Position numbers and translations under genes: made by a program. The notes under the pieces were generated by a model, which saw nothing but the letters and a program-made list of their open reading frames with translations, was not told the DNA's origin and did no database searches. Below, one piece after another: positions 1 to 64,000 of a DNA stretch of 64,000 nt. Source of the stretch: Halorubrum sp. BOL3-1 (GTDB taxonomy: Archaea; Halobacteriota; Halobacteria; Halobacteriales; Haloferacaceae); NCBI RefSeq assembly GCF_004114375.1, contig NZ_CP034692.1:2728001-2792000 (forward strand). Reading direction: 5' to 3'. Position 1 is the stretch's first letter, and the number at the start of each line of letters is the position of its first letter.

Positions 1-1
1 G

Positions 2-997
2 CAGGTCCAGCAGGGCCGGTTCCGCGAGTTCTACCAGACGAACATCGACGTGTTCGGCTCGTCCGCGCCCGAGGCCGACGCCGAGGTGCTCGCGGTCGCG
101 GCCGACGCGCTCACGGGTCTTGGACTCACCGGCGACGACTTCGAGTTCCGCGTCTCGCACCGCGACATCCTCGGCGGCCTCGTCCGCGCGCTCGCCGACG
201 ACCCCGACGCGGTCGACACGGAGGCGGCGATCCGCGCGGTCGACAAGCGCGCGAAGGTCGACGAGGGCGAGTACGTCGGGCTGCTCTCCGACGCGGGCCT
301 CGCCCGCGACACCGCGCGCGACTTCGACGACCTCATCTCTGGCGTCGAGACGGTCGACGACCTCGACGCGGTCGCGGAGGCCGGCGGCGAGGCGGTCGAG
401 GCCGCCGTCGCGAACCTCCGGAACGTGCTCGCCGCGGCCGACGACTTCGGCGCGGGCGAGTTCTGCGAGGTCTCGCTGACGACCGCCCGCGGACTCGACT
501 ACTACACCGGCGTCGTCTTCGAGTGCTTCGACTCGACCGGCGGGGTGTCTCGGTCCGTCTTCGGTGGCGGGCGCTACGACGACCTCATCGAGAGCTTCGG
601 CGGCCAGCCCACTCCAGCGGTCGGCGTCGCGCCCGGCCACGCGACGCTCAGGCTGCTCTGTCAGCGCGCCGGCGTCTGGCCCGACGAGGAGCTTTCGACC
701 GACTACTACGTCCTCTCGGTGGGCGACACGCGAAGCGAGGCCGCGGCGCTCGCGAACGACCTCCGCGCGCTCGACGACGGCGCGGTCGTCGAGCAGGACG
801 TCTCGGACCGGTCGTTCGGCGCCCAGCTCGGCTACGCCGACTCGATCAACGCCGAGACGGTCGTGGTCGTCGGTGAGCGCGACCTAGAGAACGGCGAGTA
901 CACGGTGAAAGACATGGCGAGCGGCGACGAGACGACCGTTCCGGTCGAGGAGTTTCCGCCGGAGGACGGGCTGCCGACCTACGAGGACTACGAGTAG
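2..997 (+). CDS. hisS: Histidyl-tRNA synthetase, 3' part
   Basis: Charges tRNA-His with histidine in the cytoplasm; class II aminoacyl-tRNA synthetase. The gene enters from the left edge already in frame (first residues QVQQGRFREFYQ), so the N-terminal part is outside. Visible are motif 2 surroundings (QGRFREFYQ), the histidine-binding block RGLDYYTG near fragment residue 163, the glycine-rich GGGRYDD block near residue 189 with the motif 3 region PAVGVAPG after it, and a C-terminal alpha/beta anticodon-binding domain (about residues 235-325). The reading frame is clean to the TAG. The next gene starts about 80 bases downstream on the same strand, but has its own promoter-like T tract. Confidence 0.96.
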   Translation, partial: QVQQGRFREFYQTNIDVFGSSAPEADAEVLAVAADALTGLGLTGDDFEFRVSHRDILGGLVRALADDPDAVDTEAAIRAVDKRAKVDEGEYVGLLSDAGLARDTARDFDDLISGVETVDDLDAVAEAGGEAVEAAVANLRNVLAAADDFGAGEFCEVSLTTARGLDYYTGVVFECFDSTGGVSRSVFGGGRYDDLIESFGGQPTPAVGVAPGHATLRLLCQRAGVWPDEELSTDYYVLSVGDTRSEAAALANDLRALDDGAVVEQDVSDRSFGAQLGYADSINAETVVVVGERDLENGEYTVKDMASGDETTVPVEEFPPEDGLPTYEDYE

Positions 998-1074
998 CGC
1001 CCGGTCTGCGTCCGCTTCACGGACCGCCGACCGTCCCTCAACGCTTTTTGTCGCGCGACGGGACGGTGGGGACG

Positions 1075-2151
1075 ATGATCCCGCTCGCGACGCCGATGCC
1101 CCCCGGTGAGGTCGCCCTCCGGATCGCGGCCGGCGTCTTCCTCATCCTGATCAACGCGTACTTCGTGGCGATCGAGTTCGGGCTGACGCGGCTCAGACAG
1201 TACCCCGAGTCGGAGATGGACACCCCCGGCCTGCGCCGCGCGTGGGAGATGACCGACGACCTGGAGTTCTACCTCACCACCTGCCAGATCTGGATCTCGG
1301 GTACCAGCATCGCGCTCGGGATCGTGGCCGAGCCGGGACTCGCGGCCGCCCTCGCGCCGGTCTTCGAGAACACGGCGCTCGCCTCGGCCGGCGCCGGGTC
1401 GCTCCTCGCCTTCTTCCTCATCAACATGGTCCACCTCACGCACGGGGAGCAGACGCCGACGTACCTCGGCGTCGAGCGCTCGAAGCAGGTGGCCGGGTAC
1501 GGCGCGCGGCCCCTCTACTGGTTCGCGTGGCTCATCTCGCCGCTGATCAAGTTCGGTGACCGGGTCGCGAAGGGGACGCTCCGGCTGTTCGGCGTCGAGA
1601 TGACCGGGTCGTGGACCGAGACCGAGGAGGACGTGTTGGAGACGCGCGCGCAGCTCCGAACCCGCCTCGGCTCGATGATGGAGGAGGTGGACCTGCCCGA
1701 GGAGCGCAGACGGGAAGTGCTGAACGCGCTCGACGTCGACGAGGTGTCGGTCCGCGAGGTCATGACGCCGGCCGACGAGGTCGTCTCGCTGTCGACGACC
1801 GCGTCCGCCGAGGCGAACCTCGACCGGATCAGCGACACGCCGCACGCGCGGTTCCCCCTTGTCGGCGCGGACCTGACGGCGTTCGAGGGAATCGTGTACG
1901 CGCCGTCGATCGTGAGCCACTTCGAAGCGCTCCGGTCGGGCGAGACGACGTTCGCGGAGGTCGCCGCCCCGCCGGTGACCGTCTCGGCCGAGACCAGCGT
2001 GAGCGACGCCTTCGACCAGTTCCAGGCGGAGCGACAGGAGCTGGCGCTCGTGATCGAGGGCGGCGCGGTCGTCGGGCTGATCACCGCGACCGACGCGCTG
2101 GAGGCGGTGATGGGACAGTTAGAGGACCCGCTGGACGCGGGTGATTTATAA
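1075..2151 (+). CDS. CNNM (DUF21) and CBS domain membrane protein
   Basis: Member of the CNNM/CorC/HlyC family, implicated in divalent cation (Mg2+) transport or its regulation in the membrane. The N-terminal DUF21 part has three or four hydrophobic segments (residues about 5-150), followed by a CBS-pair region with the typical linker VREVMTPADEV and a second CBS repeat ending GLITATDALEA. A TTG at 1048 is in frame, but I choose ATG 1075: the T-rich TATA-like element at 1044-1049 lies about 27 bases before it, as for a leaderless transcript. The C-terminal CorC_HlyC domain of longer homologues is absent, so this is the short form (358 aa). Confidence 0.85.
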   Translation: MIPLATPMPPGEVALRIAAGVFLILINAYFVAIEFGLTRLRQYPESEMDTPGLRRAWEMTDDLEFYLTTCQIWISGTSIALGIVAEPGLAAALAPVFENTALASAGAGSLLAFFLINMVHLTHGEQTPTYLGVERSKQVAGYGARPLYWFAWLISPLIKFGDRVAKGTLRLFGVEMTGSWTETEEDVLETRAQLRTRLGSMMEEVDLPEERRREVLNALDVDEVSVREVMTPADEVVSLSTTASAEANLDRISDTPHARFPLVGADLTAFEGIVYAPSIVSHFEALRSGETTFAEVAAPPVTVSAETSVSDAFDQFQAERQELALVIEGGAVVGLITATDALEAVMGQLEDPLDAGDL

Positions 2152-2157
2152 AAAACG

Positions 2158-2456
2158 ACGCGGTGGCGCGTGCCGGTGAGTGGCCGGTAGGCCACGAACC
2201 GCACGCGCGAGGTCGCCGGCGCTACGCGCCGGCTGCCAGAGAATCTTCGATTCTCGCTGGAGTCGGGCGGCCGGAGCGAAGCGGAGGTCGGCCGACGAGG
2301 CTGGGGAGGTGTGAGGTGCGGTTGCTGTGCGGGGCGGGTGGGACTCAGAGGGGCAGCCGCGAGGACGACGCAGGCGACGCAGGCACTGTAAGGAGAGCAC
2401 CGCGAGCGACTGAAGCGCGCAACGAGCGTGCGCCGGCCTCGCGGCTGGGGCTTTGG
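2158..2456 (+). repeat. Interspersed structured repeat, copy A
   Basis: Fills the gap between the CNNM gene and the DoxX-like gene. It begins with a GGTGGCGCGTGCC block and ends with CTCGCGGCTGGGGCTTTGG. Between them is a chain of near-perfect hairpins: GTGGCC/GGCCAC with loop GGTA, GCCGGCGC/GCGCCGGC with loop TAC, GAGAATC/GATTCTC with loop TTC, and an 11-pair stem at 2262-2272 with 2286-2296. Then follows the conserved GAGGCTGGGGAGGTGTGAGG block. CAGCCGCGAGG near 2356 is complementary to CCTCGCGGCTG near 2438. No coding frame is convincing. Related copies lie at 22213-22445 and 49061-49374. Confidence 0.85.
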
Positions 2457-2477
2457 AAGCGCCCCCTGCCCCTCCGA

Positions 2478-2903
2478 TCACTTCTTATACGCCTCGCGCA
2501 GGAACACCAAGGCCCCGCCGAGCATCGCGAGGTTCCCGAAGAACGCGAGCCGCTCCCCGCTCTTGTCGTCCTCGTCGGCGTTCCAGAAGTCGTGCATCGT
2601 CGCCGTCACCATGGTCAGGAAGGCGACGGCCGCCCCCGTGGCGACTCGCGGGAGCCGCCAGAGCGCGATGCCGAGGCCGGCCGCGACCATCATTCCGGAG
2701 GCGAACGGCGCGGCGACCTCCGGCATCGGTACGCCGGCCGACTCGGCGTACTCGACCGTGTCGTCCATGTCGCGGAAGTCCTCGGAGGCCTGCGCGGCGA
2801 GGCCGACGCCGAGCAGCACGCGGCCGAGCCGGGAGGGCGCCCCGCGGCCGTCGGCTTCGTCCGTCGCGTCGACAGTATCGTCGTCGATTGGATCGTCGTC
2901 CAT
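2478..2903 (-). CDS. DoxX-like membrane protein
   Basis: A 141-residue protein with an acidic cytoplasmic N-terminus (about 25 residues) and four hydrophobic segments, with the ALWRLPRVATG loop and FFGNLAMLGGALVFL end typical of small DoxX-family membrane proteins. The exact biochemical role of these proteins in haloarchaea is not known; some DoxX proteins take part in redox or sulfur metabolism. Start chosen at the ATG giving MDDDPIDDD because a TTTATG TATA-like element lies about 30 bases upstream. A slightly earlier ATG (MSRGTVLLT) falls inside that element. It reads in the same direction as the downstream-facing DJ-1 gene. Confidence 0.75.
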   Translation of the reverse strand: MDDDPIDDDTVDATDEADGRGAPSRLGRVLLGVGLAAQASEDFRDMDDTVEYAESAGVPMPEVAAPFASGMMVAAGLGIALWRLPRVATGAAVAFLTMVTATMHDFWNADEDDKSGERLAFFGNLAMLGGALVFLREAYKK

Positions 2904-3001
2904 AGTTAGCAGAACGGTACCACGCGACATAAATCGGTGTGTCGGACCGCGGTCGCCGGAGCGGCTCCGGCCGTTGCGGTCGGTCCGGAATCGGTCCGGA
3001 G

Positions 3002-3595
3002 TCAGTCGGCGGTCGCGGCCGCCGGCCCGTGCTCGATCTCCGTCCCGAGCAGGTCGAGGAACTGCGCGATCCACTCGGGGTGGTCGGGCCACGCCTGCCC
3101 CGTGACGAGGTTCCCGTCGGTGGTCACGCCGTCGACCCACGAGCAGCCGGCGGCCTCGACCTCGGGCCTGACGGCGGGGTACGCCGTCAGCTCGTAGCCG
3201 TCGAGCACGCCCGCTGCCGCGAGGATCTGCGGACCGTGACAGATCGACGCGACGGGCTTGTCCGCCTCGAAGAAGTGCCGGACCGCGTCGAGCACCTCGT
3301 CGTAGCCGCGGAGGTACTCCGGCGCGCGTCCGCCGGGGACGACGAGGGCGTCGTACTCCGTCGGATCGACCTCGTCGAAGCCGTGCGTGAGTTCGAAGTC
3401 GTGGCCGCGGGTCTCCAGGTACGTCTGGTCGCCGCGGAAGTCGTGGACCGCGGTCTTGATCGAGTCGCCGCCCGCCTTTTCCGGACAGACCGCGTGGACC
3501 CCGTGACCCACCGCCTGAAGCGCCTGATACGGGACCATGATTTCGTAGTCCTCTCCGAAATCTCCGACGATCATCAGAATCTGCCGTCCTGTCAT
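3002..3595 (-). CDS. DJ-1/PfpI family protein
   Basis: Class I glutamine-amidotransferase-like fold, 197 aa. Members act as deglycases/glyoxalases, chaperones or (PfpI) proteases. The nucleophile elbow ASICHGPQ places the catalytic Cys at residue 119 followed by His 120, and the acidic partner is in the EDYE stretch (residues 15-18); the VVPGGRAPEYLR segment is the usual family signature. This looks catalytically intact. Substrate cannot be assigned from sequence; detoxification of methylglyoxal-type adducts is the most likely role by family. It is separated by a 98-base gap from the DoxX-like gene, so possible co-transcription is open. Confidence 0.88.
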   Translation of the reverse strand: MTGRQILMIVGDFGEDYEIMVPYQALQAVGHGVHAVCPEKAGGDSIKTAVHDFRGDQTYLETRGHDFELTHGFDEVDPTEYDALVVPGGRAPEYLRGYDEVLDAVRHFFEADKPVASICHGPQILAAAGVLDGYELTAYPAVRPEVEAAGCSWVDGVTTDGNLVTGQAWPDHPEWIAQFLDLLGTEIEHGPAAATAD

Positions 3596-3715
3596 GTGTA
3601 CAACACCACGTTAGCACACGCGCCACAACCAAATAACGATACTGGCGAGCGGTAGCATGCCTCTAACTGATCGCGACGACCGACCGCGACCGCGGTTCGC
3701 GACGGCATGCGCCTC

Positions 3716-3769
3716 CGAGGCCGGGGAGGCGTGAGGTGCCGTGCGGTCGGGTGGGACTCGAAGGACAGG
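3716..3769 (+). repeat. Degenerate remnant of the interspersed repeat (copy B)
   Basis: The stretch GAGGCCGGGGAGGCGTGAGG followed by TGCCGTGC and GGGTGGGACTCGAAGG matches the conserved central block of copy A at 2297-2353 with deletions. The hairpin-rich 5' half and the CTCGCGGCTGGGGC end are missing. The rest of the 3596-4009 gap (414 bases) shows no supported gene; several short open frames overlap one another and have no family resemblance. Confidence 0.6.
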
Positions 3770-3986
3770 TGTGAGGGGGTGTTCGTGTCGATTCGCGACG
3801 TATAACCAGGAACACCATCGTCCAGCCGAGCGGCCGGGACCTCGGCGGTGTACGCTGTGGGCGCGGTGTCGTTCGGCTGTACAGACAAACCAGATCAACG
3901 TCTCTCGTCGAGCGAGCCGATCGCCGCGCTCGGGCGATATCGAAGGTGTGCGAACCGCTGACTCCCCCTACCCGAAAGAACAACCG

Positions 3987-3992
3987 TTAAAA
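3987..3992 (+). promoter_or_regulatory. TATA-like element of the L11 gene
   Basis: TTAAAA, ending 23 bases before the ATG at 4016. This spacing supports a leaderless mRNA starting at MAGTIEALV and not at the ATG six bases earlier. Confidence 0.5.
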
Positions 3993-4015
3993 GTCGCCAC
4001 CGGGTTCGTATGGAC

Positions 4016-4492
4016 ATGGCTGGAACTATCGAAGCGCTCGTCCCCGGCGGGGAGGCCACCCCCGGCCCGCCGCTCGGTCCCGAGCTCGGACCGACGCCGG
4101 TAGACGTTCAAGACGTCGTCGCGCAGATCAACGACGAGACCGCGGCGTTCGACGGCATGGAAGTACCCGTCACCGTCGACTACGACGACGATGGCTCCTT
4201 CACCATCGAGATCGGCGTGCCGCCCACCGCGGAGCTCATCAAGGACGAAGCCGGCTTCGAGACCGGCTCCGGCGAGCCGCAGGAGAACTTCGTCGCCGAC
4301 ATGTCCGTCGAACAGGTGAAGACGGTGGCCGAGCAGAAGTCGAGCGACCTGCTCGCGTACGACACGAAGGCCGCCGCCAAGGAAGTCGGCGGCACCTGCG
4401 CCTCCCTCGGCGTCACCATCGAGGGCGAGGACGCCCGGACGTTCGACGACCGGGTCGACGACGGCGAGTACGACGACGCCCTCGACGAGTAA
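4016..4492 (+). CDS. rpl11: Large-subunit ribosomal protein L11
   Basis: 50S protein uL11, part of the GTPase-associated centre at the stalk base; binds 23S rRNA and contacts elongation factors. The N-terminal PGGEATPGPPLGPELGP block is the classic L11 signature, and the C-terminal RNA-binding domain carries DLLAYDTKAAAKEVGGTCAS. Length 158 aa, with the acidic C-terminal tail common in halophiles. An ATG at 4010 would add MD; the TATA spacing favours 4016. In many haloarchaea L11 stands apart from the L1-L10-L12 operon, and here none of these follow, so it is transcribed alone. Confidence 0.96.
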   Translation: MAGTIEALVPGGEATPGPPLGPELGPTPVDVQDVVAQINDETAAFDGMEVPVTVDYDDDGSFTIEIGVPPTAELIKDEAGFETGSGEPQENFVADMSVEQVKTVAEQKSSDLLAYDTKAAAKEVGGTCASLGVTIEGEDARTFDDRVDDGEYDDALDE

Positions 4493-4681
4493 CGCCGGGG
4501 TTCCGACGACGGCCGTTATTTCTGACGCGGGTCTCTCAGCGATCGTTTTCGGACGCTCTCGCAGCGACGCTCGGGGTCGACGCGGAGCGCACGTGTCGAC
4601 CGGCTCGACGAACGGCAGGCGCTCCGTCGAGGGCGACAACGCTCCGGCGGTTTTATGCCCGAACCGGAGCGACACGCCGGT

Positions 4682-4969
4682 ATGCCGGATCTCAACCCCG
4701 TCGCGAAGCGGATCCACAACGTCCAGCCTCGACCGGTTCGGCTCGAACTCGACTCCGACGAGACTGGCGTCTACGAGTTCTCCTCGACCGAGTTCTTCCA
4801 GCGGGAGTTCCGCGGCGAGGGCGTCCGGGTCGATGCGGACGGCGACGCCGACTTCCGGCTGATCAGCTCGGACGACTACGAGCGGATCCTGCTCGGGCGC
4901 TCCGGACCCGACGAGGAGGGCTGGTCCATGGTGGGGGAGGTCGTCGCGGCAGAGCGGGCCGAGGAGTGA
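4682..4969 (+). CDS. Small haloarchaeal protein of unknown function
   Basis: I do not recognise a named family. The 95-residue product starts MPDLNPVAKRIHNVQP, is soluble, mixed alpha/beta by eye, acidic, and ends with a GWSMVGEVVAAER segment. No cysteine motif, signal peptide or membrane segment is visible. The start is supported by TTTTAT at 4651-4656, 26-31 bases upstream of the ATG, as for a leaderless transcript; an earlier in-frame ATG at 4655 overlaps this element. It lies between L11 and a UspA gene on the other strand. Codon use is like the neighbouring housekeeping genes, so it is likely a resident gene. Confidence 0.75.
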   Translation: MPDLNPVAKRIHNVQPRPVRLELDSDETGVYEFSSTEFFQREFRGEGVRVDADGDADFRLISSDDYERILLGRSGPDEEGWSMVGEVVAAERAEE

Positions 4970-4999
4970 CCGCCGACACTCACCGGAGACCGCCGACGC

Positions 5000-5452
5000 T
5001 CACCGGACGACGGTGACGGGCACCTCGGCGCGGCGGACCACGCCCTCGGCGACGCTGCCGAGGAGGACTCGAGAGATGCCCGTTCGGCCCTGACTCGCCA
5101 ACACGACGTGGTCGAACGGCTCGCCGGAGCCGTCGTCTCCGCCGACCGGCGTCTCGCCGCCGGCGACGTCGAGAATCGTCTTCGTCGGGCGTCCCACCTC
5201 TAATCTCGTCTCGACTGTCTGGTCGACCGCTCCCGTCGCCTCGGAGAGGACCCGCTCGCCGCGCCCTTTGGCGCTGTCGTACCACTGGTCGGAGGCGCCC
5301 GAGAAGCCCCCCTCCGCGCCCGTCGCGGAGTCCGCGGGGTTGATCACGTGAAGCGCCGTGAGTTCGGCGTCGGGCCACTCGTCGGCCGCGAACCGCAGCG
5401 CCTCGGTCGCCTCGGTGGACCCGTCGACCGCGACGAGAATGCGTTTGGTCAT
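5000..5452 (-). CDS. Universal stress protein UspA family
   Basis: Single Usp domain of 150 aa, cytoplasmic. The N-terminal ILVAVDGSTEATEALRFA strand-loop-helix and the C-terminal GRTGISRVLLGSVAEGV motif (G-2x-G-9x-G-[S/T]) show the ATP-binding Usp subtype. The middle loop (residues about 42-60, rich in Gly and Ser) and a Gly/Asp insert near residue 110 are longer than in minimal Usp proteins. Start taken at MTKRILVAVDGS; open frame further upstream is not Usp-like. Role in stress survival is by family only. Confidence 0.92.
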   Translation of the reverse strand: MTKRILVAVDGSTEATEALRFAADEWPDAELTALHVINPADSATGAEGGFSGASDQWYDSAKGRGERVLSEATGAVDQTVETRLEVGRPTKTILDVAGGETPVGGDDGSGEPFDHVVLASQGRTGISRVLLGSVAEGVVRRAEVPVTVVR

Positions 5453-5566
5453 GTCTGCCGATTCGCCCGCTCGGATTAAAAATGACCGCGTCGACTCCGA
5501 TACGGCGATAATCCGTTGCGGGAGGCGGTCGAGCGGAATCACCCGGCGCCGAGGGGGGACTCGCCG

Positions 5567-7474
5567 TCAGTCGTGTCGTGTCACGCACTTCGAGAGCCCG
5601 ATCAGCTCGACCGGCTCGGAGTTGTCCGGCGAGTAGACGACCATCTGCCCCTTCTCCATGTACGGGACCTTCCCGGCGAGGTTCGCGGGGATGTTGACGC
5701 TGCTGATCGCGTCCTCGTCGCCGAGGTTCAAGACGACCTTCGTGTTCACCTGCTTGAACACCGACTCGGCAACGTCCTGCGGGTCCTGCGTGATGAGAAA
5801 CAGGCCCAGCCGCTCCTTGCGGCCCTGCTTCGCGGCCTCCGTGAATTTCTGGACGACCTTCTGCGCCTGAACGTTGTCGGCGTCAGCGAGGAAGTTGTGC
5901 GCCTCGTCCATCCCGACGAGCAGCGGCGTCTCCTTGATCCGGTCGCTGTCCGGGTCGTTCGAGAGCTTGTCGTCGATGAGCAGCCCCGCGACCGCGAGGA
6001 CGACGATCTCCTTCTGCCGGGAGGTCGGCAGGTGGTACGTGGGGACGACCGAGATCCCGCCGGGGCGGACGAGGGTGTGGTCGAGTTCGGTGATCGGCTT
6101 CGCGTCTTGATCGAACACGCCGCCCGGAACCCCGCGGACCCGCCGCTTGACGGCGTCGAACGTCGCCTCGTGGACCCGACCGCTCTCGTGAAGCTCCTCT
6201 TTGAGCGCCGGGTCGTCGAGGTACGAGAGGAACTGGCTGTACGTCCCCGAATCGCCGTAGCTGTCGAAGAATCGGTTGAGAAGCGTCAACAGCGCGGGAT
6301 ACTGGTTGTCGTTGAGTCCCGACCCGGCCACGAGCCACGGCATGTCCCGCGCCAGCGAGAAGGGGACCGTGAACTCGACGCGCTCGGCGCGGTGGCCCTC
6401 GCCGGGGTAGGTCGCGTTCGCGACGCGGGGCACCAGAGCGACGGTGTCGTCGTGGCCGCCGTGGGCGATCCCCTCGCGCTCCAGCCGCCGGGCGAACGCG
6501 TCGTCGAGGTCGGGGTTGTCGTCGTGCATCTGCGCGTACTCGTCCTGCGGGTCGAACTGGACCACCGCCATCCGCGACTCGCGTCCGTCGCCCATCGGGT
6601 ACGTGCGGTCCGCGTCGAGGTACTGTCGGAGGACGTTCTTCGACGCGTGGGTCTTCCCCGAGCCGGTGCCGCCGGCGACGAGCGTGTGTCGGAACGCGAG
6701 GGGGTCGCCGTCGGCGTAGTCGTCCTTCACGCGGTAGTCGACCGTGGGCGGCTCCGCGGCCGTCCGCACCTTCTCGCCGCCGACCGAGAGGTGGCCGAGG
6801 AAGACGCCGTCGTCGGGGATCTTCAGCCCGGTCTTGATCTCGGCGTCGTCAGCCGCCTCCTCGGCCACGGCGCCGGGCTTCGGCACCCGGTCCGTCATCC
6901 GTCGTTTCATCTCCTCTCCCTCGCCGTAAACGACCGACATCGGCTCCAGGTCGGCGACGAACTTGTAGTCGCGCTCCGCGAAGTCGTCGCGGCGCATCTG
7001 CCGGCGGGCGTGGATCTCGGTCGCGTCGTCCGACTGGAACTCCTGGGCGTACTCCAACCCCGTGATCCGGCAGAACAGCCGCTCGCCGTCCGGGTACGGA
7101 ATCAGGAGGTACTTGCCGAGCCGCACCGCCTCGCGGTTGTCCGTCGTGACGAACGCCTTCAGCGACGTCTCCTCCTCGTCTTCGGCCACGCGGAGCCCCT
7201 GCGACACCGACACGACGCCGAGTCCCGCGTCGCTGCCCGCGGGCGTCGCGTCGTAGGCGGCGAAGGCGTCGTCCCCGCGGTCGCCGGACGGGTCACCGCC
7301 CGCCGTCCCGGAGTCGACTGCGGTCCCGGCGTCGCCCGCCGTCCCGCCGTCGACCGCGGACTCGGTTCCGGTCTCGGCGGTGTCGGCCTCGCCGGGGTCG
7401 TCGGCGACCTCGTCTGGGGCGTCGCCGTCACCCTCGCCGTCCCCGGTGAACTCGGTGAAATCCTCCAGCGTCAT
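5567..7474 (-). CDS. HerA-type (DUF87) ATPase
   Basis: P-loop ATPase of the HerA/FtsK-like family, 635 aa. HerA works as a hexameric DNA translocase/helicase with the NurA nuclease in double-strand-break end resection. Visible: acidic low-complexity N-terminus (residues 1-75), a HAS-barrel-like region, Walker A LVAGGTGSGKTHASKN near residue 265, and Walker B LLVGMDEAHNFL near residue 516, followed by an arginine/sensor region (LFLITQDPQDVAES). A nurA gene lies 42 kb away at 49384-50688 and not next to it, so this may be the HerA partner or a paralogue. An 800-residue open frame on the opposite strand is a GC-rich shadow. Confidence 0.85.
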   Translation of the reverse strand: MTLEDFTEFTGDGEGDGDAPDEVADDPGEADTAETGTESAVDGGTAGDAGTAVDSGTAGGDPSGDRGDDAFAAYDATPAGSDAGLGVVSVSQGLRVAEDEEETSLKAFVTTDNREAVRLGKYLLIPYPDGERLFCRITGLEYAQEFQSDDATEIHARRQMRRDDFAERDYKFVADLEPMSVVYGEGEEMKRRMTDRVPKPGAVAEEAADDAEIKTGLKIPDDGVFLGHLSVGGEKVRTAAEPPTVDYRVKDDYADGDPLAFRHTLVAGGTGSGKTHASKNVLRQYLDADRTYPMGDGRESRMAVVQFDPQDEYAQMHDDNPDLDDAFARRLEREGIAHGGHDDTVALVPRVANATYPGEGHRAERVEFTVPFSLARDMPWLVAGSGLNDNQYPALLTLLNRFFDSYGDSGTYSQFLSYLDDPALKEELHESGRVHEATFDAVKRRVRGVPGGVFDQDAKPITELDHTLVRPGGISVVPTYHLPTSRQKEIVVLAVAGLLIDDKLSNDPDSDRIKETPLLVGMDEAHNFLADADNVQAQKVVQKFTEAAKQGRKERLGLFLITQDPQDVAESVFKQVNTKVVLNLGDEDAISSVNIPANLAGKVPYMEKGQMVVYSPDNSEPVELIGLSKCVTRHD

Positions 7475-7588
7475 GACGGATCCACCGGCCGCCGAGCCGA
7501 AAGCGTTTGCCCTCGCGTCCCGCGGTCGGTCCCCCGAGGCGTTGCGCCGTCGCGGCGCCCTTATCCCGCTCGACCCCGTACTCGTGGC

Positions 7589-7924
7589 ATGATACTCGTT
7601 CGCGGCAGCGGCGGCGGGACGGACCTCACCGGCACGGTGTTCGAGCGCGGCGAAGAGCCGCCCGCGTACAAGGGCGCGCCGAACGAGGACGCGCCGTACG
7701 TGTGGGTGTGCGACTCCTTTTACGAGGTCGAGAGCGGCGGCTCGCCGCTCGTCGTCGGCGGCGAGGAGATCCGCGTCGCCTTCGAGGAGCCGATGCCGCG
7801 CGGGTTCGACACCCGCGACCAGGCGGTCGAGGCGGCCCGCGACCACGTCCGGACGCAGTTCGCCCGGATCGGCGTCGATCCGGCGTCCGTCGAGATCGAA
7901 GTGAGCGCGGCGGATCCCGCCTGA
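7589..7924 (+). CDS. Small haloarchaeal protein of unknown function
   Basis: Product of 111 aa starting MILVRGSGGGTDLTG, with a conserved-looking YVWVCDSFYEVESGG segment in the middle and an acidic C-terminus. I do not recognise a characterised family; proteins of this length and composition occur as haloarchaeal DUFs. No membrane segment or metal-binding motif. It is divergent from the HerA-type gene (114-base gap) and is followed 80 bases later by the M28 peptidase on the same strand. The start is the first ATG after the divergent promoter region; TTATCCCG at 7561 is a possible weak TATA. Confidence 0.7.
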   Translation: MILVRGSGGGTDLTGTVFERGEEPPAYKGAPNEDAPYVWVCDSFYEVESGGSPLVVGGEEIRVAFEEPMPRGFDTRDQAVEAARDHVRTQFARIGVDPASVEIEVSAADPA

Positions 7925-8004
7925 CGCCCGGCGGCGACGGAGAGTGTACCGGCCGCGCCGCCGGTACCCGCAACCCCTTTTCGGTCTCGGTCCAACCACG
8001 CCGT

Positions 8005-9405
8005 ATGACCGAGCTACCGGACCGCGTCGTCGGCGACGCGCGGACGAGCGACTTCGGGTGGAGCCTCCTCACGGACCTGACGGACATCGGGAACCGCATG
8101 GCCGGGTCGGCCGGCGAGCGCCGCGGCGCCGAGCGCGTCGTCGAGGCGTTCGAGGCGGCCGGACTCAGGAACGCCGGACTCGACGAGTTCGAGATCCCCG
8201 GCTGGTGGCGCGGCGACTCGTCGCTTTCGGTGTCGGGACCGGTCGAGCGCCGCCACGAGAACTCTCACGAGGTGATCGCGCTGCCCGGCACGCCGAGCGG
8301 CGAGGTGACCGCCCCGCTCGTGGACGTCGGGGACGGCACCGACGAGGAGTTCGCCGCCGCGGGCGACACGCTGGAGGGCGCGGTCGCGATGGCCTCCTCG
8401 CGCACGCCGGAGAGTCACGACCGGTGGATCCACCGGATGGAAAAGTACGTCGCGGCGGCCGAGCGCGGCGCGGTCGGGTTCGTCTTCCGGAACCACATCG
8501 AGGGGGCGCTCCCGCCGACCGGCGAGATCGGCTACCACAACCGCCCCGGACCGATCCCCGCGGTGGGCGTCTCGAAGGAGGTCGGCGACCGGCTCTCGCG
8601 GCTCGCCGGAGCGGCCGAGGAGGAGAGAGGGGAGAAGCAGGGCGGTAACGGTCCGGGAACCGGCGACCGACCGACCGTCTCGCTCGACGTCGACTGCCGG
8701 AACGAGCCGACGACCTCGGTGAACGCGGTCGCGGAGGTCGGTCCCGACACCGACGAGGCGGTGTACCTCACCGCGCACGTGGACGCCCACGACGTGAGCG
8801 ACGGCGCGAACGACAACGGCGCCGGGTCGGCGCTCGTCGCGGAGGTCGGTCGCCTACTCGCGAGCGTCGAGGGCGACCTCGACACGCGGGTGCGTCTCGT
8901 CACCTTCGGCTCCGAGGAGATCGGGCTGTGGGGGGCGTACCACGCCGCGGAGACGACGCCGCGGGAGGAGATCGCCTGTCTGGTCAACCTCGACGGGGCC
9001 TGTAGCTCGCGGAACCTCCGCGTGGGGACGAACGGGTTCGACGGGATGCGCTCGACCTTCGAGGCGGTCGCGGACGCGTTCGACGCCCCGCTCGCGACCG
9101 GCGAGACGATCTCGCCGCACGGCGACCAGTGGGCGTTCGTTCAGGAGGGGATCCCGGCCGTGATGGTCTCGACGACGAGCGAGCAGTCGGGTCGCGGGTG
9201 GGGACACACCCACGCCGACACCCTCGACAAGCTCGACTCGCGGGACCTCCGAGAGACGGCGACGCTCGTCGCCGCGGGCGTCTACCGGTTCGCGACGGGG
9301 GAAACCGAGGCGACCCACTGCTCGCGGGAGTCGGTCAGCGACGCCATCGACGAGGGGTACGTCGAGGAGCTGAAGACGGGCGGACGGTGGCCCTACGGGG
9401 AGTGA
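8005..9405 (+). CDS. M28 family zinc aminopeptidase
   Basis: Zinc-dependent exopeptidase of 466 aa, cytoplasmic by lack of a signal peptide. A PA-type insert (residues about 75-200) is followed by the catalytic domain: zinc ligands in HVDAHDVSDGANDNGAGSA near residue 255, general base Glu in FGSEEIGLWGAYHA near 302, the bridging and terminal ligand regions NLDGACSS and GWGHTHADTLDKLD near the C-terminus. All expected ligands seem present, so it should be active. Likely a role in peptide turnover. The linker around residues 208-225 (Glu/Gly rich) is loose and probably non-conserved. Confidence 0.88.
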   Translation: MTELPDRVVGDARTSDFGWSLLTDLTDIGNRMAGSAGERRGAERVVEAFEAAGLRNAGLDEFEIPGWWRGDSSLSVSGPVERRHENSHEVIALPGTPSGEVTAPLVDVGDGTDEEFAAAGDTLEGAVAMASSRTPESHDRWIHRMEKYVAAAERGAVGFVFRNHIEGALPPTGEIGYHNRPGPIPAVGVSKEVGDRLSRLAGAAEEERGEKQGGNGPGTGDRPTVSLDVDCRNEPTTSVNAVAEVGPDTDEAVYLTAHVDAHDVSDGANDNGAGSALVAEVGRLLASVEGDLDTRVRLVTFGSEEIGLWGAYHAAETTPREEIACLVNLDGACSSRNLRVGTNGFDGMRSTFEAVADAFDAPLATGETISPHGDQWAFVQEGIPAVMVSTTSEQSGRGWGHTHADTLDKLDSRDLRETATLVAAGVYRFATGETEATHCSRESVSDAIDEGYVEELKTGGRWPYGE

Positions 9406-9474
9406 CCGCGAGGAGGTAAGACCGGGGCGGACGAGACCGGCGCGACGGCTCAGGGGCGGTGCCGTCCGCTCGAC

Positions 9475-9666
9475 TCAGTCCTGGTCGGAACAGTCGGAGA
9501 CGCCGAGCGGGAGGCCTTCCGGGGAGTCCGCGTCACCGTCGAGACCGGCGTACGCGTCGTCGATGAGCCGAGCCAACTGCGTCTCGGGGGTCACGCCGCG
9601 GGCGGCGGCGAGGGCCGCGAGCCGCTCGTACTGCTCGTCCGGCACGGACACTGTTCCGTTGTCCAT
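9475..9666 (-). CDS. Small CopG/RHH-like protein
   Basis: A 63-residue protein with a short N-terminal strand NGTVSVPDEQYERLAALA followed by two predicted helices and an acidic tail, resembling ribbon-helix-helix or antitoxin-like proteins. Family assignment is by shape only. The ATG is preceded by TTTATA about 27 bases upstream, which supports a leaderless transcript from this start and argues for a real gene. No toxin-like partner is adjacent: the next genes are the M28 peptidase (convergent) and a Bat-type regulator 91 bases upstream in the same direction. Confidence 0.65.
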   Translation of the reverse strand: MDNGTVSVPDEQYERLAALAAARGVTPETQLARLIDDAYAGLDGDADSPEGLPLGVSDCSDQD

Positions 9667-9757
9667 ACGCAGCGCTCCGTCCCGGAGGTATAAAAGCGTT
9701 GTTCGGGCCGGGTTCGCGTCGGATCTCGGGGTCGCGGATTCGCGGCGGATCCTCGGT

Positions 9758-10498
9758 TCACGACGAGTCCGACCGGTCCGCCTCACGGACCGCGGTGACC
9801 GGCTCCCCGTCCGCGAACCGGTCGAACAGCGCGTTCATCACCGCCGACTCGGCGCGAGAGAGGTGTTCCCACACTGTCGTCGAGCCGAGCCCGAGTTCGG
9901 CGGCGACCTCCTCGACGCCCACGCCGCCGCCGTGGTCGTAGTAGCCCGCGGCGATCGCGGTCGCGAGGACCTCCCGCTGCCTGTCGGTGAGACCGTCGAG
10001 GAGGCCGGACGCGGGGAGCTGCGGGGAGCGCTCGATCGACGCCAGCTCCACGTTCCGCGCCAACTCCACGTCGTTGCCGCCGCGTTCGAGCTCGCGCATC
10101 ACCGCGGAGAGGTCGTCGCCGTCTCCGAGGTAAACCGTCCAGCGCTCGACGCCGCCGGAGATGGTCGTCCCCGTCCGGTAGTGGATCCCCATCCGCGAGA
10201 ACCGCTCCCCGACCCCCTCCCAGTCGGCCGCCGAGACGTCGATCGTCAGGGCGACGTACGCGTGAGTCCCCTCGATCGGCGCGAGCGGCTCGGCGGAGAC
10301 GACCAGGTCGAACTCGCGGAACTCCTCGACGAACGCCTCGATCTCGGCCGGCGGTCCCGTGAGTTCTGCGATTCGCTTGCGTTCGGACCCCCTGCCGGTC
10401 ATCGACGAGACGGAGCGGTACCGCACCTCCGGGTGATCCGCGCTCACTTCGCACTCCGGCTCCCCCGCGTGGTAGATCCGGAACGTCACTTCCCGCAT
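9758..10498 (-). CDS. Bat-type HTH_10 transcriptional regulator
   Basis: Regulator of the bacterio-opsin-activator (Bat) family, 246 aa. The N-terminal two-thirds is an alpha/beta sensor-like module without PAS or GAF signatures I can see. The C-terminal HTH_10 domain reads LTDRQREVLATAIAAGYYD with the recognition part GVEEVAAELGLGSTTVWEHL, exactly the family pattern. The start is the ATG giving MREVTFRIYHAG. Upstream, two direct copies of a 20-base operator-like sequence (10529-10548, 10555-10574) overlap its presumed promoter, suggesting autoregulation. Target genes are unknown. Confidence 0.88.
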   Translation of the reverse strand: MREVTFRIYHAGEPECEVSADHPEVRYRSVSSMTGRGSERKRIAELTGPPAEIEAFVEEFREFDLVVSAEPLAPIEGTHAYVALTIDVSAADWEGVGERFSRMGIHYRTGTTISGGVERWTVYLGDGDDLSAVMRELERGGNDVELARNVELASIERSPQLPASGLLDGLTDRQREVLATAIAAGYYDHGGGVGVEEVAAELGLGSTTVWEHLSRAESAVMNALFDRFADGEPVTAVREADRSDSS

Positions 10499-10860
10499 GG
10501 CGGATTCGAGGTCGCCGAGGTTCAAACGGGTTCCGGACCGGTCGCGAGCCGGTAGGTTCCGAACCGGTCGCGAGTCATTTATACCGCCGACCGCGCAACC
10601 CTGAGTGTGGTGGCGATGACGAGTCGGTTACCCCCACCGAGCCCCTTGTGACGACGGGTTTCGACCGAGCCACCGTTCCCACGGTCGCCAGCGGTGCCGC
10701 CGGACTGCGACCCGAATCGTCGCCGTTCGGCCGCGGAGCGGCGGCGCTTGCGCGGCGCGGGGCGAAAGTGGTTCTGTGCGGTAGTGACGGCCCGCAGTCT
10801 ATCGGTTTCGACGCGAAAGAAGCGGGTAGATCGGACGTCGAGCGCGGCAGTCAGGTCGGC
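10499..10860. other. Gap of 362 bases with an orphan promoter
   Basis: Contains the tandem operator, a TTTATA at 10578-10583 directed rightward, and from 10607 a leaderless-position GTG frame of only 14 codons (MVAMTSRLPPPSPL) ending at 10651. No protein-coding gene on the plus strand follows; the next gene is the convergent aldo/keto reductase. The TCGGT/ACCGA pair around TTACCCCC (10624-10640) could form a short stem. A small RNA or leader peptide is possible but unproven. Confidence 0.35.
10529..10574. promoter_or_regulatory. Tandem operator-like direct repeat
   Basis: Two copies of GGTTCCGRACCGGTCGCGAG begin 26 bases apart and differ at one base. The first half of each is an inverted repeat (GGTTC/GAACC in the second). 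The pair lies between the start of the Bat-type gene on the minus strand and a TTTATA element at 10578-10583 facing right. The 26-base spacing, about 2.5 helical turns, puts the copies on opposite faces. Confidence 0.5.
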
Positions 10861-11931
10861 TCAGTACGACGCGGCGCGCTTGTCGAGACCGGCGGCCTCG
10901 ATGTCCTCGCCGTCTACGGAGGTGCGCAGGACGTCCATCCCGTCGTCGCCGTCGACGTCGAAGTTACGGGCGTACAGCTCCGCCACCCGGTCGTACTCGG
11001 CGTCTGAGAGCGGCGGCACGCCCGCCGCGCTCCATTCCGCGATGTCGTCGCCGTCGCGGAACGTGGGGGTGACGGAGGCGACCTCGTCGTGCGCGAGCAG
11101 CCAGCGGATCGCGGCCTGCGCCATCGTGCGGCTCCCCTCCGCGTGGTCCGGCTCTTCGATGAACCGGATCGCCTCGACCTTCTCCCAGCCCGTCTCGTAC
11201 CACTCCTTCGGGCGGTGCGAGCGGTGGTCGCCGTCTTCGAGGACGGTGTCGGGCGTTACCTGCTCGTTGAGCAGGCCGGAGGAGTGCGGGACGCGCGCGA
11301 TCACCGAGGTGTCCGAGCCGCGCTCGCGGATCGACTCCACGAAGTGGCGGCCCGGCTCCTGCTCGAACAGATTGAACACGGTCTGGACCGCGTCGAACTC
11401 CTCGTACTCGACGGCGGCGTCGCCCTCCGCGAGCCAGCCGATGGAGGGACCGAGCGCCCAGCCGAGCGCGCGGACGCGGCCCTCGACCTTCCACTCCGCG
11501 AGGAGGTCGCGCACCTCGGGGGTGACCTCGTCGACGTTGGCGTTGTGGAGCTGGAGCAGGTCGACGTAGTCGGTGTCGAGCCGGTCGAGCGAGGCCTCGA
11601 ACGCCTCGGTGAGGTACTCGCGGGTCAGCTCCTTCGGCAGCTCGCCGTGGCCGGCCTGCGGGTTGTCGTAGAAGTCGTAGCCGACCTTCGTCGCCAGCGT
11701 CACCTCGTCGCGACGGCCGTCGATGGCCCGCCCGATTATCTCCTCGCTGTCGCCGTGGCCGTACACGTCGCCGGTGTCGACGTAGGTGACGCCCGCGTCG
11801 AGCGCGTCCTCGACCATCCCGACCGCCTGTTCGTCGGAGCGGTCGCCCCACCAGTCGGTGCCGACGACCCACGCGCCGAAGCCGATTTCGGAGACCTCGA
11901 CGCCCGAGTTCCCCAGTTCGCGGTGTTGCAT
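10861..11931 (-). CDS. Aldo/keto reductase
   Basis: NADPH-dependent oxidoreductase with a TIM barrel, 356 aa, cytoplasmic. The catalytic tetrad elements are visible: Asp in YVDTGDVYGHGDSEE, Lys in TLATKVGYDF, and Tyr within VYG; the His appears in LLQLHN. The phosphate-binding end VTPTFRDGDDIAEW is modified relative to the canonical IPG(A/T)xxxxQ motif. By resemblance it belongs to the YajO/PdxI-like or general AKR11-type group; substrate unknown. A second, shorter aldo/keto reductase is at 24255-25031. Confidence 0.9.
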   Translation of the reverse strand: MQHRELGNSGVEVSEIGFGAWVVGTDWWGDRSDEQAVGMVEDALDAGVTYVDTGDVYGHGDSEEIIGRAIDGRRDEVTLATKVGYDFYDNPQAGHGELPKELTREYLTEAFEASLDRLDTDYVDLLQLHNANVDEVTPEVRDLLAEWKVEGRVRALGWALGPSIGWLAEGDAAVEYEEFDAVQTVFNLFEQEPGRHFVESIRERGSDTSVIARVPHSSGLLNEQVTPDTVLEDGDHRSHRPKEWYETGWEKVEAIRFIEEPDHAEGSRTMAQAAIRWLLAHDEVASVTPTFRDGDDIAEWSAAGVPPLSDAEYDRVAELYARNFDVDGDDGMDVLRTSVDGEDIEAAGLDKRAASY

Positions 11932-12111
11932 ACCCGTCTGTTGGCGGCCGGGACACTTATCGGGCGCGGTCGGTCTCGCGGCGTGGTAGCGCCGGGCCCC
12001 CGCCGCGTCGCGTCTGGCGGTGGCGAGGGCGACCGACCGAGTCGCGACGCTCCCTGGCGCCGCGGTCGCACAACCGAATCCCTTTGAGGCGTCGCGCCGA
12101 ACGGAGGGTCA

Positions 12112-13047
12112 ATGACGAAGCGACACGTGTCCCTACCCGACGGCGCCGAGGCCGGGGTCCGAGGGTTCATCGACGAGGTGGACGGGCGACTCGCCTCGGA
12201 CGAGGACACCTGCGAGGTCGTCCGCGACGTGCTCGTCGACCTCCACGGCGACCGCGAGCGCTGGGAGGCGTGGCAGGACGGGGAGTCGGTGTCGCGCGCC
12301 GAGCAGGTCCGTCTCCAAGGGTACGACCCGTGTAATGCGACGCTGGAATCGGAGTACTACGCGGAGAAAGACGAGGACCGGTTCCAGCGCTCCAAGCACC
12401 TCCAGTGGCTCTGGCGACAGTTCGACGCCACGCCGATGGCCGATAACGTCGCGTTCGCGCTTCGGTTCCGACAGATGCTCGGTAACCACCTCTTCGCGGA
12501 GTGCGGAGACGACTGCCGCTTTTTCAAGGGGATCTCGGTCACCTACGGTCACAACATCGAGGTCGGCGACAACGCCGTGATCCACGACGACGTCCATCTC
12601 GACGACCGCGGGAAGCTCACGATCGGTGACCGCGCGTCCGTCTCCGACGGCGTCCACCTCTACAGCCACGACCACGACATCGTCGATCAGACCGAGGTCC
12701 GGAACTTCCACACAATCGTCGAGGACGACGCCCGCGTCACCTACGACGCGATGGTTCGGGCGGGCTGCCGGATCGGGGAGAACAGCGTCGTCGGCGCGCG
12801 CTCCGTGGTCCAGGGCGACGTGCCGGACCACCACGTCGTCGTCGGCTCGCCCGCCCGCAGCGTCCGCGTGAAGCCGGGGTGGGAGTCCGCCGCCGAGGAG
12901 TTAGAGGACGGGCGACTTCCCGACAACCAAGACGAGCGCGAGATCGAGTACGAGCTGTCCGAGGACCTCGATCGGTTCGACGAGTTTCGGCGGGACCTCC
13001 GGCCTCCGGACGTCGAGAACCCCTCGCCGCCCCCCTCGGACCGGTGA
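12112..13047 (+). CDS. Hexapeptide-repeat acyltransferase
   Basis: Left-handed beta-helix acetyltransferase of the maltose/galactoside O-acetyltransferase type, 311 aa. An N-terminal helical cap (residues about 1-135) precedes the hexapeptide repeats (ITYGHNIEVGDNAVIHDD-like turns, about 140-240) with the typical loop HLYSHDHDI containing the catalytic His region, and VVGSPARSV closing the coil. A charged C-terminal tail of about 60 residues follows. Likely an acyl-CoA-dependent O-acetyltransferase of a sugar or small molecule. It converges with the TetR gene at 13225-13917. Confidence 0.88.
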   Translation: MTKRHVSLPDGAEAGVRGFIDEVDGRLASDEDTCEVVRDVLVDLHGDRERWEAWQDGESVSRAEQVRLQGYDPCNATLESEYYAEKDEDRFQRSKHLQWLWRQFDATPMADNVAFALRFRQMLGNHLFAECGDDCRFFKGISVTYGHNIEVGDNAVIHDDVHLDDRGKLTIGDRASVSDGVHLYSHDHDIVDQTEVRNFHTIVEDDARVTYDAMVRAGCRIGENSVVGARSVVQGDVPDHHVVVGSPARSVRVKPGWESAAEELEDGRLPDNQDEREIEYELSEDLDRFDEFRRDLRPPDVENPSPPPSDR

Positions 13048-13224
13048 GACGAGGGAACCGAGTTCGAGACCGTTGACCTCGGTCGACGCGCCGCGTCCGT
13101 CGGCGATTTCCCCCGTTCGGTGCGACGCAGTCGCCGTCTGGAACGCGACCGCCGAAGCCGACGAAGAACGTGCTCGCGATCACCGCGAGCAGCACCGGCG
13201 GCGGCCGCTCGAATCCGGACCGGG

Positions 13225-13917
13225 TCATTCGGGGTCGCCAGCGGCCTCGTCCGCGTCCGGGTCCCGGCGGAGCGCCTCGATCGCGGCGTCGAGCGGCGGC
13301 AGCTCCGTCCCCTCCGCCAGCAGCGGCTCGACGATCCGCCGGAGCGTCGCCTCCGCCACGGTGCGGGTGTAGCCGTCGGCCTCCTCGTCGCGGACGGCGG
13401 CGGCAAGGGTTATCTGTCGGGTCCGCGCGCCGTCGAGGGTCGCCACGATCATCGCCGCCGTCTCCGCGATGTCGACGTCACGGAAGACGCCGGCCTCGAT
13501 ACCGTCCGCGAGGATGTCGGCGACGGTCCCCCGAAGCAGCCGGTCGCTGCGCGCCAGCTGCTCGCGGATCCGCTCGTTGAACGGTCCCTGCGTCCGCAGC
13601 TCCAACAGCGCGATGTGGAACGCCTCCCGGTCGGTCTCGTCGGGGGCGAAGACGAACCACCCGATGAACTGGACCAACCGTTCGACGGGCGGGTCGTCGG
13701 CGCGGGCCGCGATCCGCTCTTCGGAGTCGGAGACGATGTGCTCCAGGAAGGCGACGAGCAGGTCTTCCTTCGTGTCGTAGTGGTAGTGGAGCAGCGACTT
13801 GCTCTTCGAACACTCGTCCGCGATGTCCTGCATCGTCAGGTCGGCGTAGCCGTGGGCGCGGAGGGCGCTGTACACCCCGTCCAGTATCTCCTCCGCCGCG
13901 CTCGGAGAGTCGCTCAT
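13225..13917 (-). CDS. TetR/AcrR family transcriptional regulator
   Basis: One-component repressor, 230 aa. N-terminal HTH: AAEEILDGVYSALRAHGYAD, then LTMQDIADECSKSKSLLHYH, with the classic LLHYHYDTKEDLL ending helix 4; the C-terminal ligand-binding domain is all helical (residues 60-210). The acidic tail is typical of haloarchaea. A perfect 9-base inverted repeat at 13917-13936 covers the start codon and transcription start, so self-repression is likely. There is no adjacent efflux pump; the regulated target besides itself is unknown. Confidence 0.92.
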   Translation of the reverse strand: MSDSPSAAEEILDGVYSALRAHGYADLTMQDIADECSKSKSLLHYHYDTKEDLLVAFLEHIVSDSEERIAARADDPPVERLVQFIGWFVFAPDETDREAFHIALLELRTQGPFNERIREQLARSDRLLRGTVADILADGIEAGVFRDVDIAETAAMIVATLDGARTRQITLAAAVRDEEADGYTRTVAEATLRRIVEPLLAEGTELPPLDAAIEALRRDPDADEAAGDPE

Positions 13918-13936
13918 TGACTGACCAGTCAGTCAA
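13917..13936. promoter_or_regulatory. TetR operator-like palindrome
   Basis: TTGACTGAC-CA-GTCAGTCAA: two perfect 9-base arms with a 2-base centre, typical for TetR/AcrR dimers. It begins at the first base of the TetR start codon and extends upstream, so bound repressor would block the start of a leaderless transcript. Confidence 0.75.
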
Positions 13937-14091
13937 CGAGCGGTAAATTCCTATCGGTCGGCACCGTCACCGTCGAAACCGTTCGCGGCCCGGACGACCG
14001 CGCCGTTCGGCGGTGAAACGCGCTCCGGCGCGGTCGCTCGGGGCGACGGAAACGGTCGAAAAGCCGATTCGCCTCGGGTGTCGCCGTCGAC

Positions 14092-14286
14092 TTACAGGCG
14101 GGTGACGTTCGACGCGCGCGGACCCTTGTCCGCCTCCTCGATGTCGAACTCGACTTCCTGACCCTCTTCGAGGTCCGGGCCGCCGATGTCCTCCATGTGG
14201 AAGAACACGTCCTCGTCCGCGTCGTCAGTCGAAATGAAACCGTAGCCGCCAGTGTCGTTGAAGAAGTCAACTTCGCCTTTCGCCAT
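14092..14286 (-). CDS. cspA: Cold shock protein CspA family, copy 1
   Basis: Single cold-shock domain (OB fold), 64 aa, binds single-stranded nucleic acid. RNP1-like GGYGFISTDD and RNP2-like DVFFHMED motifs are intact, with acidic residues replacing the usual basic ones as in halophiles. TTTTATTTA at about 14310-14318 is 25-30 bases upstream of ATG, giving a leaderless transcript. A second copy lies at 30067-30273; the two proteins are nearly identical in the core but copy 2 has a four-residue Asp-rich insert. Confidence 0.95.
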   Translation of the reverse strand: MAKGEVDFFNDTGGYGFISTDDADEDVFFHMEDIGGPDLEEGQEVEFDIEEADKGPRASNVTRL

Positions 14287-14451
14287 TGCGAGTGTAGAAG
14301 CGGCGTCAGTAAATAAAAGGCTTCCGCGACTCGCCGGGCGTGGAACGCCGTGTCACGGACCGTTCCCGCCCTGGCGCGAAGCGCACCTCCGTTCCGGTGG
14401 AACGACGCCGTGAGTCCGGGGACGCGGGGGTGAGCGCCGCCGTGTTAGTAA

Positions 14452-14461
14452 CTACTATACG
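14452..14461 (+). promoter_or_regulatory. Promoter of the sdhCDBA operon
   Basis: CTACTATACG contains a TATA-like core (CTATAC), 25-33 bases before the sdhC ATG at 14485. No other promoter-like element is visible within the tightly packed operon. Confidence 0.5.
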
Positions 14462-14484
14462 ACACCGGTCCAGAACGATTAGCT

Positions 14485-14910
14485 ATGAGTCAGTCGTACA
14501 ATCGGGGCCTCATCGAGGACTTCGCCCGCTGGCGGGAGTTCGAGGCGGGGATGTGGGCGTGGATCTTCCACAAGTTCACGGGATGGGTGCTCATCGGGTA
14601 CCTGTTCACGCATATCGCTGTGTTGAGCACGGGGATTCCCGCCGCCGGCGCGACCGAGGCGGCGATCATGGCGGGCGAAGACGTGTACACGCAGACCATC
14701 GTTTCGCTGGAGGGACTACTGCTCGTGCGCATCCTCGAAGTCGGTCTGTTGGCCGTCGCCGTCTTCCACATGCTCAACGGAACCCGGCTCCTCCTCGTCG
14801 ACCTCGGGGTCGGGCTGGACGCACAGGACAAGAGCTTCTACGCGTCGCTGGTCCTGACCGGCGCGATCACCGTCGCGTCCGTGCCGACGTTCATCGCGGG
14901 GGCGTTCTGA
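14485..14910 (+). CDS. sdhC: Succinate dehydrogenase cytochrome b subunit
   Basis: Membrane anchor subunit of complex II, 141 aa. Three transmembrane helices (about 28-48, 75-100, 115-138). The first helix carries [15 protein letters not shown] with the histidine and Arg/Ser-like surroundings expected for quinone or haem contact; the second includes [13 protein letters not shown], the conserved SdhC haem-region motif. First gene of a four-gene operon sdhC-sdhD-sdhB-sdhA; the stop is one base before the sdhD ATG, so translation is likely coupled. Confidence 0.94.
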
Positions 14911-14911
14911 G

Positions 14912-15283
14912 ATGGCCGAGCGCTACTCCTCGTTCCAGAAGGGCGGTCGGATGTGGCTGCTCCAGCGGGTCACGGCGGTGTTCCTGCTGGTCGTCTTGGC
15001 CTTCCACTTCTTCCTGCTCCACTTCGTCCACCACGCAGACGAGGTGTCGTTCCTCGCGACCTCGGGACGGATGACGCAGCTGAGCTACTACTCGCTGATG
15101 ATCACGTTCCTCGTGACCGCGACGTTCCACGGGGTTAACGGCGTGTACAACGCTCTTATCAATCAGGGGCTTACCGGCACGAAACGCACCGTGATCAAGT
15201 GGACGCTCGTCGCCGCGAGCGTCGTGTTGATCGCGCAGGGAATCCGCACCGCGAACGCGTGGGCGGGTATCGGACTCTACTGA
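14912..15283 (+). CDS. sdhD: Succinate dehydrogenase membrane anchor subunit
   Basis: Second membrane anchor of complex II, 123 aa, three transmembrane helices. The opening MWLLQRVTAVFLLVVLAF has the QRxTA element facing the quinone pocket, followed by HFFLLHFVHHADE and FHGVNGVYN, with histidines suited to haem b ligation. It sits between sdhC (one base) and sdhB (27 bases). With SdhC it anchors the catalytic SdhAB dimer and passes electrons to menaquinone in haloarchaea. Confidence 0.93.
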   Translation: MAERYSSFQKGGRMWLLQRVTAVFLLVVLAFHFFLLHFVHHADEVSFLATSGRMTQLSYYSLMITFLVTATFHGVNGVYNALINQGLTGTKRTVIKWTLVAASVVLIAQGIRTANAWAGIGLY

Positions 15284-15310
15284 ACTACCCACGAACACAC
15301 CGCACCGAAC

Positions 15311-16204
15311 ATGAGCACGCAAATTCCGAAGCAGACCGAGGAATCGACCGAGACCGAGACCGAGGCGGCCGAACCCGCCTCCAAGGGCGACGAGCGCCGC
15401 GCCGAGAAGCGACGCCGCGCGGCGGAGCGCCGCGAGCAGCGACAGGCGGAGGAGGCCGAGAAAGCCGCCGCCGACGAGAGCACGGTCGAGCTGAAGGTGT
15501 TCCGCTACGACCCGCAGGTCGAGGGGAAACAGGAGCCGCGGTTCGACACCTTCCACGTCCCGTTCACGAAGGGGATGACGGTCCTCGACGCGCTGATGTA
15601 CGCGCGCGACACTTACGACTCCTCGCTCACGTTCCGGCACTCCTGTCGGCAGGCGGTGTGCGGGTCCGACGCGATGTTCGTCAACGGCGGACAGAAGTTA
15701 GCGTGTAAGACCCAGATCTCGGAGCTCGAACAGCCCGTCCGCGTTGAGCCGCTCCCGCACGCCGAGGTCCGGAAGGACCTGGTCGTCGACATGGAGCACT
15801 TCTACGACCAGATGGAGTCCGTCGAGCCGTACTTCCAGACGAACGAGTACCCGGACGGCGAGCTCGAAGAGCAGCGACAGGACCGGGAGAACCGCGAGAA
15901 GATCAAGATGTCCACGCGCTGTATCTGGTGTGGCGCGTGTATGTCCTCGTGTAACGTCGCCGCGGGCGACAACGAGTACCTCGGGCCGGCCGCGATCAAC
16001 AAGGCGTACCGGTTCGCGATGGACGAGCGCGAGGGCGAGGAGATCAAACAGAAGCGGCTGGAGATCATCGAGCAGGAACACGGCGTCTGGCGGTGTCAGA
16101 CGCAGTTCTCCTGTACGGAGGTGTGCCCGAAAGACATCCCCCTCACCGAGCACATTCAGGAGCTGAAACGCGAGGCGGTCAAAAACAATCTGAAGTTCTG
16201 GTAA
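15311..16204 (+). CDS. sdhB: Succinate dehydrogenase iron-sulfur subunit
   Basis: Carries electrons from the flavin of SdhA to quinone. 297 aa. All three cluster motifs are present: [2Fe-2S] in SCRQAVCGSD with the distal KLAC, [4Fe-4S] in CIWCGACMSSC, and [3Fe-4S] in CQTQFSCTEVCPKD. An unusual feature compared with bacterial SdhB is a charged N-terminal extension of about 60 residues, rich in Glu, Arg and Ala (ERRAEKRRRAAERREQRQ region), which is a common haloarchaeal elaboration of unknown role. The sdhA ATG follows 54 bases later. Confidence 0.96.
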   Translation: MSTQIPKQTEESTETETEAAEPASKGDERRAEKRRRAAERREQRQAEEAEKAAADESTVELKVFRYDPQVEGKQEPRFDTFHVPFTKGMTVLDALMYARDTYDSSLTFRHSCRQAVCGSDAMFVNGGQKLACKTQISELEQPVRVEPLPHAEVRKDLVVDMEHFYDQMESVEPYFQTNEYPDGELEEQRQDRENREKIKMSTRCIWCGACMSSCNVAAGDNEYLGPAAINKAYRFAMDEREGEEIKQKRLEIIEQEHGVWRCQTQFSCTEVCPKDIPLTEHIQELKREAVKNNLKFW

Positions 16205-16257
16205 TCCCGACAGACAGTATCAAGGGACTCCGGAACCTACGAAATTACATACCGACA

Positions 16258-18086
16258 ATGTACGAACACGACGTCGTCGTCGTCGGGGCCGGCGGGGCTG
16301 GACTCCGAGCGGCGATCGCGGCACAGGAAGCGGGCGCGGACGTGGCCATCGTCTCGAAGCTCCACCCGGTCCGCTCGCACACGGGCGCGGCGGAGGGCGG
16401 AATCAACGCGGCGTTACGCGACGCCGACTCCTGGCAGGACCACGCCTACGACACGATGAAAGGCTCGGACTACCTCGGGGACGCTCCCGCGGTCGAGGCG
16501 CTCTGCCGGGAGAGCCCCGAAGAGGTCATCCGGCTCGAACACTGGGGAATGCCGTTCTCCCGCGAGGACGACGGCCGCGTCTCCCAGCGGCCGTTCGGCG
16601 GCCTCTCCTTCCCGCGCACGACGTACGCGGGCGCCGAGACCGGCCACCAGATGCTCCACACGATGTACGAGCAGGTGGTCAAACGCGGGATCACGGTGTA
16701 CGACGAGTGGCACGTGATGGAGCTCGCGGTCACCGACGAGGACGACCCCGCGGAGCGGACCTGTCACGGCGTGGTCGGCTACGACATCCAGAGCGGCGAG
16801 ATCAGCGGATTCAACGCGAGAAACGGCGTCATCCTCGCGACCGGCGGGATGGGGCAGGTGTTCGACCACACCACGAACGCGGTCGCCAACACCGGCGACG
16901 GCGTCGCGATGGCGTACCGCGCCGGCGTCCCGATGGAGGACATGGAGTTCATCCAGTTCCACCCGACGACGCTGCCGTCGACCGGCGTCCTCATCTCCGA
17001 GGGCGTCCGCGGCGAGGGGGTATCCTGTACAACGAGGACGGCGAGCGGTTCATGTTCGAGCACGGCTACGCGAACAACGACGGCGAGCTGGCCTCCCGCG
17101 ACGTCGTCTCCCGCGCCGAGCTGACCGAGGTCAACGAGGGTCGCGGCATCGAAGACGAGTACGTCCACCTCGACATGCGGCACCTGGGTGAGGAGCGCAT
17201 CCTCGACCGACTGGAGAACATCCTCCACCTCGCGGAGGACTTCGAGGGCGCGGACGGGCTCACGGAGCCGATGCCGGTCAAGCCCGGCCAGCACTACGCG
17301 ATGGGAGGAATTGAGACGAACGAGCACGGCGAGACCGCTATCGACGGGCTGTACGCCGCCGGCGAGTGCGCCTGCGCGTCCGTCCACGGTGCGAACCGCC
17401 TCGGCGGTAACGCCCTGCCCGAACTCATCGTCTTCGGCAAGCGCGCCGGCCGTCACGCGGCGGGCGAGGAGATGGGCGAGGCCGAGGTCACGACCGGCCG
17501 GTCCGGCGACTGGGAGCCGGCCGACTACGAGTTCGGGATCGCGGTCGGCGAGACGGGCGGCCCGAACACCGCGGCGGCCGACGGCGGCGCCGTGGCGGCC
17601 GACGCCGAGAGCGTGGTCGGGGGCGCCGTCGACCGGACGCGGGAGCGCGTCGAGGACCTGCTCTCGCGAGAGGGCCGCAACCACGCGGAGATCCGCTCCA
17701 CCGTCCAGAAGACGATGACGGCCAACGTCAACGTGTTCCGCGAGGAGGGCCGGTTGGAGGAGACCCTCGAAGACCTCCGCGAGGCCCGCGAGGCGTACGA
17801 GGACGTCGCGGTGTCGGACCCGTCGCGGACGTTCAACACCGACCTCATCCACACTATCGAGACGCGAAACATCCTCGACATCGCGGAGGCGCTCACGATG
17901 GGCGCGCTCGCCCGCGAGGAGTTCCGCGGCGCCCACTGGCGCAAGGAACACCAGGAGCGCAAAGACGAGAACTGGCTGAAACACACGCTCATCTCGTGGA
18001 ACGACGGCGAGCCGGAGCTGTGGTACAAGCCGACCGTGCTCGAAGGCGAGAACAAGACGTACGAGCCGAAGAGCCGCTCGTACTGA
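16258..18086 (+). pseudogene. sdhA: Succinate dehydrogenase flavoprotein, frameshifted
   Basis: Catalytic subunit of complex II, oxidising succinate to fumarate with covalently bound FAD. The N-terminal part (16258 to about 17025) has the Rossmann motif VVVVGAGGAGLRAAIAAQ, the SHTGAAEGGIN flavin histidine site and HPTTLPSTG. The C-terminal part continues one frame later with GGILYNEDGERFM and the HGANRLGGNALPEL block. A single missing G in the run at 17026-17030 (five G where GEGGIL needs six) breaks the frame. Adding one base gives 609 aa with no other defect. A sequencing or assembly error in a homopolymer is the simplest explanation, since complex II is normally needed. Confidence 0.9.
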
Positions 18087-18318
18087 ACCGGGCGACGACG
18101 GCCGACCGCTCGCGGCGTCTCGTCAGGACCCCGCGGCGTTCCGCCGGATCGATCCGGATCGTTCACGGTTTCGTATCCGTCGTCGGTCGAAAACCCCCGT
18201 CGATACGCGTCGATTCTCCGTTTGTCGATCGACGGCCTGCGCAGCGATCCGCCGATTTCGGTCGTTTGGAACGCTCTCGATCGACTTCCGACTGTTTCGA
18301 CGAACGTTGAATAGGGGA

Positions 18319-18326
18319 TTTATTAT
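18319..18326 (+). promoter_or_regulatory. TATA-like element of the small HTH gene
   Basis: TTTATTAT, about 26-33 bases before ATG 18352, supports the internal start MFETETAS over the longer open frame. The 18087-18351 gap otherwise shows no gene. Confidence 0.5.
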
Positions 18327-18351
18327 CGTCGAACTCAACCGACCGAATAAG

Positions 18352-18579
18352 ATGTTTGAGACGGAAACCGCGTCGGCGGGGACCCGCGCTCTCCCCCCAG
18401 AGCTTCAGTCCCCTCGCGCCAAGCTGGTGTACCTCTACCTGACCACGAACGGCGACGCCACGGTCTCGGAGATGGGCGAGTCGCTCGGGATGAAGAAGCT
18501 CTCCCTGTACAGCATCCTGAAGACCCTCCGCAGCGAGGGGCTGGTCGACTGCGACGGCGACTGTTACGTCCCGAACTGA
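18352..18579 (+). CDS. Small winged-helix HTH protein (MarR/TrmB-like)
   Basis: A 75-residue protein consisting of little more than one winged helix: SPRAKLVYLYLTTNGDATVS (helix 1-2), EMGESLGMKKLSLYSILKTL (recognition helix), and a short wing EGLVDCDGDCYV. The opening MFETETASAGTRALP is typical of a haloarchaeal group of mini-regulators. Two Cys residues in the wing (CDGDC) could bind metal or respond to redox, which is inference. It stands alone between sdhA and the uracil-DNA glycosylase gene. Confidence 0.8.
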   Translation: MFETETASAGTRALPPELQSPRAKLVYLYLTTNGDATVSEMGESLGMKKLSLYSILKTLRSEGLVDCDGDCYVPN

Positions 18580-18670
18580 CGCGGTCGCCGGTTCGGTCTG
18601 CGACCGTTCTCAGTTTGCCGACCGTCCTCTCTGTCGGAGCGTTTAGGGGTGCGGGGCCCCCACGTCGACC

Positions 18671-19306
18671 GTGGACGCGAACCAGACGGAGTTCGAAAAC
18701 CCGTTCGGGATGGACCCCGACTGCGAGAACTGCGACGGGCTGTGCGGCGTCCGCGACCGCGTCGTCCACGGCTACGGCGATGTCGGCGCCGAGTTCCTCG
18801 TGGTCGGGACGGCGCCGACAGCGGCGGCCGAGCGCAACGGCGTTCCCTTCACCGGTGACGGCGGCGGCGAACGTGTTCAGTCGATCTTCGGTGACCTCGG
18901 CTTCGTTCGCTCGGCGCCGGACGCCGCGGAACCCGACGTTCGGAACATATTCTTCACGAACCTGACGCGCTGTCGACACCCCGACCGCGAGCCGACCGAT
19001 CGGGAGGTCGACACCTGCGAACCCTTCCTCAACGCGGAGATACGGATGATAAACCCGCAGATCATCGTACCGGTGGGCGAGCGCCCGCTCCGCGAGCTGG
19101 CGGTCGAGTACACGACGCGGCGCCCGGACTCGTTCGACGTCGACGCCGAACACGCGACGACGATCCGCGGACGCGGATTCGAACTCGTGCCGATGAAGGA
19201 GCCGGACGCGATGACCGACGCGGAGGCCGACGCGTTCCGCGAGCACATGCGCGAGAACGTGCTGAGCCGCGACTACCGACAGACGAAAGGGCGGCGGAGC
19301 CGCTGA
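18671..19306 (+). CDS. Uracil-DNA glycosylase family protein
   Basis: Iron-sulfur uracil-DNA glycosylase superfamily (family 4/5-like), 211 aa, removing uracil from DNA in base-excision repair. Cluster ligands appear in CENCDGLC near the N-terminus and in LTRCRHPDREPT plus CEPFLNAE. The active-site region VGTAPTAAAERNGVPFTGDG lacks the canonical GEAPG of family 4 (here GTAPT), so catalytic competence needs care. PVGERPLRELAV is the usual downstream block. Start is a GTG (only candidate before the conserved N-terminus). Convergent with the K+ channel gene, ten bases apart. Confidence 0.8.
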   Translation: MDANQTEFENPFGMDPDCENCDGLCGVRDRVVHGYGDVGAEFLVVGTAPTAAAERNGVPFTGDGGGERVQSIFGDLGFVRSAPDAAEPDVRNIFFTNLTRCRHPDREPTDREVDTCEPFLNAEIRMINPQIIVPVGERPLRELAVEYTTRRPDSFDVDAEHATTIRGRGFELVPMKEPDAMTDAEADAFREHMRENVLSRDYRQTKGRRSR

Positions 19307-19315
19307 GAAATCTTT

Positions 19316-20545
19316 TTAGTCGGTATCGTCTCGGTTCAGTGCGTCCCGGTCCGGGTCTCCGTCGAGCGCGCCGCCCAAGAGGTCGGTCGTCGCCTCGTCG
19401 CTGTTCGATCCGAACGCGCAGTCGATGAGGATGTGACCGCCGAGCGTCGACGGCGAAATAACTTGGTCCGCGCCGGCCCGGCGGAGCTTGTCGACGTTCT
19501 CCCGTTGCGTCGCGGCGGCGACGATTCGCACGCCGGGGTTGAGCTGACGCGCGGTCAGTATCGCCATCGCGTCCTGCGCGTCGTTCTCGGTGGCGACGAC
19601 GACCGCACTGGCGTCCGCGATGTGGGCCCGTTCGAGCGGTTCGACGTCGCTGGGGTCCGCGGTGAGCGTGGGAACGGACCGCTCGTCCAGTCGCCTGGAT
19701 GCGGCCTCGTCGGTCGTGATCACGGCGTAGGTGGCTCCGCCTCGTCCGTCGAGTTCTTCGAGTATCGGTTCCGTCAGGTCCCCGTAGCCTAAGACGAGGA
19801 CGTGGTCGTCGAGGAGGTCTATCTGTTTTTCAGTCATCTTTCCGAGCGCCTTGGAGAGCTGCGCCTCGATGGCGGGTGTCAGCAGGACCCCGAGCGCCAC
19901 CGCGAACGCGGCGACGTTCATCACGAGCGACGAGAGCACGAACAGCTGCGCGATGTCGGACTCCGGGCCGGTCGCGGGAATGACGTCGCCGTACCCCACC
20001 GTCGAGGCGGTGACGACGGTGAAGTAGAACGCGTCGACGATTGTCTCGATACCGTTGAACTGGTCCCGGAGCGCGTACGAGCCGACCGTCCCGTAGGAGA
20101 TGGCCGTCACCAGCGCCGCCCCGGCGGCGAGCTGCGTGGGTGACGGGCGGAACTGGCGGTCGAACCGACCGCGGTTGTAGGCGAGCGCCGCCATCGACAG
20201 CAGCGGCAGCAGCGACAGCAGCGACAGCGCCACCAGCGGGAAGGAAAGCACCGACGCCTGCATCAGCCCTTGGACCGCGGTCAGCGGGAGCAGCACGGCG
20301 GTCGAGTACCAGCCGACCCGATAGCCGTTCCGCAGCGCGAAGCCGCTCGCGAGCATCGTGAACCCGGTGATAGTCCCAGTGAACCCGACCGTCCGCAGGA
20401 CGACGTCGGGGACGTACGGCGCGAGCGGCCCGGAGACGCCGAGCCCGCCGATCTGGGCGAGCCCCGCGAGGATCGACAGCGCCGCGACCGCGAACGTCAG
20501 GGCGATGGACGCCCGCACGGTCACCCAGTCCCGGGTCAGCTCCAT
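19316..20545 (-). CDS. Potassium channel with RCK (TrkA-N) domain
   Basis: K+ channel protein of 409 aa. Several hydrophobic helices (about four to six before the pore) lead to the pore loop with selectivity filter TVGYGD near residue 180. After the last helix, a Rossmann RCK/TrkA-N domain begins VLVLGYGDLTEPIL (residue about 250) and carries DPSDVEPLERAHIADASAVV, with a nucleotide-binding glycine motif (GYGDLT). The C-terminal TrkA-C domain is absent, replaced by an acidic tail. By family it is gated by nucleotide or ligand at the RCK ring and contributes to K+ homeostasis, central to a salt-in organism. Confidence 0.9.
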   Translation of the reverse strand: MELTRDWVTVRASIALTFAVAALSILAGLAQIGGLGVSGPLAPYVPDVVLRTVGFTGTITGFTMLASGFALRNGYRVGWYSTAVLLPLTAVQGLMQASVLSFPLVALSLLSLLPLLSMAALAYNRGRFDRQFRPSPTQLAAGAALVTAISYGTVGSYALRDQFNGIETIVDAFYFTVVTASTVGYGDVIPATGPESDIAQLFVLSSLVMNVAAFAVALGVLLTPAIEAQLSKALGKMTEKQIDLLDDHVLVLGYGDLTEPILEELDGRGGATYAVITTDEAASRRLDERSVPTLTADPSDVEPLERAHIADASAVVVATENDAQDAMAILTARQLNPGVRIVAAATQRENVDKLRRAGADQVISPSTLGGHILIDCAFGSNSDEATTDLLGGALDGDPDRDALNRDDTD

Positions 20546-20716
20546 GTCTTTCCGTCGCCGAGACCGTATTTGAACTCCGCGAGGCCGACCGGCGCCGGCG
20601 GCGACGGTTCGAGACGACCGCCGCAGCGTCGACCGGCGGCGTCGACGACCGCGACGAAGCCGGTCCGCCCGCCGACGGGGCGCAACGCTCTTGAGTCGCC
20701 CGCGCGGGGATCCGCC

Positions 20717-21001
20717 ATGGAGTGGAAGCTGTTCGCCGACCTCGCGGAGATCGCGGGTGACCGCGCCGTGCCCGTCGACGCGGAGCCGGGCGACACGGTC
20801 GGTGACGCCCTCGACGCGCTGTTGGACGCACACCCGGACCTCCGGGACCGCGTCATCGAGGACGGGACCGTCGCGGACCACATCAACGTCCTCCGGAACG
20901 GGCGCAGCGTCCGCCACGACGAAGGGCTCGACGCGACGTTGGAGAGCGGCGACGAACTGGCGCTCTTCCCGCCTGTGAGCGGCGGGAGCGTCGGCCGATA
21001 G
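20717..21001 (+). CDS. samp1: SAMP1-like ubiquitin-fold modifier (MoaD/ThiS family)
   Basis: Beta-grasp protein of 94 aa, very similar in plan to Haloferax SAMP1 as I recall it: MEWKLFADLAEIAGDR opening, HINVLRNG centre, and ELALFPPVSGG end. SAMP1 is adenylated at its terminal diglycine by UbaA, then joined to protein lysines or used as MoaD for molybdopterin sulfur transfer. Here four residues (SVGR) follow the diglycine before the TAG, so the GG is not C-terminal. Either these are removed by a protease, or this copy is not activated in the standard way. A divergent gap separates it from the channel gene; deoxyhypusine synthase follows. Confidence 0.85.
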   Translation: MEWKLFADLAEIAGDRAVPVDAEPGDTVGDALDALLDAHPDLRDRVIEDGTVADHINVLRNGRSVRHDEGLDATLESGDELALFPPVSGGSVGR

Positions 21002-21040
21002 ATCGGTCGTTTCAAACGCGCGCCGACCCCAGCCGGAGGC

Positions 21041-22147
21041 ATGACCGATAGCGACGACGGGGAGTCGGAGAGTGTCGAGGGCGGTGACCGCGAGGCTCGC
21101 GACGCCGGAGACCGCGAGGAGTTCCACGCGGACCCGGTCGGCCACACGCGGGCGCTCGGCGGCATGACCGTCGGGGAACTCGTCGACGGCTACGGAGAGG
21201 CTGGCATCGGCGCCGCCGTGGTCAACGAGGCCGGCGACGTGCTCGCGGAGATGTTCGCGAACGAGGACTGCACCGTCTTCCTCTCGCTGGCGGGTGCGAT
21301 GGTGCCGGCCGGGATGCGCCGGATCGTGGCCGACCTCATCCGCGACGGGTACGTCGACGCCCTCGTGACCACCGGGGCGAACCTCACCCACGACACGATC
21401 GAGGCGATCGGCGGGAAACACCACCACGGGCGGACCCACGACCCCGAGAAGAGCCTCCGCGAACACGACGAGGGACTCCGCGACGAGGGGGTCGACCGCA
21501 TCTACAACGTCTACCTGCCCCAGGAACACTTCGCGGAGTTCGAGGGGCACCTCCGCGAGGAGGTGTTCCCGGCGCTGGAGGCCGACCCCGACGCTGAAGG
21601 CGACGGGGACGGCGGGCACGAGAACGTGAGCAACGGTACCGTCTCCATCGCGGACCTCACGTGCGAGCTCGGTCGCGCCAACGCCGACGTGAACGAGCGC
21701 GAGGGCGTCGACGAGGGACCGGGCGTCGCCGCGGCCGCCTACGAGTGCGACGTGCCGGTCTACTGCCCCGCGGTCCAAGACTCCGTGCTCGGGCTACAGG
21801 CGTGGATGTACGCCCAGACCGCTGATTTCACGCTCGACGCCTTAGCGGACATGACCGACCTGACCGACCTCGCGTTCGAGGCCGACGACGCCGGCTGCCT
21901 GCTCGTCGGCGGCGGCGTCCCGAAGAACTTCACGCTCCAGACGATGCTCGTCACGCCCCGAGCCTACGACTACGCCGTCCAGATCACGATGGACCCGGAG
22001 GCGACCGGCGGGCTCTCCGGCGCGACCCTCGAAGAGGCTCGGTCGTGGGGGAAACTGGAGAAGGACGCGCGCAACGCCTCCGTCTACGGCGACGCGACCG
22101 TGATGCTCCCGATGCTGATCGCCGCCGCTCGCGGGCGGGTGGAGTAG
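21041..22147 (+). CDS. dys: Deoxyhypusine synthase
   Basis: NAD-dependent transfer of the aminobutyl group of spermidine (or agmatine-derived equivalent in haloarchaea) to a lysine of aIF5A, an essential modification. 368 aa with an acidic N-terminal 30-residue extension. Conserved blocks: FLSLAGAMVPAGMRRIV, LVTTGANLTHDTIEAIGG, and near residue 335 SWGKLEKDARNASVYGDAT, with the active-site lysine in WGK. The loop DPDAEGDGDGGHENVSNG is a halophilic insertion. Followed directly by repeat copy C. Confidence 0.95.
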   Translation: MTDSDDGESESVEGGDREARDAGDREEFHADPVGHTRALGGMTVGELVDGYGEAGIGAAVVNEAGDVLAEMFANEDCTVFLSLAGAMVPAGMRRIVADLIRDGYVDALVTTGANLTHDTIEAIGGKHHHGRTHDPEKSLREHDEGLRDEGVDRIYNVYLPQEHFAEFEGHLREEVFPALEADPDAEGDGDGGHENVSNGTVSIADLTCELGRANADVNEREGVDEGPGVAAAAYECDVPVYCPAVQDSVLGLQAWMYAQTADFTLDALADMTDLTDLAFEADDAGCLLVGGGVPKNFTLQTMLVTPRAYDYAVQITMDPEATGGLSGATLEEARSWGKLEKDARNASVYGDATVMLPMLIAAARGRVE

Positions 22148-22212
22148 CGGCCCGACCCGCGGCGACTTATTTCATAAGTGACCCGGGCGGCTGCGGTGCG
22201 GATTTATAAATA

Positions 22213-22445
22213 AACGCGACGGCGCGCGCCTGCGAGCGATCGCCCCCGGCGACCGCGAGTAGGGAGAGACCGAAGGTCTCTCTGATAGCCGGCGGCTTTG
22301 CCGCCGGCGACAGTGCCGCGCGAGGGAGTCAGTCGCCGGAGCGGAGTGACGGCGACTGACGAGGCTGGGGAGGCGTGAGGTGCGGTTGCTGTGCGTTCCC
22401 GTAAGCGCAGCGAGCGTCCGCCCGCCTCGCAGCTGGGGCTTCGGT
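22213..22445 (+). repeat. Interspersed structured repeat, copy C
   Basis: Occupies most of the 22148-22521 gap. It opens with GGCGCGCGCCTGCGAG and closes with CCTCGCAGCTGGGGCTTCGG. Hairpins: GAGAGACC/GGTCTCTC loop GAA, GCCGGCGGC/GCCGCCGGC loop TTT, and a perfect 10-pair stem 22328-22337 with 22351-22360 around GGAGCGGAGTGAC. The conserved GACGAGGCTGGGGAGGCGTG block follows the last stem exactly as in the other copies. A part present in copies A and D (GGGGCAGCCGCGAGG region) is missing here. Confidence 0.85.
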
Positions 22446-22471
22446 GACCGAGTCAGAGGATCCCTGCCACC

Positions 22472-22487
22472 TAATTACATGTAATTA
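22472..22487. promoter_or_regulatory. 16-base palindrome before the RHH gene
   Basis: TAATTACATGTAATTA, a perfect palindrome, directly before the T-rich CTTTTTCA element that is 25-32 bases upstream of ATG 22522. The position just upstream of TATA suits an operator or activator site, possibly for the RHH protein itself. Confidence 0.6.
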
Positions 22488-22521
22488 AGCTTTTTCAGGG
22501 CGGAGCGCGTGACCCGAGGTA

Positions 22522-22722
22522 ATGAGCGACTACACGACCATCTCGCTGCGCAAGGAGTTCGTCGCGGACGTCGAGGAGTACATCGAGGAGGAGCCGTTCG
22601 GGTCGGTCAAGGAGTTCGTGAAACACGTCGTCGTCCAGGAGATGGAGTCGGACGAGGAGATCAGCGAGGCCGAGGCCCGTCGTATCGGTCAGAAGCTCCG
22701 GGACCTGGGGTATATGGAGTGA
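22522..22722 (+). CDS. Ribbon-helix-helix (CopG-type) protein
   Basis: 66-residue protein with the RHH pattern: strand DYTTISLRKEF, helix VADVEEYIEEEPFGSVKEFV, then KHVVVQEMESDEEIS. RHH proteins act as dimeric repressors. Preceded by a perfect 16-base palindrome, a possible self-operator. Four bases separate its stop from the next ATG, so the two genes are co-transcribed. Other haloarchaea carry similar CopG genes beside small membrane proteins, but I cannot name the pair. Confidence 0.82.
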   Translation: MSDYTTISLRKEFVADVEEYIEEEPFGSVKEFVKHVVVQEMESDEEISEAEARRIGQKLRDLGYME

Positions 22723-22726
22723 CGGT

Positions 22727-22933
22727 ATGTCGGCCGAACCCGTCGTTACGACCCCCGACGAACTCGCCCGCGCGGACCTGCTGCTGCTCGCGTTTCCCAT
22801 CTGCTTCGCCGCGGTCTACGGCGTGCTGGCGGTGCTCTCCGGCGACGGTGTCCCGCCGCTCGCGGGCGCTTCGGCGGTCTGTTGTCTGTTGATCGTCGAC
22901 TGCGTCTTCCTCAATCCGCCCGTCGACGGCTGA
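22727..22933 (+). CDS. Small two-helix membrane protein
   Basis: 68 aa, unknown function. N-terminal VVTTPDELARADLLLLAFPI leads into a first transmembrane helix, and LAGASAVCCLLIVDCVFLNP forms a second. Located four bases after the RHH gene and therefore likely part of its operon. Three cysteines lie in the second helix. No family that I can name; possibly regulated by its neighbour. Confidence 0.7.
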   Translation: MSAEPVVTTPDELARADLLLLAFPICFAAVYGVLAVLSGDGVPPLAGASAVCCLLIVDCVFLNPPVDG

Positions 22934-22957
22934 CAGGAACCCGCTGTGTCGTCTCGG

Positions 22958-23191
22958 TCACGCCCCCGGCTCCAGACCCACCGCCTCCGCGAGCAGCGCG
23001 TGCGAGTCCAGCGCGTCCTCGTGGTCGGGCACCGTGTGCCGGATCATCACCTCGTCGACCGCCTCCTCGACGGTCGGGGTGTCGTCGCCCAACTCGCCGC
23101 GCCGCATCCGCCGGAACGTCGCCTCCGCTGGCGCGCGCTGGCGGGCGGCGGCCGCGTCGGTCTCCGCGGCGACCGCGTTGACCGCGACCAT
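22958..23191 (-). CDS. Small haloarchaeal protein, possibly 5'-truncated
   Basis: 77-residue open frame, helical and acidic (LGDDTPTVEEAVDEVMIRHT, DHEDALDSHALLAEAVG). Function unknown. The only in-frame start codon is ATG 23191, yet the same frame stays coding-like for about 25 more codons upstream (TEAFDPDAAPGGLDDPRA), until it runs into the folD 3' end, with no ATG, GTG or TTG. So the true start may be lost, or the gene may be a fragment. It reads in the same direction as folD, about 75 bases downstream of the folD stop. Confidence 0.6.
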   Translation of the reverse strand: MVAVNAVAAETDAAAARQRAPAEATFRRMRRGELGDDTPTVEEAVDEVMIRHTVPDHEDALDSHALLAEAVGLEPGA

Positions 23192-23267
23192 GGCTCGGGG
23201 GTCGTCGAGACCGCCGGGGGCGGCGTCCGGGTCGAACGCCTCCGTACGGCCGAGCGACCGGACTCTC

Positions 23268-24161
23268 TCACTCCAGTTCCACGTCGACGTCGCGCTGGAG
23301 TCCGGCCGCCTTCACCGTGTTGTAGAGGAGCATCGCGCGCGTCATCGGGCCGACGCCGCCGGGAACCGGCGTGATCGCCCCCGCGACCTCGCCGGCGGAC
23401 TCGGAGTCCACGTCCCCGACAAGCTCGTACCCCTTCTCCGTGTCGGCGTCGACCCGATTGATCCCCACGTCGACCACGGTCGCCCCCTCCTTCAGCGCCG
23501 AACCGTCGACGAACCCAGGGATCCCGACGGCCGCGACGACGATGTCCGCGTCCGCCAGCTTCGCCTCCAGGTCCTCGGTGCGAGAGTGACAGACCGTCGT
23601 GGTCGCGTTCCCGACCGGGTCCTTCTGGAGCAGCAGGTTCGCCATCGGCTTCCCGACGATGTCGGAGCGGCCGACGACGACCGCGTCGGCCCCCTCCGTC
23701 TCGACGTCGTAGGCGTCGAGCAGCTTCTGGACGCCGTGGGGGGTACACGGCTTGAACCGCGCGTCGCCCGCGACCAGTCGGCCGACGTTCTCCGGGTGGA
23801 AGCCGTCGACGTCCTTCTCGGGGTCGATCCGCCGGAGGACGGTCCGCTCGTCGACGTGGTCCGGCAGCGGCAGCTGGACGAGAATTCCGTGAACGTCGTC
23901 GCGGTCGTTGAGGTCGTCTATCGTCTCGTACAGCTCCTCGGCGGGCGCGTCGGCGTCGATCTCGACGCGGACGCTCTCGATGCCGACCGCCTCGCAGTCG
24001 CGCTGTTTCATCGAGACGTAGGTCTCGCTGGCCGGGTCGTCGCTCATCAGCACCGTAGCCAGCCCCGGCTCGACCCCGGCGTCGGACAGCCGCGCCACCT
24101 CGCCGGCGACCGCCTCGCGCACGTCGGCCGCGACCGCTTCCCCGTCGATTGTCTCGGTCAT
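23268..24161 (-). CDS. folD: Methylene-THF dehydrogenase/cyclohydrolase FolD
   Basis: Bifunctional enzyme of one-carbon metabolism: oxidises 5,10-methylene-tetrahydrofolate to methenyl and hydrolyses it to 10-formyl-tetrahydrofolate. 297 aa. Diagnostic blocks: YVSMKQRDCEAVGI with the catalytic lysine, GILVQLPLPDHVDE, DGFHPENVGRL, and the NADP site VVVGRSDIVGKPMANLL, ending PVPGGVGPMTRAML. A TTTTAC element at about 24185-24190 suits a leaderless start. Fits the window's other folate-linked genes (thyA, folA), but is not adjacent to them. Confidence 0.96.
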   Translation of the reverse strand: MTETIDGEAVAADVREAVAGEVARLSDAGVEPGLATVLMSDDPASETYVSMKQRDCEAVGIESVRVEIDADAPAEELYETIDDLNDRDDVHGILVQLPLPDHVDERTVLRRIDPEKDVDGFHPENVGRLVAGDARFKPCTPHGVQKLLDAYDVETEGADAVVVGRSDIVGKPMANLLLQKDPVGNATTTVCHSRTEDLEAKLADADIVVAAVGIPGFVDGSALKEGATVVDVGINRVDADTEKGYELVGDVDSESAGEVAGAITPVPGGVGPMTRAMLLYNTVKAAGLQRDVDVELE

Positions 24162-24235
24162 GGGCGACCGTCGGCGGCGCCGAGGTAAAAGTGACGCGGG
24201 ATCGTGGTTATCGAACCCGATTTGAGAGAGAATCA

Positions 24236-24251
24236 ATCCATATATATGGAT
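24236..24251. repeat. 16-base perfect palindrome between two genes
   Basis: ATCCATATATATGGAT lies three bases beyond the stop of the aldo/keto reductase gene and about 75 bases upstream of the folD start; both genes read leftward. As transcribed, it would form an AT-rich hairpin just after the reductase stop. It could be a terminator or a protein-binding site. Confidence 0.5.
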
Positions 24252-24254
24252 CAG

Positions 24255-25031
24255 TTACTCCGGGAACAGCTCCTCCTCGCGCTCGACGGCATCGATCGCG
24301 GCGACCTCCTCGTCGGTCAGTTCGAGGTCGGCCGCGATAAGGTTCGCGCGGAGGTGCGCCTCGGTCGACGCCTTCGGGACCGCGACCACCGGCTCTTTCG
24401 CGGTCGCCCACGCGATCGCGACCGATTCGGGCGTCGCGTCGCGTGCCTCCGCGACCTCGACGACCGCGTCGACCTCGCGGACGCGCCCGCCGGCGAGCGG
24501 CGAGTACGCCACCACCGAGTAGTCGTGTTCGCGGGCGTGATCGAGCAGTTCCGCCCGGTAGAACAGCGGATGAAGTTCGGTCTGGTGGGCCGCCGGCGGT
24601 CGATCGAGGGCGTCGATCGCGCGGTCGAGATCCGGGACGTCGAAGTTCGAGACGCCGACGTTGCGGACGAGCCCCTCCGTCACCAGTCGGTCGAGCGCGG
24701 GCAGCGCCGTCTCGGGGTCGTAGTCGCCGCGCGGTCGGTGGACGTACAGCAGGTCGACGGCGTCGACGCCGAGTCGGTCCGCGCTCTCGCGGGCGGCCGG
24801 GCCGACAGAGTCGGCCGCGAGGTCGTCGATCCAGAGCTTCGTCGCGACCGTGACGTCCTCGCGATCGAGGTCATCGTCGGTCAGCCCCGCGGCGAGTCCC
24901 TCGCCGACGACCGCCTCGTTGTCGTAGATCCGCGCGGTGTCGAGGTGGCGGTAGCCGAGCGAGAGCGCGGTCGCGACCGCGTCGGGGTCGTCGATTCCCA
25001 TCGTGCCGAGACCGACGGGCGGAAGGTCCAT
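24255..25031 (-). CDS. Aldo/keto reductase (short, AKR5-like)
   Basis: 258 aa NADPH-dependent reductase. The usual elements are present: LGYRHLDTARIYDNEAVVG with the catalytic Asp and Tyr, TVATKLWIDD with Lys, LLYVHRP with His, GLVRNVGVSNFDVPDL, and the coenzyme site VAVPKAST. This is the 2,5-diketo-D-gluconate reductase-like subgroup by length and motif spacing; substrate unknown. Followed by a palindrome and folD in the same direction. Only distantly similar to the reductase at 10861-11931. Confidence 0.9.
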   Translation of the reverse strand: MDLPPVGLGTMGIDDPDAVATALSLGYRHLDTARIYDNEAVVGEGLAAGLTDDDLDREDVTVATKLWIDDLAADSVGPAARESADRLGVDAVDLLYVHRPRGDYDPETALPALDRLVTEGLVRNVGVSNFDVPDLDRAIDALDRPPAAHQTELHPLFYRAELLDHAREHDYSVVAYSPLAGGRVREVDAVVEVAEARDATPESVAIAWATAKEPVVAVPKASTEAHLRANLIAADLELTDEEVAAIDAVEREEELFPE

Positions 25032-25088
25032 GTCGGTGCGTCGACCCGGCCGAGAGTAAACCCCTCCGTCTCCCGCCGACCGGCGTCG

Positions 25089-25802
25089 CTATCGACGAAT
25101 CAGCGCGACGGCGAGCGCGACGCCGCCGACCGCCGAGAGCGCCGCCGCCGCGACGAAGACGCCGCGCACGCCGAACGCGGGGACGAGCGGTCCGAAGAGC
25201 ACCGGCGAGACGAACTGTCCGGTGTAGCCGGCCGAGGCGAGGTAGGAGCTGTACTGGCCTCGTCTCGCGGGCGGCGCGAGCGCCTCGATCCACGCGAACG
25301 ACGCCGGGAAGACGAGCCCCTGTCCCAGCCCGAACGCGACGACCGCCGGGACCGCGGTCAGCGCGGAGTCGGCGGCCGCGGCGAACGCGAACGCGACGAC
25401 CCACAGCGCCACCGCGGTGCCGACCAGCGCGTGGCGGCCCGTCCGGACGACGAGCCGGTCGTACAGCGCCGCGGAGGCTCCGCCGGCCGCGCCGTTGGCG
25501 GCGAGGTAGAGGCTGATCGACAGCGACGACGTGACCCCGATCCCCTCCAGCAGCTGCGGGTAGAAGACGACGATGCCGTACAGGAGCGCGTTCGCCGCGA
25601 AGTAAATCAGGTACACCGAGAGCAGTCCGGGCCGGCGTCGAAAGACGTCGATGGCGCCGTCGAGGCCGCCCTGATGGCCTCTGTCGTCCGGATCGTTTTC
25701 GTCGTCCGTGCCGTCCCCGTCGTCCGCGTCGCGTTCGCCGTCCGCGCTATTCTCGCCCTTCTCCTCGGTCATCGACTGTCCCGTCTCCGGGACGTTCGGC
25801 AC
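25089..25802 (-). pseudogene. MFS transporter, C-terminal half only
   Basis: Open frame of up to 237 residues that begins inside a charged Asp/Glu linker and then shows six transmembrane helices: LLSVYLIYFAANALLYGIVV, then TSSLSISLYLAANGAAGGAS with a YDRLVVRTGRHALVG loop, and so on to ALSAVGGVALAVALIRR. This is the second six-helix bundle of a major facilitator superfamily transporter. The first six-helix half and a normal start are missing; the next 290 bases upstream contain no equivalent. Most likely a 5'-truncated gene. A start at ATG 25772 or GTG 25802 could make a half-size protein, which is rare for MFS. Confidence 0.65.
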
Positions 25803-26063
25803 GTCGCGTTCGGGGGCGACGAGGTCGTCGTCGTCGCGTACGACGACTGCGACGAGGACGGTGACGACGAGGGGCCGGCGACGGACGAAGAGGACGATGA
25901 TCCGAAACGCGCCGAGACGCGGATCCGCCCGGTCGACGATGCGGCCCGAGCGGACGCGGCGCTCGCGTTCCGGCTCCGGGGCATCGACCTCCGGGGCGTC
26001 GAGTCCGACGACGCGGTCTCGCGGACCGCCGTCGACGCGCCGGAGACCGAACTCGTGGAGTGA
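25803..26063 (+). pseudogene. Startless coding-like remnant
   Basis: On the plus strand a frame reads FGGDEVVVVAYDD, a very acidic stretch, then KRAETRIRPVDDAARADAAL and FRLRGIDLRGVESDDAV, ending ETELVE before TGA at 26063. Codons end almost always in G or C and the acidity is that of a real haloarchaeal protein, but there is no ATG, GTG or TTG near its beginning. It abuts the lost 5' end of the MFS remnant, so both may be cut at the same breakpoint near 25.79-25.81 kb. I do not recognise the family. Confidence 0.35.
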
Positions 26064-26094
26064 GCCGACCGATCGCGTCGATCCGCCCGCGCTG

Positions 26095-26790
26095 TCAGAG
26101 CCCGTGCGACACCTCGCGCTCGACGACCTCGTACCCCTGCGCGGCGAGGACGTCCGCGTAGTACCGCTCGGCGACCCACCCCTGCGGGAGCCGCCGGAGG
26201 TCGAACCGTCGCGTCGGCGCCAGCTCGACGTCGACGACAGTCCTGCCGTCGTCCGCCTCGTGGACGGTAATCACGTACGACCCCCATGGACGACCGTCCG
26301 CCGTCCCCTCGATGTCGACAGCGGCCGACCCGGAGTCGGTCTCGCGGCGCTCGGCCGTGACGTCGATCGACGCCGACCGCAGGCCGAACAGGGACGAGAC
26401 CTCGTAGGTCGCGTCGGTGCCGGCGACGCTCTCCGTTCGCACCTCGTCCGCGAGGCCCCACTGGAACGCGAGGACCGGCGGCCGCGCGGACTCGAACTCC
26501 CGGAGCACCGTCTCGGGAGGGGCCTCGGTCCGGAGACGGGACGAGCCCCGACGCCGGTACACCGGAACGCGGAACGCGACCGCGAGGACCGCGGCGACGG
26601 CAACGCCCGGCCAGAACGAGACCGCGGCGACCGCGGCGAGGAACGCGCCCGCGACGGACAGCGCGAGGACCCAACTGGTGATCCGTTCGACGCGGTGATA
26701 CCGGTCGATGACTGCGTCGAGCGCGTCGCGGTCGACGCGGGAGGACTCGCTGCGGACCGTCGGGTCGGAGGGGCTGGAGGGGTCGGACAC
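26095..26790 (-). CDS. Membrane-anchored protein of unknown function
   Basis: 231 aa. After an acidic N-terminal region, two close transmembrane helices (residues about 35-80: WVLALSVAGAFLAAVAAVSF and GVAVAAVLAVAFRVPVY) anchor a C-terminal beta-rich domain of about 140 residues on one face of the membrane. The domain, with strands such as YVITVHEADDGRTVVDVEL, vaguely resembles SRPBCC/START-like folds, but this is only an impression. No catalytic motif. Same direction as the MFS remnant and the HAD gene, with gaps of 80 bases or more. Confidence 0.7.
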   Translation of the reverse strand: MSDPSSPSDPTVRSESSRVDRDALDAVIDRYHRVERITSWVLALSVAGAFLAAVAAVSFWPGVAVAAVLAVAFRVPVYRRRGSSRLRTEAPPETVLREFESARPPVLAFQWGLADEVRTESVAGTDATYEVSSLFGLRSASIDVTAERRETDSGSAAVDIEGTADGRPWGSYVITVHEADDGRTVVDVELAPTRRFDLRRLPQGWVAERYYADVLAAQGYEVVEREVSHGL

Positions 26791-26870
26791 GCCTCGGACT
26801 CGTCGCGGCGAGAAATCAGGATTTCGGTCGCCCGGGCGACCGAACCGGCTTCCCCGGGCGCCCGCCGACC

Positions 26871-27554
26871 TCAGACCGGGTCGTCCGCGCCCGCCGGCGC
26901 CCGTCCGCAGATGCTCACGAGGTCGTGGAGGTCGTCGATCTCGTAGGTCGGCTGGCAGGTGAGTTCCGTCGACCGCCGGTGGGGACGGCGGACGAACGCG
27001 GAGTCGATACCGGCGTTGTCGGCCGCGCGAACGTCCGACTCGTTGTCCCCGACGAACAGCGCCGTCCCGGCGCCGAGGTCTTCGAGGGCCCGCTCCAGAT
27101 AGTACGGCGAGGGCTTCTTCCGCGAGAGACTGGCCACCGAGGGCTCGCGGCCGTACGCGACCTCGAAGCGGCCCGACAGTCCGAAGTGGTCCAAGAGCGC
27201 GTCGACGGTCGCCTGCTGGTTCGAGGAGACGACGCCGAGCGGGGCGTCGAGCGCGCGGAGGGCGTCGACGTCGTCGTACGGCGTCTTCCGGCCCTTCCGT
27301 GCCGCGTCGATCTGCGCCGTCGCGGCGATCTCGTCTCTAACCCGCCAGAACTCCGTCGGGTCCACGCCGTAACGCTCGCAGATGTCGGTCAGGGTCGCGG
27401 GGTCGACGCCGACCGCGACGTCGTCGACGTGGGCGAGGTCCGGGTCCTCGACGCCGAGGCTCACGAACGCGTCCCAGGCGGCCTCGCGGAGCGTGTCGAA
27501 CGGCGTCCGCCCGACCAGCACCCCGTCGTTGTCGAGGACGACGGCGTCGTACAC
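26871..27554 (-). CDS. HAD superfamily hydrolase
   Basis: Haloacid-dehalogenase-like phosphatase, 227 aa. Motif I is LDNDGVLVGRTPF, with the nucleophile and second Asp arranged DxD (LDND); motif II VVSSNQQ; motif III Lys in RKKPSP; motif IV FVGDNESDVRAADNAG. Cap domain type C1 between residues 15 and 90. Start set at GTG 27554 (VYDAVVLDNDG), the T-run at 27580-27584 being about 27 bases upstream; a TTG at 27581 would be inside that element. Probably a phosphoglycolate- or sugar-phosphate-type phosphatase. Confidence 0.86.
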   Translation of the reverse strand: MYDAVVLDNDGVLVGRTPFDTLREAAWDAFVSLGVEDPDLAHVDDVAVGVDPATLTDICERYGVDPTEFWRVRDEIAATAQIDAARKGRKTPYDDVDALRALDAPLGVVSSNQQATVDALLDHFGLSGRFEVAYGREPSVASLSRKKPSPYYLERALEDLGAGTALFVGDNESDVRAADNAGIDSAFVRRPHRRSTELTCQPTYEIDDLHDLVSICGRAPAGADDPV

Positions 27555-27588
27555 ACATCGTACTGCGTCGGTAACGGGCAAAAAGGTT

Positions 27589-27729
27589 TCACACGCCGAA
27601 CAACCGGAGGAACAGCCCCGCGAGCAGCGCGACCGTCCCGACGATCACGCCGATAAAGGGGATCGGAACCGGCAGCGGGATCACGATCAGCGCGACGCCG
27701 ATCGCGATCAGCGCGGTCGAGAGTTTCAC
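27589..27729 (-). CDS. Small transmembrane protein
   Basis: 46 aa with two hydrophobic segments: KLSTALIAIGVALIVIPLPV and PFIGVIVGTVALLAGLFLRL. Start set at a GTG. ATATTT, about 30 bases upstream of this GTG, argues for a leaderless transcript from here and against the longer frame that reaches 27843. Function unknown; small two-helix membrane proteins with such a proline-rich turn are common haloarchaeal hypotheticals. Confidence 0.65.
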   Translation of the reverse strand: MKLSTALIAIGVALIVIPLPVPIPFIGVIVGTVALLAGLFLRLFGV

Positions 27730-27855
27730 GACCTGGTTCCGTCCGCGAGGCGGAAATATCTTCAGCCGGATTCCGACCGGCGGCCGACGGGTTCGGGCGC
27801 GCGAAACGACCCCCGCACTTTCAATACCCGGCCCGTCGAACACTCAGATTGGACC

Positions 27856-28995
27856 ATGAACATCTCTGATATCGCGGTGTCGGAATACGTCGAGGTCGAC
27901 GTCGATGAGCGGCTCGCCAAGGTCCGTTCTATCTTCGAGCGAGAGAACCCGAAGGGGATCGTCGTCGTCGGGGACGGCGAGTACGCCGGCGTCGTCGGGG
28001 AGAAACAGCTCATGCGCTCGCGCATGGAAGACGACACGAAGGTGTCGGCGGTGATGAAGCCCGCGCCCTCGGTCGACCGACACGAGGACGTCCGCGAGAC
28101 CGCTCGACTCCTCGTCGAGGGGGACGTGAAGATCGCACCCGTCTACGAGGGCGAGAAGCTCTACGGCATCGTCACGGTCGACCAGATCCTCGAGGCCGTC
28201 CTCGACAGCCTCGACGCGATCACGGTCGGCCAGGTCGCGACCGAGGACGTGATCGGCATCGGCGAGACGGAGAGCGTCGGCCGCGCGATCAACCGCCTCC
28301 GCGAGAACGGCGTCTCCCGGCTCCCGGTCCTCGACGAGGACGGCGACCTCGTCGGCGTCGTCACCACGAACGACATCGTGGAGTTCGTCGTCCGCGACCA
28401 CGAGCGACAGGGAAGTGGCGACCGCGCGGGCGACACCGACCGGATGCTCGACATCCCCGTCTACGACATCATGTCCAGCCCGGTCGTCACGGCGACGAAC
28501 GACGAGACGGCCCAAGCGGTCGTCCGGCGCATGTTCGACAACGACATCTCCGGGCTGGTCGTCACGCCCGAGGACGCCGACACCGTCGCCGCCATGGTGA
28601 CGAAGACCGACGTGCTGCGCGCGCTCACGTTCACCGAGCAGGACTCGATGGACGTCCAGATCACCAACGTCGACCTGCTGGACACGACCTCCCGAGAACA
28701 CATCGTCGAGTCGATCGAGCAGGTCGTGGACAAGTACGCCGAGATGCGCGTCATCCACGCGCACGTCCGGCTCCACGCGCACAAGGAGAAGCTCCGCGGA
28801 ACGCCCCTGATCCAGTGTCAGATCCGCCTCCGAACCAACGAGGGGCAGGTCGGCGGCTCCGGCGAGGGGTACGGTACGGAACACGCGTTCCACGTCGCGC
28901 TCGACAAGTTGGAGCGGAACGTCCTCGAGATCAAAGGCGTCAACGCCGACGAGGAGTACCGCGGCCAGCTCCTCCGCAAGCTCGACGAGCTGTAA
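27856..28995 (+). CDS. Four-CBS protein with HPF-like C-terminal domain
   Basis: 379 aa. Two CBS pairs occupy residues about 1-250 (repeats ending SVDRHEDVRETARLLVEG, GVVTTNDIVEFV, ATVAAMVTKTDVL-like). The C-terminal 120 residues (SREHIVESIEQVVDKYAEMR, then HVRLHAHKEKLRGTPLIQCQ, then EHAFHVALDKLERNVLE) resemble the ribosome hibernation factor HPF/RaiA fold. Archaeal proteins with this plan have been linked to ribosome dimerisation or inactivation, with CBS domains sensing adenine nucleotides. Thus a hibernation factor responding to energy charge is likely, but is inference here. Expressed alone, divergent from the small membrane protein. Confidence 0.8.
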   Translation: MNISDIAVSEYVEVDVDERLAKVRSIFERENPKGIVVVGDGEYAGVVGEKQLMRSRMEDDTKVSAVMKPAPSVDRHEDVRETARLLVEGDVKIAPVYEGEKLYGIVTVDQILEAVLDSLDAITVGQVATEDVIGIGETESVGRAINRLRENGVSRLPVLDEDGDLVGVVTTNDIVEFVVRDHERQGSGDRAGDTDRMLDIPVYDIMSSPVVTATNDETAQAVVRRMFDNDISGLVVTPEDADTVAAMVTKTDVLRALTFTEQDSMDVQITNVDLLDTTSREHIVESIEQVVDKYAEMRVIHAHVRLHAHKEKLRGTPLIQCQIRLRTNEGQVGGSGEGYGTEHAFHVALDKLERNVLEIKGVNADEEYRGQLLRKLDEL

Positions 28996-29162
28996 GCGGG
29001 AGAGCGCCGGACTCGCGGGCGCGCGCCAATCTGAACTCGGCGCTCGACTTCAACCTCGGTGAACCGGCGCTCTCTCGTCGACTCGATCCGTCCCGGCACG
29101 GGTTTTGTCGTCTCGCGGACGGAGCGTCTCTCGAATCGGGTTCCGCGACCGATGGCCGTCAC

Positions 29163-29870
29163 CTACCCGTCCGCGCCCTCGGCGAGCCCGTCGGCGACGA
29201 TCCGGAACGCCGCGGTGTCGCCCGCGGGCTTCGAGCGGTGCTTTTCGAGGGTCGCCCGACGGTTCCCGCCGCGGAACCGGTCGACGCGGACGATCGCGCC
29301 GGTCCAGTGGTTGAGGGTGTTGCCGCCGAGCGCGCGGTCGCGGTCGCCGTCGGGGTCGGTGAACACCTGGTTCGTGATCACGACGGCGATGTCGTGGCGA
29401 CGGGCCAGAGAGAGGAGATGCGTCACCTGCTTTGCGACCTTCCGGAGCGACTCGCCGCCCTCGGTGTCGCCGGCGCGCTCCAGTCGGTAGAAGCCCGTCG
29501 CGGAGTCCAACACGATCAGTTCGACCTCCGCCGCGAGCTCCTCGGCGTCGCGAACCGCCTCGCGCTGGTCGTCGAAGTCGTACGCCTCGGAGATCACCAG
29601 CCGCGCGGCGAGCTCCTCCAGGCTGTCGTCGCCGTCGCTCCGGTCGAGCCGCCCCTCGGCCATCTGCTCGAACCGGTCGATCGAGAGCCCCTCGGTGTCG
29701 ATGTAGAGGGAGCGGTCGCCGCCGGCCGCGACTTCGACCGCCGCCGCGAGCGCGAGGTTCGTCTTCCCCGCGGCCGGCGGGCCGTACACCTGCGTGACGA
29801 CGCCGCGCTCGAAGCCGCCGCCCAACAGCTCGTCGACCGGGCGACAGCCGGTCGGGATCGGATCGCTCAC
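29163..29870 (-). CDS. radB: DNA repair and recombination protein RadB
   Basis: Archaeal RecA/RadA paralogue, 235 aa, a recombination mediator for RadA. Walker A YGPPAAGKTNLALAAA near residue 29, and Walker B ELIVLDSATGFYRL near 115. ALGGNTLNHWTGAIVRVD is the RadB-type C-terminal core; the N-terminal helix-hairpin-helix domain of RadA is absent as expected. TTTAAATAC about 27 bases upstream supports the ATG (MSDPIPTGC). Faces away from the CBS-HPF gene's end (convergent). Confidence 0.94.
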   Translation of the reverse strand: MSDPIPTGCRPVDELLGGGFERGVVTQVYGPPAAGKTNLALAAAVEVAAGGDRSLYIDTEGLSIDRFEQMAEGRLDRSDGDDSLEELAARLVISEAYDFDDQREAVRDAEELAAEVELIVLDSATGFYRLERAGDTEGGESLRKVAKQVTHLLSLARRHDIAVVITNQVFTDPDGDRDRALGGNTLNHWTGAIVRVDRFRGGNRRATLEKHRSKPAGDTAAFRIVADGLAEGADG

Positions 29871-30066
29871 TGACGAGGGATTCGCCCGCGCTCGTATTTA
29901 AATGGTCGATCGCGCGGGGGCGAATCGGGACGCGCCGCTCGACGGACGAAGCGCCGTCGCTCGTCGAGAGATAATAAGTGTGAGAGAAACGGAGATGGCG
30001 TCGATCGCGTCGAGCGACGGCCGAAATCCGGTAGTGCGTGCGGACGCGTCGTCCGCGACTTGGGGG

Positions 30067-30273
30067 TTAGTTGCGGACGAGGTTCGTCGCGCGCGGTCCC
30101 TTGGGGGACGATTCGATGTCGAATTCCACTTCCTGACCCTCCTCGAGGTCCGGGCCGCCGACGTCTTCCATGTGGAAGAACACGTCTTCGTCGTCGTCGA
30201 GGTCGCCGTCGTCAGTCGAGATGAAACCGTAGCCGCCAGTGTCGTTGAAGAAATCAACCTTACCGTTTGCCAT
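30067..30273 (-). CDS. cspA: Cold shock protein CspA family, copy 2
   Basis: 68 aa cold-shock domain, core almost identical to the copy at 14092-14286 (VDFFNDTGGYGFISTDDGD, then DVFFHMEDVGGPDLEEGQ). It differs by the Asp-rich insert GDLDDDEDV and a basic/Ser stretch SSPKGPRATNLV. TTATTA at 30299-30304 is about 28 bases upstream. Binds single-stranded RNA or DNA; having several csp genes is normal in haloarchaea. Confidence 0.94.
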   Translation of the reverse strand: MANGKVDFFNDTGGYGFISTDDGDLDDDEDVFFHMEDVGGPDLEEGQEVEFDIESSPKGPRATNLVRN

Positions 30274-30482
30274 TGCGAATACACGTACAGCCGTCTCGGT
30301 AATAACCCTTGCGAGGGTCGTGGTACCACGGGGGCTCCGGACGGTCATCGGATCGCGAGGGTTCCGAACGGCGCCTCCTTTCGAGACCGTTCAGTCGATT
30401 TCTCGGCGCTCTCGGTCGTGTTCATCGCGTGCCATCAGGCGCGGGGTTCATTTATCCGCGAATACGTAGGTCGAACAACGAC

Positions 30483-31241
30483 ATGGACCGCCGCCACTTC
30501 CTCCGCTCGCTCGCCGGGACCGGCGTCGTCGCCGGCACGACAGCCACGGCCGGTTGCGCCGGCGTCCTCGGCGATTCGAGCCCCGAGGGGACAATCCTCG
30601 GGCCGCCAGAACAGACCCGTGGCGATCCAGTTCACCCGATCCAAGGCGACGGGATGCCCGAGTTCACCGTGCCGGACCCGATCACGGGCGAAGATGTATC
30701 GACGGCGCAGTTCGAGGGCGAGCGCGCCGTTCTGTGGACCTCGTTTTACACGAACTGCCCGGATGGGGTCTGTCCGGCCCTCATTCTCCGGCTACGACGC
30801 GCGCAGGAAGTCGCCGCCGACCCAACCGGAACGAATCCCAACTACCCGTTCATTCCGCGACGAGTCCGGGATGTCATCGGGCCGGAGGCGTACAGCGACG
30901 AAATCGCGTTCCTTCCCACTACTTTTGACCCCGAGCGCGACACTGAAGACATCCTCCGCGAATACGCCGGTCAACAGGGCGTCGACCTCGACGCGGGGAA
31001 CTGGCACTTCCTCCGGCCGGAGAGCTACGAGCGGGCACAGGAGGTACACGACGAACACTTCGGACTCGAGATCGAGAAGGAGCCGGCCGACGAGAACGAG
31101 AACCTCGAATATCGGTTCCCGCACTACGGACTCATCCTGCTCGTCAACAAGCGCGGTATCGTCGAACGGGCGTATCCGAGAGGGCCACAGACCGACATCG
31201 AACAGCTCGTCGACGACGTTCAGCGGGTGGTCACGGCGTGA
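30483..31241 (+). CDS. Sco1/SenC-like copper chaperone
   Basis: Membrane-attached thioredoxin-fold protein, 252 aa. N-terminal twin-arginine motif MDRRHFLRSLAG followed by a lipobox-like TATAGC, so a Tat-exported lipoprotein. Copper ligands expected of Sco: NCPDGVC (Cys 92 and 96) and the later His in RFPHYGLIL near residue 213. Function: delivery of copper to the CuA site of cytochrome oxidase. The TlpA gene overlaps by four bases (GTGA) and a CcdA gene follows, an assembly operon. Confidence 0.86.
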   Translation: MDRRHFLRSLAGTGVVAGTTATAGCAGVLGDSSPEGTILGPPEQTRGDPVHPIQGDGMPEFTVPDPITGEDVSTAQFEGERAVLWTSFYTNCPDGVCPALILRLRRAQEVAADPTGTNPNYPFIPRRVRDVIGPEAYSDEIAFLPTTFDPERDTEDILREYAGQQGVDLDAGNWHFLRPESYERAQEVHDEHFGLEIEKEPADENENLEYRFPHYGLILLVNKRGIVERAYPRGPQTDIEQLVDDVQRVVTA

Positions 31242-31783
31242 GGCGACGACACCTGCTGGCCGGACTCGCGAGCGTCGGGGTTCTCGGCGGGGCAGGCGCC
31301 GTCGCCACCGGCGGGATACCGAACGCGCTCGGCGGCGGCGAGGCGTCGGACTCGGTGGAACCGGTGACGCTCGACACGGTTGACGCCCCCGGAAGCCGCG
31401 ACGGCGAGGTGACGCTCCCCGCCCCCGACCGGCCGACGTTCGTCGACTTCTTCGCGACGTGGTGTAGCCCGTGTAAAGAACAGATGCCGGCGCTCGCGGA
31501 GGCACACGACCGGATCGGTGACGAGGTGCTGTTCGTCTCGGTAACAACCGAAGACGTCGGGGACGCTGTCCCCGAACAGGACGTCGTCGAAATGTGGGAG
31601 AACTACGGCGGCGACTGGCTCGTTGCCGCCGACGTCTCGGCCGAACTCGCCGCGCTGCTCGACGTCGGGAGCTACCCAAGCGCGCGCGCCATCGACGCCG
31701 CCGGCCGGGTCCAGTGGGCCACCTCGGGGACGCACACCACGGAGGAGTTCGTCGCAGGCGTCGAGCGGGTGCTCGACCGATGA
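31238..31783 (+). CDS. TlpA-like thioredoxin, exported
   Basis: 181 aa, GTG start overlapping the Sco stop codon. Tat-type signal VRRRHLLAGLASVGVLGG, then a TlpA-like thioredoxin domain with FFATWCSPCKEQMPAL (CxxC at residues 75 and 78) and a cis-Pro region VGSYPSARAIDAAG. Acts outside the membrane as a reductant of Sco or apo-cytochrome cysteines, electrons coming from CcdA. Middle gene of the operon. Confidence 0.88.
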   Translation: MRRRHLLAGLASVGVLGGAGAVATGGIPNALGGGEASDSVEPVTLDTVDAPGSRDGEVTLPAPDRPTFVDFFATWCSPCKEQMPALAEAHDRIGDEVLFVSVTTEDVGDAVPEQDVVEMWENYGGDWLVAADVSAELAALLDVGSYPSARAIDAAGRVQWATSGTHTTEEFVAGVERVLDR

Positions 31784-31799
31784 CGGGACGAACCGATCG

Positions 31800-32465
31800 A
31801 TGACCGATGTCTCGCTCGCGACCAACGTCCCGTTCGCCGTCACCGCCGGCGTCGCGACGTTCTTTTCGCCGTGCGCGTATCCGCTTCTTCCGGGCTACGT
31901 CGGCTTCTACGTGAACTCGGTCGAGGCCGAGAACGCCTCGGTCGTGGGCGCGGGGGTTCGGGGAGTCGCGGCTGCGGTCGGGGTGCTGGCGACGTTCGTG
32001 CTGCTCGCGGGCGCCACCGTCCGAGTCGGCTACTCGACGCTTTCGAACATCACGGTCTTCGAGACGGTCGTCGGCGGGCTGCTCGTCGTTTTCGGCCTGC
32101 TCGTCGTCGCGGACCGAGCGCCCTCGATATCGGTACCGCTTCCCGAGCGACGCACGGGAGTCTTCGGGTTCGGGCTGTTTGGGGCTGGGTACGCGCTCGC
32201 GGGGGCCGGCTGCGTGGCCCCGGTGTTCCTCGGGGTCGTCGCTCGCGCCATCGCGCTCCCCTCGCAGACGGCGCTGCTCCTCCTCGCCGTCTACGCCGGT
32301 ACCGTCGCCGTCCTGATGGTCGCGACCACCGTCGCGACGGGTGTCGGACTCGTGAGCAACGCCAACCGGGTGATGGCCCACGCCGGACTGCTGAAGCGGA
32401 TCGCGGGCGCCGTGATGGTCGTCGCGGGAATCGGACAGCTGTACCTCTCGCTCGTCGTCTACTGA
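31800..32465 (+). CDS. ccdA: CcdA/DsbD-type cytochrome c biogenesis protein
   Basis: Six-helix membrane protein, 221 aa, which carries reducing equivalents across the membrane. Redox cysteines: SPCAYPLLPGYVGFY in the first helix and GAGCVAPVFLGV in the fourth. Other helices follow with glycine-rich packing. Partner of the TlpA-like protein encoded 16 bases before; together with Sco1 these genes serve the copper/haem maturation of terminal oxidases. Confidence 0.9.
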   Translation: MTDVSLATNVPFAVTAGVATFFSPCAYPLLPGYVGFYVNSVEAENASVVGAGVRGVAAAVGVLATFVLLAGATVRVGYSTLSNITVFETVVGGLLVVFGLLVVADRAPSISVPLPERRTGVFGFGLFGAGYALAGAGCVAPVFLGVVARAIALPSQTALLLLAVYAGTVAVLMVATTVATGVGLVSNANRVMAHAGLLKRIAGAVMVVAGIGQLYLSLVVY

Positions 32466-32598
32466 GACCGCCGTCGGAGGGAGGGGCGGAACGCGCACGC
32501 CGCGGTCCCCGAAATCGCTCTCTGTGTCTCCCGTAGCTTCTTAACCGATGGCGCAGTATCTCCGGATGACCGAACCGAGACGGTTCGGTCCCCGCACT

Positions 32599-33255
32599 AT
32601 GAATCTCGACCAGTTTACCGCCGAGAACGCACCGACCGAGAGCGCGGAACCCTTCCAGCGCGAGAACAGCTACACGCTCGACGTCGAGGTCGCCGGGGCC
32701 GTCATGGCGAAGGCCGGCTCGATGGTGGCGTACACGGGCGACGTCTCGTTCACCGGGAAAGCCTCCGCGGAAGGGGGAATCACCGGCTTCCTCAAGGAGG
32801 CAGCCACGGGCGAGGGGACGCCGATCATGGCCGTCGAGGGCGACGGACACGTCTACTTCGCGGACGACGGCAAGAAGGTACAGGTGGTCGAACTCGACGC
32901 CGGCGAGTCGATCACGGTCAACGGCGAGGACGTGCTCGCGTTCGAGGAGTCGCTCTCCTACGAGATCAGCACCATCGACAGCCTCGCCGGCGCGCTCGCC
33001 GGCGGCTTCAGCAACGTCTACCTCGAAGGTCCGGGCTACGTCGCGCTCACCACCCACGGCGACCCGATCGTCTTGGAACCCCCGGTCGCGACCGATCCCG
33101 GCGCGACCGTCGCGTGGGGCGGCACCTCACCGGACGTCGAGGTCAACCGGAGCCTCTCGGACATGGTCGGCCAGGAGTCCGGCGAGCGGTACCAGATGCG
33201 CTTCGACGGCGACGGCGGGTTCGTCGTGGTCCAGCCGCGCGAGGAACACGCCTGA
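32599..33255 (+). CDS. AIM24 family protein
   Basis: 218 aa, all-beta (double-stranded beta-helix type) protein; AIM24/TIGR00266 proteins have no established function in archaea. The blocks VAGAVMAKAGSMVAYTGDVS, then FLKEAATGEGTPIMAVEG, VYLEGPGYVALTTHGDP are typical. I set the start at MNLDQFTAENAP, where I expect the conserved N-terminus to begin. TTCTTAA at about 32538 would fit a leaderless start at ATG 32566 (MTEPRRFG), so the start is uncertain by eleven codons. Confidence 0.83.
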   Translation: MNLDQFTAENAPTESAEPFQRENSYTLDVEVAGAVMAKAGSMVAYTGDVSFTGKASAEGGITGFLKEAATGEGTPIMAVEGDGHVYFADDGKKVQVVELDAGESITVNGEDVLAFEESLSYEISTIDSLAGALAGGFSNVYLEGPGYVALTTHGDPIVLEPPVATDPGATVAWGGTSPDVEVNRSLSDMVGQESGERYQMRFDGDGGFVVVQPREEHA

Positions 33256-33272
33256 GCTGACCGCGAGGCGGC

Positions 33273-34628
33273 CTACCGTGCGGCCAGCCAGTCCGCGAAG
33301 TCGCCGGTGAGGAACTCCACGTAGTCGACGACCCCGAGGTACAGCGAGACGAGGACGACGATCAGGACCGGGAGTCGGACCGCCCAGATCCAGACGCCGT
33401 CGATGCTACGCGCGTCGCCGATCCCGTTCCGGAGCTCCTCGCGACCGACGTCCGGAATCACCCAGCCGACGAACAGCGCGAGCAGCAGCGAGCCGAGCAC
33501 GAGCAGGACGCCGTCTGCCAGCTTGTCATACAGGTCGAGGAACACCAAGTCGACGGTGACCGGAACGCCAAGCAGGAAGACCGCCGCGCCGAGCGCGGCC
33601 GACGCCGGCACCCGCGCGACGCCGACCTCGTCGATCAGGTACGAGACCAGTACTTCGAGGATGCTGATCGCGGAGGAGAGCGCGGCGATGCCGACCATTC
33701 CGAAGAAGACGACGCCGAGGATCTGACCGCCCGGGATGCCGGCGAACGCCGACGTGAGACTCACGAAGACGGCCCCGGGACCGCCCGTCCCCGGCTCGAT
33801 CCCGACCGAAAAGAGGACGGGGAAGACGACGAAGCCGACGAGGACGGCGACCAGCGTGTCGAGCGTCGCGATGATCCCGGCGTCGGCCGCGAGGTTCCGG
33901 TCCTCACCGAGGTAGGAGGCGTAGGTGATCATCACGCCCATCCCGAGCGAGAGCGTGAAGAACGCCTGCCCGGCGGCCGCCGGCAGGATCTCCGTCCAGT
34001 TTGCCGCGATCGTTCCGAAGTCGGGCGAGAGGTAGTAGCTGTACGCCGCGGCCGCGCCGTCGAGCGTGAACCCGTACGCGGCCAGTGCGACGAGTAGCAC
34101 CAGGATGGCAGGGACCATCACCTTCACGCTCAGTTCGATCCCGCGCCTGACGCCGGCGGCGATGATACCGACGACGAGCAGCATGAAGACGGCGTGGAAG
34201 AGGAGGGTGTCGAGGCCGGTCGAGACCGTGCCGAACAGCGCCTCCGCCTCGGCGGAGCCAGTGAGGGTGAACCCCTCGGTGATCCCGATGAGCGTGTACC
34301 GAAGGAACCAGCCCGCGACGACGCTGTAGTACGACAGGATGATGAAGCCGGTGACGACGAACAGCCAGCCGGCGTGCGACCACGTGCCGCTCCCGAGTTC
34401 CCGCAGCGCGCCGACGGGGTTCCGGTCGGTCCGGCGCCCGATCACGAACTCGACGAGGATCGCCGGGAACCCGATCAGCGCGACGAACGCCAAGTAGGTG
34501 ATCAGAAACGACGATCCGCCGTACTGGCCGGTAATGAAAGGGAACCGCCAGATGTTCCCCAGTCCGACCGCACTGCCGACCGCGGCAAGGATGAACCCCG
34601 CCCGCGTCGCCCATGTCTCGCGTGCCAT
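33273..34628 (-). CDS. Sodium-dependent (NSS/SNF) transporter
   Basis: Neurotransmitter:sodium symporter family, 451 aa, about eleven or twelve transmembrane helices. Signature near the start: ILAAVGSAVGLGNIWRFPF, the TM1 unwound region that binds Na+ and substrate; also FFTLSLGMGVMITYASYL in TM6 and the VFFGMVGIAALSSAISILE region. Probably imports an amino acid or compatible solute using Na+. Stand-alone gene, convergent with AIM24. Confidence 0.93.
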   Translation of the reverse strand: MARETWATRAGFILAAVGSAVGLGNIWRFPFITGQYGGSSFLITYLAFVALIGFPAILVEFVIGRRTDRNPVGALRELGSGTWSHAGWLFVVTGFIILSYYSVVAGWFLRYTLIGITEGFTLTGSAEAEALFGTVSTGLDTLLFHAVFMLLVVGIIAAGVRRGIELSVKVMVPAILVLLVALAAYGFTLDGAAAAYSYYLSPDFGTIAANWTEILPAAAGQAFFTLSLGMGVMITYASYLGEDRNLAADAGIIATLDTLVAVLVGFVVFPVLFSVGIEPGTGGPGAVFVSLTSAFAGIPGGQILGVVFFGMVGIAALSSAISILEVLVSYLIDEVGVARVPASAALGAAVFLLGVPVTVDLVFLDLYDKLADGVLLVLGSLLLALFVGWVIPDVGREELRNGIGDARSIDGVWIWAVRLPVLIVVLVSLYLGVVDYVEFLTGDFADWLAAR

Positions 34629-34826
34629 TGGTATCAGAGTGAGACCTCCAAACGCGTAAAAACGTGTCTCTACAGCGCTCTTACTGGTGATCGTCAAACA
34701 TGATCAATCGGTCACCGACGCGGTAGCGGGCGGGTTCGACGCCACGCATCCGCGCCGAGACGACGGAGCGGTCCGACCTGCGGCGGGGACCGTGAATTTA
34801 ATAGCCGGACAGGGACCTCACGTGGT

Positions 34827-36215
34827 ATGGAACGCGTAGACGTCGCGATCGTGGGCGGCGGACCGGCCGGGTCGTCCGCGGCGCACGCTGCCGCGACCGG
34901 CGGGTCGGACGCCATGGTCCTCGAAAAGGGCGTCCCCCGAGCCGACCGAGAGCTGCTCGGTCCCGACTCGACCGACGCCGCCGGGATCTTGGACTACTGG
35001 GTGGACATCATGGGGACCCACCCCGACGAGTTCGACGACGGGGTCGTCCAGCGCGAGCTGAACCGCGCGGAGTTCCGCGGTCCCGAGGCGTCCGCGACGC
35101 TCACCTCCACCGGCATCGACTCCTCGTACGACAAGTTCGGCTACACCTTCCAGCGCGCGCGCTTCGACGACTGGCTCCGCGACCGCGCCGAGGACGCCGG
35201 TGCGGCGTACCGCGCTGGCGTGTCGGTCCGCGGCGTCGACACTGACCTCTCGGTGACGCCCGGCGGCGACGACCCCCGCCACACGCTCGAACTCGCGGAC
35301 GGAGATACTATCGAGGCCGACTTCGTCGTGCTCGCCGACGGGCCGCAGCGAACCGTCACGAATCAGATCCTCGACGAGTACCTGCCCGCGGACGCGCAGG
35401 CCTCCGAGCGCCTGGCCTCCCGGACCGCGAACCACATCGCGTACCAGGAGTACCGTCGCGTCCCCGACGACGTCTTCGAGGACGTGAACGACGCCCTCGT
35501 CTTCTGGTGGGGCGTGATGCCGGGCGAGACCGCGTACCCGTGGATCTTCCCGAACGCGAACGGGGTCTGCCGGGTCGGACTGACGATGCCGATCGGGCTC
35601 GACATCGACGAGTTCGACCGCGACGCGTACGCGCTGCTCGACGCGAACGACGAGTCGATCCCGCAGGGCGGCGAGTACGTCCGCCGGCTCTTGGAGTGGC
35701 AGTACGGAGACGAGTACGACGTCGAGGAGGAGTTCCCCGTCGTCGAGGACGCCGGCAAGCGGAACGGGACGGAGACCTACCCGATCTCCTCTACCCGACC
35801 GATCGACTCCCCGGTGGAAGCCGGCATCGCGGTTGCGGGCGGCGCGATGGGGACGACCTCCGCGTTCCACGAGGGGGGCGACCACGTGGCGGTCCGCACC
35901 GGCGCGATCGCCGGCGAACTCGCCGCCGAGGGCGACATGGCCGCGTACAACCGCCGCTGGAAGGAGGCGATCGGCGACGAGCTCGTTCGGAACGTGACGA
36001 TGGCCGACATGGTCGCCGACTACGGGCCGGACGACTGGGACCGGATCATCGATGCGGCCGACGCGATGCTCGCCGCCGACGCGAGCGGCGGCCTGCTCTC
36101 CCAGCCGTTCCGGTCGGGCTGGGAGTCGGCCAAGCTCCTGCTCGGCTACAAGTGGAACAAGCGCCGCGTCAAGAAGGACTACGTCGGCATCGACGAGAGC
36201 GAGTACGTGTACTGA
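34827..36215 (+). CDS. FAD-dependent geranylgeranyl reductase family oxidoreductase
   Basis: 462 aa flavoprotein. N-terminal FAD motif VDVAIVGGGPAGSSAAHAAA, then VLADGPQRTVTNQ and the second dinucleotide-linked stretch AGIAVAGGAMGTTSAFHEGG. By family it reduces double bonds of isoprenoid chains (archaeal lipids) or acts as an ETF-QO-like dehydrogenase. The N-terminal half deviates from the canonical digeranylgeranylglycerophospholipid reductase, so I do not assign that name. ATTTAATAG at 34796-34804 supports the leaderless start. C-terminal basic patch KWNKRRVKKDY suggests membrane association. Confidence 0.75.
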   Translation: MERVDVAIVGGGPAGSSAAHAAATGGSDAMVLEKGVPRADRELLGPDSTDAAGILDYWVDIMGTHPDEFDDGVVQRELNRAEFRGPEASATLTSTGIDSSYDKFGYTFQRARFDDWLRDRAEDAGAAYRAGVSVRGVDTDLSVTPGGDDPRHTLELADGDTIEADFVVLADGPQRTVTNQILDEYLPADAQASERLASRTANHIAYQEYRRVPDDVFEDVNDALVFWWGVMPGETAYPWIFPNANGVCRVGLTMPIGLDIDEFDRDAYALLDANDESIPQGGEYVRRLLEWQYGDEYDVEEEFPVVEDAGKRNGTETYPISSTRPIDSPVEAGIAVAGGAMGTTSAFHEGGDHVAVRTGAIAGELAAEGDMAAYNRRWKEAIGDELVRNVTMADMVADYGPDDWDRIIDAADAMLAADASGGLLSQPFRSGWESAKLLLGYKWNKRRVKKDYVGIDESEYVY

Positions 36216-36249
36216 CTCTTGCGGCGTCCGCGTCTGACTCCCCGAGCGC

Positions 36250-37383
36250 CTACCGGATCACGGGTGCCGACAGCTCGATCGGGTCCGGGTCGATCCCCGC
36301 GACGTCGACCGGCTCGACCTCGTGGGTCGGCCACCGACCCGTCTTCGTAAGTCGCTCGGTCAGGTCTGGCGCGACGAGATGCGTGTCCTCGCTTTTCGTC
36401 CCTCGGACCGTCGGATTCCAGGCGTAGCCCATCGGTCGCCGGACCGGCTCGTCGCCGTCGGGGGTCGCGATCCACTCTCGCCCCGCAAATCCGGCCGCGC
36501 CGCCCTGGTGGTGCTTCTCCCACTCGCCCGAGAACCCGACCGCGTCGTACGCCGCCCGGACGGCCTCGAAGACGTCGCCGGCGGCGTCGGGAGCCTCGGC
36601 GGCGGAATCACCTCCGGAGAGTCCGCCGGCCGCCGCGGCCTCGGTGGCGCGGAGCGCGGTCGCCTCGACGCGCGCGACGGCGCGGTGCCGCTCCTCGAAC
36701 CACTCGGGCGGGTCGAAGGCGACGGTCCGCGTCATCGAGGCGTACAGTCCCGCGCGCTCCGCGGTGACGGACACGAGCGCGTAGTCCCCGAGCGCGGCGT
36801 CGCTCGGCGTGTAGTGGCGGTACGCCTGCGCGCGCTCCGCGCCGCCGACGAGCACGACTGGGGTGTCGACGTCGCGCGAGGCCAGCGAGATGTCGATCCC
36901 GGCCGCGACCTCGTACTCGGGGTCATCGGGTTCGAGGTTCCGGCAGACGGTCTCGACGGCGGCCGCGACCTCCCGACCCAACTCCCGGTAGCGCTCGATG
37001 TCGTCGTCGGTCAGCGGCTGTCTGAGCCGGCTCCCGTCGACGCGCTCGAAGCCGGGGACGTCGAAGTCCGCGGCGGCGGGAGCCGGTGACCGCTCGGAGA
37101 CGGCCCGAGCGAGCGAGTCGACGTGCCACGGGAACGACTCGACCGCGAACGCGTCCGAGAGTTCCTCGTCCGCGAGTCGGTCCGCCTCGATGTTATCGGT
37201 GATCACGCGGAGGTCGCCGTCGTAACCGGCGGCGGCGACGCCCGTCGTCGCGTCGGCGTCGACGACGTTGTCGCCGCCGGTGAGCCATGCGAACCCGTTG
37301 GGTCGCGCGAACCAGACCGCTTCGAGCCCGCGCTCGTCGAGGTACGCGTCGAGCCTGTCGGTGCGGGCGGCAATGTCGACCAT
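36250..37383 (-). CDS. M24 peptidase-like protein with degraded metal site
   Basis: 377 aa, pita-bread fold resembling Xaa-Pro peptidases, with a creatinase-like N-terminal domain (residues 1-130; WFARPNGFAWLTGGDN). In a working enzyme two Asp, one His and two Glu bind metals. Here the first region reads ALVSVTAERAGLYASMTRT where the two Asp should be, and the Glu of EPGIY-like motif is replaced (MGYAWNPTVRGTKSED), leaving perhaps one Glu and His. So hydrolysis by the normal mechanism is doubtful. Function unknown; may bind substrate without cleaving. Confidence 0.72.
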   Translation of the reverse strand: MVDIAARTDRLDAYLDERGLEAVWFARPNGFAWLTGGDNVVDADATTGVAAAGYDGDLRVITDNIEADRLADEELSDAFAVESFPWHVDSLARAVSERSPAPAAADFDVPGFERVDGSRLRQPLTDDDIERYRELGREVAAAVETVCRNLEPDDPEYEVAAGIDISLASRDVDTPVVLVGGAERAQAYRHYTPSDAALGDYALVSVTAERAGLYASMTRTVAFDPPEWFEERHRAVARVEATALRATEAAAAGGLSGGDSAAEAPDAAGDVFEAVRAAYDAVGFSGEWEKHHQGGAAGFAGREWIATPDGDEPVRRPMGYAWNPTVRGTKSEDTHLVAPDLTERLTKTGRWPTHEVEPVDVAGIDPDPIELSAPVIR

Positions 37384-37627
37384 ACGGACTGGTACTCCCC
37401 GAATCAGTAAAACCGGTCGGAACCGGCCGGTACTGAGAGCGAAACGGACCGGTGGCAGGCGAGCGGAGCGAGCCGGTAACGGATCCGGAGTCGAGAAGAC
37501 GGCGGTACCGGGAGTCGTCACCGCGCCGTCTTCCGATCGCTTCGCCCGACGCCCTCGACCCGAAGCCCGAAACGAAAGGTTCAATTACGTTCCACGGAAA
37601 CGACGAGATGCGTCAGTAAGCCCCTTC

Positions 37628-37702
37628 GGGTTGGTAGTCTAGTCCGGTTATGACACCTCCTTGACATGGAGGAGGCCGGCGGTTCAAATCCGCCCCAACC
37701 CA
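37628..37702 (+). tRNA. tRNA-Val (GAC)
   Basis: Acceptor stem GGGTTGG (37628-37634) pairs with CCAACCC (37695-37701), discriminator A. The anticodon arm CCTCC-TTGACAT-GGAGG gives anticodon GAC (reads GUC, valine). T-arm GGCGG-TTCAAAT-CCGCC. No intron and no encoded CCA. Followed by TTTTT. Confidence 0.97.
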
Positions 37703-37707
37703 TTTTT
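37703..37707 (+). terminator. Oligo-T terminator after tRNA-Val
   Basis: Five T residues directly behind the discriminator base, the common archaeal termination signal. Confidence 0.6.
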
Positions 37708-38262
37708 GTCGACACCGCAACGACGAGCGAAGCGAGCGGTCCGTGTCGACAAAGTGGTGCCGCGGATTTGAACCAGGGAACGGAGCGAGCGATTCAAACC
37801 GCCTCAACCAACCGGCCCGACGCACGCTTCTCAAAGAGACTATTCCCGTATCGTACTAGGGTTCGGCTCTTCCGGCGGCAATTGAAGCGTAAAACAACGC
37901 CTTGCGTCTTATAAACGGCCAGACAGCACCTCGCTATGAAGGTGGCTACAGTAATGATAGACCGCTGGCAGTGTGAACTAATTGTGTGTTAACAAGTTCT
38001 TTTGAATCGATCGTTCACCGGAGAATACGGGTTGACCGCTGAAGGTTCTGCCAGTTCAGAACGGCGTTCGGCTAGCTACACAGGATGTAGTACACATGAC
38101 TGTAGGGCCAACAGCTGTGAAATTAGTGGCTCTCTCGTTCAGTCAATCGCGTATCGGCACCGGAAACCCGCCACAGGGCCCGGATACCCAGTCAAAAGAG
38201 GAATCACAGGATCGGATGAAGAGTTCATCCGACCTGTGTGCGTGGACGACCCCGAACAATCG
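37708..38262. other. Left border of a low-GC accessory island
   Basis: No supported gene. 37754-37812 carries fragments resembling the tRNA 3' half: GCGGATTTGAACC in reverse orientation and ATTCAAACCGCCTCAACC in forward orientation. Beyond 37830 the sequence becomes visibly richer in A and T. An 89-codon open frame at 38002-38271 starts with TTG, has no family resemblance and overlaps the next gene's 3' end; I do not call it. Confidence 0.5.
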
Positions 38263-38967
38263 TTAGCGTGAGAGGTCACCGATCGTGTAGTTCACTCGCA
38301 CTTTGCCGGGATTGCCCTGATCCGAGCTGATCTTCACCGTTTGGCTTACTGTCTTGGGCTCGCCACACTGGAGGACGATGTCCGTGGTCGATTCGCCGTA
38401 ATCGTCGTTTCCGGTGAACCAGTCCGACGGAACCTCTCGCTCGGTTACCTTCGCCGTGAGTTGCTTCGTGAGTGACCGTCCGCTCGCCACCTCAAACGAT
38501 TCGATCGACTGCGCAATGTTCTGTGAGCTACCCGTAGGGAGCCGAACTGACTCGGCGGCCGACTGCTCGCCGTGAATGTCGCTTTCAATGGTCAACTCAA
38601 GGGCTCCCTCACCTGCTCCCTGGCCGCTGATGAAGTCGACGCTCTCCATACGCACCGTCACCTGACATCCCTCACCCTCAGGGGGTACAGGCTCCGACTC
38701 CATTTTGTTCACACGGAGTTGGACGTGACTCGGGTCCTCGATGTCGATGGACTTGATCGCCCCGTAGACTCGGTAGCCGTCAGCGCCGGCCCAGACAGCA
38801 CCCTCCTTGGTACTACCTCTCACTGGCGCATCGTTGTCCCGGCTAACGTTTACTCCATCCAGCATCCCATCAACCATATCGATCTGCCCGGTCGCGTCGA
38901 TGGTGTAGTCCGACCGTCCGTCCGGTTCTAATCCGTCGAGTACGACGGTGTGTTGGGGGTTGGCCAT
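38263..38967 (-). CDS. Orphan protein of the accessory island
   Basis: 234 aa, soluble, probably beta rich by alternation (LDGLEPDGRSDYTIDATGQI, then VQLRVNKMESEPVPPEG). No signal peptide, no membrane segment; I recognise no family. The DNA is less GC-rich than the core genes and the protein less acidic, signs of recent transfer. The start codon lies inside an inverted repeat (38966-38982), and an AT-rich ATATATAATGATTA stretch precedes it as promoter. Possible origin: virus or plasmid cargo. Confidence 0.6.
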   Translation of the reverse strand: MANPQHTVVLDGLEPDGRSDYTIDATGQIDMVDGMLDGVNVSRDNDAPVRGSTKEGAVWAGADGYRVYGAIKSIDIEDPSHVQLRVNKMESEPVPPEGEGCQVTVRMESVDFISGQGAGEGALELTIESDIHGEQSAAESVRLPTGSSQNIAQSIESFEVASGRSLTKQLTAKVTEREVPSDWFTGNDDYGESTTDIVLQCGEPKTVSQTVKISSDQGNPGKVRVNYTIGDLSR

Positions 38968-38982
38968 GGTGTATTACACCAT
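38966..38982. promoter_or_regulatory. Inverted repeat over the start of the orphan gene
   Basis: ATGGTGTA-T-TACACCAT, perfect 8-base arms with one central base. It overlaps the start codon and touches the TATATA on its far side, an operator-like arrangement. Confidence 0.55.
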
Positions 38983-39201
38983 ATATAATGATTAATTAAC
39001 AGTATTTAAAATTTATGGAGTTTTGATGAGCAGATAGTAGTAACGGTACTCGTACCACTGTTGTACCGGTGGTTCGTACGTTGGCGGTCGTCCCTCGGCT
39101 ATTTACTCAAACGCTCTTCTGTAGGAGATTGTTGATACTACTGAGCTGCGGCTGTCGAGTCGAAGAGGACAAGGACACCGCGTCAGCGGTGTCCGACACA
39201 G

Positions 39202-40370
39202 ATAATTCCGCTAGATGCGTTTGGGTCGGAATCGGTCGCAGCGGACCTGTTGCAGTAGGTTCGCTGGCGTGACGGTGTTTCCTGTCCTCGCTGCTGTTCT
39301 GACCGAACGGTCAGAAACGGCAGCTACGGGCACTTTCAGCGGTATTTCTGTAAGGATTGCGACCGCACGTTCAACGATAAGACCAGTACGATCTTCGCTC
39401 ACTCAAAAATCGCACTTCGCAAATGGTTGTTCTCGATCTACGCGTTTTTGCGGTTTAACACGAGTCTCAGGCAGTTACAGTGCGAAATCGAGGTCACCTA
39501 CAAAACGATCCACAGGCGTGTCGAGCGCTTCACTAGTGGTCGTCTCGGAGATTGAAAGGATAGATCGAGTTCTCAACTAACCCGTTAAAAGTGATTAAAC
39601 GTACTCTTCTTTCATTTGGTACCGTTACATAGGAAACACCATTTTTATTATATGTTTGGATTGAAGAGAACAAAGTAGCGATAGAGGATCTAAAACGCCG
39701 CATTTTGGGAGGCATATATAAATAGAGAATCCCGAGCAAGCTCAGATCATATCCACAGAAAGACGCCTGAACAGTGCCGATCTCAGCTCGGTCTTCAGAA
39801 TTTTCGACGGTCACTACCGAAGCGCTCGACGCGCCGTCACTCGATCTCCGTGGCCCGGTTAAAATTGACGAGTTCTACGTCTCTGCCGGCATGAAAGGCC
39901 GCGAGCGCGACCGCTGGTCGCGCTCTCGCGGCCTCTCTCGACGCGGGCGCGGAACATTTGAACAGGACAAGCCGCCTGTGTTTGTCCTCGTAGATCGCGG
40001 CACCGAGCAGCGGTACATTGTACCAGCAAAACCCGCAGACGAATCGACGATCCGGCTCCTGCTGGCTGACCGCCAGCAGGAGCCTCTGCCAGTCTATACC
40101 GACGAATTTTGTACGTACAATCCACTTGAGAAAGACGAGAGCTTCGACGGTGAATACGTCGTTCACGGAGACGGAAAGTACGTCAACGACACGATCCACG
40201 TGAACACGTGCGAGAGCCACGCGTCGCTAGCGCGACGGTGGCTCTCGCCGCATCGAGGCATCTCAAAAGATCGCCTCACACAGTATTTCCGAGCGTTCCA
40301 ACTCAGACGAGAACTCTACCGCAAACCCGGACGAGAAGCGCTCAAACACGCCGTCAAAGCAACTCTCTGA
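39202..40370 (+). pseudogene. IS1595-family transposase, broken
   Basis: Zinc-ribbon and DDE-type (ISXO2-like) transposase. The N-terminal part contains CPRCCSDRTVRNGSYGHFQ, RYFCKDCDRTFNDKTSTIFA and KWLFSIYAFLRFNTSLRQ, i.e. the zinc ribbon and HTH. The C-terminal part (39818 onward) has DEFYVSAGMKGRERDRWSRS, VDRGTEQRYIVPAK, VYTDEFCTYN and HVNTCESHASLARRWLSPHR. Three lesions: the start codon is ATA (39202), codon 19 is TAG (39256), and 39534-39816 is an insertion. So it cannot be active. Confidence 0.85.
39534..39816. mobile_element. MITE-like insertion inside the transposase gene
   Basis: 283 bases, AT-rich, splitting the transposase between ERFT and EALDAP. Ends are imperfect inverted repeats TAGTGGTCGTC and TAGTGACCGTC (9 of 11). 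A CACTA direct repeat (39531-39535 and 39812-39816) may be the target duplication. It encodes nothing recognisable. Confidence 0.6.
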
Positions 40371-40403
40371 AATCAACAATGTGCTACACAAGAGCGTTAT
40401 TAT

Positions 40404-40434
40404 ACGCTCTTCTGGCGGAGATTGTTGATACAGC
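40404..40434 (+). mobile_element. Fragment of a second IS1595-type left end
   Basis: 31 bases matching the left end of the neighbouring IS at 24 or more positions (ACGCTCTTCTGGCGGAGATT and onward). It sits six bases after the right end of that element, in the same orientation, and is cut off by the ISH3-type element at 40435. Confidence 0.7.
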
Positions 40435-41836
40435 CTCAGTACCTCACAAAGCATCCTCGGCTAGCTGTTTCTACGGTCTGAGTTCTGTGTTGAAGCGGTT
40501 GTACTGACGGTCTCGACGAGAGAATTACGGACAGATCGACGGAGAGCTGTCGCTGTCGGCGGCGGTCAGCCGCCGACGCGACAGCGTTGCCACTCCCGCC
40601 AAAGGCTTTCTCGGTCGGTAGTTAGCGGTGGAACCGGTCGTCAGGTGGGCGATTCGCGGGGACGGCCCGACGCACCGCGAGGGCGTCCACGCAGCACGTC
40701 GAATCATGCTGATGAACTCCTTGTACGGCCACCACCAGAAGCGACGCCCGCTTCGGCGGGGCGTCGCCACATACTCGTAGTGAAGGTACCGCCAGACATT
40801 CTGTAATAGTAGACTCACCACGACGTACAGCAGTCGTACCGTTGGATCTCGTGTTGTCGTTGTCGCTATCGCTTGCTCAAACAACCGATAGCTCGATTCG
40901 ATACCGAACCGCTTGCTGTAGTGGTATCGAGCGTCGTGTGGTGAGTCAATGAATGGCGCGTCAGCGGCGTAGCCGTAACGCGCCACCCCGTTCTCGTCGT
41001 ACTTCCCGTTCAGGTACGTACAGTCGATGTAGACGGGAAACTCGACGGTCCAGCTGTGACCGTCGAGTTTCCCTGTCAGATCGTGCTGAATGACGCGGCT
41101 CCATCCTTCCGAGACCTCCTGCTGAATTGTCTTTCCCCACCGGATGATCGGGATCACGTACGCGTAGTCGTGCGCTTGAAGCAGCGTGAGGCACTTACTG
41201 TCGTAGAATCCGCGATCGAGGTAGACGGCCTTGACCTCGGTGTCAAGGCCGTCGAGGACACCGAGGAACTCAGCGAGGACGCTGCTGGCGGTATCGCCGT
41301 CTTCGAGACGGCGTACCGCCAGCGTGTATCGTTTGTTCTTCACACGCGCGTAGAGTGTCGCATAGGCATGGAACGCGGTGGTTCCGCGCTTTGCGACTGA
41401 GTAAAAGAGTCCGTTGGTATCGTCTTCGTCACCGTAGTAGGGTCGCAGGTGGAAGTCCGCGCAGACCTCCACCTGCTCGGGGAGCAGTTCATCGAGGTTC
41501 TTCCGCAGGAGTGTGTTAGCGACTCGTTCGAGCCGATCCGGCTCGAACTTCGTCCGCAGATGGTAGAAGATCGTGTTCGCAGCGGGTGTGTTCTGGCTCG
41601 AAGCACAGAGTGTGGAGACAGAGGTCCCGTCGGCGCAAGCGCCGATTAGGACCTCATAGATGTCCTCAGAAGTAATTTCAGCGTTGTTGGCTAAGGAGAG
41701 CGGAACTTCCTCGTCAAAACGGTTGACGAGAAAATTAAGAAGCTGGTCCTCGTAGATCTCACCGTCTACTTGCTGGGTCGTAGACACACCTTCAGCAAGC
41801 AGACGTTCTAACTAAGCGGCTTTGTGAAGTACTGAG
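40435..41836 (-). mobile_element. ISH3-family insertion sequence
   Basis: Terminal inverted repeats CTCAGTACCTCACAAAGC (40435-40452) and its inverse at 41819-41836 (17 of 18 identical). Length 1402 bases, normal for ISH3-type elements. Contains one transposase gene on the minus strand. Flanks differ (ACAGC before, TCTAT after), so no 5-base target duplication is visible, suggesting a rearrangement after insertion. Confidence 0.85.
40525..41787 (-). CDS. ISH3-family transposase with frameshifted C-terminus
   Basis: DDE transposase of 420 aa. Catalytic acids appear in VCADFHLRPYYG, AVYLDRGFYDSKCL and RFGIESSYRLFE. Up to MIRRAAWT the sequence follows the ISH3 family. Then a missing base near 40681-40688 shifts the frame: the normal end would be ...ALAVRRAVPANRPPDDRFHR with TAA at 40622, giving 388 aa. 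The actual frame reads 50 foreign residues (PSRCVGPSPR...). The catalytic core is intact, so residual activity is possible. Confidence 0.88.
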   Translation of the reverse strand: MSTTQQVDGEIYEDQLLNFLVNRFDEEVPLSLANNAEITSEDIYEVLIGACADGTSVSTLCASSQNTPAANTIFYHLRTKFEPDRLERVANTLLRKNLDELLPEQVEVCADFHLRPYYGDEDDTNGLFYSVAKRGTTAFHAYATLYARVKNKRYTLAVRRLEDGDTASSVLAEFLGVLDGLDTEVKAVYLDRGFYDSKCLTLLQAHDYAYVIPIIRWGKTIQQEVSEGWSRVIQHDLTGKLDGHSWTVEFPVYIDCTYLNGKYDENGVARYGYAADAPFIDSPHDARYHYSKRFGIESSYRLFEQAIATTTTRDPTVRLLYVVVSLLLQNVWRYLHYEYVATPRRSGRRFWWWPYKEFISMIRRAAWTPSRCVGPSPRIAHLTTGSTANYRPRKPLAGVATLSRRRLTAADSDSSPSICP

Positions 41837-42000
41837 TCTATATTTCTAACAGATATGGCCGAGTCAGCACGACCGGAGACACTCATAACCGCGGGAAGTC
41901 AAAAATCGTTCTGTGCGAGAGAACAGTTCCGTCGAGCCGTTCGAGCGGCGTCGTAAGCGATGCGAAGTTTCTTTTACTTCACCCCGGAGGATCCGGGTAG

Positions 42001-42672
42001 ATGAGTGACCGAGGCGGTCGAGCGCCGGATCAGACTGAATCGCCGACTTCGAACCGTGATACGGCGGATTCTCTCGGTCCGACGGCGTCGGACGCGGCCG
42101 CCGCGATCGCCGGTGACGAGGCGTCCTCCGGACGGTTGGTGGTCGTCTGCGGACTCCCCGGCGTCGGCAAGACGACCGTCGCCGAGCGGATCGCCGGCCA
42201 CGTCGACGGCCGGATCCGCCGGACCGACGTGATCCGGAAAGAGCTGTTCGACGACCCCGAGTACACCGACGCGGAGACGGAGGCCGTCTACGCCGAGCTC
42301 CTCTCTCGCGCTCGCGACGACATCGACGCGGGCGACGCGGTCGTCCTCGACGCGACGTTCGCGGACGATCCCTTTCGGGCGGAGGCCCGCGAGACGGCCG
42401 CCGAGACCGCGGCGTCGTTCGACCTCGTCGAGGTCGCCTGCGACGAGGATGTCGTCGAACGACGGATCGAGCGTCGAGACGGGATCAGCGACGCGGACTT
42501 CGAGATCCACCTCCAGTTCAAGGAGCTGTTCGACGAGGTCGCGAGCGACCACGTCGTCGTCGATAACTCGGGGACGCAAGCGGAGACGTTCGCGCAGGTC
42601 GACGCCGCGTTCGCCGAGGGTGAGACCGCCGACCGCCCGCCGCGGTCGGTGGCGGTCACGGACGCGGAGTGA
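42001..42672 (+). CDS. P-loop kinase-like protein (AAA_33/zeta-like)
   Basis: 223 aa ATP-binding protein. Walker A VVVCGLPGVGKTTVAERIA near residue 48, DVIRKELFDDP lid region, and AVVLDATFADDPFRAEA strand with acidic residue, as in small kinases of the AAA_33 family (polynucleotide kinase, zeta toxin, adenylylsulfate kinase-like). No antitoxin partner is adjacent. The N-terminal 45 residues are acidic and disordered. First core gene right of the island. Substrate unknown. Confidence 0.85.
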   Translation: MSDRGGRAPDQTESPTSNRDTADSLGPTASDAAAAIAGDEASSGRLVVVCGLPGVGKTTVAERIAGHVDGRIRRTDVIRKELFDDPEYTDAETEAVYAELLSRARDDIDAGDAVVLDATFADDPFRAEARETAAETAASFDLVEVACDEDVVERRIERRDGISDADFEIHLQFKELFDEVASDHVVVDNSGTQAETFAQVDAAFAEGETADRPPRSVAVTDAE

Positions 42673-42759
42673 AGACGAGTTCGATGTGTGAACGAATCGC
42701 GTGACGAGCGGGCGCACACGTCTCAAATCACTTATACGGGCGAACGCACAACGGAAGGT

Positions 42760-43044
42760 ATGAGCGAAGAATCCGGGCGGAAGAACCTGCGAATGCCCAA
42801 CGACGACGAAGTGTTCGCCGTGGTGACGGAGCACCTCGGCGGCAACCACGTTCAGCTGCGTTGCGCCGACGGCGAGGAGCGGCTCGGCCGGATCCCCGGT
42901 CGAATGAAGTACCGGACGTGGATCAGCGAGGGCGACGTCGTTCTCGCGGAACCGTGGGACTGGCAGGACGAGAAGGCGAACGTCGAGTGGCGGTACGAGG
43001 ACGAGGACGCCGACCAGCTCCGCCGCGAAGGACACATCCAGTAG
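42760..43044 (+). CDS. eif1A: Translation initiation factor aIF1A
   Basis: 94 aa OB-fold factor that binds the A site of the 30S subunit and helps start-codon selection. Sequence [40 protein letters not shown], then [20 protein letters not shown] is the textbook archaeal aIF1A. CTTATACGG at about 42731 gives a leaderless start. The last codons and stop (GHIQ) lie in the first unit of a 24-base tandem repeat (43033-43098), which has duplicated the gene end. Confidence 0.97.
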
Positions 43045-43098
43045 TCGCACAGTAGCCACATCCAGTAGTCGCACAGTAGCCACATCCAGTAGTCGCAC
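43033..43098 (+). repeat. 24-base tandem repeat at the aIF1A 3' end
   Basis: Units CACATCCAGTAGTCGCACAG plus TAGC repeat at 43033, 43057 and 43081, the third cut after 18 bases. The units are identical. The first one encodes the last residues HIQ and the stop codon of aIF1A. The remaining part of the gap, 43099-43346, shows no gene. Confidence 0.9.
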
Positions 43099-43312
43099 GG
43101 TACGGATTCGCGCCGCGCGACCGACGATTCCCTGCTGCGTATCCCCTTCCGTCTGCCGGGTCTCCTTGACGTCTCCCGTCCACGGCTGTCCGTTTCGGTA
43201 CGGCCCGAATTTCTGAGCGGGTTCGGACCCTGGTAGCCTCCCGTCCCGCACTAAGTTCTCGGACGGAGAGGCAGACTTCGTTTTGATTCGTAGTATTGTG
43301 GTTTCTATCCAA

Positions 43313-43322
43313 AACTATTATT
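43313..43322 (+). promoter_or_regulatory. Promoter of the thioredoxin gene
   Basis: CTATTATTAT, 25-34 bases before ATG 43347, AT-rich against a GC-rich background. Confidence 0.5.
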
Positions 43323-43346
43323 ATCGCGAGGCTCGTATCCACTGGT

Positions 43347-43688
43347 ATGAGTTCGACTGAGACCACTTCCGAAGAGCCGATCCGGTTGACCGACACCGAC
43401 GCGTTCGACGCGCACGTTGCCGACCACGACGTCGTCCTCGTCGACTTCTACGCCGACTGGTGCGGTCCGTGTCAGATGATGGAGCCGGCGGTCGAGGCGG
43501 TCGCGAGCGACACCGAGGCGGCGGTGCTGAAGGTCGACGTCGACGAACACCAGGCGCTGGCCGGCGAGTACGGCGTTCAGGGTATCCCGACCCTGCTCGT
43601 GTTCTCGGACGGCGAGATAGCCGATCAGATGGTCGGCGCGCAGACCGAACAGGCGCTCGTCGACGCGGTCGCCGAGCCCTCCGCCTGA
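43347..43688 (+). CDS. trxA: Thioredoxin
   Basis: Cytosolic thioredoxin of 113 aa. The active site VDFYADWCGPCQMMEPAVEA is canonical (CGPC). Cis-proline VQGIPTLLVFSDGE and the C-terminal helix are present. The N-terminal 15 residues are acidic and Thr/Ser rich. Reduces protein disulfides with NADPH via thioredoxin reductase (not in this window). The class-V aminotransferase follows in the same direction after about 90 bases. Confidence 0.95.
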   Translation: MSSTETTSEEPIRLTDTDAFDAHVADHDVVLVDFYADWCGPCQMMEPAVEAVASDTEAAVLKVDVDEHQALAGEYGVQGIPTLLVFSDGEIADQMVGAQTEQALVDAVAEPSA

Positions 43689-43777
43689 ATCGCGTCGCAT
43701 CGCGTTCGCCCGACAGCCGCCGATCCCGGACCACGGAAATCGACAGCATGAGAACGATAAAACTCGACGACGACGGT

Positions 43778-44890
43778 ATGACCCCGAGAGAGCTCCGCGC
43801 GGACATCCCCGCGCTCGGCGACGCGGCGTACTTCAACTTCGGCGCGCACGGTCCGAGCCCCGAGTACGTCGTTGAGGCGGCCGCCTCGTTCGTCGAGGAC
43901 CACGAGTACGGCTCCGCGACGACCGACCCGTACGACAGCGCCTTCGGGACGTACGAGGAAGTCCGCGAGCGGATCGCTTCCTTCGTCGGCGCCGAGCCCG
44001 AGGAGATAGCGCTCACGGAGAGCACGACCGACGGGATCACTCGCGTCGCGGGCGCGGTCGACTGGGAGCCGGGCGATGTCGTCGTCCGGACCGACCTCGA
44101 ACACCCGGCCGGGGTCCTTCCGTGGAAGCGGCTTGAACGCGAAGGCGTCGAGGTGCGAGTCTTGGAGACCGAGGACGGCCGCGTCGACCGCGACGCCTAC
44201 GCCGAGGCGGTCGCGGACGCCCGGCTCGTCTGCTTCAGCGCGATCACGTGGACGCACGGGACCCGGCTCCCGGTCGCTGACCTCGTCGAGATCGCCGACG
44301 ACGCCGGCGCGTTCACCCTCGTCGACGCGGTCCAGTCGCCCGGGCAGGTCGCGATGGACGTGAGCGAGTGGGGCGCCGACGCGGTCGCGGCCGCCGGTCA
44401 CAAGTGGACGCTCGGTCCGTGGGGTGCGGGCTTCCTCTACGTCGACCGCGACGCCGCGACCGACCTCGCGCCGCGCGCGGTCGGCTACCGGAGCGTCGAG
44501 GACCCGACCGGCGACGAGATCGAGTTCAAGCCCGCCGCGGGGCGCTTCGAGGTGGGAACGACGACCGCCGCGGCCCACGTCGGACTCGTCGAGGCGCTCG
44601 ACGCGGTCGACGCGGTCGGGCTCGATGCGATCGAGTCGCGGATCGAGTCGCTCACCGACCGGCTGAAGGCGGGCGTCCCGGACGACCGACTGCTGAGTCC
44701 GCGGGCGTACGAGTCGGGTCTCGTCACGATCGACGTCGACGACCCGGAGGCGACCGTCGAGCGCCTCGCCGACGAGGGCGTCGTCGTCCGGTCGCTGCCG
44801 GGTCCGGACGGGGTCCGGGCGTCGATCCATGCCGTCTCGACGGAGTCGGAGGTCGACCGACTCGTCGACGCGCTCAACCGGGAATGGTGA
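43778..44890 (+). CDS. Class V aminotransferase
   Basis: PLP enzyme of 370 aa, SufS/isopenicillin-N-epimerase-like fold. AAYFNFGAHGPSPEYVVEAA near the start, ITWTHGTRLPVADLVEIAD, FTLVDAVQSPGQ with the PLP-binding Asp, and AAGHKWTLGPWGAGFLYVD with the Schiff-base lysine. No clear cysteine-desulfurase active Cys loop, so a transaminase or epimerase/lyase role is more likely. I start at ATG 43778 (MTPRELRAD), since ATAAAA is about 20 bases before it; an ATG at 43748 adds ten residues. Confidence 0.88.
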   Translation: MTPRELRADIPALGDAAYFNFGAHGPSPEYVVEAAASFVEDHEYGSATTDPYDSAFGTYEEVRERIASFVGAEPEEIALTESTTDGITRVAGAVDWEPGDVVVRTDLEHPAGVLPWKRLEREGVEVRVLETEDGRVDRDAYAEAVADARLVCFSAITWTHGTRLPVADLVEIADDAGAFTLVDAVQSPGQVAMDVSEWGADAVAAAGHKWTLGPWGAGFLYVDRDAATDLAPRAVGYRSVEDPTGDEIEFKPAAGRFEVGTTTAAAHVGLVEALDAVDAVGLDAIESRIESLTDRLKAGVPDDRLLSPRAYESGLVTIDVDDPEATVERLADEGVVVRSLPGPDGVRASIHAVSTESEVDRLVDALNREW

Positions 44891-44943
44891 GGCCGGTTCC
44901 GACCGATCGATCGCGTTTTATCGCTCCGCGCACAAGACCGCGC

Positions 44944-45501
44944 ATGGGTTTTCACACGTTCGACGCCGAGCGGGCGGAGCGACTGGAGCGGCCCGGTCGG
45001 TACCGGTGGGTGTCCGCGGAGGAACTGGTCGGTCCGCTCGTCGCGGCCGACGCCGAGGTCGCCGCCGACCTCGGCAGCGGCACCGGTTTTTATACCGATG
45101 AAGTGGCGCCGCACGTCGAGACCGTCTACGGCGTCGACGTCCAGTCGGAGATGCACGACCGCTACCGCGAGAAAGGGACGCCGGAGAACGTCGAACTCGT
45201 CGCGAGCGACGTAGCCGACCTCCCGTTCGCGGACGGCGAACTCGACGCCGCCTGCTCGACGATGACCTACCACGAGTTCGCGAGCGACGCGGCCGTTGCG
45301 GAGGTCGCGCGCGTCGTCCGACCGGGTGGGGTCGTCGTCACGTTCGACTGGGCCGGCGACGGCGCGGGCGAGGAGGGACCCCCGGTGGAGGAGCGGTTCA
45401 CCGCCGCCGACGCCGTCGCGGCGCTGGAGGCGGCGGGGTTCGAGGTCGTCTCCGCGTCGACGCGCACGGAGACGTTCGGCGTCGTCGCTCGGGCGCCGTA
45501 G
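44944..45501 (+). CDS. SAM-dependent methyltransferase
   Basis: Class I methyltransferase of 185 aa. SAM-binding motif I AADLGSGTGFYTDEVAPHVE, motif II YGVDVQSEM, post-motif LVASDVADLPFADGELDAAC, and ARVVRPGGVVVTFDWAGD. A short C-terminal part with no extra domain. Homologues are annotated as ubiquinone/menaquinone-type (UbiE-like) methyltransferases, but the substrate cannot be read from the sequence. Confidence 0.9.
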   Translation: MGFHTFDAERAERLERPGRYRWVSAEELVGPLVAADAEVAADLGSGTGFYTDEVAPHVETVYGVDVQSEMHDRYREKGTPENVELVASDVADLPFADGELDAACSTMTYHEFASDAAVAEVARVVRPGGVVVTFDWAGDGAGEEGPPVEERFTAADAVAALEAAGFEVVSASTRTETFGVVARAP

Positions 45502-45598
45502 GCGACCGACCGCCGAGTCCGCGAAACGAGCGGTTCGGCGGCGGACCCGAACGTTCGTGAAGAAATACCGTTAGGTGCGTGCGGCCCGTACAACGGGT

Positions 45599-46699
45599 AT
45601 GTTGGTTCGTTCCCGATCGGTCGCCGTCGCCGCGCTCACCCTACTCGCGACGCTCGTCGCGCGGCCGGCGGCGGCGCACGTCGACTACGTCACCGAGGAC
45701 TCGGGCGACCCGCTCGACGCGGTGGCGTTCACCGCCGAAGTCCTCTCGGGTCCGTTCAACGCGGCGCTGTTCGCGGTGTCTGGCCTCGTCGCGGTCGCCG
45801 GCCTCGCCGTCTACCTCCGGGTGCGACCCACGGTCGTCGACGTCGTCGTCCTCCGTGAGAAGCTCGCCGGCTACGGCGACCTCGTCCCGTGGATGCTACG
45901 GCTCGCCGTCGGGCTTCCCCTCGTCGGCGCCGGCTTCCAGGGGTACCTGTTCGCGCCGACCCTCGCGTTCGACCCCGGATCGAGCCCGTTTCTCCGGGTG
46001 CTCTTCATCGGACTCGGGTTCCTCCTCCTCTTCGGACTTGGGACTCGGATCGTCTCGGCGATCGGACTGGTGACGTACGCGTGGGTGCTCCTCGTCGTCG
46101 ACTCGTCGGTGTTCCTCGCGGTGGAGTACGTCCCGGTGTTCGTCGCGCTGCTGATCCTCGGCGGCGGCCGGCCGAGCGCGGACGACATGCTGTTGGAGGT
46201 CGCGAGCACGCCGGGGTCGTACTACGGGCGGATCGACCCCGTCCACCACCTGAAGCGGTTCCTCGACGAGTCGACGGCGCCGCTGCGGCGGTACGTTCCA
46301 ACGGTCCTGCGGGCCGGCATGGGAGTCTCGTTCGTCTACCTCGGCTTGATCCAGAAGCTCGCGGACCCCGGCAGCGCGCTTCTCGTCGTCGAGAAGTACG
46401 ACCTCACGTCGGTCGTGCCCGTCGACGCCGGGCTGTGGGTCGTCGGCGCCGGCGTGACCGAGGTCGCCGTCGGGCTCGCATTGATCGCCGGCTTCTTTAC
46501 CCGCGGCGCGGCCGCGCTCTCGTTCGTGCTGTTCACCACGACGCTGTTCGGGCTCCCGGACGACCCGGTGTTGGCGCACGTCGCGCTGTTCGGCATGGCG
46601 TCGGCCGTCTTCACGCTCGGTGCCGGTCCGCTCTCGTTCGACCGCTGGTTCGGGCGCCCCGCGCTCGACGACGACGAGTCGGTCGTCCCGGCGGACTGA
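45599..46699 (+). CDS. DoxX-family membrane protein
   Basis: 366 aa integral membrane protein, about nine or ten helices. A cleavable-like N-terminal hydrophobic stretch ending ARPAAAHVDYV is followed by the region AVGLPLVGAGFQGYLFAPTL and, in the C-terminal third, TVLRAGMGVSFVYLGLIQKL, the DoxX/DoxD-like module. Its neighbours (methyltransferase, glucose-6-phosphate isomerase) give no clue. Role unknown; possibly quinone-linked redox function by family. Confidence 0.75.
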   Translation: MLVRSRSVAVAALTLLATLVARPAAAHVDYVTEDSGDPLDAVAFTAEVLSGPFNAALFAVSGLVAVAGLAVYLRVRPTVVDVVVLREKLAGYGDLVPWMLRLAVGLPLVGAGFQGYLFAPTLAFDPGSSPFLRVLFIGLGFLLLFGLGTRIVSAIGLVTYAWVLLVVDSSVFLAVEYVPVFVALLILGGGRPSADDMLLEVASTPGSYYGRIDPVHHLKRFLDESTAPLRRYVPTVLRAGMGVSFVYLGLIQKLADPGSALLVVEKYDLTSVVPVDAGLWVVGAGVTEVAVGLALIAGFFTRGAAALSFVLFTTTLFGLPDDPVLAHVALFGMASAVFTLGAGPLSFDRWFGRPALDDDESVVPAD

Positions 46700-46750
46700 A
46701 CGGGTCGCAGCGGTTCGATATCGGATTCCGGCGACCGACGCACCGACCGG

Positions 46751-46757
46751 TTTTAAG
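46751..46757 (+). promoter_or_regulatory. Promoter of the pgi gene
   Basis: TTTTAAG, 25-31 bases before ATG 46782. Confidence 0.5.
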
Positions 46758-46781
46758 CCGCGTTCGCCCGGGTATTCAGGT

Positions 46782-48068
46782 ATGAACGTCGACCTCGGCA
46801 ACGCCTTGGAGACGACTCCCGGGCTGACGACGGAGACGCTGGACAGACTCGACGACCGCGTCGCGGCCGCACACGAGCGGATCGCGGCCGGAATGGACGA
46901 CGACGAGTTCGGGTACGCGGCCCTGAACCTCCCAGAGACCGCGGACGCGGACGCGATCTACGCCGCGGTCGACGAGTTCGACCGCCCGGCGGCCGTCCTG
47001 ACGGTCGGTATCGGCGGGAGCGCGCTCGGTGCGGCGACGCTCGCGAACGCCTTGGAGAGCGACGTGGACGCATACTTCCTCGACAACGTCGACCCAGACG
47101 ACACGCGGCGGCTCCTCGCTGACCTCCCGCTCGACGACACCGTCGTCAACGTGGTCTCGAAGTCGGGGACGACCGCGGAGACGCTCGCGAACTTCCTCGT
47201 CGTCCGCGAGGCGATGGCCGACGCGGGCGTCGACTGGACCGAACGCACCCTCGTCACCACCGGCGAGTCTGGGAACCTCCGGGAGCTGGCCGACCGCCAC
47301 GACCTGCCGTCGCTTCCGGTTCCGGACGGGGTTCCGGGGCGGTTCTCGGCGCTGTCGACGGTCGGACTCGCGGTCGCCGCACTACAGGGTCACGACGTCG
47401 AGGCCGTACTCGCCGGGGGACGCGAGGGGATGGCGAGCCTGTCGGGGTCGCTGTACGAGTCGCCGGCGTACGCCTACGGCGCGGCGACGTACGCGCTCGC
47501 GGAGCGGGGCGCGCTCACCAACGCCGTGATGCCGTACGCCGAGTCGCTGGAGACGTTCGCGGAGTGGTTCGCCCAGCTGTGGGCGGAGAGCCTCGGGAAG
47601 GACGGGCTCGGGCAGACGCCGGTCCGCGCGCTCGGCGCGACCGACCAGCACTCCCAGCTCCAGCTGTACCGCGCCGGCCCGCCGGACAAGTTGGTCTCCC
47701 TGATCCGGCCGGCGGAGCGCGAGGCGGTGTCGATCCCCGAGACGGACCTCGACGGACTCGCGTACCTCGGCGGGTCGTCGCTCGGCGGGCTGCTCGACGC
47801 CGAGTTCGAGGCGACCGAGGCGAGCCTCGCGGCCGCCGGCGTCCCCAACGTGCGCGTCGAGATCGACCGTGTCGACGAGCGAAGCCTCGGAGAGCTGCTC
47901 TACGAGATGGAGGCGGCCTGCGTGCTGTACGGCGAACTCGCGAGCGTCTCGACGTTCACGCAGCCGGCGGTCGAGTGGGGGAAGAAGGCGGCGCGCGGCC
48001 TGCTCGGCGGCGGCGACTTTGCGGAGGCGGACGCGGTCGCTGACAAGCGCGAACTGCGGATCGACTGA
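46782..48068 (+). CDS. pgi: Glucose-6-phosphate isomerase
   Basis: 428 aa enzyme interconverting glucose-6-phosphate and fructose-6-phosphate, a gluconeogenic step in haloarchaea. SIS fold: VLTVGIGGSALGAATLA, VVSKSGTTAETLANF, QLWAESLGKDGLGQTPVRAL, TDQHSQLQLYRAGP and the C-terminal FTQPAVEWGKKAARG with the catalytic lysine region. This is the classical PGI superfamily member, not the cupin type of Thermococcales. Stand-alone leaderless gene. Confidence 0.96.
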   Translation: MNVDLGNALETTPGLTTETLDRLDDRVAAAHERIAAGMDDDEFGYAALNLPETADADAIYAAVDEFDRPAAVLTVGIGGSALGAATLANALESDVDAYFLDNVDPDDTRRLLADLPLDDTVVNVVSKSGTTAETLANFLVVREAMADAGVDWTERTLVTTGESGNLRELADRHDLPSLPVPDGVPGRFSALSTVGLAVAALQGHDVEAVLAGGREGMASLSGSLYESPAYAYGAATYALAERGALTNAVMPYAESLETFAEWFAQLWAESLGKDGLGQTPVRALGATDQHSQLQLYRAGPPDKLVSLIRPAEREAVSIPETDLDGLAYLGGSSLGGLLDAEFEATEASLAAAGVPNVRVEIDRVDERSLGELLYEMEAACVLYGELASVSTFTQPAVEWGKKAARGLLGGGDFAEADAVADKRELRID

Positions 48069-48189
48069 CCCCGCGCGTCGACGCTCGCGAGGGGATCGAC
48101 GCCGCTGACGCCCGGTCGACGGCGACGACGGAGCGAGGCCGCGGTCCCCTTCCGGTGCGTCTAAACCGCCGCGAGCCGTACGGCCGGCA

Positions 48190-48924
48190 ATGAGCGACGA
48201 CCCCCTCGCGACGGCGGTCGGAGAGCGGCTGTTCCGCGTCGCGAGCGCGCTGTTCGCGCTCGTGTTCGCCCTCCTCGTCGCGAGCGCGATCACCGCGCCC
48301 GGGACAGACCTCGCCGCCTCCGTCGGGCTGGTCTCGGAGGGGTCGAACGGCTACCGGCTGGTCCAGACGCTGCTCCAGTTCGCCGGGTTCGTCCTCGCGG
48401 TCGCGGGGTACCTCGCGATCACCGACGAGCGGGACCTCGCCCGCTTCTCGCGGCCGACCCCCCGCGAGGCGGCGATCATCGTCGGCGGTGGAATCGTCCT
48501 GTTCGGGTTCCAGTACGGCGCCCTGTTCGCACTCGATCAGGTCGGTCTCTCGACCGGACAGAACCAGGCGGTCGTCCCGGGCGGCGACCCGGTCACCTAC
48601 TACCTCGCGATGATCGCGGTGTCGCTGCTCGTGGTCGGTCCGGTCGAAGAGCTGCTGTTCCGCGGCGTCGTTCAGGGCGGGATCCGGCGCGCGTTCGACG
48701 CCGTCCCCGCGGTGCTCATCGCGAGCCTCGCGTTCGGGCTGATCCACCTCCCGGCGGTCTCCGGGACGACGGCCGAGCAGTGGGCGTACGTCGGCGTCGT
48801 CGTCGTGCTGGGGTCGGTCCTCGGTGCGCTCTACGAGTGGACGGACAACGTGGTCGTTCCGGGACTGGTACACGGCGTGTACAACGCCGTTACCTACGTG
48901 ATGTTGCTCGCGCAGGCGATCTGA
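48190..48924 (+). CDS. CPBP family (CAAX-type) membrane protease
   Basis: 244 aa, about seven or eight transmembrane helices. The Abi/CAAX-protease motif is VGPVEELLFRGVVQGGIRR (EExxxR), followed by LAFGLIHLPAVSG (FxxxH) and the end NVVVPGLVHGVYN (HxxxN/B), so all catalytic elements are present. Such proteins cleave prenylated or membrane-bound peptides; in haloarchaea the substrates are unknown. Confidence 0.92.
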   Translation: MSDDPLATAVGERLFRVASALFALVFALLVASAITAPGTDLAASVGLVSEGSNGYRLVQTLLQFAGFVLAVAGYLAITDERDLARFSRPTPREAAIIVGGGIVLFGFQYGALFALDQVGLSTGQNQAVVPGGDPVTYYLAMIAVSLLVVGPVEELLFRGVVQGGIRRAFDAVPAVLIASLAFGLIHLPAVSGTTAEQWAYVGVVVVLGSVLGALYEWTDNVVVPGLVHGVYNAVTYVMLLAQAI

Positions 48925-49060
48925 CGGACGGAAAAACGGTTCTGCTTTCGGGGCCGTTGAAGACAGAGCCGCGCGCTACGACGCAGTTGCTTCCGGTGAC
49001 ACGACCCCCCAAGCCCCACCCGCTCGGCTATACGCAGTCGCTCTCGTCCCGACTGAGACC

Positions 49061-49374
49061 ACCGAAGCCCCAGCCGCGAGGACTCGCGCGACTCGCTGTC
49101 GTTCGAGACGCCGAAGGCGTCTCGTGATGACGAGAGAGCCCCGACCTCTCGAACCACGCTCCTCGCTCAGTCACTACGCTCCTTCGCTGTGGCGCTTGCG
49201 TCGTCGTGTTTCGTCCTCGCGGCTGCCCCTTCGGGTCCCGCCCCACACAGCGACCGCACCTCGCGCCTCCCCAGCCTCGTCGCTGGCGGTCTTCGCTTCG
49301 CTCCGACCGCCAGCGACTCCCTCGCGCGCGCTCCTCGGCCGCGAGGCGGCCTCGCAGGCGCGCGCCACCGCTTC
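49061..49374 (-). repeat. Interspersed structured repeat, copy D
   Basis: Read on the minus strand it opens GGTGGCGCGCGCCTGCGAGG and ends CCTCGCGGCTGGGGCTTCGG. Hairpins: GGCCGC/GCGGCC loop CTC, the long perfect 13-pair stem 49279-49291 with 49305-49317 around loop GGAGCGAAGCGAA, and GAGACGCC/GGCGTCTC loop TTC. The CAGCCGCGAGGAC block pairs with GTCCTCGCGGCTG at the end (13 bases). It contains the conserved GACGAGGCTGGGGAGGCG block. Fills most of the 48925-49383 gap; no gene there. Confidence 0.85.
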
Positions 49375-49383
49375 GGCCGTGTC

Positions 49384-50688
49384 TCAAAACTCCGTCTTCC
49401 CCCACCGCAGGTCGTCGTAGGTCGCCTGCTGGTCGCTGCCGAGCCGCTCCTCGAACTTCCGGCGGAGCGCGGCCTTCTCGCGGGTCGAGATCCGGGCCAG
49501 CTCGTCGGCCTTCGCGACCGGCTCGGGCGGACCGCGGGTCGTCGCCACCTCGGTGACGACCTGTCGGGTGAGCCGCTCGCGGAGGTCCGGGTCGCGGGTG
49601 AACGCGTACGGCGCCTCCAGCTTGTAGGTCACGTCGGTCCGCGGGTCGTAGAGGACCATGAACGTCGGCTCGTACAGCTCCGGGTCGAGCTCGCGGTCGA
49701 CGCCGAGCGCGTCGCCGTCGGCGGCCATCGGCTCGTCTGCGCCGCCGCGGCTCCGGAACCACGTCGTGAAGGTGAGTTCGTCGTCGAGCCGCGCGCCGCG
49801 GTCGCGGCCGGTGGTCGCCGCGGCGTCGGCGTCGCTCGCGCCTGTCGTCTTCCCCCCGTCGGCCGCGCGGCGCTCCAGCAGACGCGTGAACAGCGCGGTG
49901 TCGTCGGGCCACGGCGACTCGACGCCGGCCCGGGCGAGCGCGCGGACGGCGGTACCGCTCGCGGGGTTCTTCACGAAGCCCGCGAGGGGGACGCCGCGCT
50001 CGACGAACCGCTCCACGAGGCGGACGTATCGCTCGACGATCGCGCGCGGCTTCGCCTCGCGGGCGAGCGCGCCAAGTTCGGGGTCCCGGTCCGCCCACGT
50101 GAACACCTCCTTCGGATAGATGGGGCCGTCGAGGACGAGCAGCTCCTCGACGGCGTCGGCGTGGTCGATCGCGTGGGTGCCCTCCGCGAGGTACAAAGCG
50201 AGCGCGTGGACGACCCGCTCCGCGTAGCGGTTCACGCGCGGGACGTGGAGGACGCGCTGCCTCGTGTGGCCCTCGTCGCGGCGCGTCCACTCGCTGTCGA
50301 AGCCGGCGGTCGAGTCGCCCGCGTGGACGGTAGCGACGATGGTCCGGTCGCGGTGGAGGTCCAAGTCGGTGGGCGAGCTCGCCATCGCGGCGTGGGCGAC
50401 GTCGACGACGAGCCCGTTCTTGAACGTCGTGGGATTGATCGTCCCCGAGTCGAGACCGTGGACCGTCCCGAACGGACGCTCGGCCAGCGCGACGTCGTCG
50501 ATGGCGGCCCGCCGGCGCTCGTGGTCGTCGAGCGCCTCGATGACGACCCGACCCTCGCGGCGGAGTTCGGGAAGCCGCTCCCGCCACACGCGCTCAGCGA
50601 GGTCGTCGTGGTCGGTCGCGTCCACGTCGCCGCCGATGCCGTACGCGAGCTGCGCGATGTTCTCGACGTGGATCGGATCGAGCGTCAC
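49384..50688 (-). CDS. nurA: NurA domain 5'-3' nuclease
   Basis: 434 aa nuclease of the NurA family, which with HerA resects double-strand-break ends. The first catalytic acidic block is TVHGLDSGTINPTTFKNGLV near residue 75; VLDGPIYPKEVFTWADRDPE contains a second acid and AGFVKNPASGTAVRALARAG the lysine region; FMVLYDPRTDVTYKLEAPYA is near the C-terminus. GTG start at 50688, with TTTTATAT about 30 bases upstream as promoter. A Gly/Asp/Ala linker around residues 275-300 is a halophilic insertion. Its presumed partner herA is not adjacent. Confidence 0.87.
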   Translation of the reverse strand: MTLDPIHVENIAQLAYGIGGDVDATDHDDLAERVWRERLPELRREGRVVIEALDDHERRRAAIDDVALAERPFGTVHGLDSGTINPTTFKNGLVVDVAHAAMASSPTDLDLHRDRTIVATVHAGDSTAGFDSEWTRRDEGHTRQRVLHVPRVNRYAERVVHALALYLAEGTHAIDHADAVEELLVLDGPIYPKEVFTWADRDPELGALAREAKPRAIVERYVRLVERFVERGVPLAGFVKNPASGTAVRALARAGVESPWPDDTALFTRLLERRAADGGKTTGASDADAAATTGRDRGARLDDELTFTTWFRSRGGADEPMAADGDALGVDRELDPELYEPTFMVLYDPRTDVTYKLEAPYAFTRDPDLRERLTRQVVTEVATTRGPPEPVAKADELARISTREKAALRRKFEERLGSDQQATYDDLRWGKTEF

Positions 50689-50992
50689 GGCCGTAGACCG
50701 GGCCGGGCCGATATAAAAGTCGTCGGCTCGGGGACCGAACGGCGCCACGGAGACCTGGTGTTCCCCTCGCTCGAACTCGGGCGCACCCGACGGCTCTTCG
50801 GAGCCGGCGACTCCGACCGTACCCGAACCGGTTCGACTGTCGCCGAGAAACCGCCGATTCGCTCGCCCCGCGTCGACGGTCGTCGGACGAACATGTTATC
50901 GGATAGCTATGTCCTCTCGCTCGGGTTCGTGGCAGTATCAGCGGTAATACTCGGGAGCGACGTGATTTTATGATATGCGACAATCGACGGGC
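50689..50992. other. Divergent promoter gap (304 bases)
   Basis: Contains the nurA promoter at its left side and TTTTAT at about 50965-50970, 23-28 bases before the transducer start at 50993. From 50893 a 26-codon frame (MLSDSYVLSLGFVAVSAVIL and six more residues) ends at 50973 in TGA; it is hydrophobic and could be a tiny membrane peptide. Nothing else coding is visible. Confidence 0.4.
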
Positions 50993-52900
50993 ATGAGCGA
51001 GACTGCGACCGGCGTGGAGACGGGGGAACCGGACGGAGTAGCGGAGAGCACTCGAGAGGTGATCCGCTACACTCCCGACGGCACTTCGATGCCGAAGGAC
51101 ATGTGGAAGCCGCGGCACCGGAACATCCTGATATTGACCGTGATACAGGTGCCGGCGTTGATCGCCATGGGGCTGTACAGCGGGACCGAATCGATCACCG
51201 GGGCGCAGATCCCCGCGACGCCGACGTGGATGCTCGGCGCGTTCGTCACCGTCATCCTCGCCACCGCCGGGTTAGCGGGCTGGTCGCGGCTCGCCCGCCG
51301 CCGGCGGACGGTGCTCGCTGCGTTCAGCCTCATGACCGTCTCGATGGCGCTGGTGAAGCTGTCCGGCGGATACATCGAGGCGCACTTCAGCTTCTTCGTG
51401 TTCGTCGGGGTGCTCGCGCTGTACGAGGACTGGCTCCCGTTCGCCGTCGGTGTCGCGTACGTAGGGGTGGGCCACGGGGCGTTCAGCCTGATCGACTCGA
51501 GTCTCGTCTACAACCACACCGCCGCGATCGAGAATCCGGTTATCTGGGGCGGCATTCACGCCTTCTTCGTCCTCGGGCTCGTCGGCGCGCTGATGGTCAA
51601 CTGGTACTCGATCGAGAAGTCGCGGGAGGCGGCGCGCGAGCAGCTCGAACTGGCGGAACGGAAGCAGTCGGAGATACAGGACGTCGAGGCCGCGAAGGCG
51701 GAGGTCGAGCAGCGCCGCGAGGAGGTCGAGCGGCTGAACAGTCACCTGGAGACGAAGGCCGACGACTACAGCGCGGCGATGGACCGCGCGGCCGACGGCG
51801 ACCTGACGGTCCGGCTCGACGCGGACAGCGAGAGCGAGGCGATGACGCAGATCGGCGCGGCGTTCAACGGGATGATGGACGACATCGACGAGGCGATGGG
51901 CGAGGTCCGGTCGTTCGCCCGAGACGTGTCGACCGCGAGCGAGAACACGGTCCGCGGCGTCGAGACCGCGAGCGACCGGAGCGAGGCCGTCGGCCGATCG
52001 GTCACGGAGATCGCGGACGGCGCCGACGACCAGCGCGAGATGCTCCGACAGGTGTCCGACGAGATGAACGACCTCTCGGCGACGATCGAGGAGGTCGCCT
52101 CCTCCACCCAGACCGTGGTCGAGGCGGCCGAGCAGACGGCCGATATCGCGGACGATGGCGAGGAGACCGCGGAGACCGCGATCGAGCGCGTCGAGGAGTC
52201 GCGCGAGGCGCTCGACTCCGCCGCGCGGACGGTCGAGCAGCTCGACGACCGGATGGAGGACATCGGCGAGATCGTCGACCTCATCGGCGACATCGCCGAG
52301 CAGACGAACCTGCTCGCGCTGAACGCGAACATCGAGGCCGCGCGCGCCGGCGGGAGCGGCGGCGGAAGCGACGGGTTCGCGGTCGTCGCCGACGAGGTGA
52401 AACAGCTCGCGGAGGAGACCCAAGACGCCGCCACGGAGATCGAAGAGCTGATCGGCGCCACGCAGTCGCAGACCGAGGGGACGGTGAGAGCCGTCCGGAG
52501 CGCGGAGGAGAACATCGCCGCCGGCGCCACTGCGGTCGAGGACGCCGCGGACGCGTTCTCCCAGGTGTCGGACAACGCGATGGAGACCGACGAGAGGATC
52601 CGAGAGATCAGCCGCGCCACCGACGACCAGGCCGCCAGCACGGAGGAGACCGTCTCGATGGCCGAGGAGGTCGCGGAGATCAGTCAGTCGACCGCGGATG
52701 AGGCCGACGCGGTCGCTGAGGCCGCCGACGAGCAGCTGACCGCGATGAGCGACGCGACGGCGGAGGCCGAGTCGCTCGCGGAGCAGGCCGAGCGGCTCGG
52801 GTCGCTCGTCCGCGGCTTCGACGTCTCCGGCGACGACGTCGACCCCGCCGCCGGCTCCGACCCGACCGTCGCGGTCGGTGACGGCGGACAGCCCGAGTGA
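50993..52900 (+). CDS. Methyl-accepting chemotaxis transducer (Htr)
   Basis: 635 aa. An N-terminal membrane domain with about six helices includes the block [20 protein letters not shown], typical of a sensor module found in several transducers. A short coiled coil and HAMP ([20 protein letters not shown]) lead to the signalling domain with the hairpin tip [20 protein letters not shown], then [21 protein letters not shown] Gly/Ser stretch ([10 protein letters not shown]) replaces the usual AGEAGEG near the tip. Start at ATG 50993; an ATG at 50975 adds six residues. Signal unknown. Confidence 0.92.
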
Positions 52901-52933
52901 GGTCGTCGATCGCTCTGGAGCGGTTCGGAGCGG

Positions 52934-53359
52934 TCACTCGGCGCTCGGCTCGGAGCGGATCGCTTCGAGGACAGCCAGCGCGCGCTTCACCCGCGCGCCG
53001 TCCTCGACGAACACCAGCGTCCGGGGCGGGCGCGCCGCCTTCGGACGGACGGGGAGGTCGGCGTCGGCCGCCGCGGTCGCCGCCGTCTCCGGGGCGGCGA
53101 TCGCCTCGATCCGCGCGCGGTCCGGCTGGACGAACACCTCGGCAACCGCTTCGCCGGGGGTCGCTTCGTCCGCCGCGTCCTCCCCGTTTCCCGGCGTCTC
53201 GCGGGCGATCCGGTAGGCCAGCGCGCCGTCGGTCGTCGCCTCGACATCGGGGTCGGCGTCGACGACCGTCAGGCCGCGGAGTCGGCCCTCGTCGCCCGTA
53301 ACCTCGGAGGCGAGGAGCTGAGCGATCCTGACGCCGTCGGTGAGCCGGTCCGCGACCAC
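52934..53359 (-). CDS. Haloarchaeal protein of unknown function
   Basis: 141 aa, GTG start (MVADRLTDGVRIAQLLASEV) two bases after the stop of the DUF2240 gene, so translationally coupled. Alpha/beta with RGLTVVDADPDVEATTDGAL and a C-terminal strand RTLVFVEDGARVKRALAVLE. No catalytic motif, no membrane segment. By position it likely works with the DUF2240 protein; the pair may be conserved in haloarchaea. Confidence 0.72.
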   Translation of the reverse strand: MVADRLTDGVRIAQLLASEVTGDEGRLRGLTVVDADPDVEATTDGALAYRIARETPGNGEDAADEATPGEAVAEVFVQPDRARIEAIAAPETAATAAADADLPVRPKAARPPRTLVFVEDGARVKRALAVLEAIRSEPSAE

Positions 53360-53360
53360 C

Positions 53361-53864
53361 TCACGCCACCTCCGGATCGTCGGTCGGTTCGTCGGCGTCG
53401 ACCGCGTCATCGCTCGCCTCGGCCGCGAGCTCCTCGCGCACGTCGACGGCGAGGCGGTCGACTGTGGCGCCCTGCTCGCGGGCGTAGAGGACCGCGGCCG
53501 CCTCGATGGTGACCGCCAGCGCGCGCTGACGCTCGTTGATCGCGGCGACCGCCTGCTGCTTTTCGACGCCCGCGGCGACGATCGCATCGAGCGCGCTCTC
53601 GAAGGTGGACTGCTCGCGGAGGACCGACTCGTCCGGGGTGAACCCCTCGGGGACGGTCACTTCCGTCGGGTCGAACTGCGGGACCAGATTACCGTCCTCG
53701 GAGGCCAACAGTCCGCGCCCCACCGCGACATCGACGAGGCGCTTCGCCTGGTCGGGCGAGAACCACTCCCGTTCCAGCGACAGCGCGACGACGAACTCCC
53801 CCTGCCCGAGTCGGCCTTGGGCCCGGGTCTTGAACGGGGCGGCGACGGCGACCTCTAAACTCAT
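53361..53864 (-). CDS. DUF2240 family protein
   Basis: 167 aa archaeal protein. The N-terminal part VAVAAPFKTRAQGRLGQGEF with FSPDQAKRLVDVAVGRGLL looks like a winged-helix-like module, followed by VPEGFTPDESVLREQSTFES and a helical C-terminus. DUF2240 proteins lack a described function; some annotation calls them DNA-binding. First gene of a two-gene operon. Confidence 0.82.
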   Translation of the reverse strand: MSLEVAVAAPFKTRAQGRLGQGEFVVALSLEREWFSPDQAKRLVDVAVGRGLLASEDGNLVPQFDPTEVTVPEGFTPDESVLREQSTFESALDAIVAAGVEKQQAVAAINERQRALAVTIEAAAVLYAREQGATVDRLAVDVREELAAEASDDAVDADEPTDDPEVA

Positions 53865-53930
53865 GTGAGACGGACGGCTCGGCGGGCGCCTAAACGTGTC
53901 GAACCCGGCGTCGATCGGCGATCTCGGGTG

Positions 53931-55421
53931 TCAGTCGTCGCTTCCCGGGGTCGCAGCCGGCGTCTCGCCGCGACCGTCGGCGTCCGCGTCGGTGGCGTCC
54001 GCGTCGGCCGCCACCGGGTTCGCGTCGATGGTGTAGCCGGTCGCGGCCATGCCGAACAACACGAGCGGCGAGAGGAACGCGAACAGGAAGTACGGCGCGT
54101 ACTCCAGCGTCGCCACGCCGGTAGCGCTCGCCATGAAGACGGCGCCCGCGTGCCACGGGAACAGCGCGCCGGTCGGCGTCCCGGCCGCCTCGACCGCGCG
54201 CGAGAGCTGGTCGGTGTCCAGTCCGAACTCGTCGTAGGTGTTCCGGAGCGTGACGCCCGGGAGCACGATGCTCATGTACTGCTGGGCGGTGAGCGCGTTG
54301 ATGACGATCGCCGAGACGCCCGTGCCGGCGACGAGCGACCCCGGACTCTTCACCGCCGAGGTGAACGCGTGGGCGACGACCGCGAGGACGCCCGTACGCT
54401 CCAAGATGCCGCCGAGCGACAGCGCGGCGACGACAACCGTGATCGTCCACGCGGAGCCGGTGAGGCCGCCGGTCGCGAGGAGGTCGTTCACCGTCGTCGA
54501 GGCCGACTCCGGCGCGGTGCCGTACATGAACGTCTCCCACGCGGGGACGAAGCCGACGCCCTGGACGAGGACCGTCGTGAGGACGCCGGCGAACACGCCC
54601 GCGACGAGCGTCGGGAGCGCCGCGTACCCCCGCAGCGCCAGCCCGAAGGTGACGGCGAGCGGGACGAAGGCGACGACGGTGATCGCGTACGTCCCGGTGA
54701 GCGCGCCCTGGATCGCCGCGACCTCGCCCGCCGGGATGCTTCCGGTCGCCCGGAGACCGAGGGCGGCAAAGCCGAGCACGGCGAGTCCGAAGGCGATGGC
54801 GGTGCCGGTCCGCATCCGACGAATGTGCCCGTACAGGTCGGTGTTGGTGACGCCGGCCGCGAGGTTCGTCGTGTCGGAGAGCGGCGACTGCTTGTCGCCC
54901 GCGTACGCGCCAGAGAGGACGGCTCCGACCGTCATCGGAGCGGGCACGCCGAGCCCCGCGCCGATGCCGACGAAGGCGACGCCGAGCGTCCCCACCGTGG
55001 TCCACGAGGAGCCGATGGCGAACGCGACGACGGCGGCGAGGACCGCGGCCGCCGGGAGGAACGTCGTCGGCGTGAGGATCTCCAGCCCGTAGTACATCAG
55101 CCCCGGGATCGTGCCGGCGCTGACCCACGTGGCGATCAGTCCGTAGATGGTGAAGATGATGAGGATCGCCTGTAGCCCCATCACGAGTCCGTTCGCGACT
55201 CCGTCGAACAGCTCCTCCCAGTCGTAGCCGAGCCACAGGCCGAACGCGCCGACGAAGACGATACTCCAGAGGAGCGGCGGGTGCGGATCGAGACCGATGA
55301 CGCCTGAGCCGATACCGAGGAACGCCACGATGGCGAGGACCGGGACCAGCGCCGCCGCGAGGCTCGGGCGGCGGTCGGGGTTGAGGTCCTCGTATGCCGT
55401 GGGCGTGAACGAGCGTGGCAT
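53931..55421 (-). CDS. nhaC: NhaC family Na+/H+ antiporter
   Basis: 496 aa membrane protein with about eleven or twelve helices. Family features: FAIGSSWTTVGTLGVAFVGI, then GAVLSGAYAGDKQSPLSDTT, the NhaC ion-site region, and VINALTAQQYMSIVLPGVTL. Exports Na+ in exchange for protons; central to keeping a low cytosolic Na+. The acidic tail (DADATDADADGRGE) is cytoplasmic. Starts right before an AT-rich promoter region (55425-55480). Confidence 0.92.
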   Translation of the reverse strand: MPRSFTPTAYEDLNPDRRPSLAAALVPVLAIVAFLGIGSGVIGLDPHPPLLWSIVFVGAFGLWLGYDWEELFDGVANGLVMGLQAILIIFTIYGLIATWVSAGTIPGLMYYGLEILTPTTFLPAAAVLAAVVAFAIGSSWTTVGTLGVAFVGIGAGLGVPAPMTVGAVLSGAYAGDKQSPLSDTTNLAAGVTNTDLYGHIRRMRTGTAIAFGLAVLGFAALGLRATGSIPAGEVAAIQGALTGTYAITVVAFVPLAVTFGLALRGYAALPTLVAGVFAGVLTTVLVQGVGFVPAWETFMYGTAPESASTTVNDLLATGGLTGSAWTITVVVAALSLGGILERTGVLAVVAHAFTSAVKSPGSLVAGTGVSAIVINALTAQQYMSIVLPGVTLRNTYDEFGLDTDQLSRAVEAAGTPTGALFPWHAGAVFMASATGVATLEYAPYFLFAFLSPLVLFGMAATGYTIDANPVAADADATDADADGRGETPAATPGSDD

Positions 55422-55620
55422 GACCGATTATATACCCTTGAAGCATAAATATATCTCGAAATATGAGCGAAAAGTATAACGATCGTTCATCCGAGTTTGC
55501 GGCTGACGACGACCGCGACGGGGGTTCCCCAGTACTCGGCGCGTCCGACCGTGTGCTGCCGTGTCGCGGCGGTCCGCGAACGGACGGTCTTATACGCGTC
55601 GGCGGTCAAGTCGTGGCAAC

Positions 55621-56604
55621 ATGATATTTGAGGGCCTCCCGACGACTCCGCGCGCGGAGGAACTCGTCGACAAGGCGTTCTCTCGGGCGGCGCGGGCCGG
55701 GCGCGCGAAGCGCGGCCACGAGGCGCAGGAGTCGATGCTGCGGACCGCCGGCAACGTGCTCTCGGACAACCTGGAGAACGTCGTCACCTCGTGGCCCGAC
55801 TTCGGCTTCGACGTCGACCCGTTCTACTACGAGCTCGCCGACGCCATCGTCGACGTCGACCGCCTCCGACAGGCGCTCTCGCAGGTGATGTGGGCCAGCC
55901 GCCAGATCGAGGACCTCCGCGACGAGTACACCACGAAGATCCGCAGCTCGGACGTCGACACCGCGCGGAAACACCGTAAGCAGGCGTTCGCGCGCATGGC
56001 GGACGTGATGGACCAGATCGAAGACGACCTGCGGTACATCGGTGACTCGCGCGACCAGCTGAAGGTACTCCCCGACGTGCGGCCCGACGAGCCGGCCATC
56101 GTCGTCGCCGGCTATCCAAACGTCGGGAAGTCCTCGTTTGTCAACCGAGTGACGCGGGCGTCGAATCAGATCGCGGAGTACCCGTTCACCACGAAGGGCG
56201 TCCAGATCGGCCACTTCGATCGGGACCGCGTCCGATACCAGATCGTCGACACGCCCGGGCTGCTCGATCGCCCGGAAGACGAGCGCAACGACATCGAGCG
56301 GCAGGCGGTGAGCGCCTTAGAGCACCTCGCGGACGCGGTCGTCTTCGTGCTCGACCCCTCCGGCGACTGCGGCTACCCGCTGGACGTCCAGCTCGAACTC
56401 CGCGAGGAGGCCCGCGAGCTGTTCGGCGCGGACGTGCCGCTGCTCACCGTGGCGAACAAACACGACCGCTTCGAGGCGGTCAAAGCGGAGTCCGTCGACG
56501 CGACGATGAGCGTCACGGAAGACGAGAACGTCGAGACCGTCCTCGACACCGCCGTCGACGCGGTCGGCCACGAGCCGGACCTTCCCACCCGCGACGGCGA
56601 GTAG
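55621..56604 (+). CDS. NOG1-type GTP-binding protein
   Basis: 327 aa GTPase of the OBG/NOG1 family, thought to act in large-subunit ribosome assembly. N-terminal helical domain (residues 1-155) as in eukaryotic Nog1, then G1 AGYPNVGKSSFVNRVT near residue 162, G2 FTTKGVQIGHF, G3 VDTPGLLDRPEDERN, G4 TVANKHDRFE. All GTPase motifs intact. Stand-alone gene between NhaC and the SIMPL lipoprotein. Confidence 0.93.
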   Translation: MIFEGLPTTPRAEELVDKAFSRAARAGRAKRGHEAQESMLRTAGNVLSDNLENVVTSWPDFGFDVDPFYYELADAIVDVDRLRQALSQVMWASRQIEDLRDEYTTKIRSSDVDTARKHRKQAFARMADVMDQIEDDLRYIGDSRDQLKVLPDVRPDEPAIVVAGYPNVGKSSFVNRVTRASNQIAEYPFTTKGVQIGHFDRDRVRYQIVDTPGLLDRPEDERNDIERQAVSALEHLADAVVFVLDPSGDCGYPLDVQLELREEARELFGADVPLLTVANKHDRFEAVKAESVDATMSVTEDENVETVLDTAVDAVGHEPDLPTRDGE

Positions 56605-56660
56605 TCGGTCGACGGTCTCGACGCGTCGACACAGATCAAAAGGAGGGACCTCCTCCCGCG

Positions 56661-57410
56661 TCAGGCCGGCGTCGCCTCGTACACGACGTTCACGGAGACG
56701 CTCACGCTCACGTCGCCGGTCTCGACGGCGGTCGAGGCGCCCGCGTCGCCCCCGTCGGCCGCCGCGTCGTAGCTCTCGGCCACGTGGGGGGTCGACCGCG
56801 ACTGCGCGGTCGACACCTCGTAGACGCCGGACACCTCCAGCCCGCTCGCGTTGGCGAGCGCGGTCGCGTCGTCGCCGGCGTTCGACATGGCGTTCGTGAT
56901 GGCCTCCTCGCGGATCTCGTCTTCTCGCTCCTCGCTCAGGCCGAACTGGATCCGCTGGACCTCGTCCGCGCCCGCGTCGATCGCGACGTCGATGACCTCA
57001 CCGACGGCGTCTACGTCGTCGAGTTCGATCGCGTACTGGTGGACCCCTTCGTAGCGCGTCCGGTTCGGGTCGTCGCGGGTCTCGTAGCTCTCGCGAACGT
57101 CGTACTCGTCGGTCCGGATCGCGTCGCCGTCGAGTCCCCAGTCGGTCAAGGCCCCCCGTAGTTCCTCGTCGCCGGCGTCCAGCTCGTCGCGGACCGCCGC
57201 GGCGTCCTCGCCCGTCGCGGTCACCGCGACGCGGAGCGTGGCGCGGTCCGGCGCCGACGTCGCCTCGCCGGCGGCCGTCACTTCGATGCTCCGTTCCAGT
57301 TGCGCCTCGTCGCCGCTGTCGGTCGGTGCGGCCGTCCCGGCCAGCCCCGAGCAGCCGGCCAGCGCGACGAGCGCCGCGATGCCGATGAGCGCCGTCAGTC
57401 GTCTGTCCAT
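56661..57410 (-). CDS. SIMPL domain lipoprotein
   Basis: 249 aa exported lipoprotein. Signal MDRRLTALIGIAALVALAGC with a clear lipobox (LAGC), a short Thr/Ser linker, then the SIMPL (DUF541) domain: SIEVTAAGEATSAPDRATLR, IQFGLSEEREDEIREEAITN, and a C-terminal SVSVNVVYEATP. These periplasm-facing proteins form ring or barrel assemblies of unknown role in archaea. Confidence 0.9.
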   Translation of the reverse strand: MDRRLTALIGIAALVALAGCSGLAGTAAPTDSGDEAQLERSIEVTAAGEATSAPDRATLRVAVTATGEDAAAVRDELDAGDEELRGALTDWGLDGDAIRTDEYDVRESYETRDDPNRTRYEGVHQYAIELDDVDAVGEVIDVAIDAGADEVQRIQFGLSEEREDEIREEAITNAMSNAGDDATALANASGLEVSGVYEVSTAQSRSTPHVAESYDAAADGGDAGASTAVETGDVSVSVSVNVVYEATPA

Positions 57411-57496
57411 ACCGACCGATCGATCGGGGGGACCTATAAAACGCCGATGGCGCAAAGAGCCGTTTTCGCCATCGACCGTCGTCGCCGCGGGCGCGG

Positions 57497-59701
57497 TCAG
57501 CGGTTCGACGCGTCGCGGTCTCCGTCCTCGTCGTTTCCGTCCTCATCGTCTCCGCCCTCGTCGCTCTCGCCTCCGCCCTCGCCGGCCGCCTCCTCGTCCG
57601 CCTCGTCGTGGTCCGCGACGTACGCGTCGTCGAGGTGCGGCTGCTCGTCGTCGAGGTCCTCGTCGGTCAGGTCGGGACCCGCCGAGCCGTCGTCCGGAAC
57701 GTCGACGACGGCCGCCGAGTCGACGGTGTCCGCGTCGTCACCGGCCGGGTCGTCTCCGCCCGCGTCGGTCTCGGCGTCGCTCGGGGCGTCGCTCGCGGCG
57801 TCCCGGACGTGGGTCCCGCGCGACTCCTCGGGATCGCGCTCGACGCCGCCGCCGGGCACGTCGGCGTTTCGGGCGCCCGAGCCGAACAGCCGCTGACGGA
57901 GCGACCGGGCGCTCGGGCGCTCGGTGAGCAGGACCGAGGCGTCGACGTCGTGGATGACGTCGAGGTGGAGCGAGTTCGACACCAGCCGCGAGAGCAGTCC
58001 CTTCTCCGTCGCGCCGATGATAACGAGCGTCTTGTCGGCCGCCGCCTCGACGATGGCCGGCTCGATGTCACCGCCGTCGTCGACGACGAACTCGGCGTCC
58101 GTGAGGCCGTGTTCGTCGGCCCACGCCGCGAGGAACGACCTCCCGTTCTCCCGGTTCTCCGGGCCGTCGACCACGTGGAGCAGTGTCACTTCGGCGTCGG
58201 CGGTGTCGGCAAGCACCTGCGCCACCTCCGCGCTCAGGTCCGAGTCCGGTCCCCCGGAGGTGGGGATGAGGATCCGCGAGGCGTCCAGTTCCTGCTCGTT
58301 CAGGATGAGGAAGTCGCAGGGGAGCTGGTTCGTGAGCTCGTCGATGGGGCGCTCCGCGCGGGCGGCGTTCCACAGCTGGTCGTCGCCCCAGCCCATCAGC
58401 ACCGAGTTCGGACGCGTCCGGCGGGCCATGTTGAACACCTCCTCGAACGAGCGGTGTGAGACGACCGTCGACGTCGACACCTCGACGTCGTAGTCGGCCG
58501 CCGTCGACCGGAGGTTCGCCATCCCTTCGGCGGAGACGTCCGCGATCCGCTGACCCGCGTCCCCGGAGGACAGCGACATGCGCTCCGGCGCCTGGACGAC
58601 GTGGACGATGTGGACGACGCCGTCCTCGTGGCTGCTCGCGAGCCGCGCCGCCAGCTCGACGATCGGGCCGTCGGTCCGGGAGTTCGTGATGGGCACCATG
58701 ATCCGGTACCCCTCGCCCGCGAACAGCGTCGCCTCCGTGGCGTCGAGGGTGGGGACGTACGACCGTCCGGCCGCGCGGCCGAACACCCACTCCGGCACGG
58801 TGAGCCGCCGGCTCATGCCCTCGAAGCGCGCCTCTTCGAGGCGCTCCTCGCTGGTCTGGAAGTAGTTGACGAGCGTGACTAGGACGACCCCGCCGATGGT
58901 GTTCCCGAGTAACACCGGGACGACGAACCCGACGAGCCCGTCGTAGAGACCGACCGCGCCCGAGGTCTGGCCCAGGTTCTGTGCGAAGATCAGGTACAGC
59001 ACCTCCGTGAACGAGACGACGACGTGGTAGAGGTTCCCGAGCGGGATCGCGAGGAACGCGAGGTAGACGACCGCGAGCCGAGTGAACGAGTCCGTCGAGG
59101 CGAAGCCGACCCAGACGACCCCGGCGACGATCAGCCCCGCCATCGCGGCCTTGAAAAAGAGCGGCCAGAAGCCCAGCTCGAAGCCGGAGCTGGAGATCTT
59201 GACGGCGGCGTCGACGGTGTCGCCCGTGAAGACGCCGCCGTACGAGAGGACGACCGCCCCGAACGCGCCGCCGGTGAAGTTCCCCGCGAGGACGATGGTC
59301 CAGTGGCGTAGCAGCGTCGGGAGGCTCGCGAGCCGTTCGAGCGAGAGCGCCACCGGCGGGAGCGTGTTCTCGGTGTACAGCTGGTACCCCCCGATGATGA
59401 TGTAGATGAACCCGAGCGGGTACAGCATGACGCTCAAGATCGGATGGGAGTCGGTCGACGCCGTCAGCGAGGCGTACAGCATGAACGTGATCGTGATCGC
59501 CAGCCCCGCCGCGAGCCCGCTGAAGAACAGCTCGCGGCTCCCCGAGGTCACCTCCTCGTCCGCGGCGGCGATGATCCGCTGGAACACCTCGTCGGAGGAG
59601 AACCGGTCCCTGACGGCCTCACCGACCGCCGGTGCGCCGCTGCGGGACCGCTCGACGACCTCTCGCATCGAATCGTCGTCGGGTCGCTCTGAGTCGGTCA
59701 C
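57497..59701 (-). CDS. FNT channel fused to two UspA domains
   Basis: 734 aa fusion. N-terminal formate/nitrite transporter (FNT) domain (residues about 20-275, six helices, with IVLAGNFTGGAFGAVVLSYG and LGNTIGGVVLVTLVNYFQ as the two NPA-like half-helix regions). Then two Usp domains: VPITNSRTDGPIVELAARLA (about 320-455) and ILIPTSGGPDSDLSAEVAQV (about 460-610), the latter ending IGATEKGLLSRLVSNSL. A 110-residue Asp/Glu tail follows. Start is GTG 59701, with TTTTTAT about 27-30 bases upstream. Likely a nucleotide-regulated small-anion channel. Confidence 0.86.
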   Translation of the reverse strand: MTDSERPDDDSMREVVERSRSGAPAVGEAVRDRFSSDEVFQRIIAAADEEVTSGSRELFFSGLAAGLAITITFMLYASLTASTDSHPILSVMLYPLGFIYIIIGGYQLYTENTLPPVALSLERLASLPTLLRHWTIVLAGNFTGGAFGAVVLSYGGVFTGDTVDAAVKISSSGFELGFWPLFFKAAMAGLIVAGVVWVGFASTDSFTRLAVVYLAFLAIPLGNLYHVVVSFTEVLYLIFAQNLGQTSGAVGLYDGLVGFVVPVLLGNTIGGVVLVTLVNYFQTSEERLEEARFEGMSRRLTVPEWVFGRAAGRSYVPTLDATEATLFAGEGYRIMVPITNSRTDGPIVELAARLASSHEDGVVHIVHVVQAPERMSLSSGDAGQRIADVSAEGMANLRSTAADYDVEVSTSTVVSHRSFEEVFNMARRTRPNSVLMGWGDDQLWNAARAERPIDELTNQLPCDFLILNEQELDASRILIPTSGGPDSDLSAEVAQVLADTADAEVTLLHVVDGPENRENGRSFLAAWADEHGLTDAEFVVDDGGDIEPAIVEAAADKTLVIIGATEKGLLSRLVSNSLHLDVIHDVDASVLLTERPSARSLRQRLFGSGARNADVPGGGVERDPEESRGTHVRDAASDAPSDAETDAGGDDPAGDDADTVDSAAVVDVPDDGSAGPDLTDEDLDDEQPHLDDAYVADHDEADEEAAGEGGGESDEGGDDEDGNDEDGDRDASNR

Positions 59702-59822
59702 TGGCGGAGGACACGGCACCCCGATAAAAATTCCTTGCTCTTCCGTTCACGGGGTCGAAAAACGACCGGACTCCGGCGGGTTCGGAGCGGTTCGACGAGA
59801 ACCGTCGGCGGCCGCCGCGGAC

Positions 59823-61115
59823 TCAGGCGCGCTCGACGGTCACCGTTCGGACCTCGACGGCGACCTCGCCGTCGACCACGGTCTCGATCCGGTCGTCGAG
59901 CGCGGGCGCGATTCCATCGACGGTGCCGCCGGGCGGTACGCCGACCGTGACCACCGCCCGATCGGTTTCGAGCGGTGGAACCGTTCCGGTCCGCTCGACG
60001 GTCAGTTCGAGCAGTTCGTACTCCGAGTTCAGCGCCGTCAGCTCGTCGCTCGCGGCGGCTCGGATGTCGGTCTCGGTGGTCGAGGCGACGTACGACTCGT
60101 AGGTGACGCCGCCGAGGAACACCGAGAGGAGCGCGATGGCGGCGACGAGGACGCCGACGCGCTTGAGGAACGCGGCGCGCGCGTCGTCCTCGCGGAACCA
60201 CCGCTGCGGGCGGTACCCCTCGTACCACAGCATGACGAGCGCCGAGAGATCGATCGAGAGGACGTTCACCGCGACGATGACGCCCGCGCCGATCACGAGC
60301 CGCGGAATGCGGAAGGCGATCCCGACGCCGACCGCGGCCGCGGGCGGGATGAGCGCCACCGCGATCATCACGCCGACGAGCGTCGCGGAGACGCCGGTCA
60401 TCAGCGAGACGATACCCGCGATCCCGGCGCCGACCGCGACGACGAGGACGAGGACGTTCGGCGCGAGCCGTTCGGACACCTCCGCGAGTTCGAGCGGGTC
60501 GAGCCCGGGCGGGACCAGTGCGAGCGAGCGCAGCGCGAACGCGAACAGCGTCGCCGCGAGGACCGCGACCGCGACGCCCAGCACCTGCATCCGCACGCCG
60601 CGCCGGAACAGCGCCTCGTCGTCGACGACGGTGCCGACCGCGGCCGACATCGCCGGGCCGATGAGCGGCGCGATCACCATCGACCCGACCACGGTCGCGG
60701 GGGAGTCCAGCAGCAGCCCCGCCGTCGCGATCACCGCAGAAATGACGGTCATCAGCACGTAGGTCCCCAGCCCCGACGCGAGTCCGTCCGCCTTCGCCTG
60801 AAGCTCCTCCCGGGAGATGTGGTCGCCGCCGTGTTCGGCGTTCTCCTCGTACTCGTCTCGGAGCGCCTCGAACCGCCGCGAAATGACCGTTTCGGCCGCG
60901 ACGATGACGGTGTAGGTGCTCCCGTCGATCCCGGCCTCGCGCAGCCGATCGAGGACGGGTTCGACGGCGGCCGTCGGCAGCGGGAAGGTCGCGACCGCGG
61001 TGTACTCCCGGCCGCTCGTCTCGTCGGTGACGACGCAGTCGACCCCCTCGTCGTCGAGCGCGCGGACGACCGCCGCGCGCTTGCCCGCCGGAATCATGAC
61101 CTGAACGAGTCGCAC
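59823..61115 (-). CDS. DUF389 (TIGR00341) membrane protein
   Basis: 430 aa. A soluble ferredoxin-like N-terminal domain (MRLVQVMIPAGKRAAVVRAL, residues 1-80) is followed by the DUF389 membrane domain with about six helices, including DSPATVVGSMVIAPLIGPAM and ALIPPAAAVGVGIAFRIP. Function unknown in general; some DUF389 proteins are regulated transporters. The C-terminal 120 residues are soluble. No operon partners; separated from the FNT-Usp gene by about 120 bases in the same direction. Confidence 0.9.
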   Translation of the reverse strand: MRLVQVMIPAGKRAAVVRALDDEGVDCVVTDETSGREYTAVATFPLPTAAVEPVLDRLREAGIDGSTYTVIVAAETVISRRFEALRDEYEENAEHGGDHISREELQAKADGLASGLGTYVLMTVISAVIATAGLLLDSPATVVGSMVIAPLIGPAMSAAVGTVVDDEALFRRGVRMQVLGVAVAVLAATLFAFALRSLALVPPGLDPLELAEVSERLAPNVLVLVVAVGAGIAGIVSLMTGVSATLVGVMIAVALIPPAAAVGVGIAFRIPRLVIGAGVIVAVNVLSIDLSALVMLWYEGYRPQRWFREDDARAAFLKRVGVLVAAIALLSVFLGGVTYESYVASTTETDIRAAASDELTALNSEYELLELTVERTGTVPPLETDRAVVTVGVPPGGTVDGIAPALDDRIETVVDGEVAVEVRTVTVERA

Positions 61116-61231
61116 GGTGACCGGTCGGACCGACAGCTCTTATAGGATCGGCACGCGGCGGGCGTCACGGTCGCCGCGAGCCACGAGAAACGGAAGTTTA
61201 ATGCGCGAATCGCTCAGACTTTCGGATAAGA

Positions 61232-61480
61232 ATGCTCTCGCCGCTGGTCATCGACACGTTCCTGCTCGACTATCACCTCGGGCACGTCATACTGTTCGGA
61301 CTCGTCGTCTCGCTTCTGGGGGCCGCGCCCCTGAAGTCCCAGAAGGTGATCGCGTCGATCTTGGCCGTCTTCGGTCTCGTCTTCCTGGCGGCGCCGTACA
61401 CGACGATGCCAAAGACGTTCGTCCTCCTCGGCGTCCCGCTGATCCTCGTCGGCACGCTGCTGTGGACGATGTCCCGCTGA
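61232..61480 (+). CDS. Small multi-helix membrane protein
   Basis: 82 aa, three transmembrane segments: DYHLGHVILFGLVVSLLGAA, VIASILAVFGLVFLAAPYTT and TFVLLGVPLILVGTLLWTMS. Unknown function, haloarchaeal style. The start follows an AT-containing stretch AAGTTTAATG at 61193-61202. Ends about 130 bases before thrB, with a T-run between. Confidence 0.75.
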   Translation: MLSPLVIDTFLLDYHLGHVILFGLVVSLLGAAPLKSQKVIASILAVFGLVFLAAPYTTMPKTFVLLGVPLILVGTLLWTMSR

Positions 61481-61581
61481 CGGCGACGCTCGGTCGACTC
61501 CTCGCCTCGTTTCGCTTCCCTCTCATTTCGACGACCGCGACCGATCCCACAGTCGTCTCGTTTCCTGTTCGATCCCGCTCC

Positions 61582-61588
61582 TTTTTTT
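61582..61588 (+). terminator. Oligo-T run before thrB
   Basis: Seven T residues. They can end the transcript of the small membrane protein gene, but also sit 23-29 bases before the thrB ATG where a promoter element would be expected; no better TATA is visible. Confidence 0.4.
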
Positions 61589-61610
61589 CCCCCGGGCGAC
61601 ACTCCCCGTC

Positions 61611-62492
61611 ATGGTAACGGTACGGGCCCCCGCGACGAGCGCGAACCTCGGGAGCGGCTTCGACGTGTTCGGGGCGGCCCTCTCGCGGCCGGCGGACGTC
61701 GTCACGGTCGAGCGGGCGGCAGAGACGACGATCGAGGTCACGGGCGTCGGCGCGCAGTACATCCCGGAGGACCCCGAGAAGAACACGGTCGGCGCCGTCG
61801 TCGAGGCGCTCGACGCGCCCGCACGGATCCACATCGACAAGGGCGTGCGCCCGGCCTCCGGACTCGGCTCCTCGGCCGCGAGCGCCGCGGGGGCCGCGGT
61901 CGCGCTCAACCGGCTGTACGACCGCGGGCTCTCCCGCGAGGAGCTGGTCCCGATCGCCGCCGAGGGCGAGGCGGTCGTCTCCGGCGTCGCCCACTCGGAC
62001 AACGTCGCACCCTCGATCCTCGGCGGCTTCACCGTGACGACCGCCGGAGGAACCCGCTCGGTCGACGCCGCGATCCCCCTCGTCGTCTGCCTGCCCGACG
62101 TCGCGGTGTCGACCCGGGACGCGCGCCGGGTCGTCCCCGAGACCGCCTCGATGGAGGACGTCGTCGAGACGGTCGGTAACGCGGCGACGCTCGCGGTCGG
62201 GATGTGCCGCTCGGACCCCGACCTCGTCGGTCTCGGCATGGACGACCCGGTGGTCACCCCCGAGCGTGCCCGCCTGATCACCGGCTACGACGAGGTCCGC
62301 GAGGCCGCCTTCGACGTGGGTGCGACCGGAGTCACCGTCAGCGGCGCCGGCCCGGCGGTGATCGCCGCCTGCCGCGAGCGCGACCGCCGGGACATCGCCG
62401 CTGCGATGCTCGACGCCTTCGCCGGCGCCGGGATCGAGGCGCGGGCGTACCAGACGCGGATCGGCCGCGAATCGACGGTGATCGACGAATAG
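61611..62492 (+). CDS. thrB: Homoserine kinase
   Basis: GHMP kinase of 293 aa which phosphorylates homoserine on the threonine pathway. Motif 1 VRAPATSANLGSGFDVFGAA, motif 2 KGVRPASGLGSSAASAAGAA (P-loop-like), motif 3 GVTVSGAGPAVIAAC. Complete and with normal length. Start ATG 61611. The downstream folA and thyA genes face it (convergent). Confidence 0.95.
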   Translation: MVTVRAPATSANLGSGFDVFGAALSRPADVVTVERAAETTIEVTGVGAQYIPEDPEKNTVGAVVEALDAPARIHIDKGVRPASGLGSSAASAAGAAVALNRLYDRGLSREELVPIAAEGEAVVSGVAHSDNVAPSILGGFTVTTAGGTRSVDAAIPLVVCLPDVAVSTRDARRVVPETASMEDVVETVGNAATLAVGMCRSDPDLVGLGMDDPVVTPERARLITGYDEVREAAFDVGATGVTVSGAGPAVIAACRERDRRDIAAAMLDAFAGAGIEARAYQTRIGRESTVIDE

Positions 62493-62558
62493 CCGGCGCG
62501 CCCGCCCGGCCGTCCGCTCCACGTCTCGACGGCGGTCGCGGGAGCGACGACCGCGCGG

Positions 62559-63143
62559 TCAGCGTCGCTCGTAGGTGACGAACGCGAGCTCGCCGTCGGT
62601 CTCGCGGTCGACTTCGGTCCACGCGTCGGCGTCCCGCTCGGGGAAGCGCGTGTCGCCGTCGGGACGCTCGGGAATCTCGGTGATCACCAGCCGGTCGGCG
62701 CGGTCGAGGAACCCCTCGTACACCGCCGCGCCGCCGATGACGTAGACGGTATCGACGCCGCGGTCGGCGGCGTCCGCGGTCGCGCGCGAGACGGCCTCGT
62801 CGAGGTCGTTGGCGACGACCGCGCCGTCGGAGAGGTCGCCGTCGCCGATCGCCCGGGTCGTCAACACGACGCTGGTCCGGTCGGGGAGGGGACCCCCGAT
62901 CCTGTCGACGACGCGCTCGTACGTCTTCCGGCCGACGACCACCGGGTGGCCGGTCGTCAGTCCCTTGAAATGCGCCAGATCCGCGGGGTAGTGCCAGGGC
63001 ATCCCGCCGTCGACGCCGATCACGCCGTTCTCGGCGACGGCGGCGACGAGGACGAGGTCGGGATCCGATCCGCCGTCCGGGTCGACCGCGCGTCCGTCGT
63101 CCCCGTCGTCGGCCCCGGTCGGTCCGGCGGACTCGCCCGCCAT
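62559..63143 (-). CDS. folA: Dihydrofolate reductase
   Basis: 194 aa, reduces dihydrofolate made by thymidylate synthase. After an acidic 30-residue N-terminal extension the enzyme starts LVLVAAVAENGVIGVDGGMP with WHYPADLAHFKGLTTGHPVV, HPVVVGRKTYE, then DTVYVIGGAAVYEGFLDRAD for the NADPH site. Its ATG overlaps the thyA stop (TGATG), so the pair is translationally coupled, like the hdrB-thyA pair described in Haloferax volcanii. Confidence 0.95.
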   Translation of the reverse strand: MAGESAGPTGADDGDDGRAVDPDGGSDPDLVLVAAVAENGVIGVDGGMPWHYPADLAHFKGLTTGHPVVVGRKTYERVVDRIGGPLPDRTSVVLTTRAIGDGDLSDGAVVANDLDEAVSRATADAADRGVDTVYVIGGAAVYEGFLDRADRLVITEIPERPDGDTRFPERDADAWTEVDRETDGELAFVTYERR

Positions 63144-64000
63144 CACTCCGCGACCGCGAACGAGATGCCGTCCGCGGAGTCGTAGTCGACGACCTCGACG
63201 TCCTCGTGGGTCAGCTCGTCGAGCGGCACGTCCGCGATCTCGATCCGCGGGCGGTCGCGGGGCGTCCGCGAGAGCTGTTCGAGCAGGCCGGGCACGTGGT
63301 CGTACCCCTCCCGGCCGTTCGGCTCGTCGGGCGCGGTGCGCTCGACCCAGCTTTTCACGCCGAGGTACTCCTCCTTGCTCTCGACGTTCGCGAGCCGCTC
63401 TTGGACGTAGCGGAGGTTGTTCGCGTACCACTTGCCGCGCTCGCCGCGCCCGCAGTAGACGTGCGCGTCGACGACGGTGTGCCCGAATTCCCCGACCTCG
63501 AAGCCGGTCCGCTGCGCGAGCGCGTTCGCGAGCAGCGCGTACGCAGCGACGTTGAACGGGACGCCGAGCGCGATGTCTCCCGAGCGCTGCGTCAGGTGAA
63601 GGTTGAGCCGTCCGTCTTGGACGTTGACGACGAAGGAGTAGTGACACGGCGGTAGCGTCGACACGGCGGCGTTCGCCGGGTGCCACGCGTTCACGACCAT
63701 CCGGCGGGAGTGCGGGTTCTCCGCAAGCGTGTCGAGGACGTACCGGATCTGGTCGAAGGTCCGGCGCGTCGTCCCGTCCTCGTCCTCCTCGACGGTGACC
63801 CAGCGGTGCGCGTCGTCGGGCCACGTCTCGCCCGGGAGTTCGGCGGGCGCCTCCGGAACCGGGTAGCGGCGCCAGAACCGACCGTACGCGGTGTCGAGTT
63901 TGCCCCCCTCATCGGCCCACGCGTCCCAGATCTCCGTCTCCTCGCGGAGGTTTCGAATGTGCTCCTCGCCGGAGAGGTACCACAGGACCTCGTGGATGAG
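63143..64000 (-). CDS. thyA: Thymidylate synthase, C-terminal part
   Basis: ThyA-type enzyme, methylates dUMP using methylene-tetrahydrofolate. The fragment begins LIHEVLWYLSGEEHIRNLRE at the right edge, so only the N-terminal portion is missing. Active site TLPPCHYSFVVNVQDGRL with the nucleophile Cys, preceded by RRMVVNAWHPANAAVS. QRSGDIALGVPFNVAAYALL and VVDAHVYCGRGERGKW are the dUMP and folate contacts. 286 codons including stop are inside the window. Coupled with folA. Confidence 0.95.
   Translation of the reverse strand, partial: LIHEVLWYLSGEEHIRNLREETEIWDAWADEGGKLDTAYGRFWRRYPVPEAPAELPGETWPDDAHRWVTVEEDEDGTTRRTFDQIRYVLDTLAENPHSRRMVVNAWHPANAAVSTLPPCHYSFVVNVQDGRLNLHLTQRSGDIALGVPFNVAAYALLANALAQRTGFEVGEFGHTVVDAHVYCGRGERGKWYANNLRYVQERLANVESKEEYLGVKSWVERTAPDEPNGREGYDHVPGLLEQLSRTPRDRPRIEIADVPLDELTHEDVEVVDYDSADGISFAVAE

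Follow-up and report, generated by a model that had tools for sequence, protein, structure and literature searches.

The SAMP1 gene of Halorubrum sp. BOL3-1 encodes four residues after the C-terminal diglycine of the modifier, and the protein is probably made as a precursor; a protease, with the desampylase JAMM1 as the leading candidate, would cleave it behind GG before its use via the E1 enzyme UbaA. The open reading frame lies at 20717-21001 (forward strand) of the window, a 64,000-nucleotide stretch of contig NZ_CP034692.1, and its translation has 94 residues ending in FPPVSGG-SVGR before a TAG stop (Table 1). The NCBIfam SAMP1 equivalog model NF041918 matches residues 1-90 over model positions 1-91 of 91 with 130.4 bits (cut-off 60), a whole-protein score above the curated cut-off for SAMP1 membership, and Pfam ThiS, a MoaD-type family match, also exceeds its cut-off with 57.8 bits. 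The solved SAMP1 chains of Haloferax volcanii (2l83, 3po0 and 4hro) align with E values of about 1e-27, ending at GG. Because the NCBIfam, Pfam and structure matches all end at residue 90, SVGR represents extra residues, and the preliminary description of a SAMP1 match carrying SVGR after VSGG is borne out by the translation and by these matches. The diglycine is invariant in relatives, yet SVGR comes after it in the translated product.

Table 1. Features of the SAMP1 gene and adjacent DNA, with positions in the window
Feature	Position	Strand	Basis
Ubiquitin-like domain of SAMP1/MoaD type (residues 1-90, C-terminal VSGG)	20717..20986	+	translation; NCBIfam, Pfam and structure matches
Diglycine codons GGC GGG; VSGG unchanged at the protein level in 28 tailed genes of the genus	20981..20986	+	sequence; codon comparison
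Tail codons AGC GTC GGC CGA (SVGR), 3' of the diglycine	20987..20998	+	sequence; translation; genus comparison
Stop TAG; same stop in 24 of 25 four-residue-tail relatives compared	20999..21001	+	sequence; relatives
Conserved CGTTTCAAA element, in most genus members 24 bases from the start codon that follows; probably a promoter element for the downstream gene	21008..21016	+	genus comparison
Deoxyhypusine synthase gene, downstream neighbour	21041..22147	+	–

Comparison of the Halorubrum SAMP1 homologues, which the preliminary description had proposed, revealed post-GG tails of 3-8 residues in 34 of the 50 genus genes readable to the stop, the other 16 ending at GG. Most tails have four residues (n=29), with fewer of eight (n=3) or three (n=2), and their sequences include SVGR, TVGR, SAGR, GVGR, AADR, LADR, RSVR, SGGR, STER, SIGR and AVGR. 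The presence of tails in so many independent genomes rules out a sequencing error or a lost stop in a single genome. In a tree of the SAMP1 core and deoxyhypusine synthase, the tailed genes fall in one large clade, within which two genes that stop at GG (L018 and L024) are nested; the tree requires a minimum of six changes, a count that is approximate given low support at many forks. The tail appears to have originated early in one Halorubrum clade, with at least two later losses, and tails occur elsewhere in haloarchaea as well. Across the class, a FPPV[S/T]GG-type DNA motif is present in 381 of 391 genomes and is directly followed by a stop-like codon in 294, figures that are pattern counts in which WSN admits other residues, TRR admits TGG and some matches are not SAMP1. 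Outside the genus, 19 of 20 fetched class-wide tail candidates are SAMP1-like proteins with post-GG residues, and the remaining one (L187) is a chance motif match. In one sequence (L169, genome G103), the TGA that ends the tail of relatives reads TCA, extending the post-GG frame to 113 residues, possibly through a sequencing error.

All three GG-type modifiers detected in the BOL3-1 genome (G000), among proteins within reach of the models used, carry tails: SVGR in SAMP1, a single alanine in a SAMP1 paralogue (C3 409693-409986, L149; C-terminus VAGG-A) and SGEFTL in SAMP2 (L255; IKGG-SGEFTL). With the same family models, no SAMP1-type protein with an exposed GG was detected in this genome. The SAMP2 of genome G015 (L287) ends in IKGG-ATDGA; plasmids and viral contigs yielded no SAMP2 relatives, and a search of 400 kb of G045 found no SAMP2, while an equal search of G015 did. 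The stop of the paralogue overlaps the next start codon (L149, L196-L206), and the SAMP2 stops of G000 and G015 both lie within GTGA, where overlap with the next start is possible. In 12 of the 52 genus genomes (G001, G003, G005, G007, G012, G013, G023, G030, G034, G042, G043 and G047), the paralogue and the GG-ending protein that follows it form one open frame with no stop between them, the fusion in G042 being judged by the match table only and not by translation. The junction GG is kept in every fused gene translated, and Pfam and NCBIfam searches assign no family to the second protein, which resembles, by position and ending only, the arCOG06308 neighbour, likewise ending in GG, that Makarova and Koonin described (PMC2948915). 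The chances appear evenly balanced that this Halorubrum makes no modifier with an exposed GG, with SAMP1, the paralogue and SAMP2 all being precursors, the paralogue a two-modifier polyprotein in related genomes, and a GG-specific protease the obligatory first step of both sulfur transfer and sampylation.

Candidate enzymes for such processing are encoded in the same genome. The preliminary description had suggested looking for a JAMM-type protease, and of two Prok-JAB loci found, one is a desampylase equivalog, JAMM1 (G000 C3, 172.6 kb; NCBIfam desampylase 145 bits, cut-off 130), whose metal-binding motif HxHx7SxxD is intact as HSHPTGPANPSETD. Residues encoded after the diglycine and a JAMM with an intact motif, two of the marks of a JAMM-processed Ubl precursor, occur together. 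The single ThiF-family match is the E1 (NCBIfam UbaA, 515 bits) and there is a single MoaE; SAMP1 has both the ThiS match and the MoaE partner expected of a MoaD-type sulfur carrier. Across the genus, Prok-JAB matches above the family cut-off occur in 51 of 52 genomes, the exception being an incomplete genome, and in 46 of 46 high-quality genomes, tailed or not; JAMM co-occurrence is uninformative as a test of JAMM dependence because all high-quality genomes have a match. Genomes G036 and G045 (L191 4937-10238; L192 3005-6044) contain a neighbourhood with a desampylase, a second UbaA-like E1 (~68% identical to the UbaA of BOL3-1), a small Ubl ending in ASGG-R and a cysteine-synthase-like gene, an arrangement that recalls CysO-type systems.

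On the observed open reading frame, tail, tail distribution, invariant VSGG and partner genes, a processing pathway can be proposed. A protease, most likely JAMM1, would cut after the second glycine of VSGG and free SVGR, and UbaA, the only E1, would then adenylate the exposed glycine, readying SAMP1 for attachment to proteins and, with MoaE, for molybdopterin synthesis. In H. volcanii, the desampylase HvJAMM1 cuts SAMP1 linkages of the isopeptide as well as the linear type behind GG; in a linear SAMP1-MoaE fusion it cleaves exactly after the last glycine of SAMP1, and growth that depends on molybdopterin needs jamm1 when this fusion has to support it, although in this work MoaE, not SVGR, followed GG (PMC4443979). 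An invariant GG, a drifting tail and the failure to detect any GG-exposed modifier are most simply explained by a cut after GG. The removal of SVGR by a protease, one of two readings offered in the preliminary description, gains indirect support from the invariant GG, from a tail that is nearly unconstrained and sometimes lost, from the desampylase-family JAMM and from the HvJAMM1 precedent, whereas the cut itself we infer.

Removal of the tail by the second JAMM paralogue or by a general carboxypeptidase, rather than by JAMM1, is unlikely but the most credible of the alternatives. The second Prok-JAB gene, which adjoins a cytidylyltransferase-like gene, also has an intact HxHx7SxxD motif, and most tails are short (1-8 residues); four residues could be trimmed by a carboxypeptidase or some other protease. 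However, the single-ORF paralogue fusions would need an internal post-GG cut, and a carboxypeptidase would not be expected to make one cleanly; the published enzyme for a post-GG cut is HvJAMM1 (PMC4443979).

Processing by JAMM1 would place recognition on the modifier side of GG, and because of this the sequence after GG would be nearly free to drift. In 28 compared genes with four-residue tails, pN and pS are 0.000 and 0.41 for the VSGG codons, 0.079 and 0.294 for the SAMP1 core, and 0.30 and 0.36 for the tail codons, values that are descriptive since gene pairs are non-independent and the tail comprises only four codons. Among the 16 nearest relatives, the pN of every four-codon core block is below that of the tail, and a stricter set of 25 genes gives a matching result. 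The tail appears barely constrained, with amino-acid changes almost as free as at silent sites, and its pN/pS near 1 speaks against selection acting on the peptide it encodes. A role for the tail itself, such as holding SAMP1 inactive until regulated cleavage, could be read from a length mostly kept at four residues across a large clade, but this is improbable given the same pN/pS, the loss of the tail in two close relatives and a stop position that often goes with the neighbouring DNA in the genus comparison. The distance from the CGTTTCAAA element 3' of the stop to a start codon chosen by an automatic pick is 24 bases in 37 of 48 genes, 15 in eight and 23 in three, and the element is the probable promoter of the deoxyhypusine synthase gene. 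The position of the SAMP1 stop would seemingly be set by this promoter-like element, and those of the paralogue and SAMP2 by overlap with the next start codon, rather than by any function of the tails.

Retention of the tail in a non-conjugated or inactive SAMP1 is very improbable: no proteomic evidence on the mature C-terminus was found, but VSGG is invariant, conservation across the 90-residue core is strong, no SAMP1-type protein with an exposed GG that could replace this one was detected in the genome, and E1/MoeB chemistry requires a glycine carboxylate. The other reading in the preliminary description, a non-conjugated MoaD-like variant, is poorly supported, as MoaD function also depends on a free C-terminal glycine, both MoaD-type proteins detected in the genome are tailed, and MoaE and the E1 are present. 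Open-licence PMC papers yielded neither unprocessed use of tailed homologues nor an experiment on a tailed haloarchaeal SAMP, a scope that could miss previous accounts of tails in haloarchaea. If proteolytic maturation is correct, precursor processing, usually told as a trait of eukaryotic ubiquitin, would be commonplace among the SAMPs of a large clade of haloarchaea, and JAMM1 would act in maturation besides desampylation. Alleles with and without a tail occur naturally as pairs, which opens precursor processing to a direct test in H. volcanii.

Among bacterial sulfur carriers, HcyS and QbsE have residues after GG and CysO has a JAMM partner; these systems share a GG carrier and a JAMM metalloprotease with Halorubrum, but serve other pathways and are not of the SAMP1 family. 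H. volcanii SAMP1 (HVO_2619) belongs to the same NCBIfam equivalog and its core aligns full length to VSGG; however, it ends at GG (aligned sequences of 3po0 and 4hro), whereas Halorubrum SAMP1 adds SVGR. In the SAMP1-MoaE substrate of HvJAMM1, GG is likewise followed by a linear peptide bond, which is precisely cut (PMC4443979), but this substrate is an engineered fusion to MoaE, whereas the four-residue tail of Halorubrum is natural. The SAMP precursors of Caldiarchaeum subterraneum (Csub_C0702 and Csub_C1603) are likewise archaeal SAMP/MoaD precursors and are cut by a JAMM, CsJAMM (PMC6043591), contradicting the view in the preliminary description that the archaeal SAMPs known so far are synthesized with GG exposed; this archaeon is distant, and the likeness lies in the description as precursors and in the cut by a JAMM. 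The tailed Halorubrum SAMP1 adds to these already known archaeal SAMP precursors, and the fused paralogue is more unusual.
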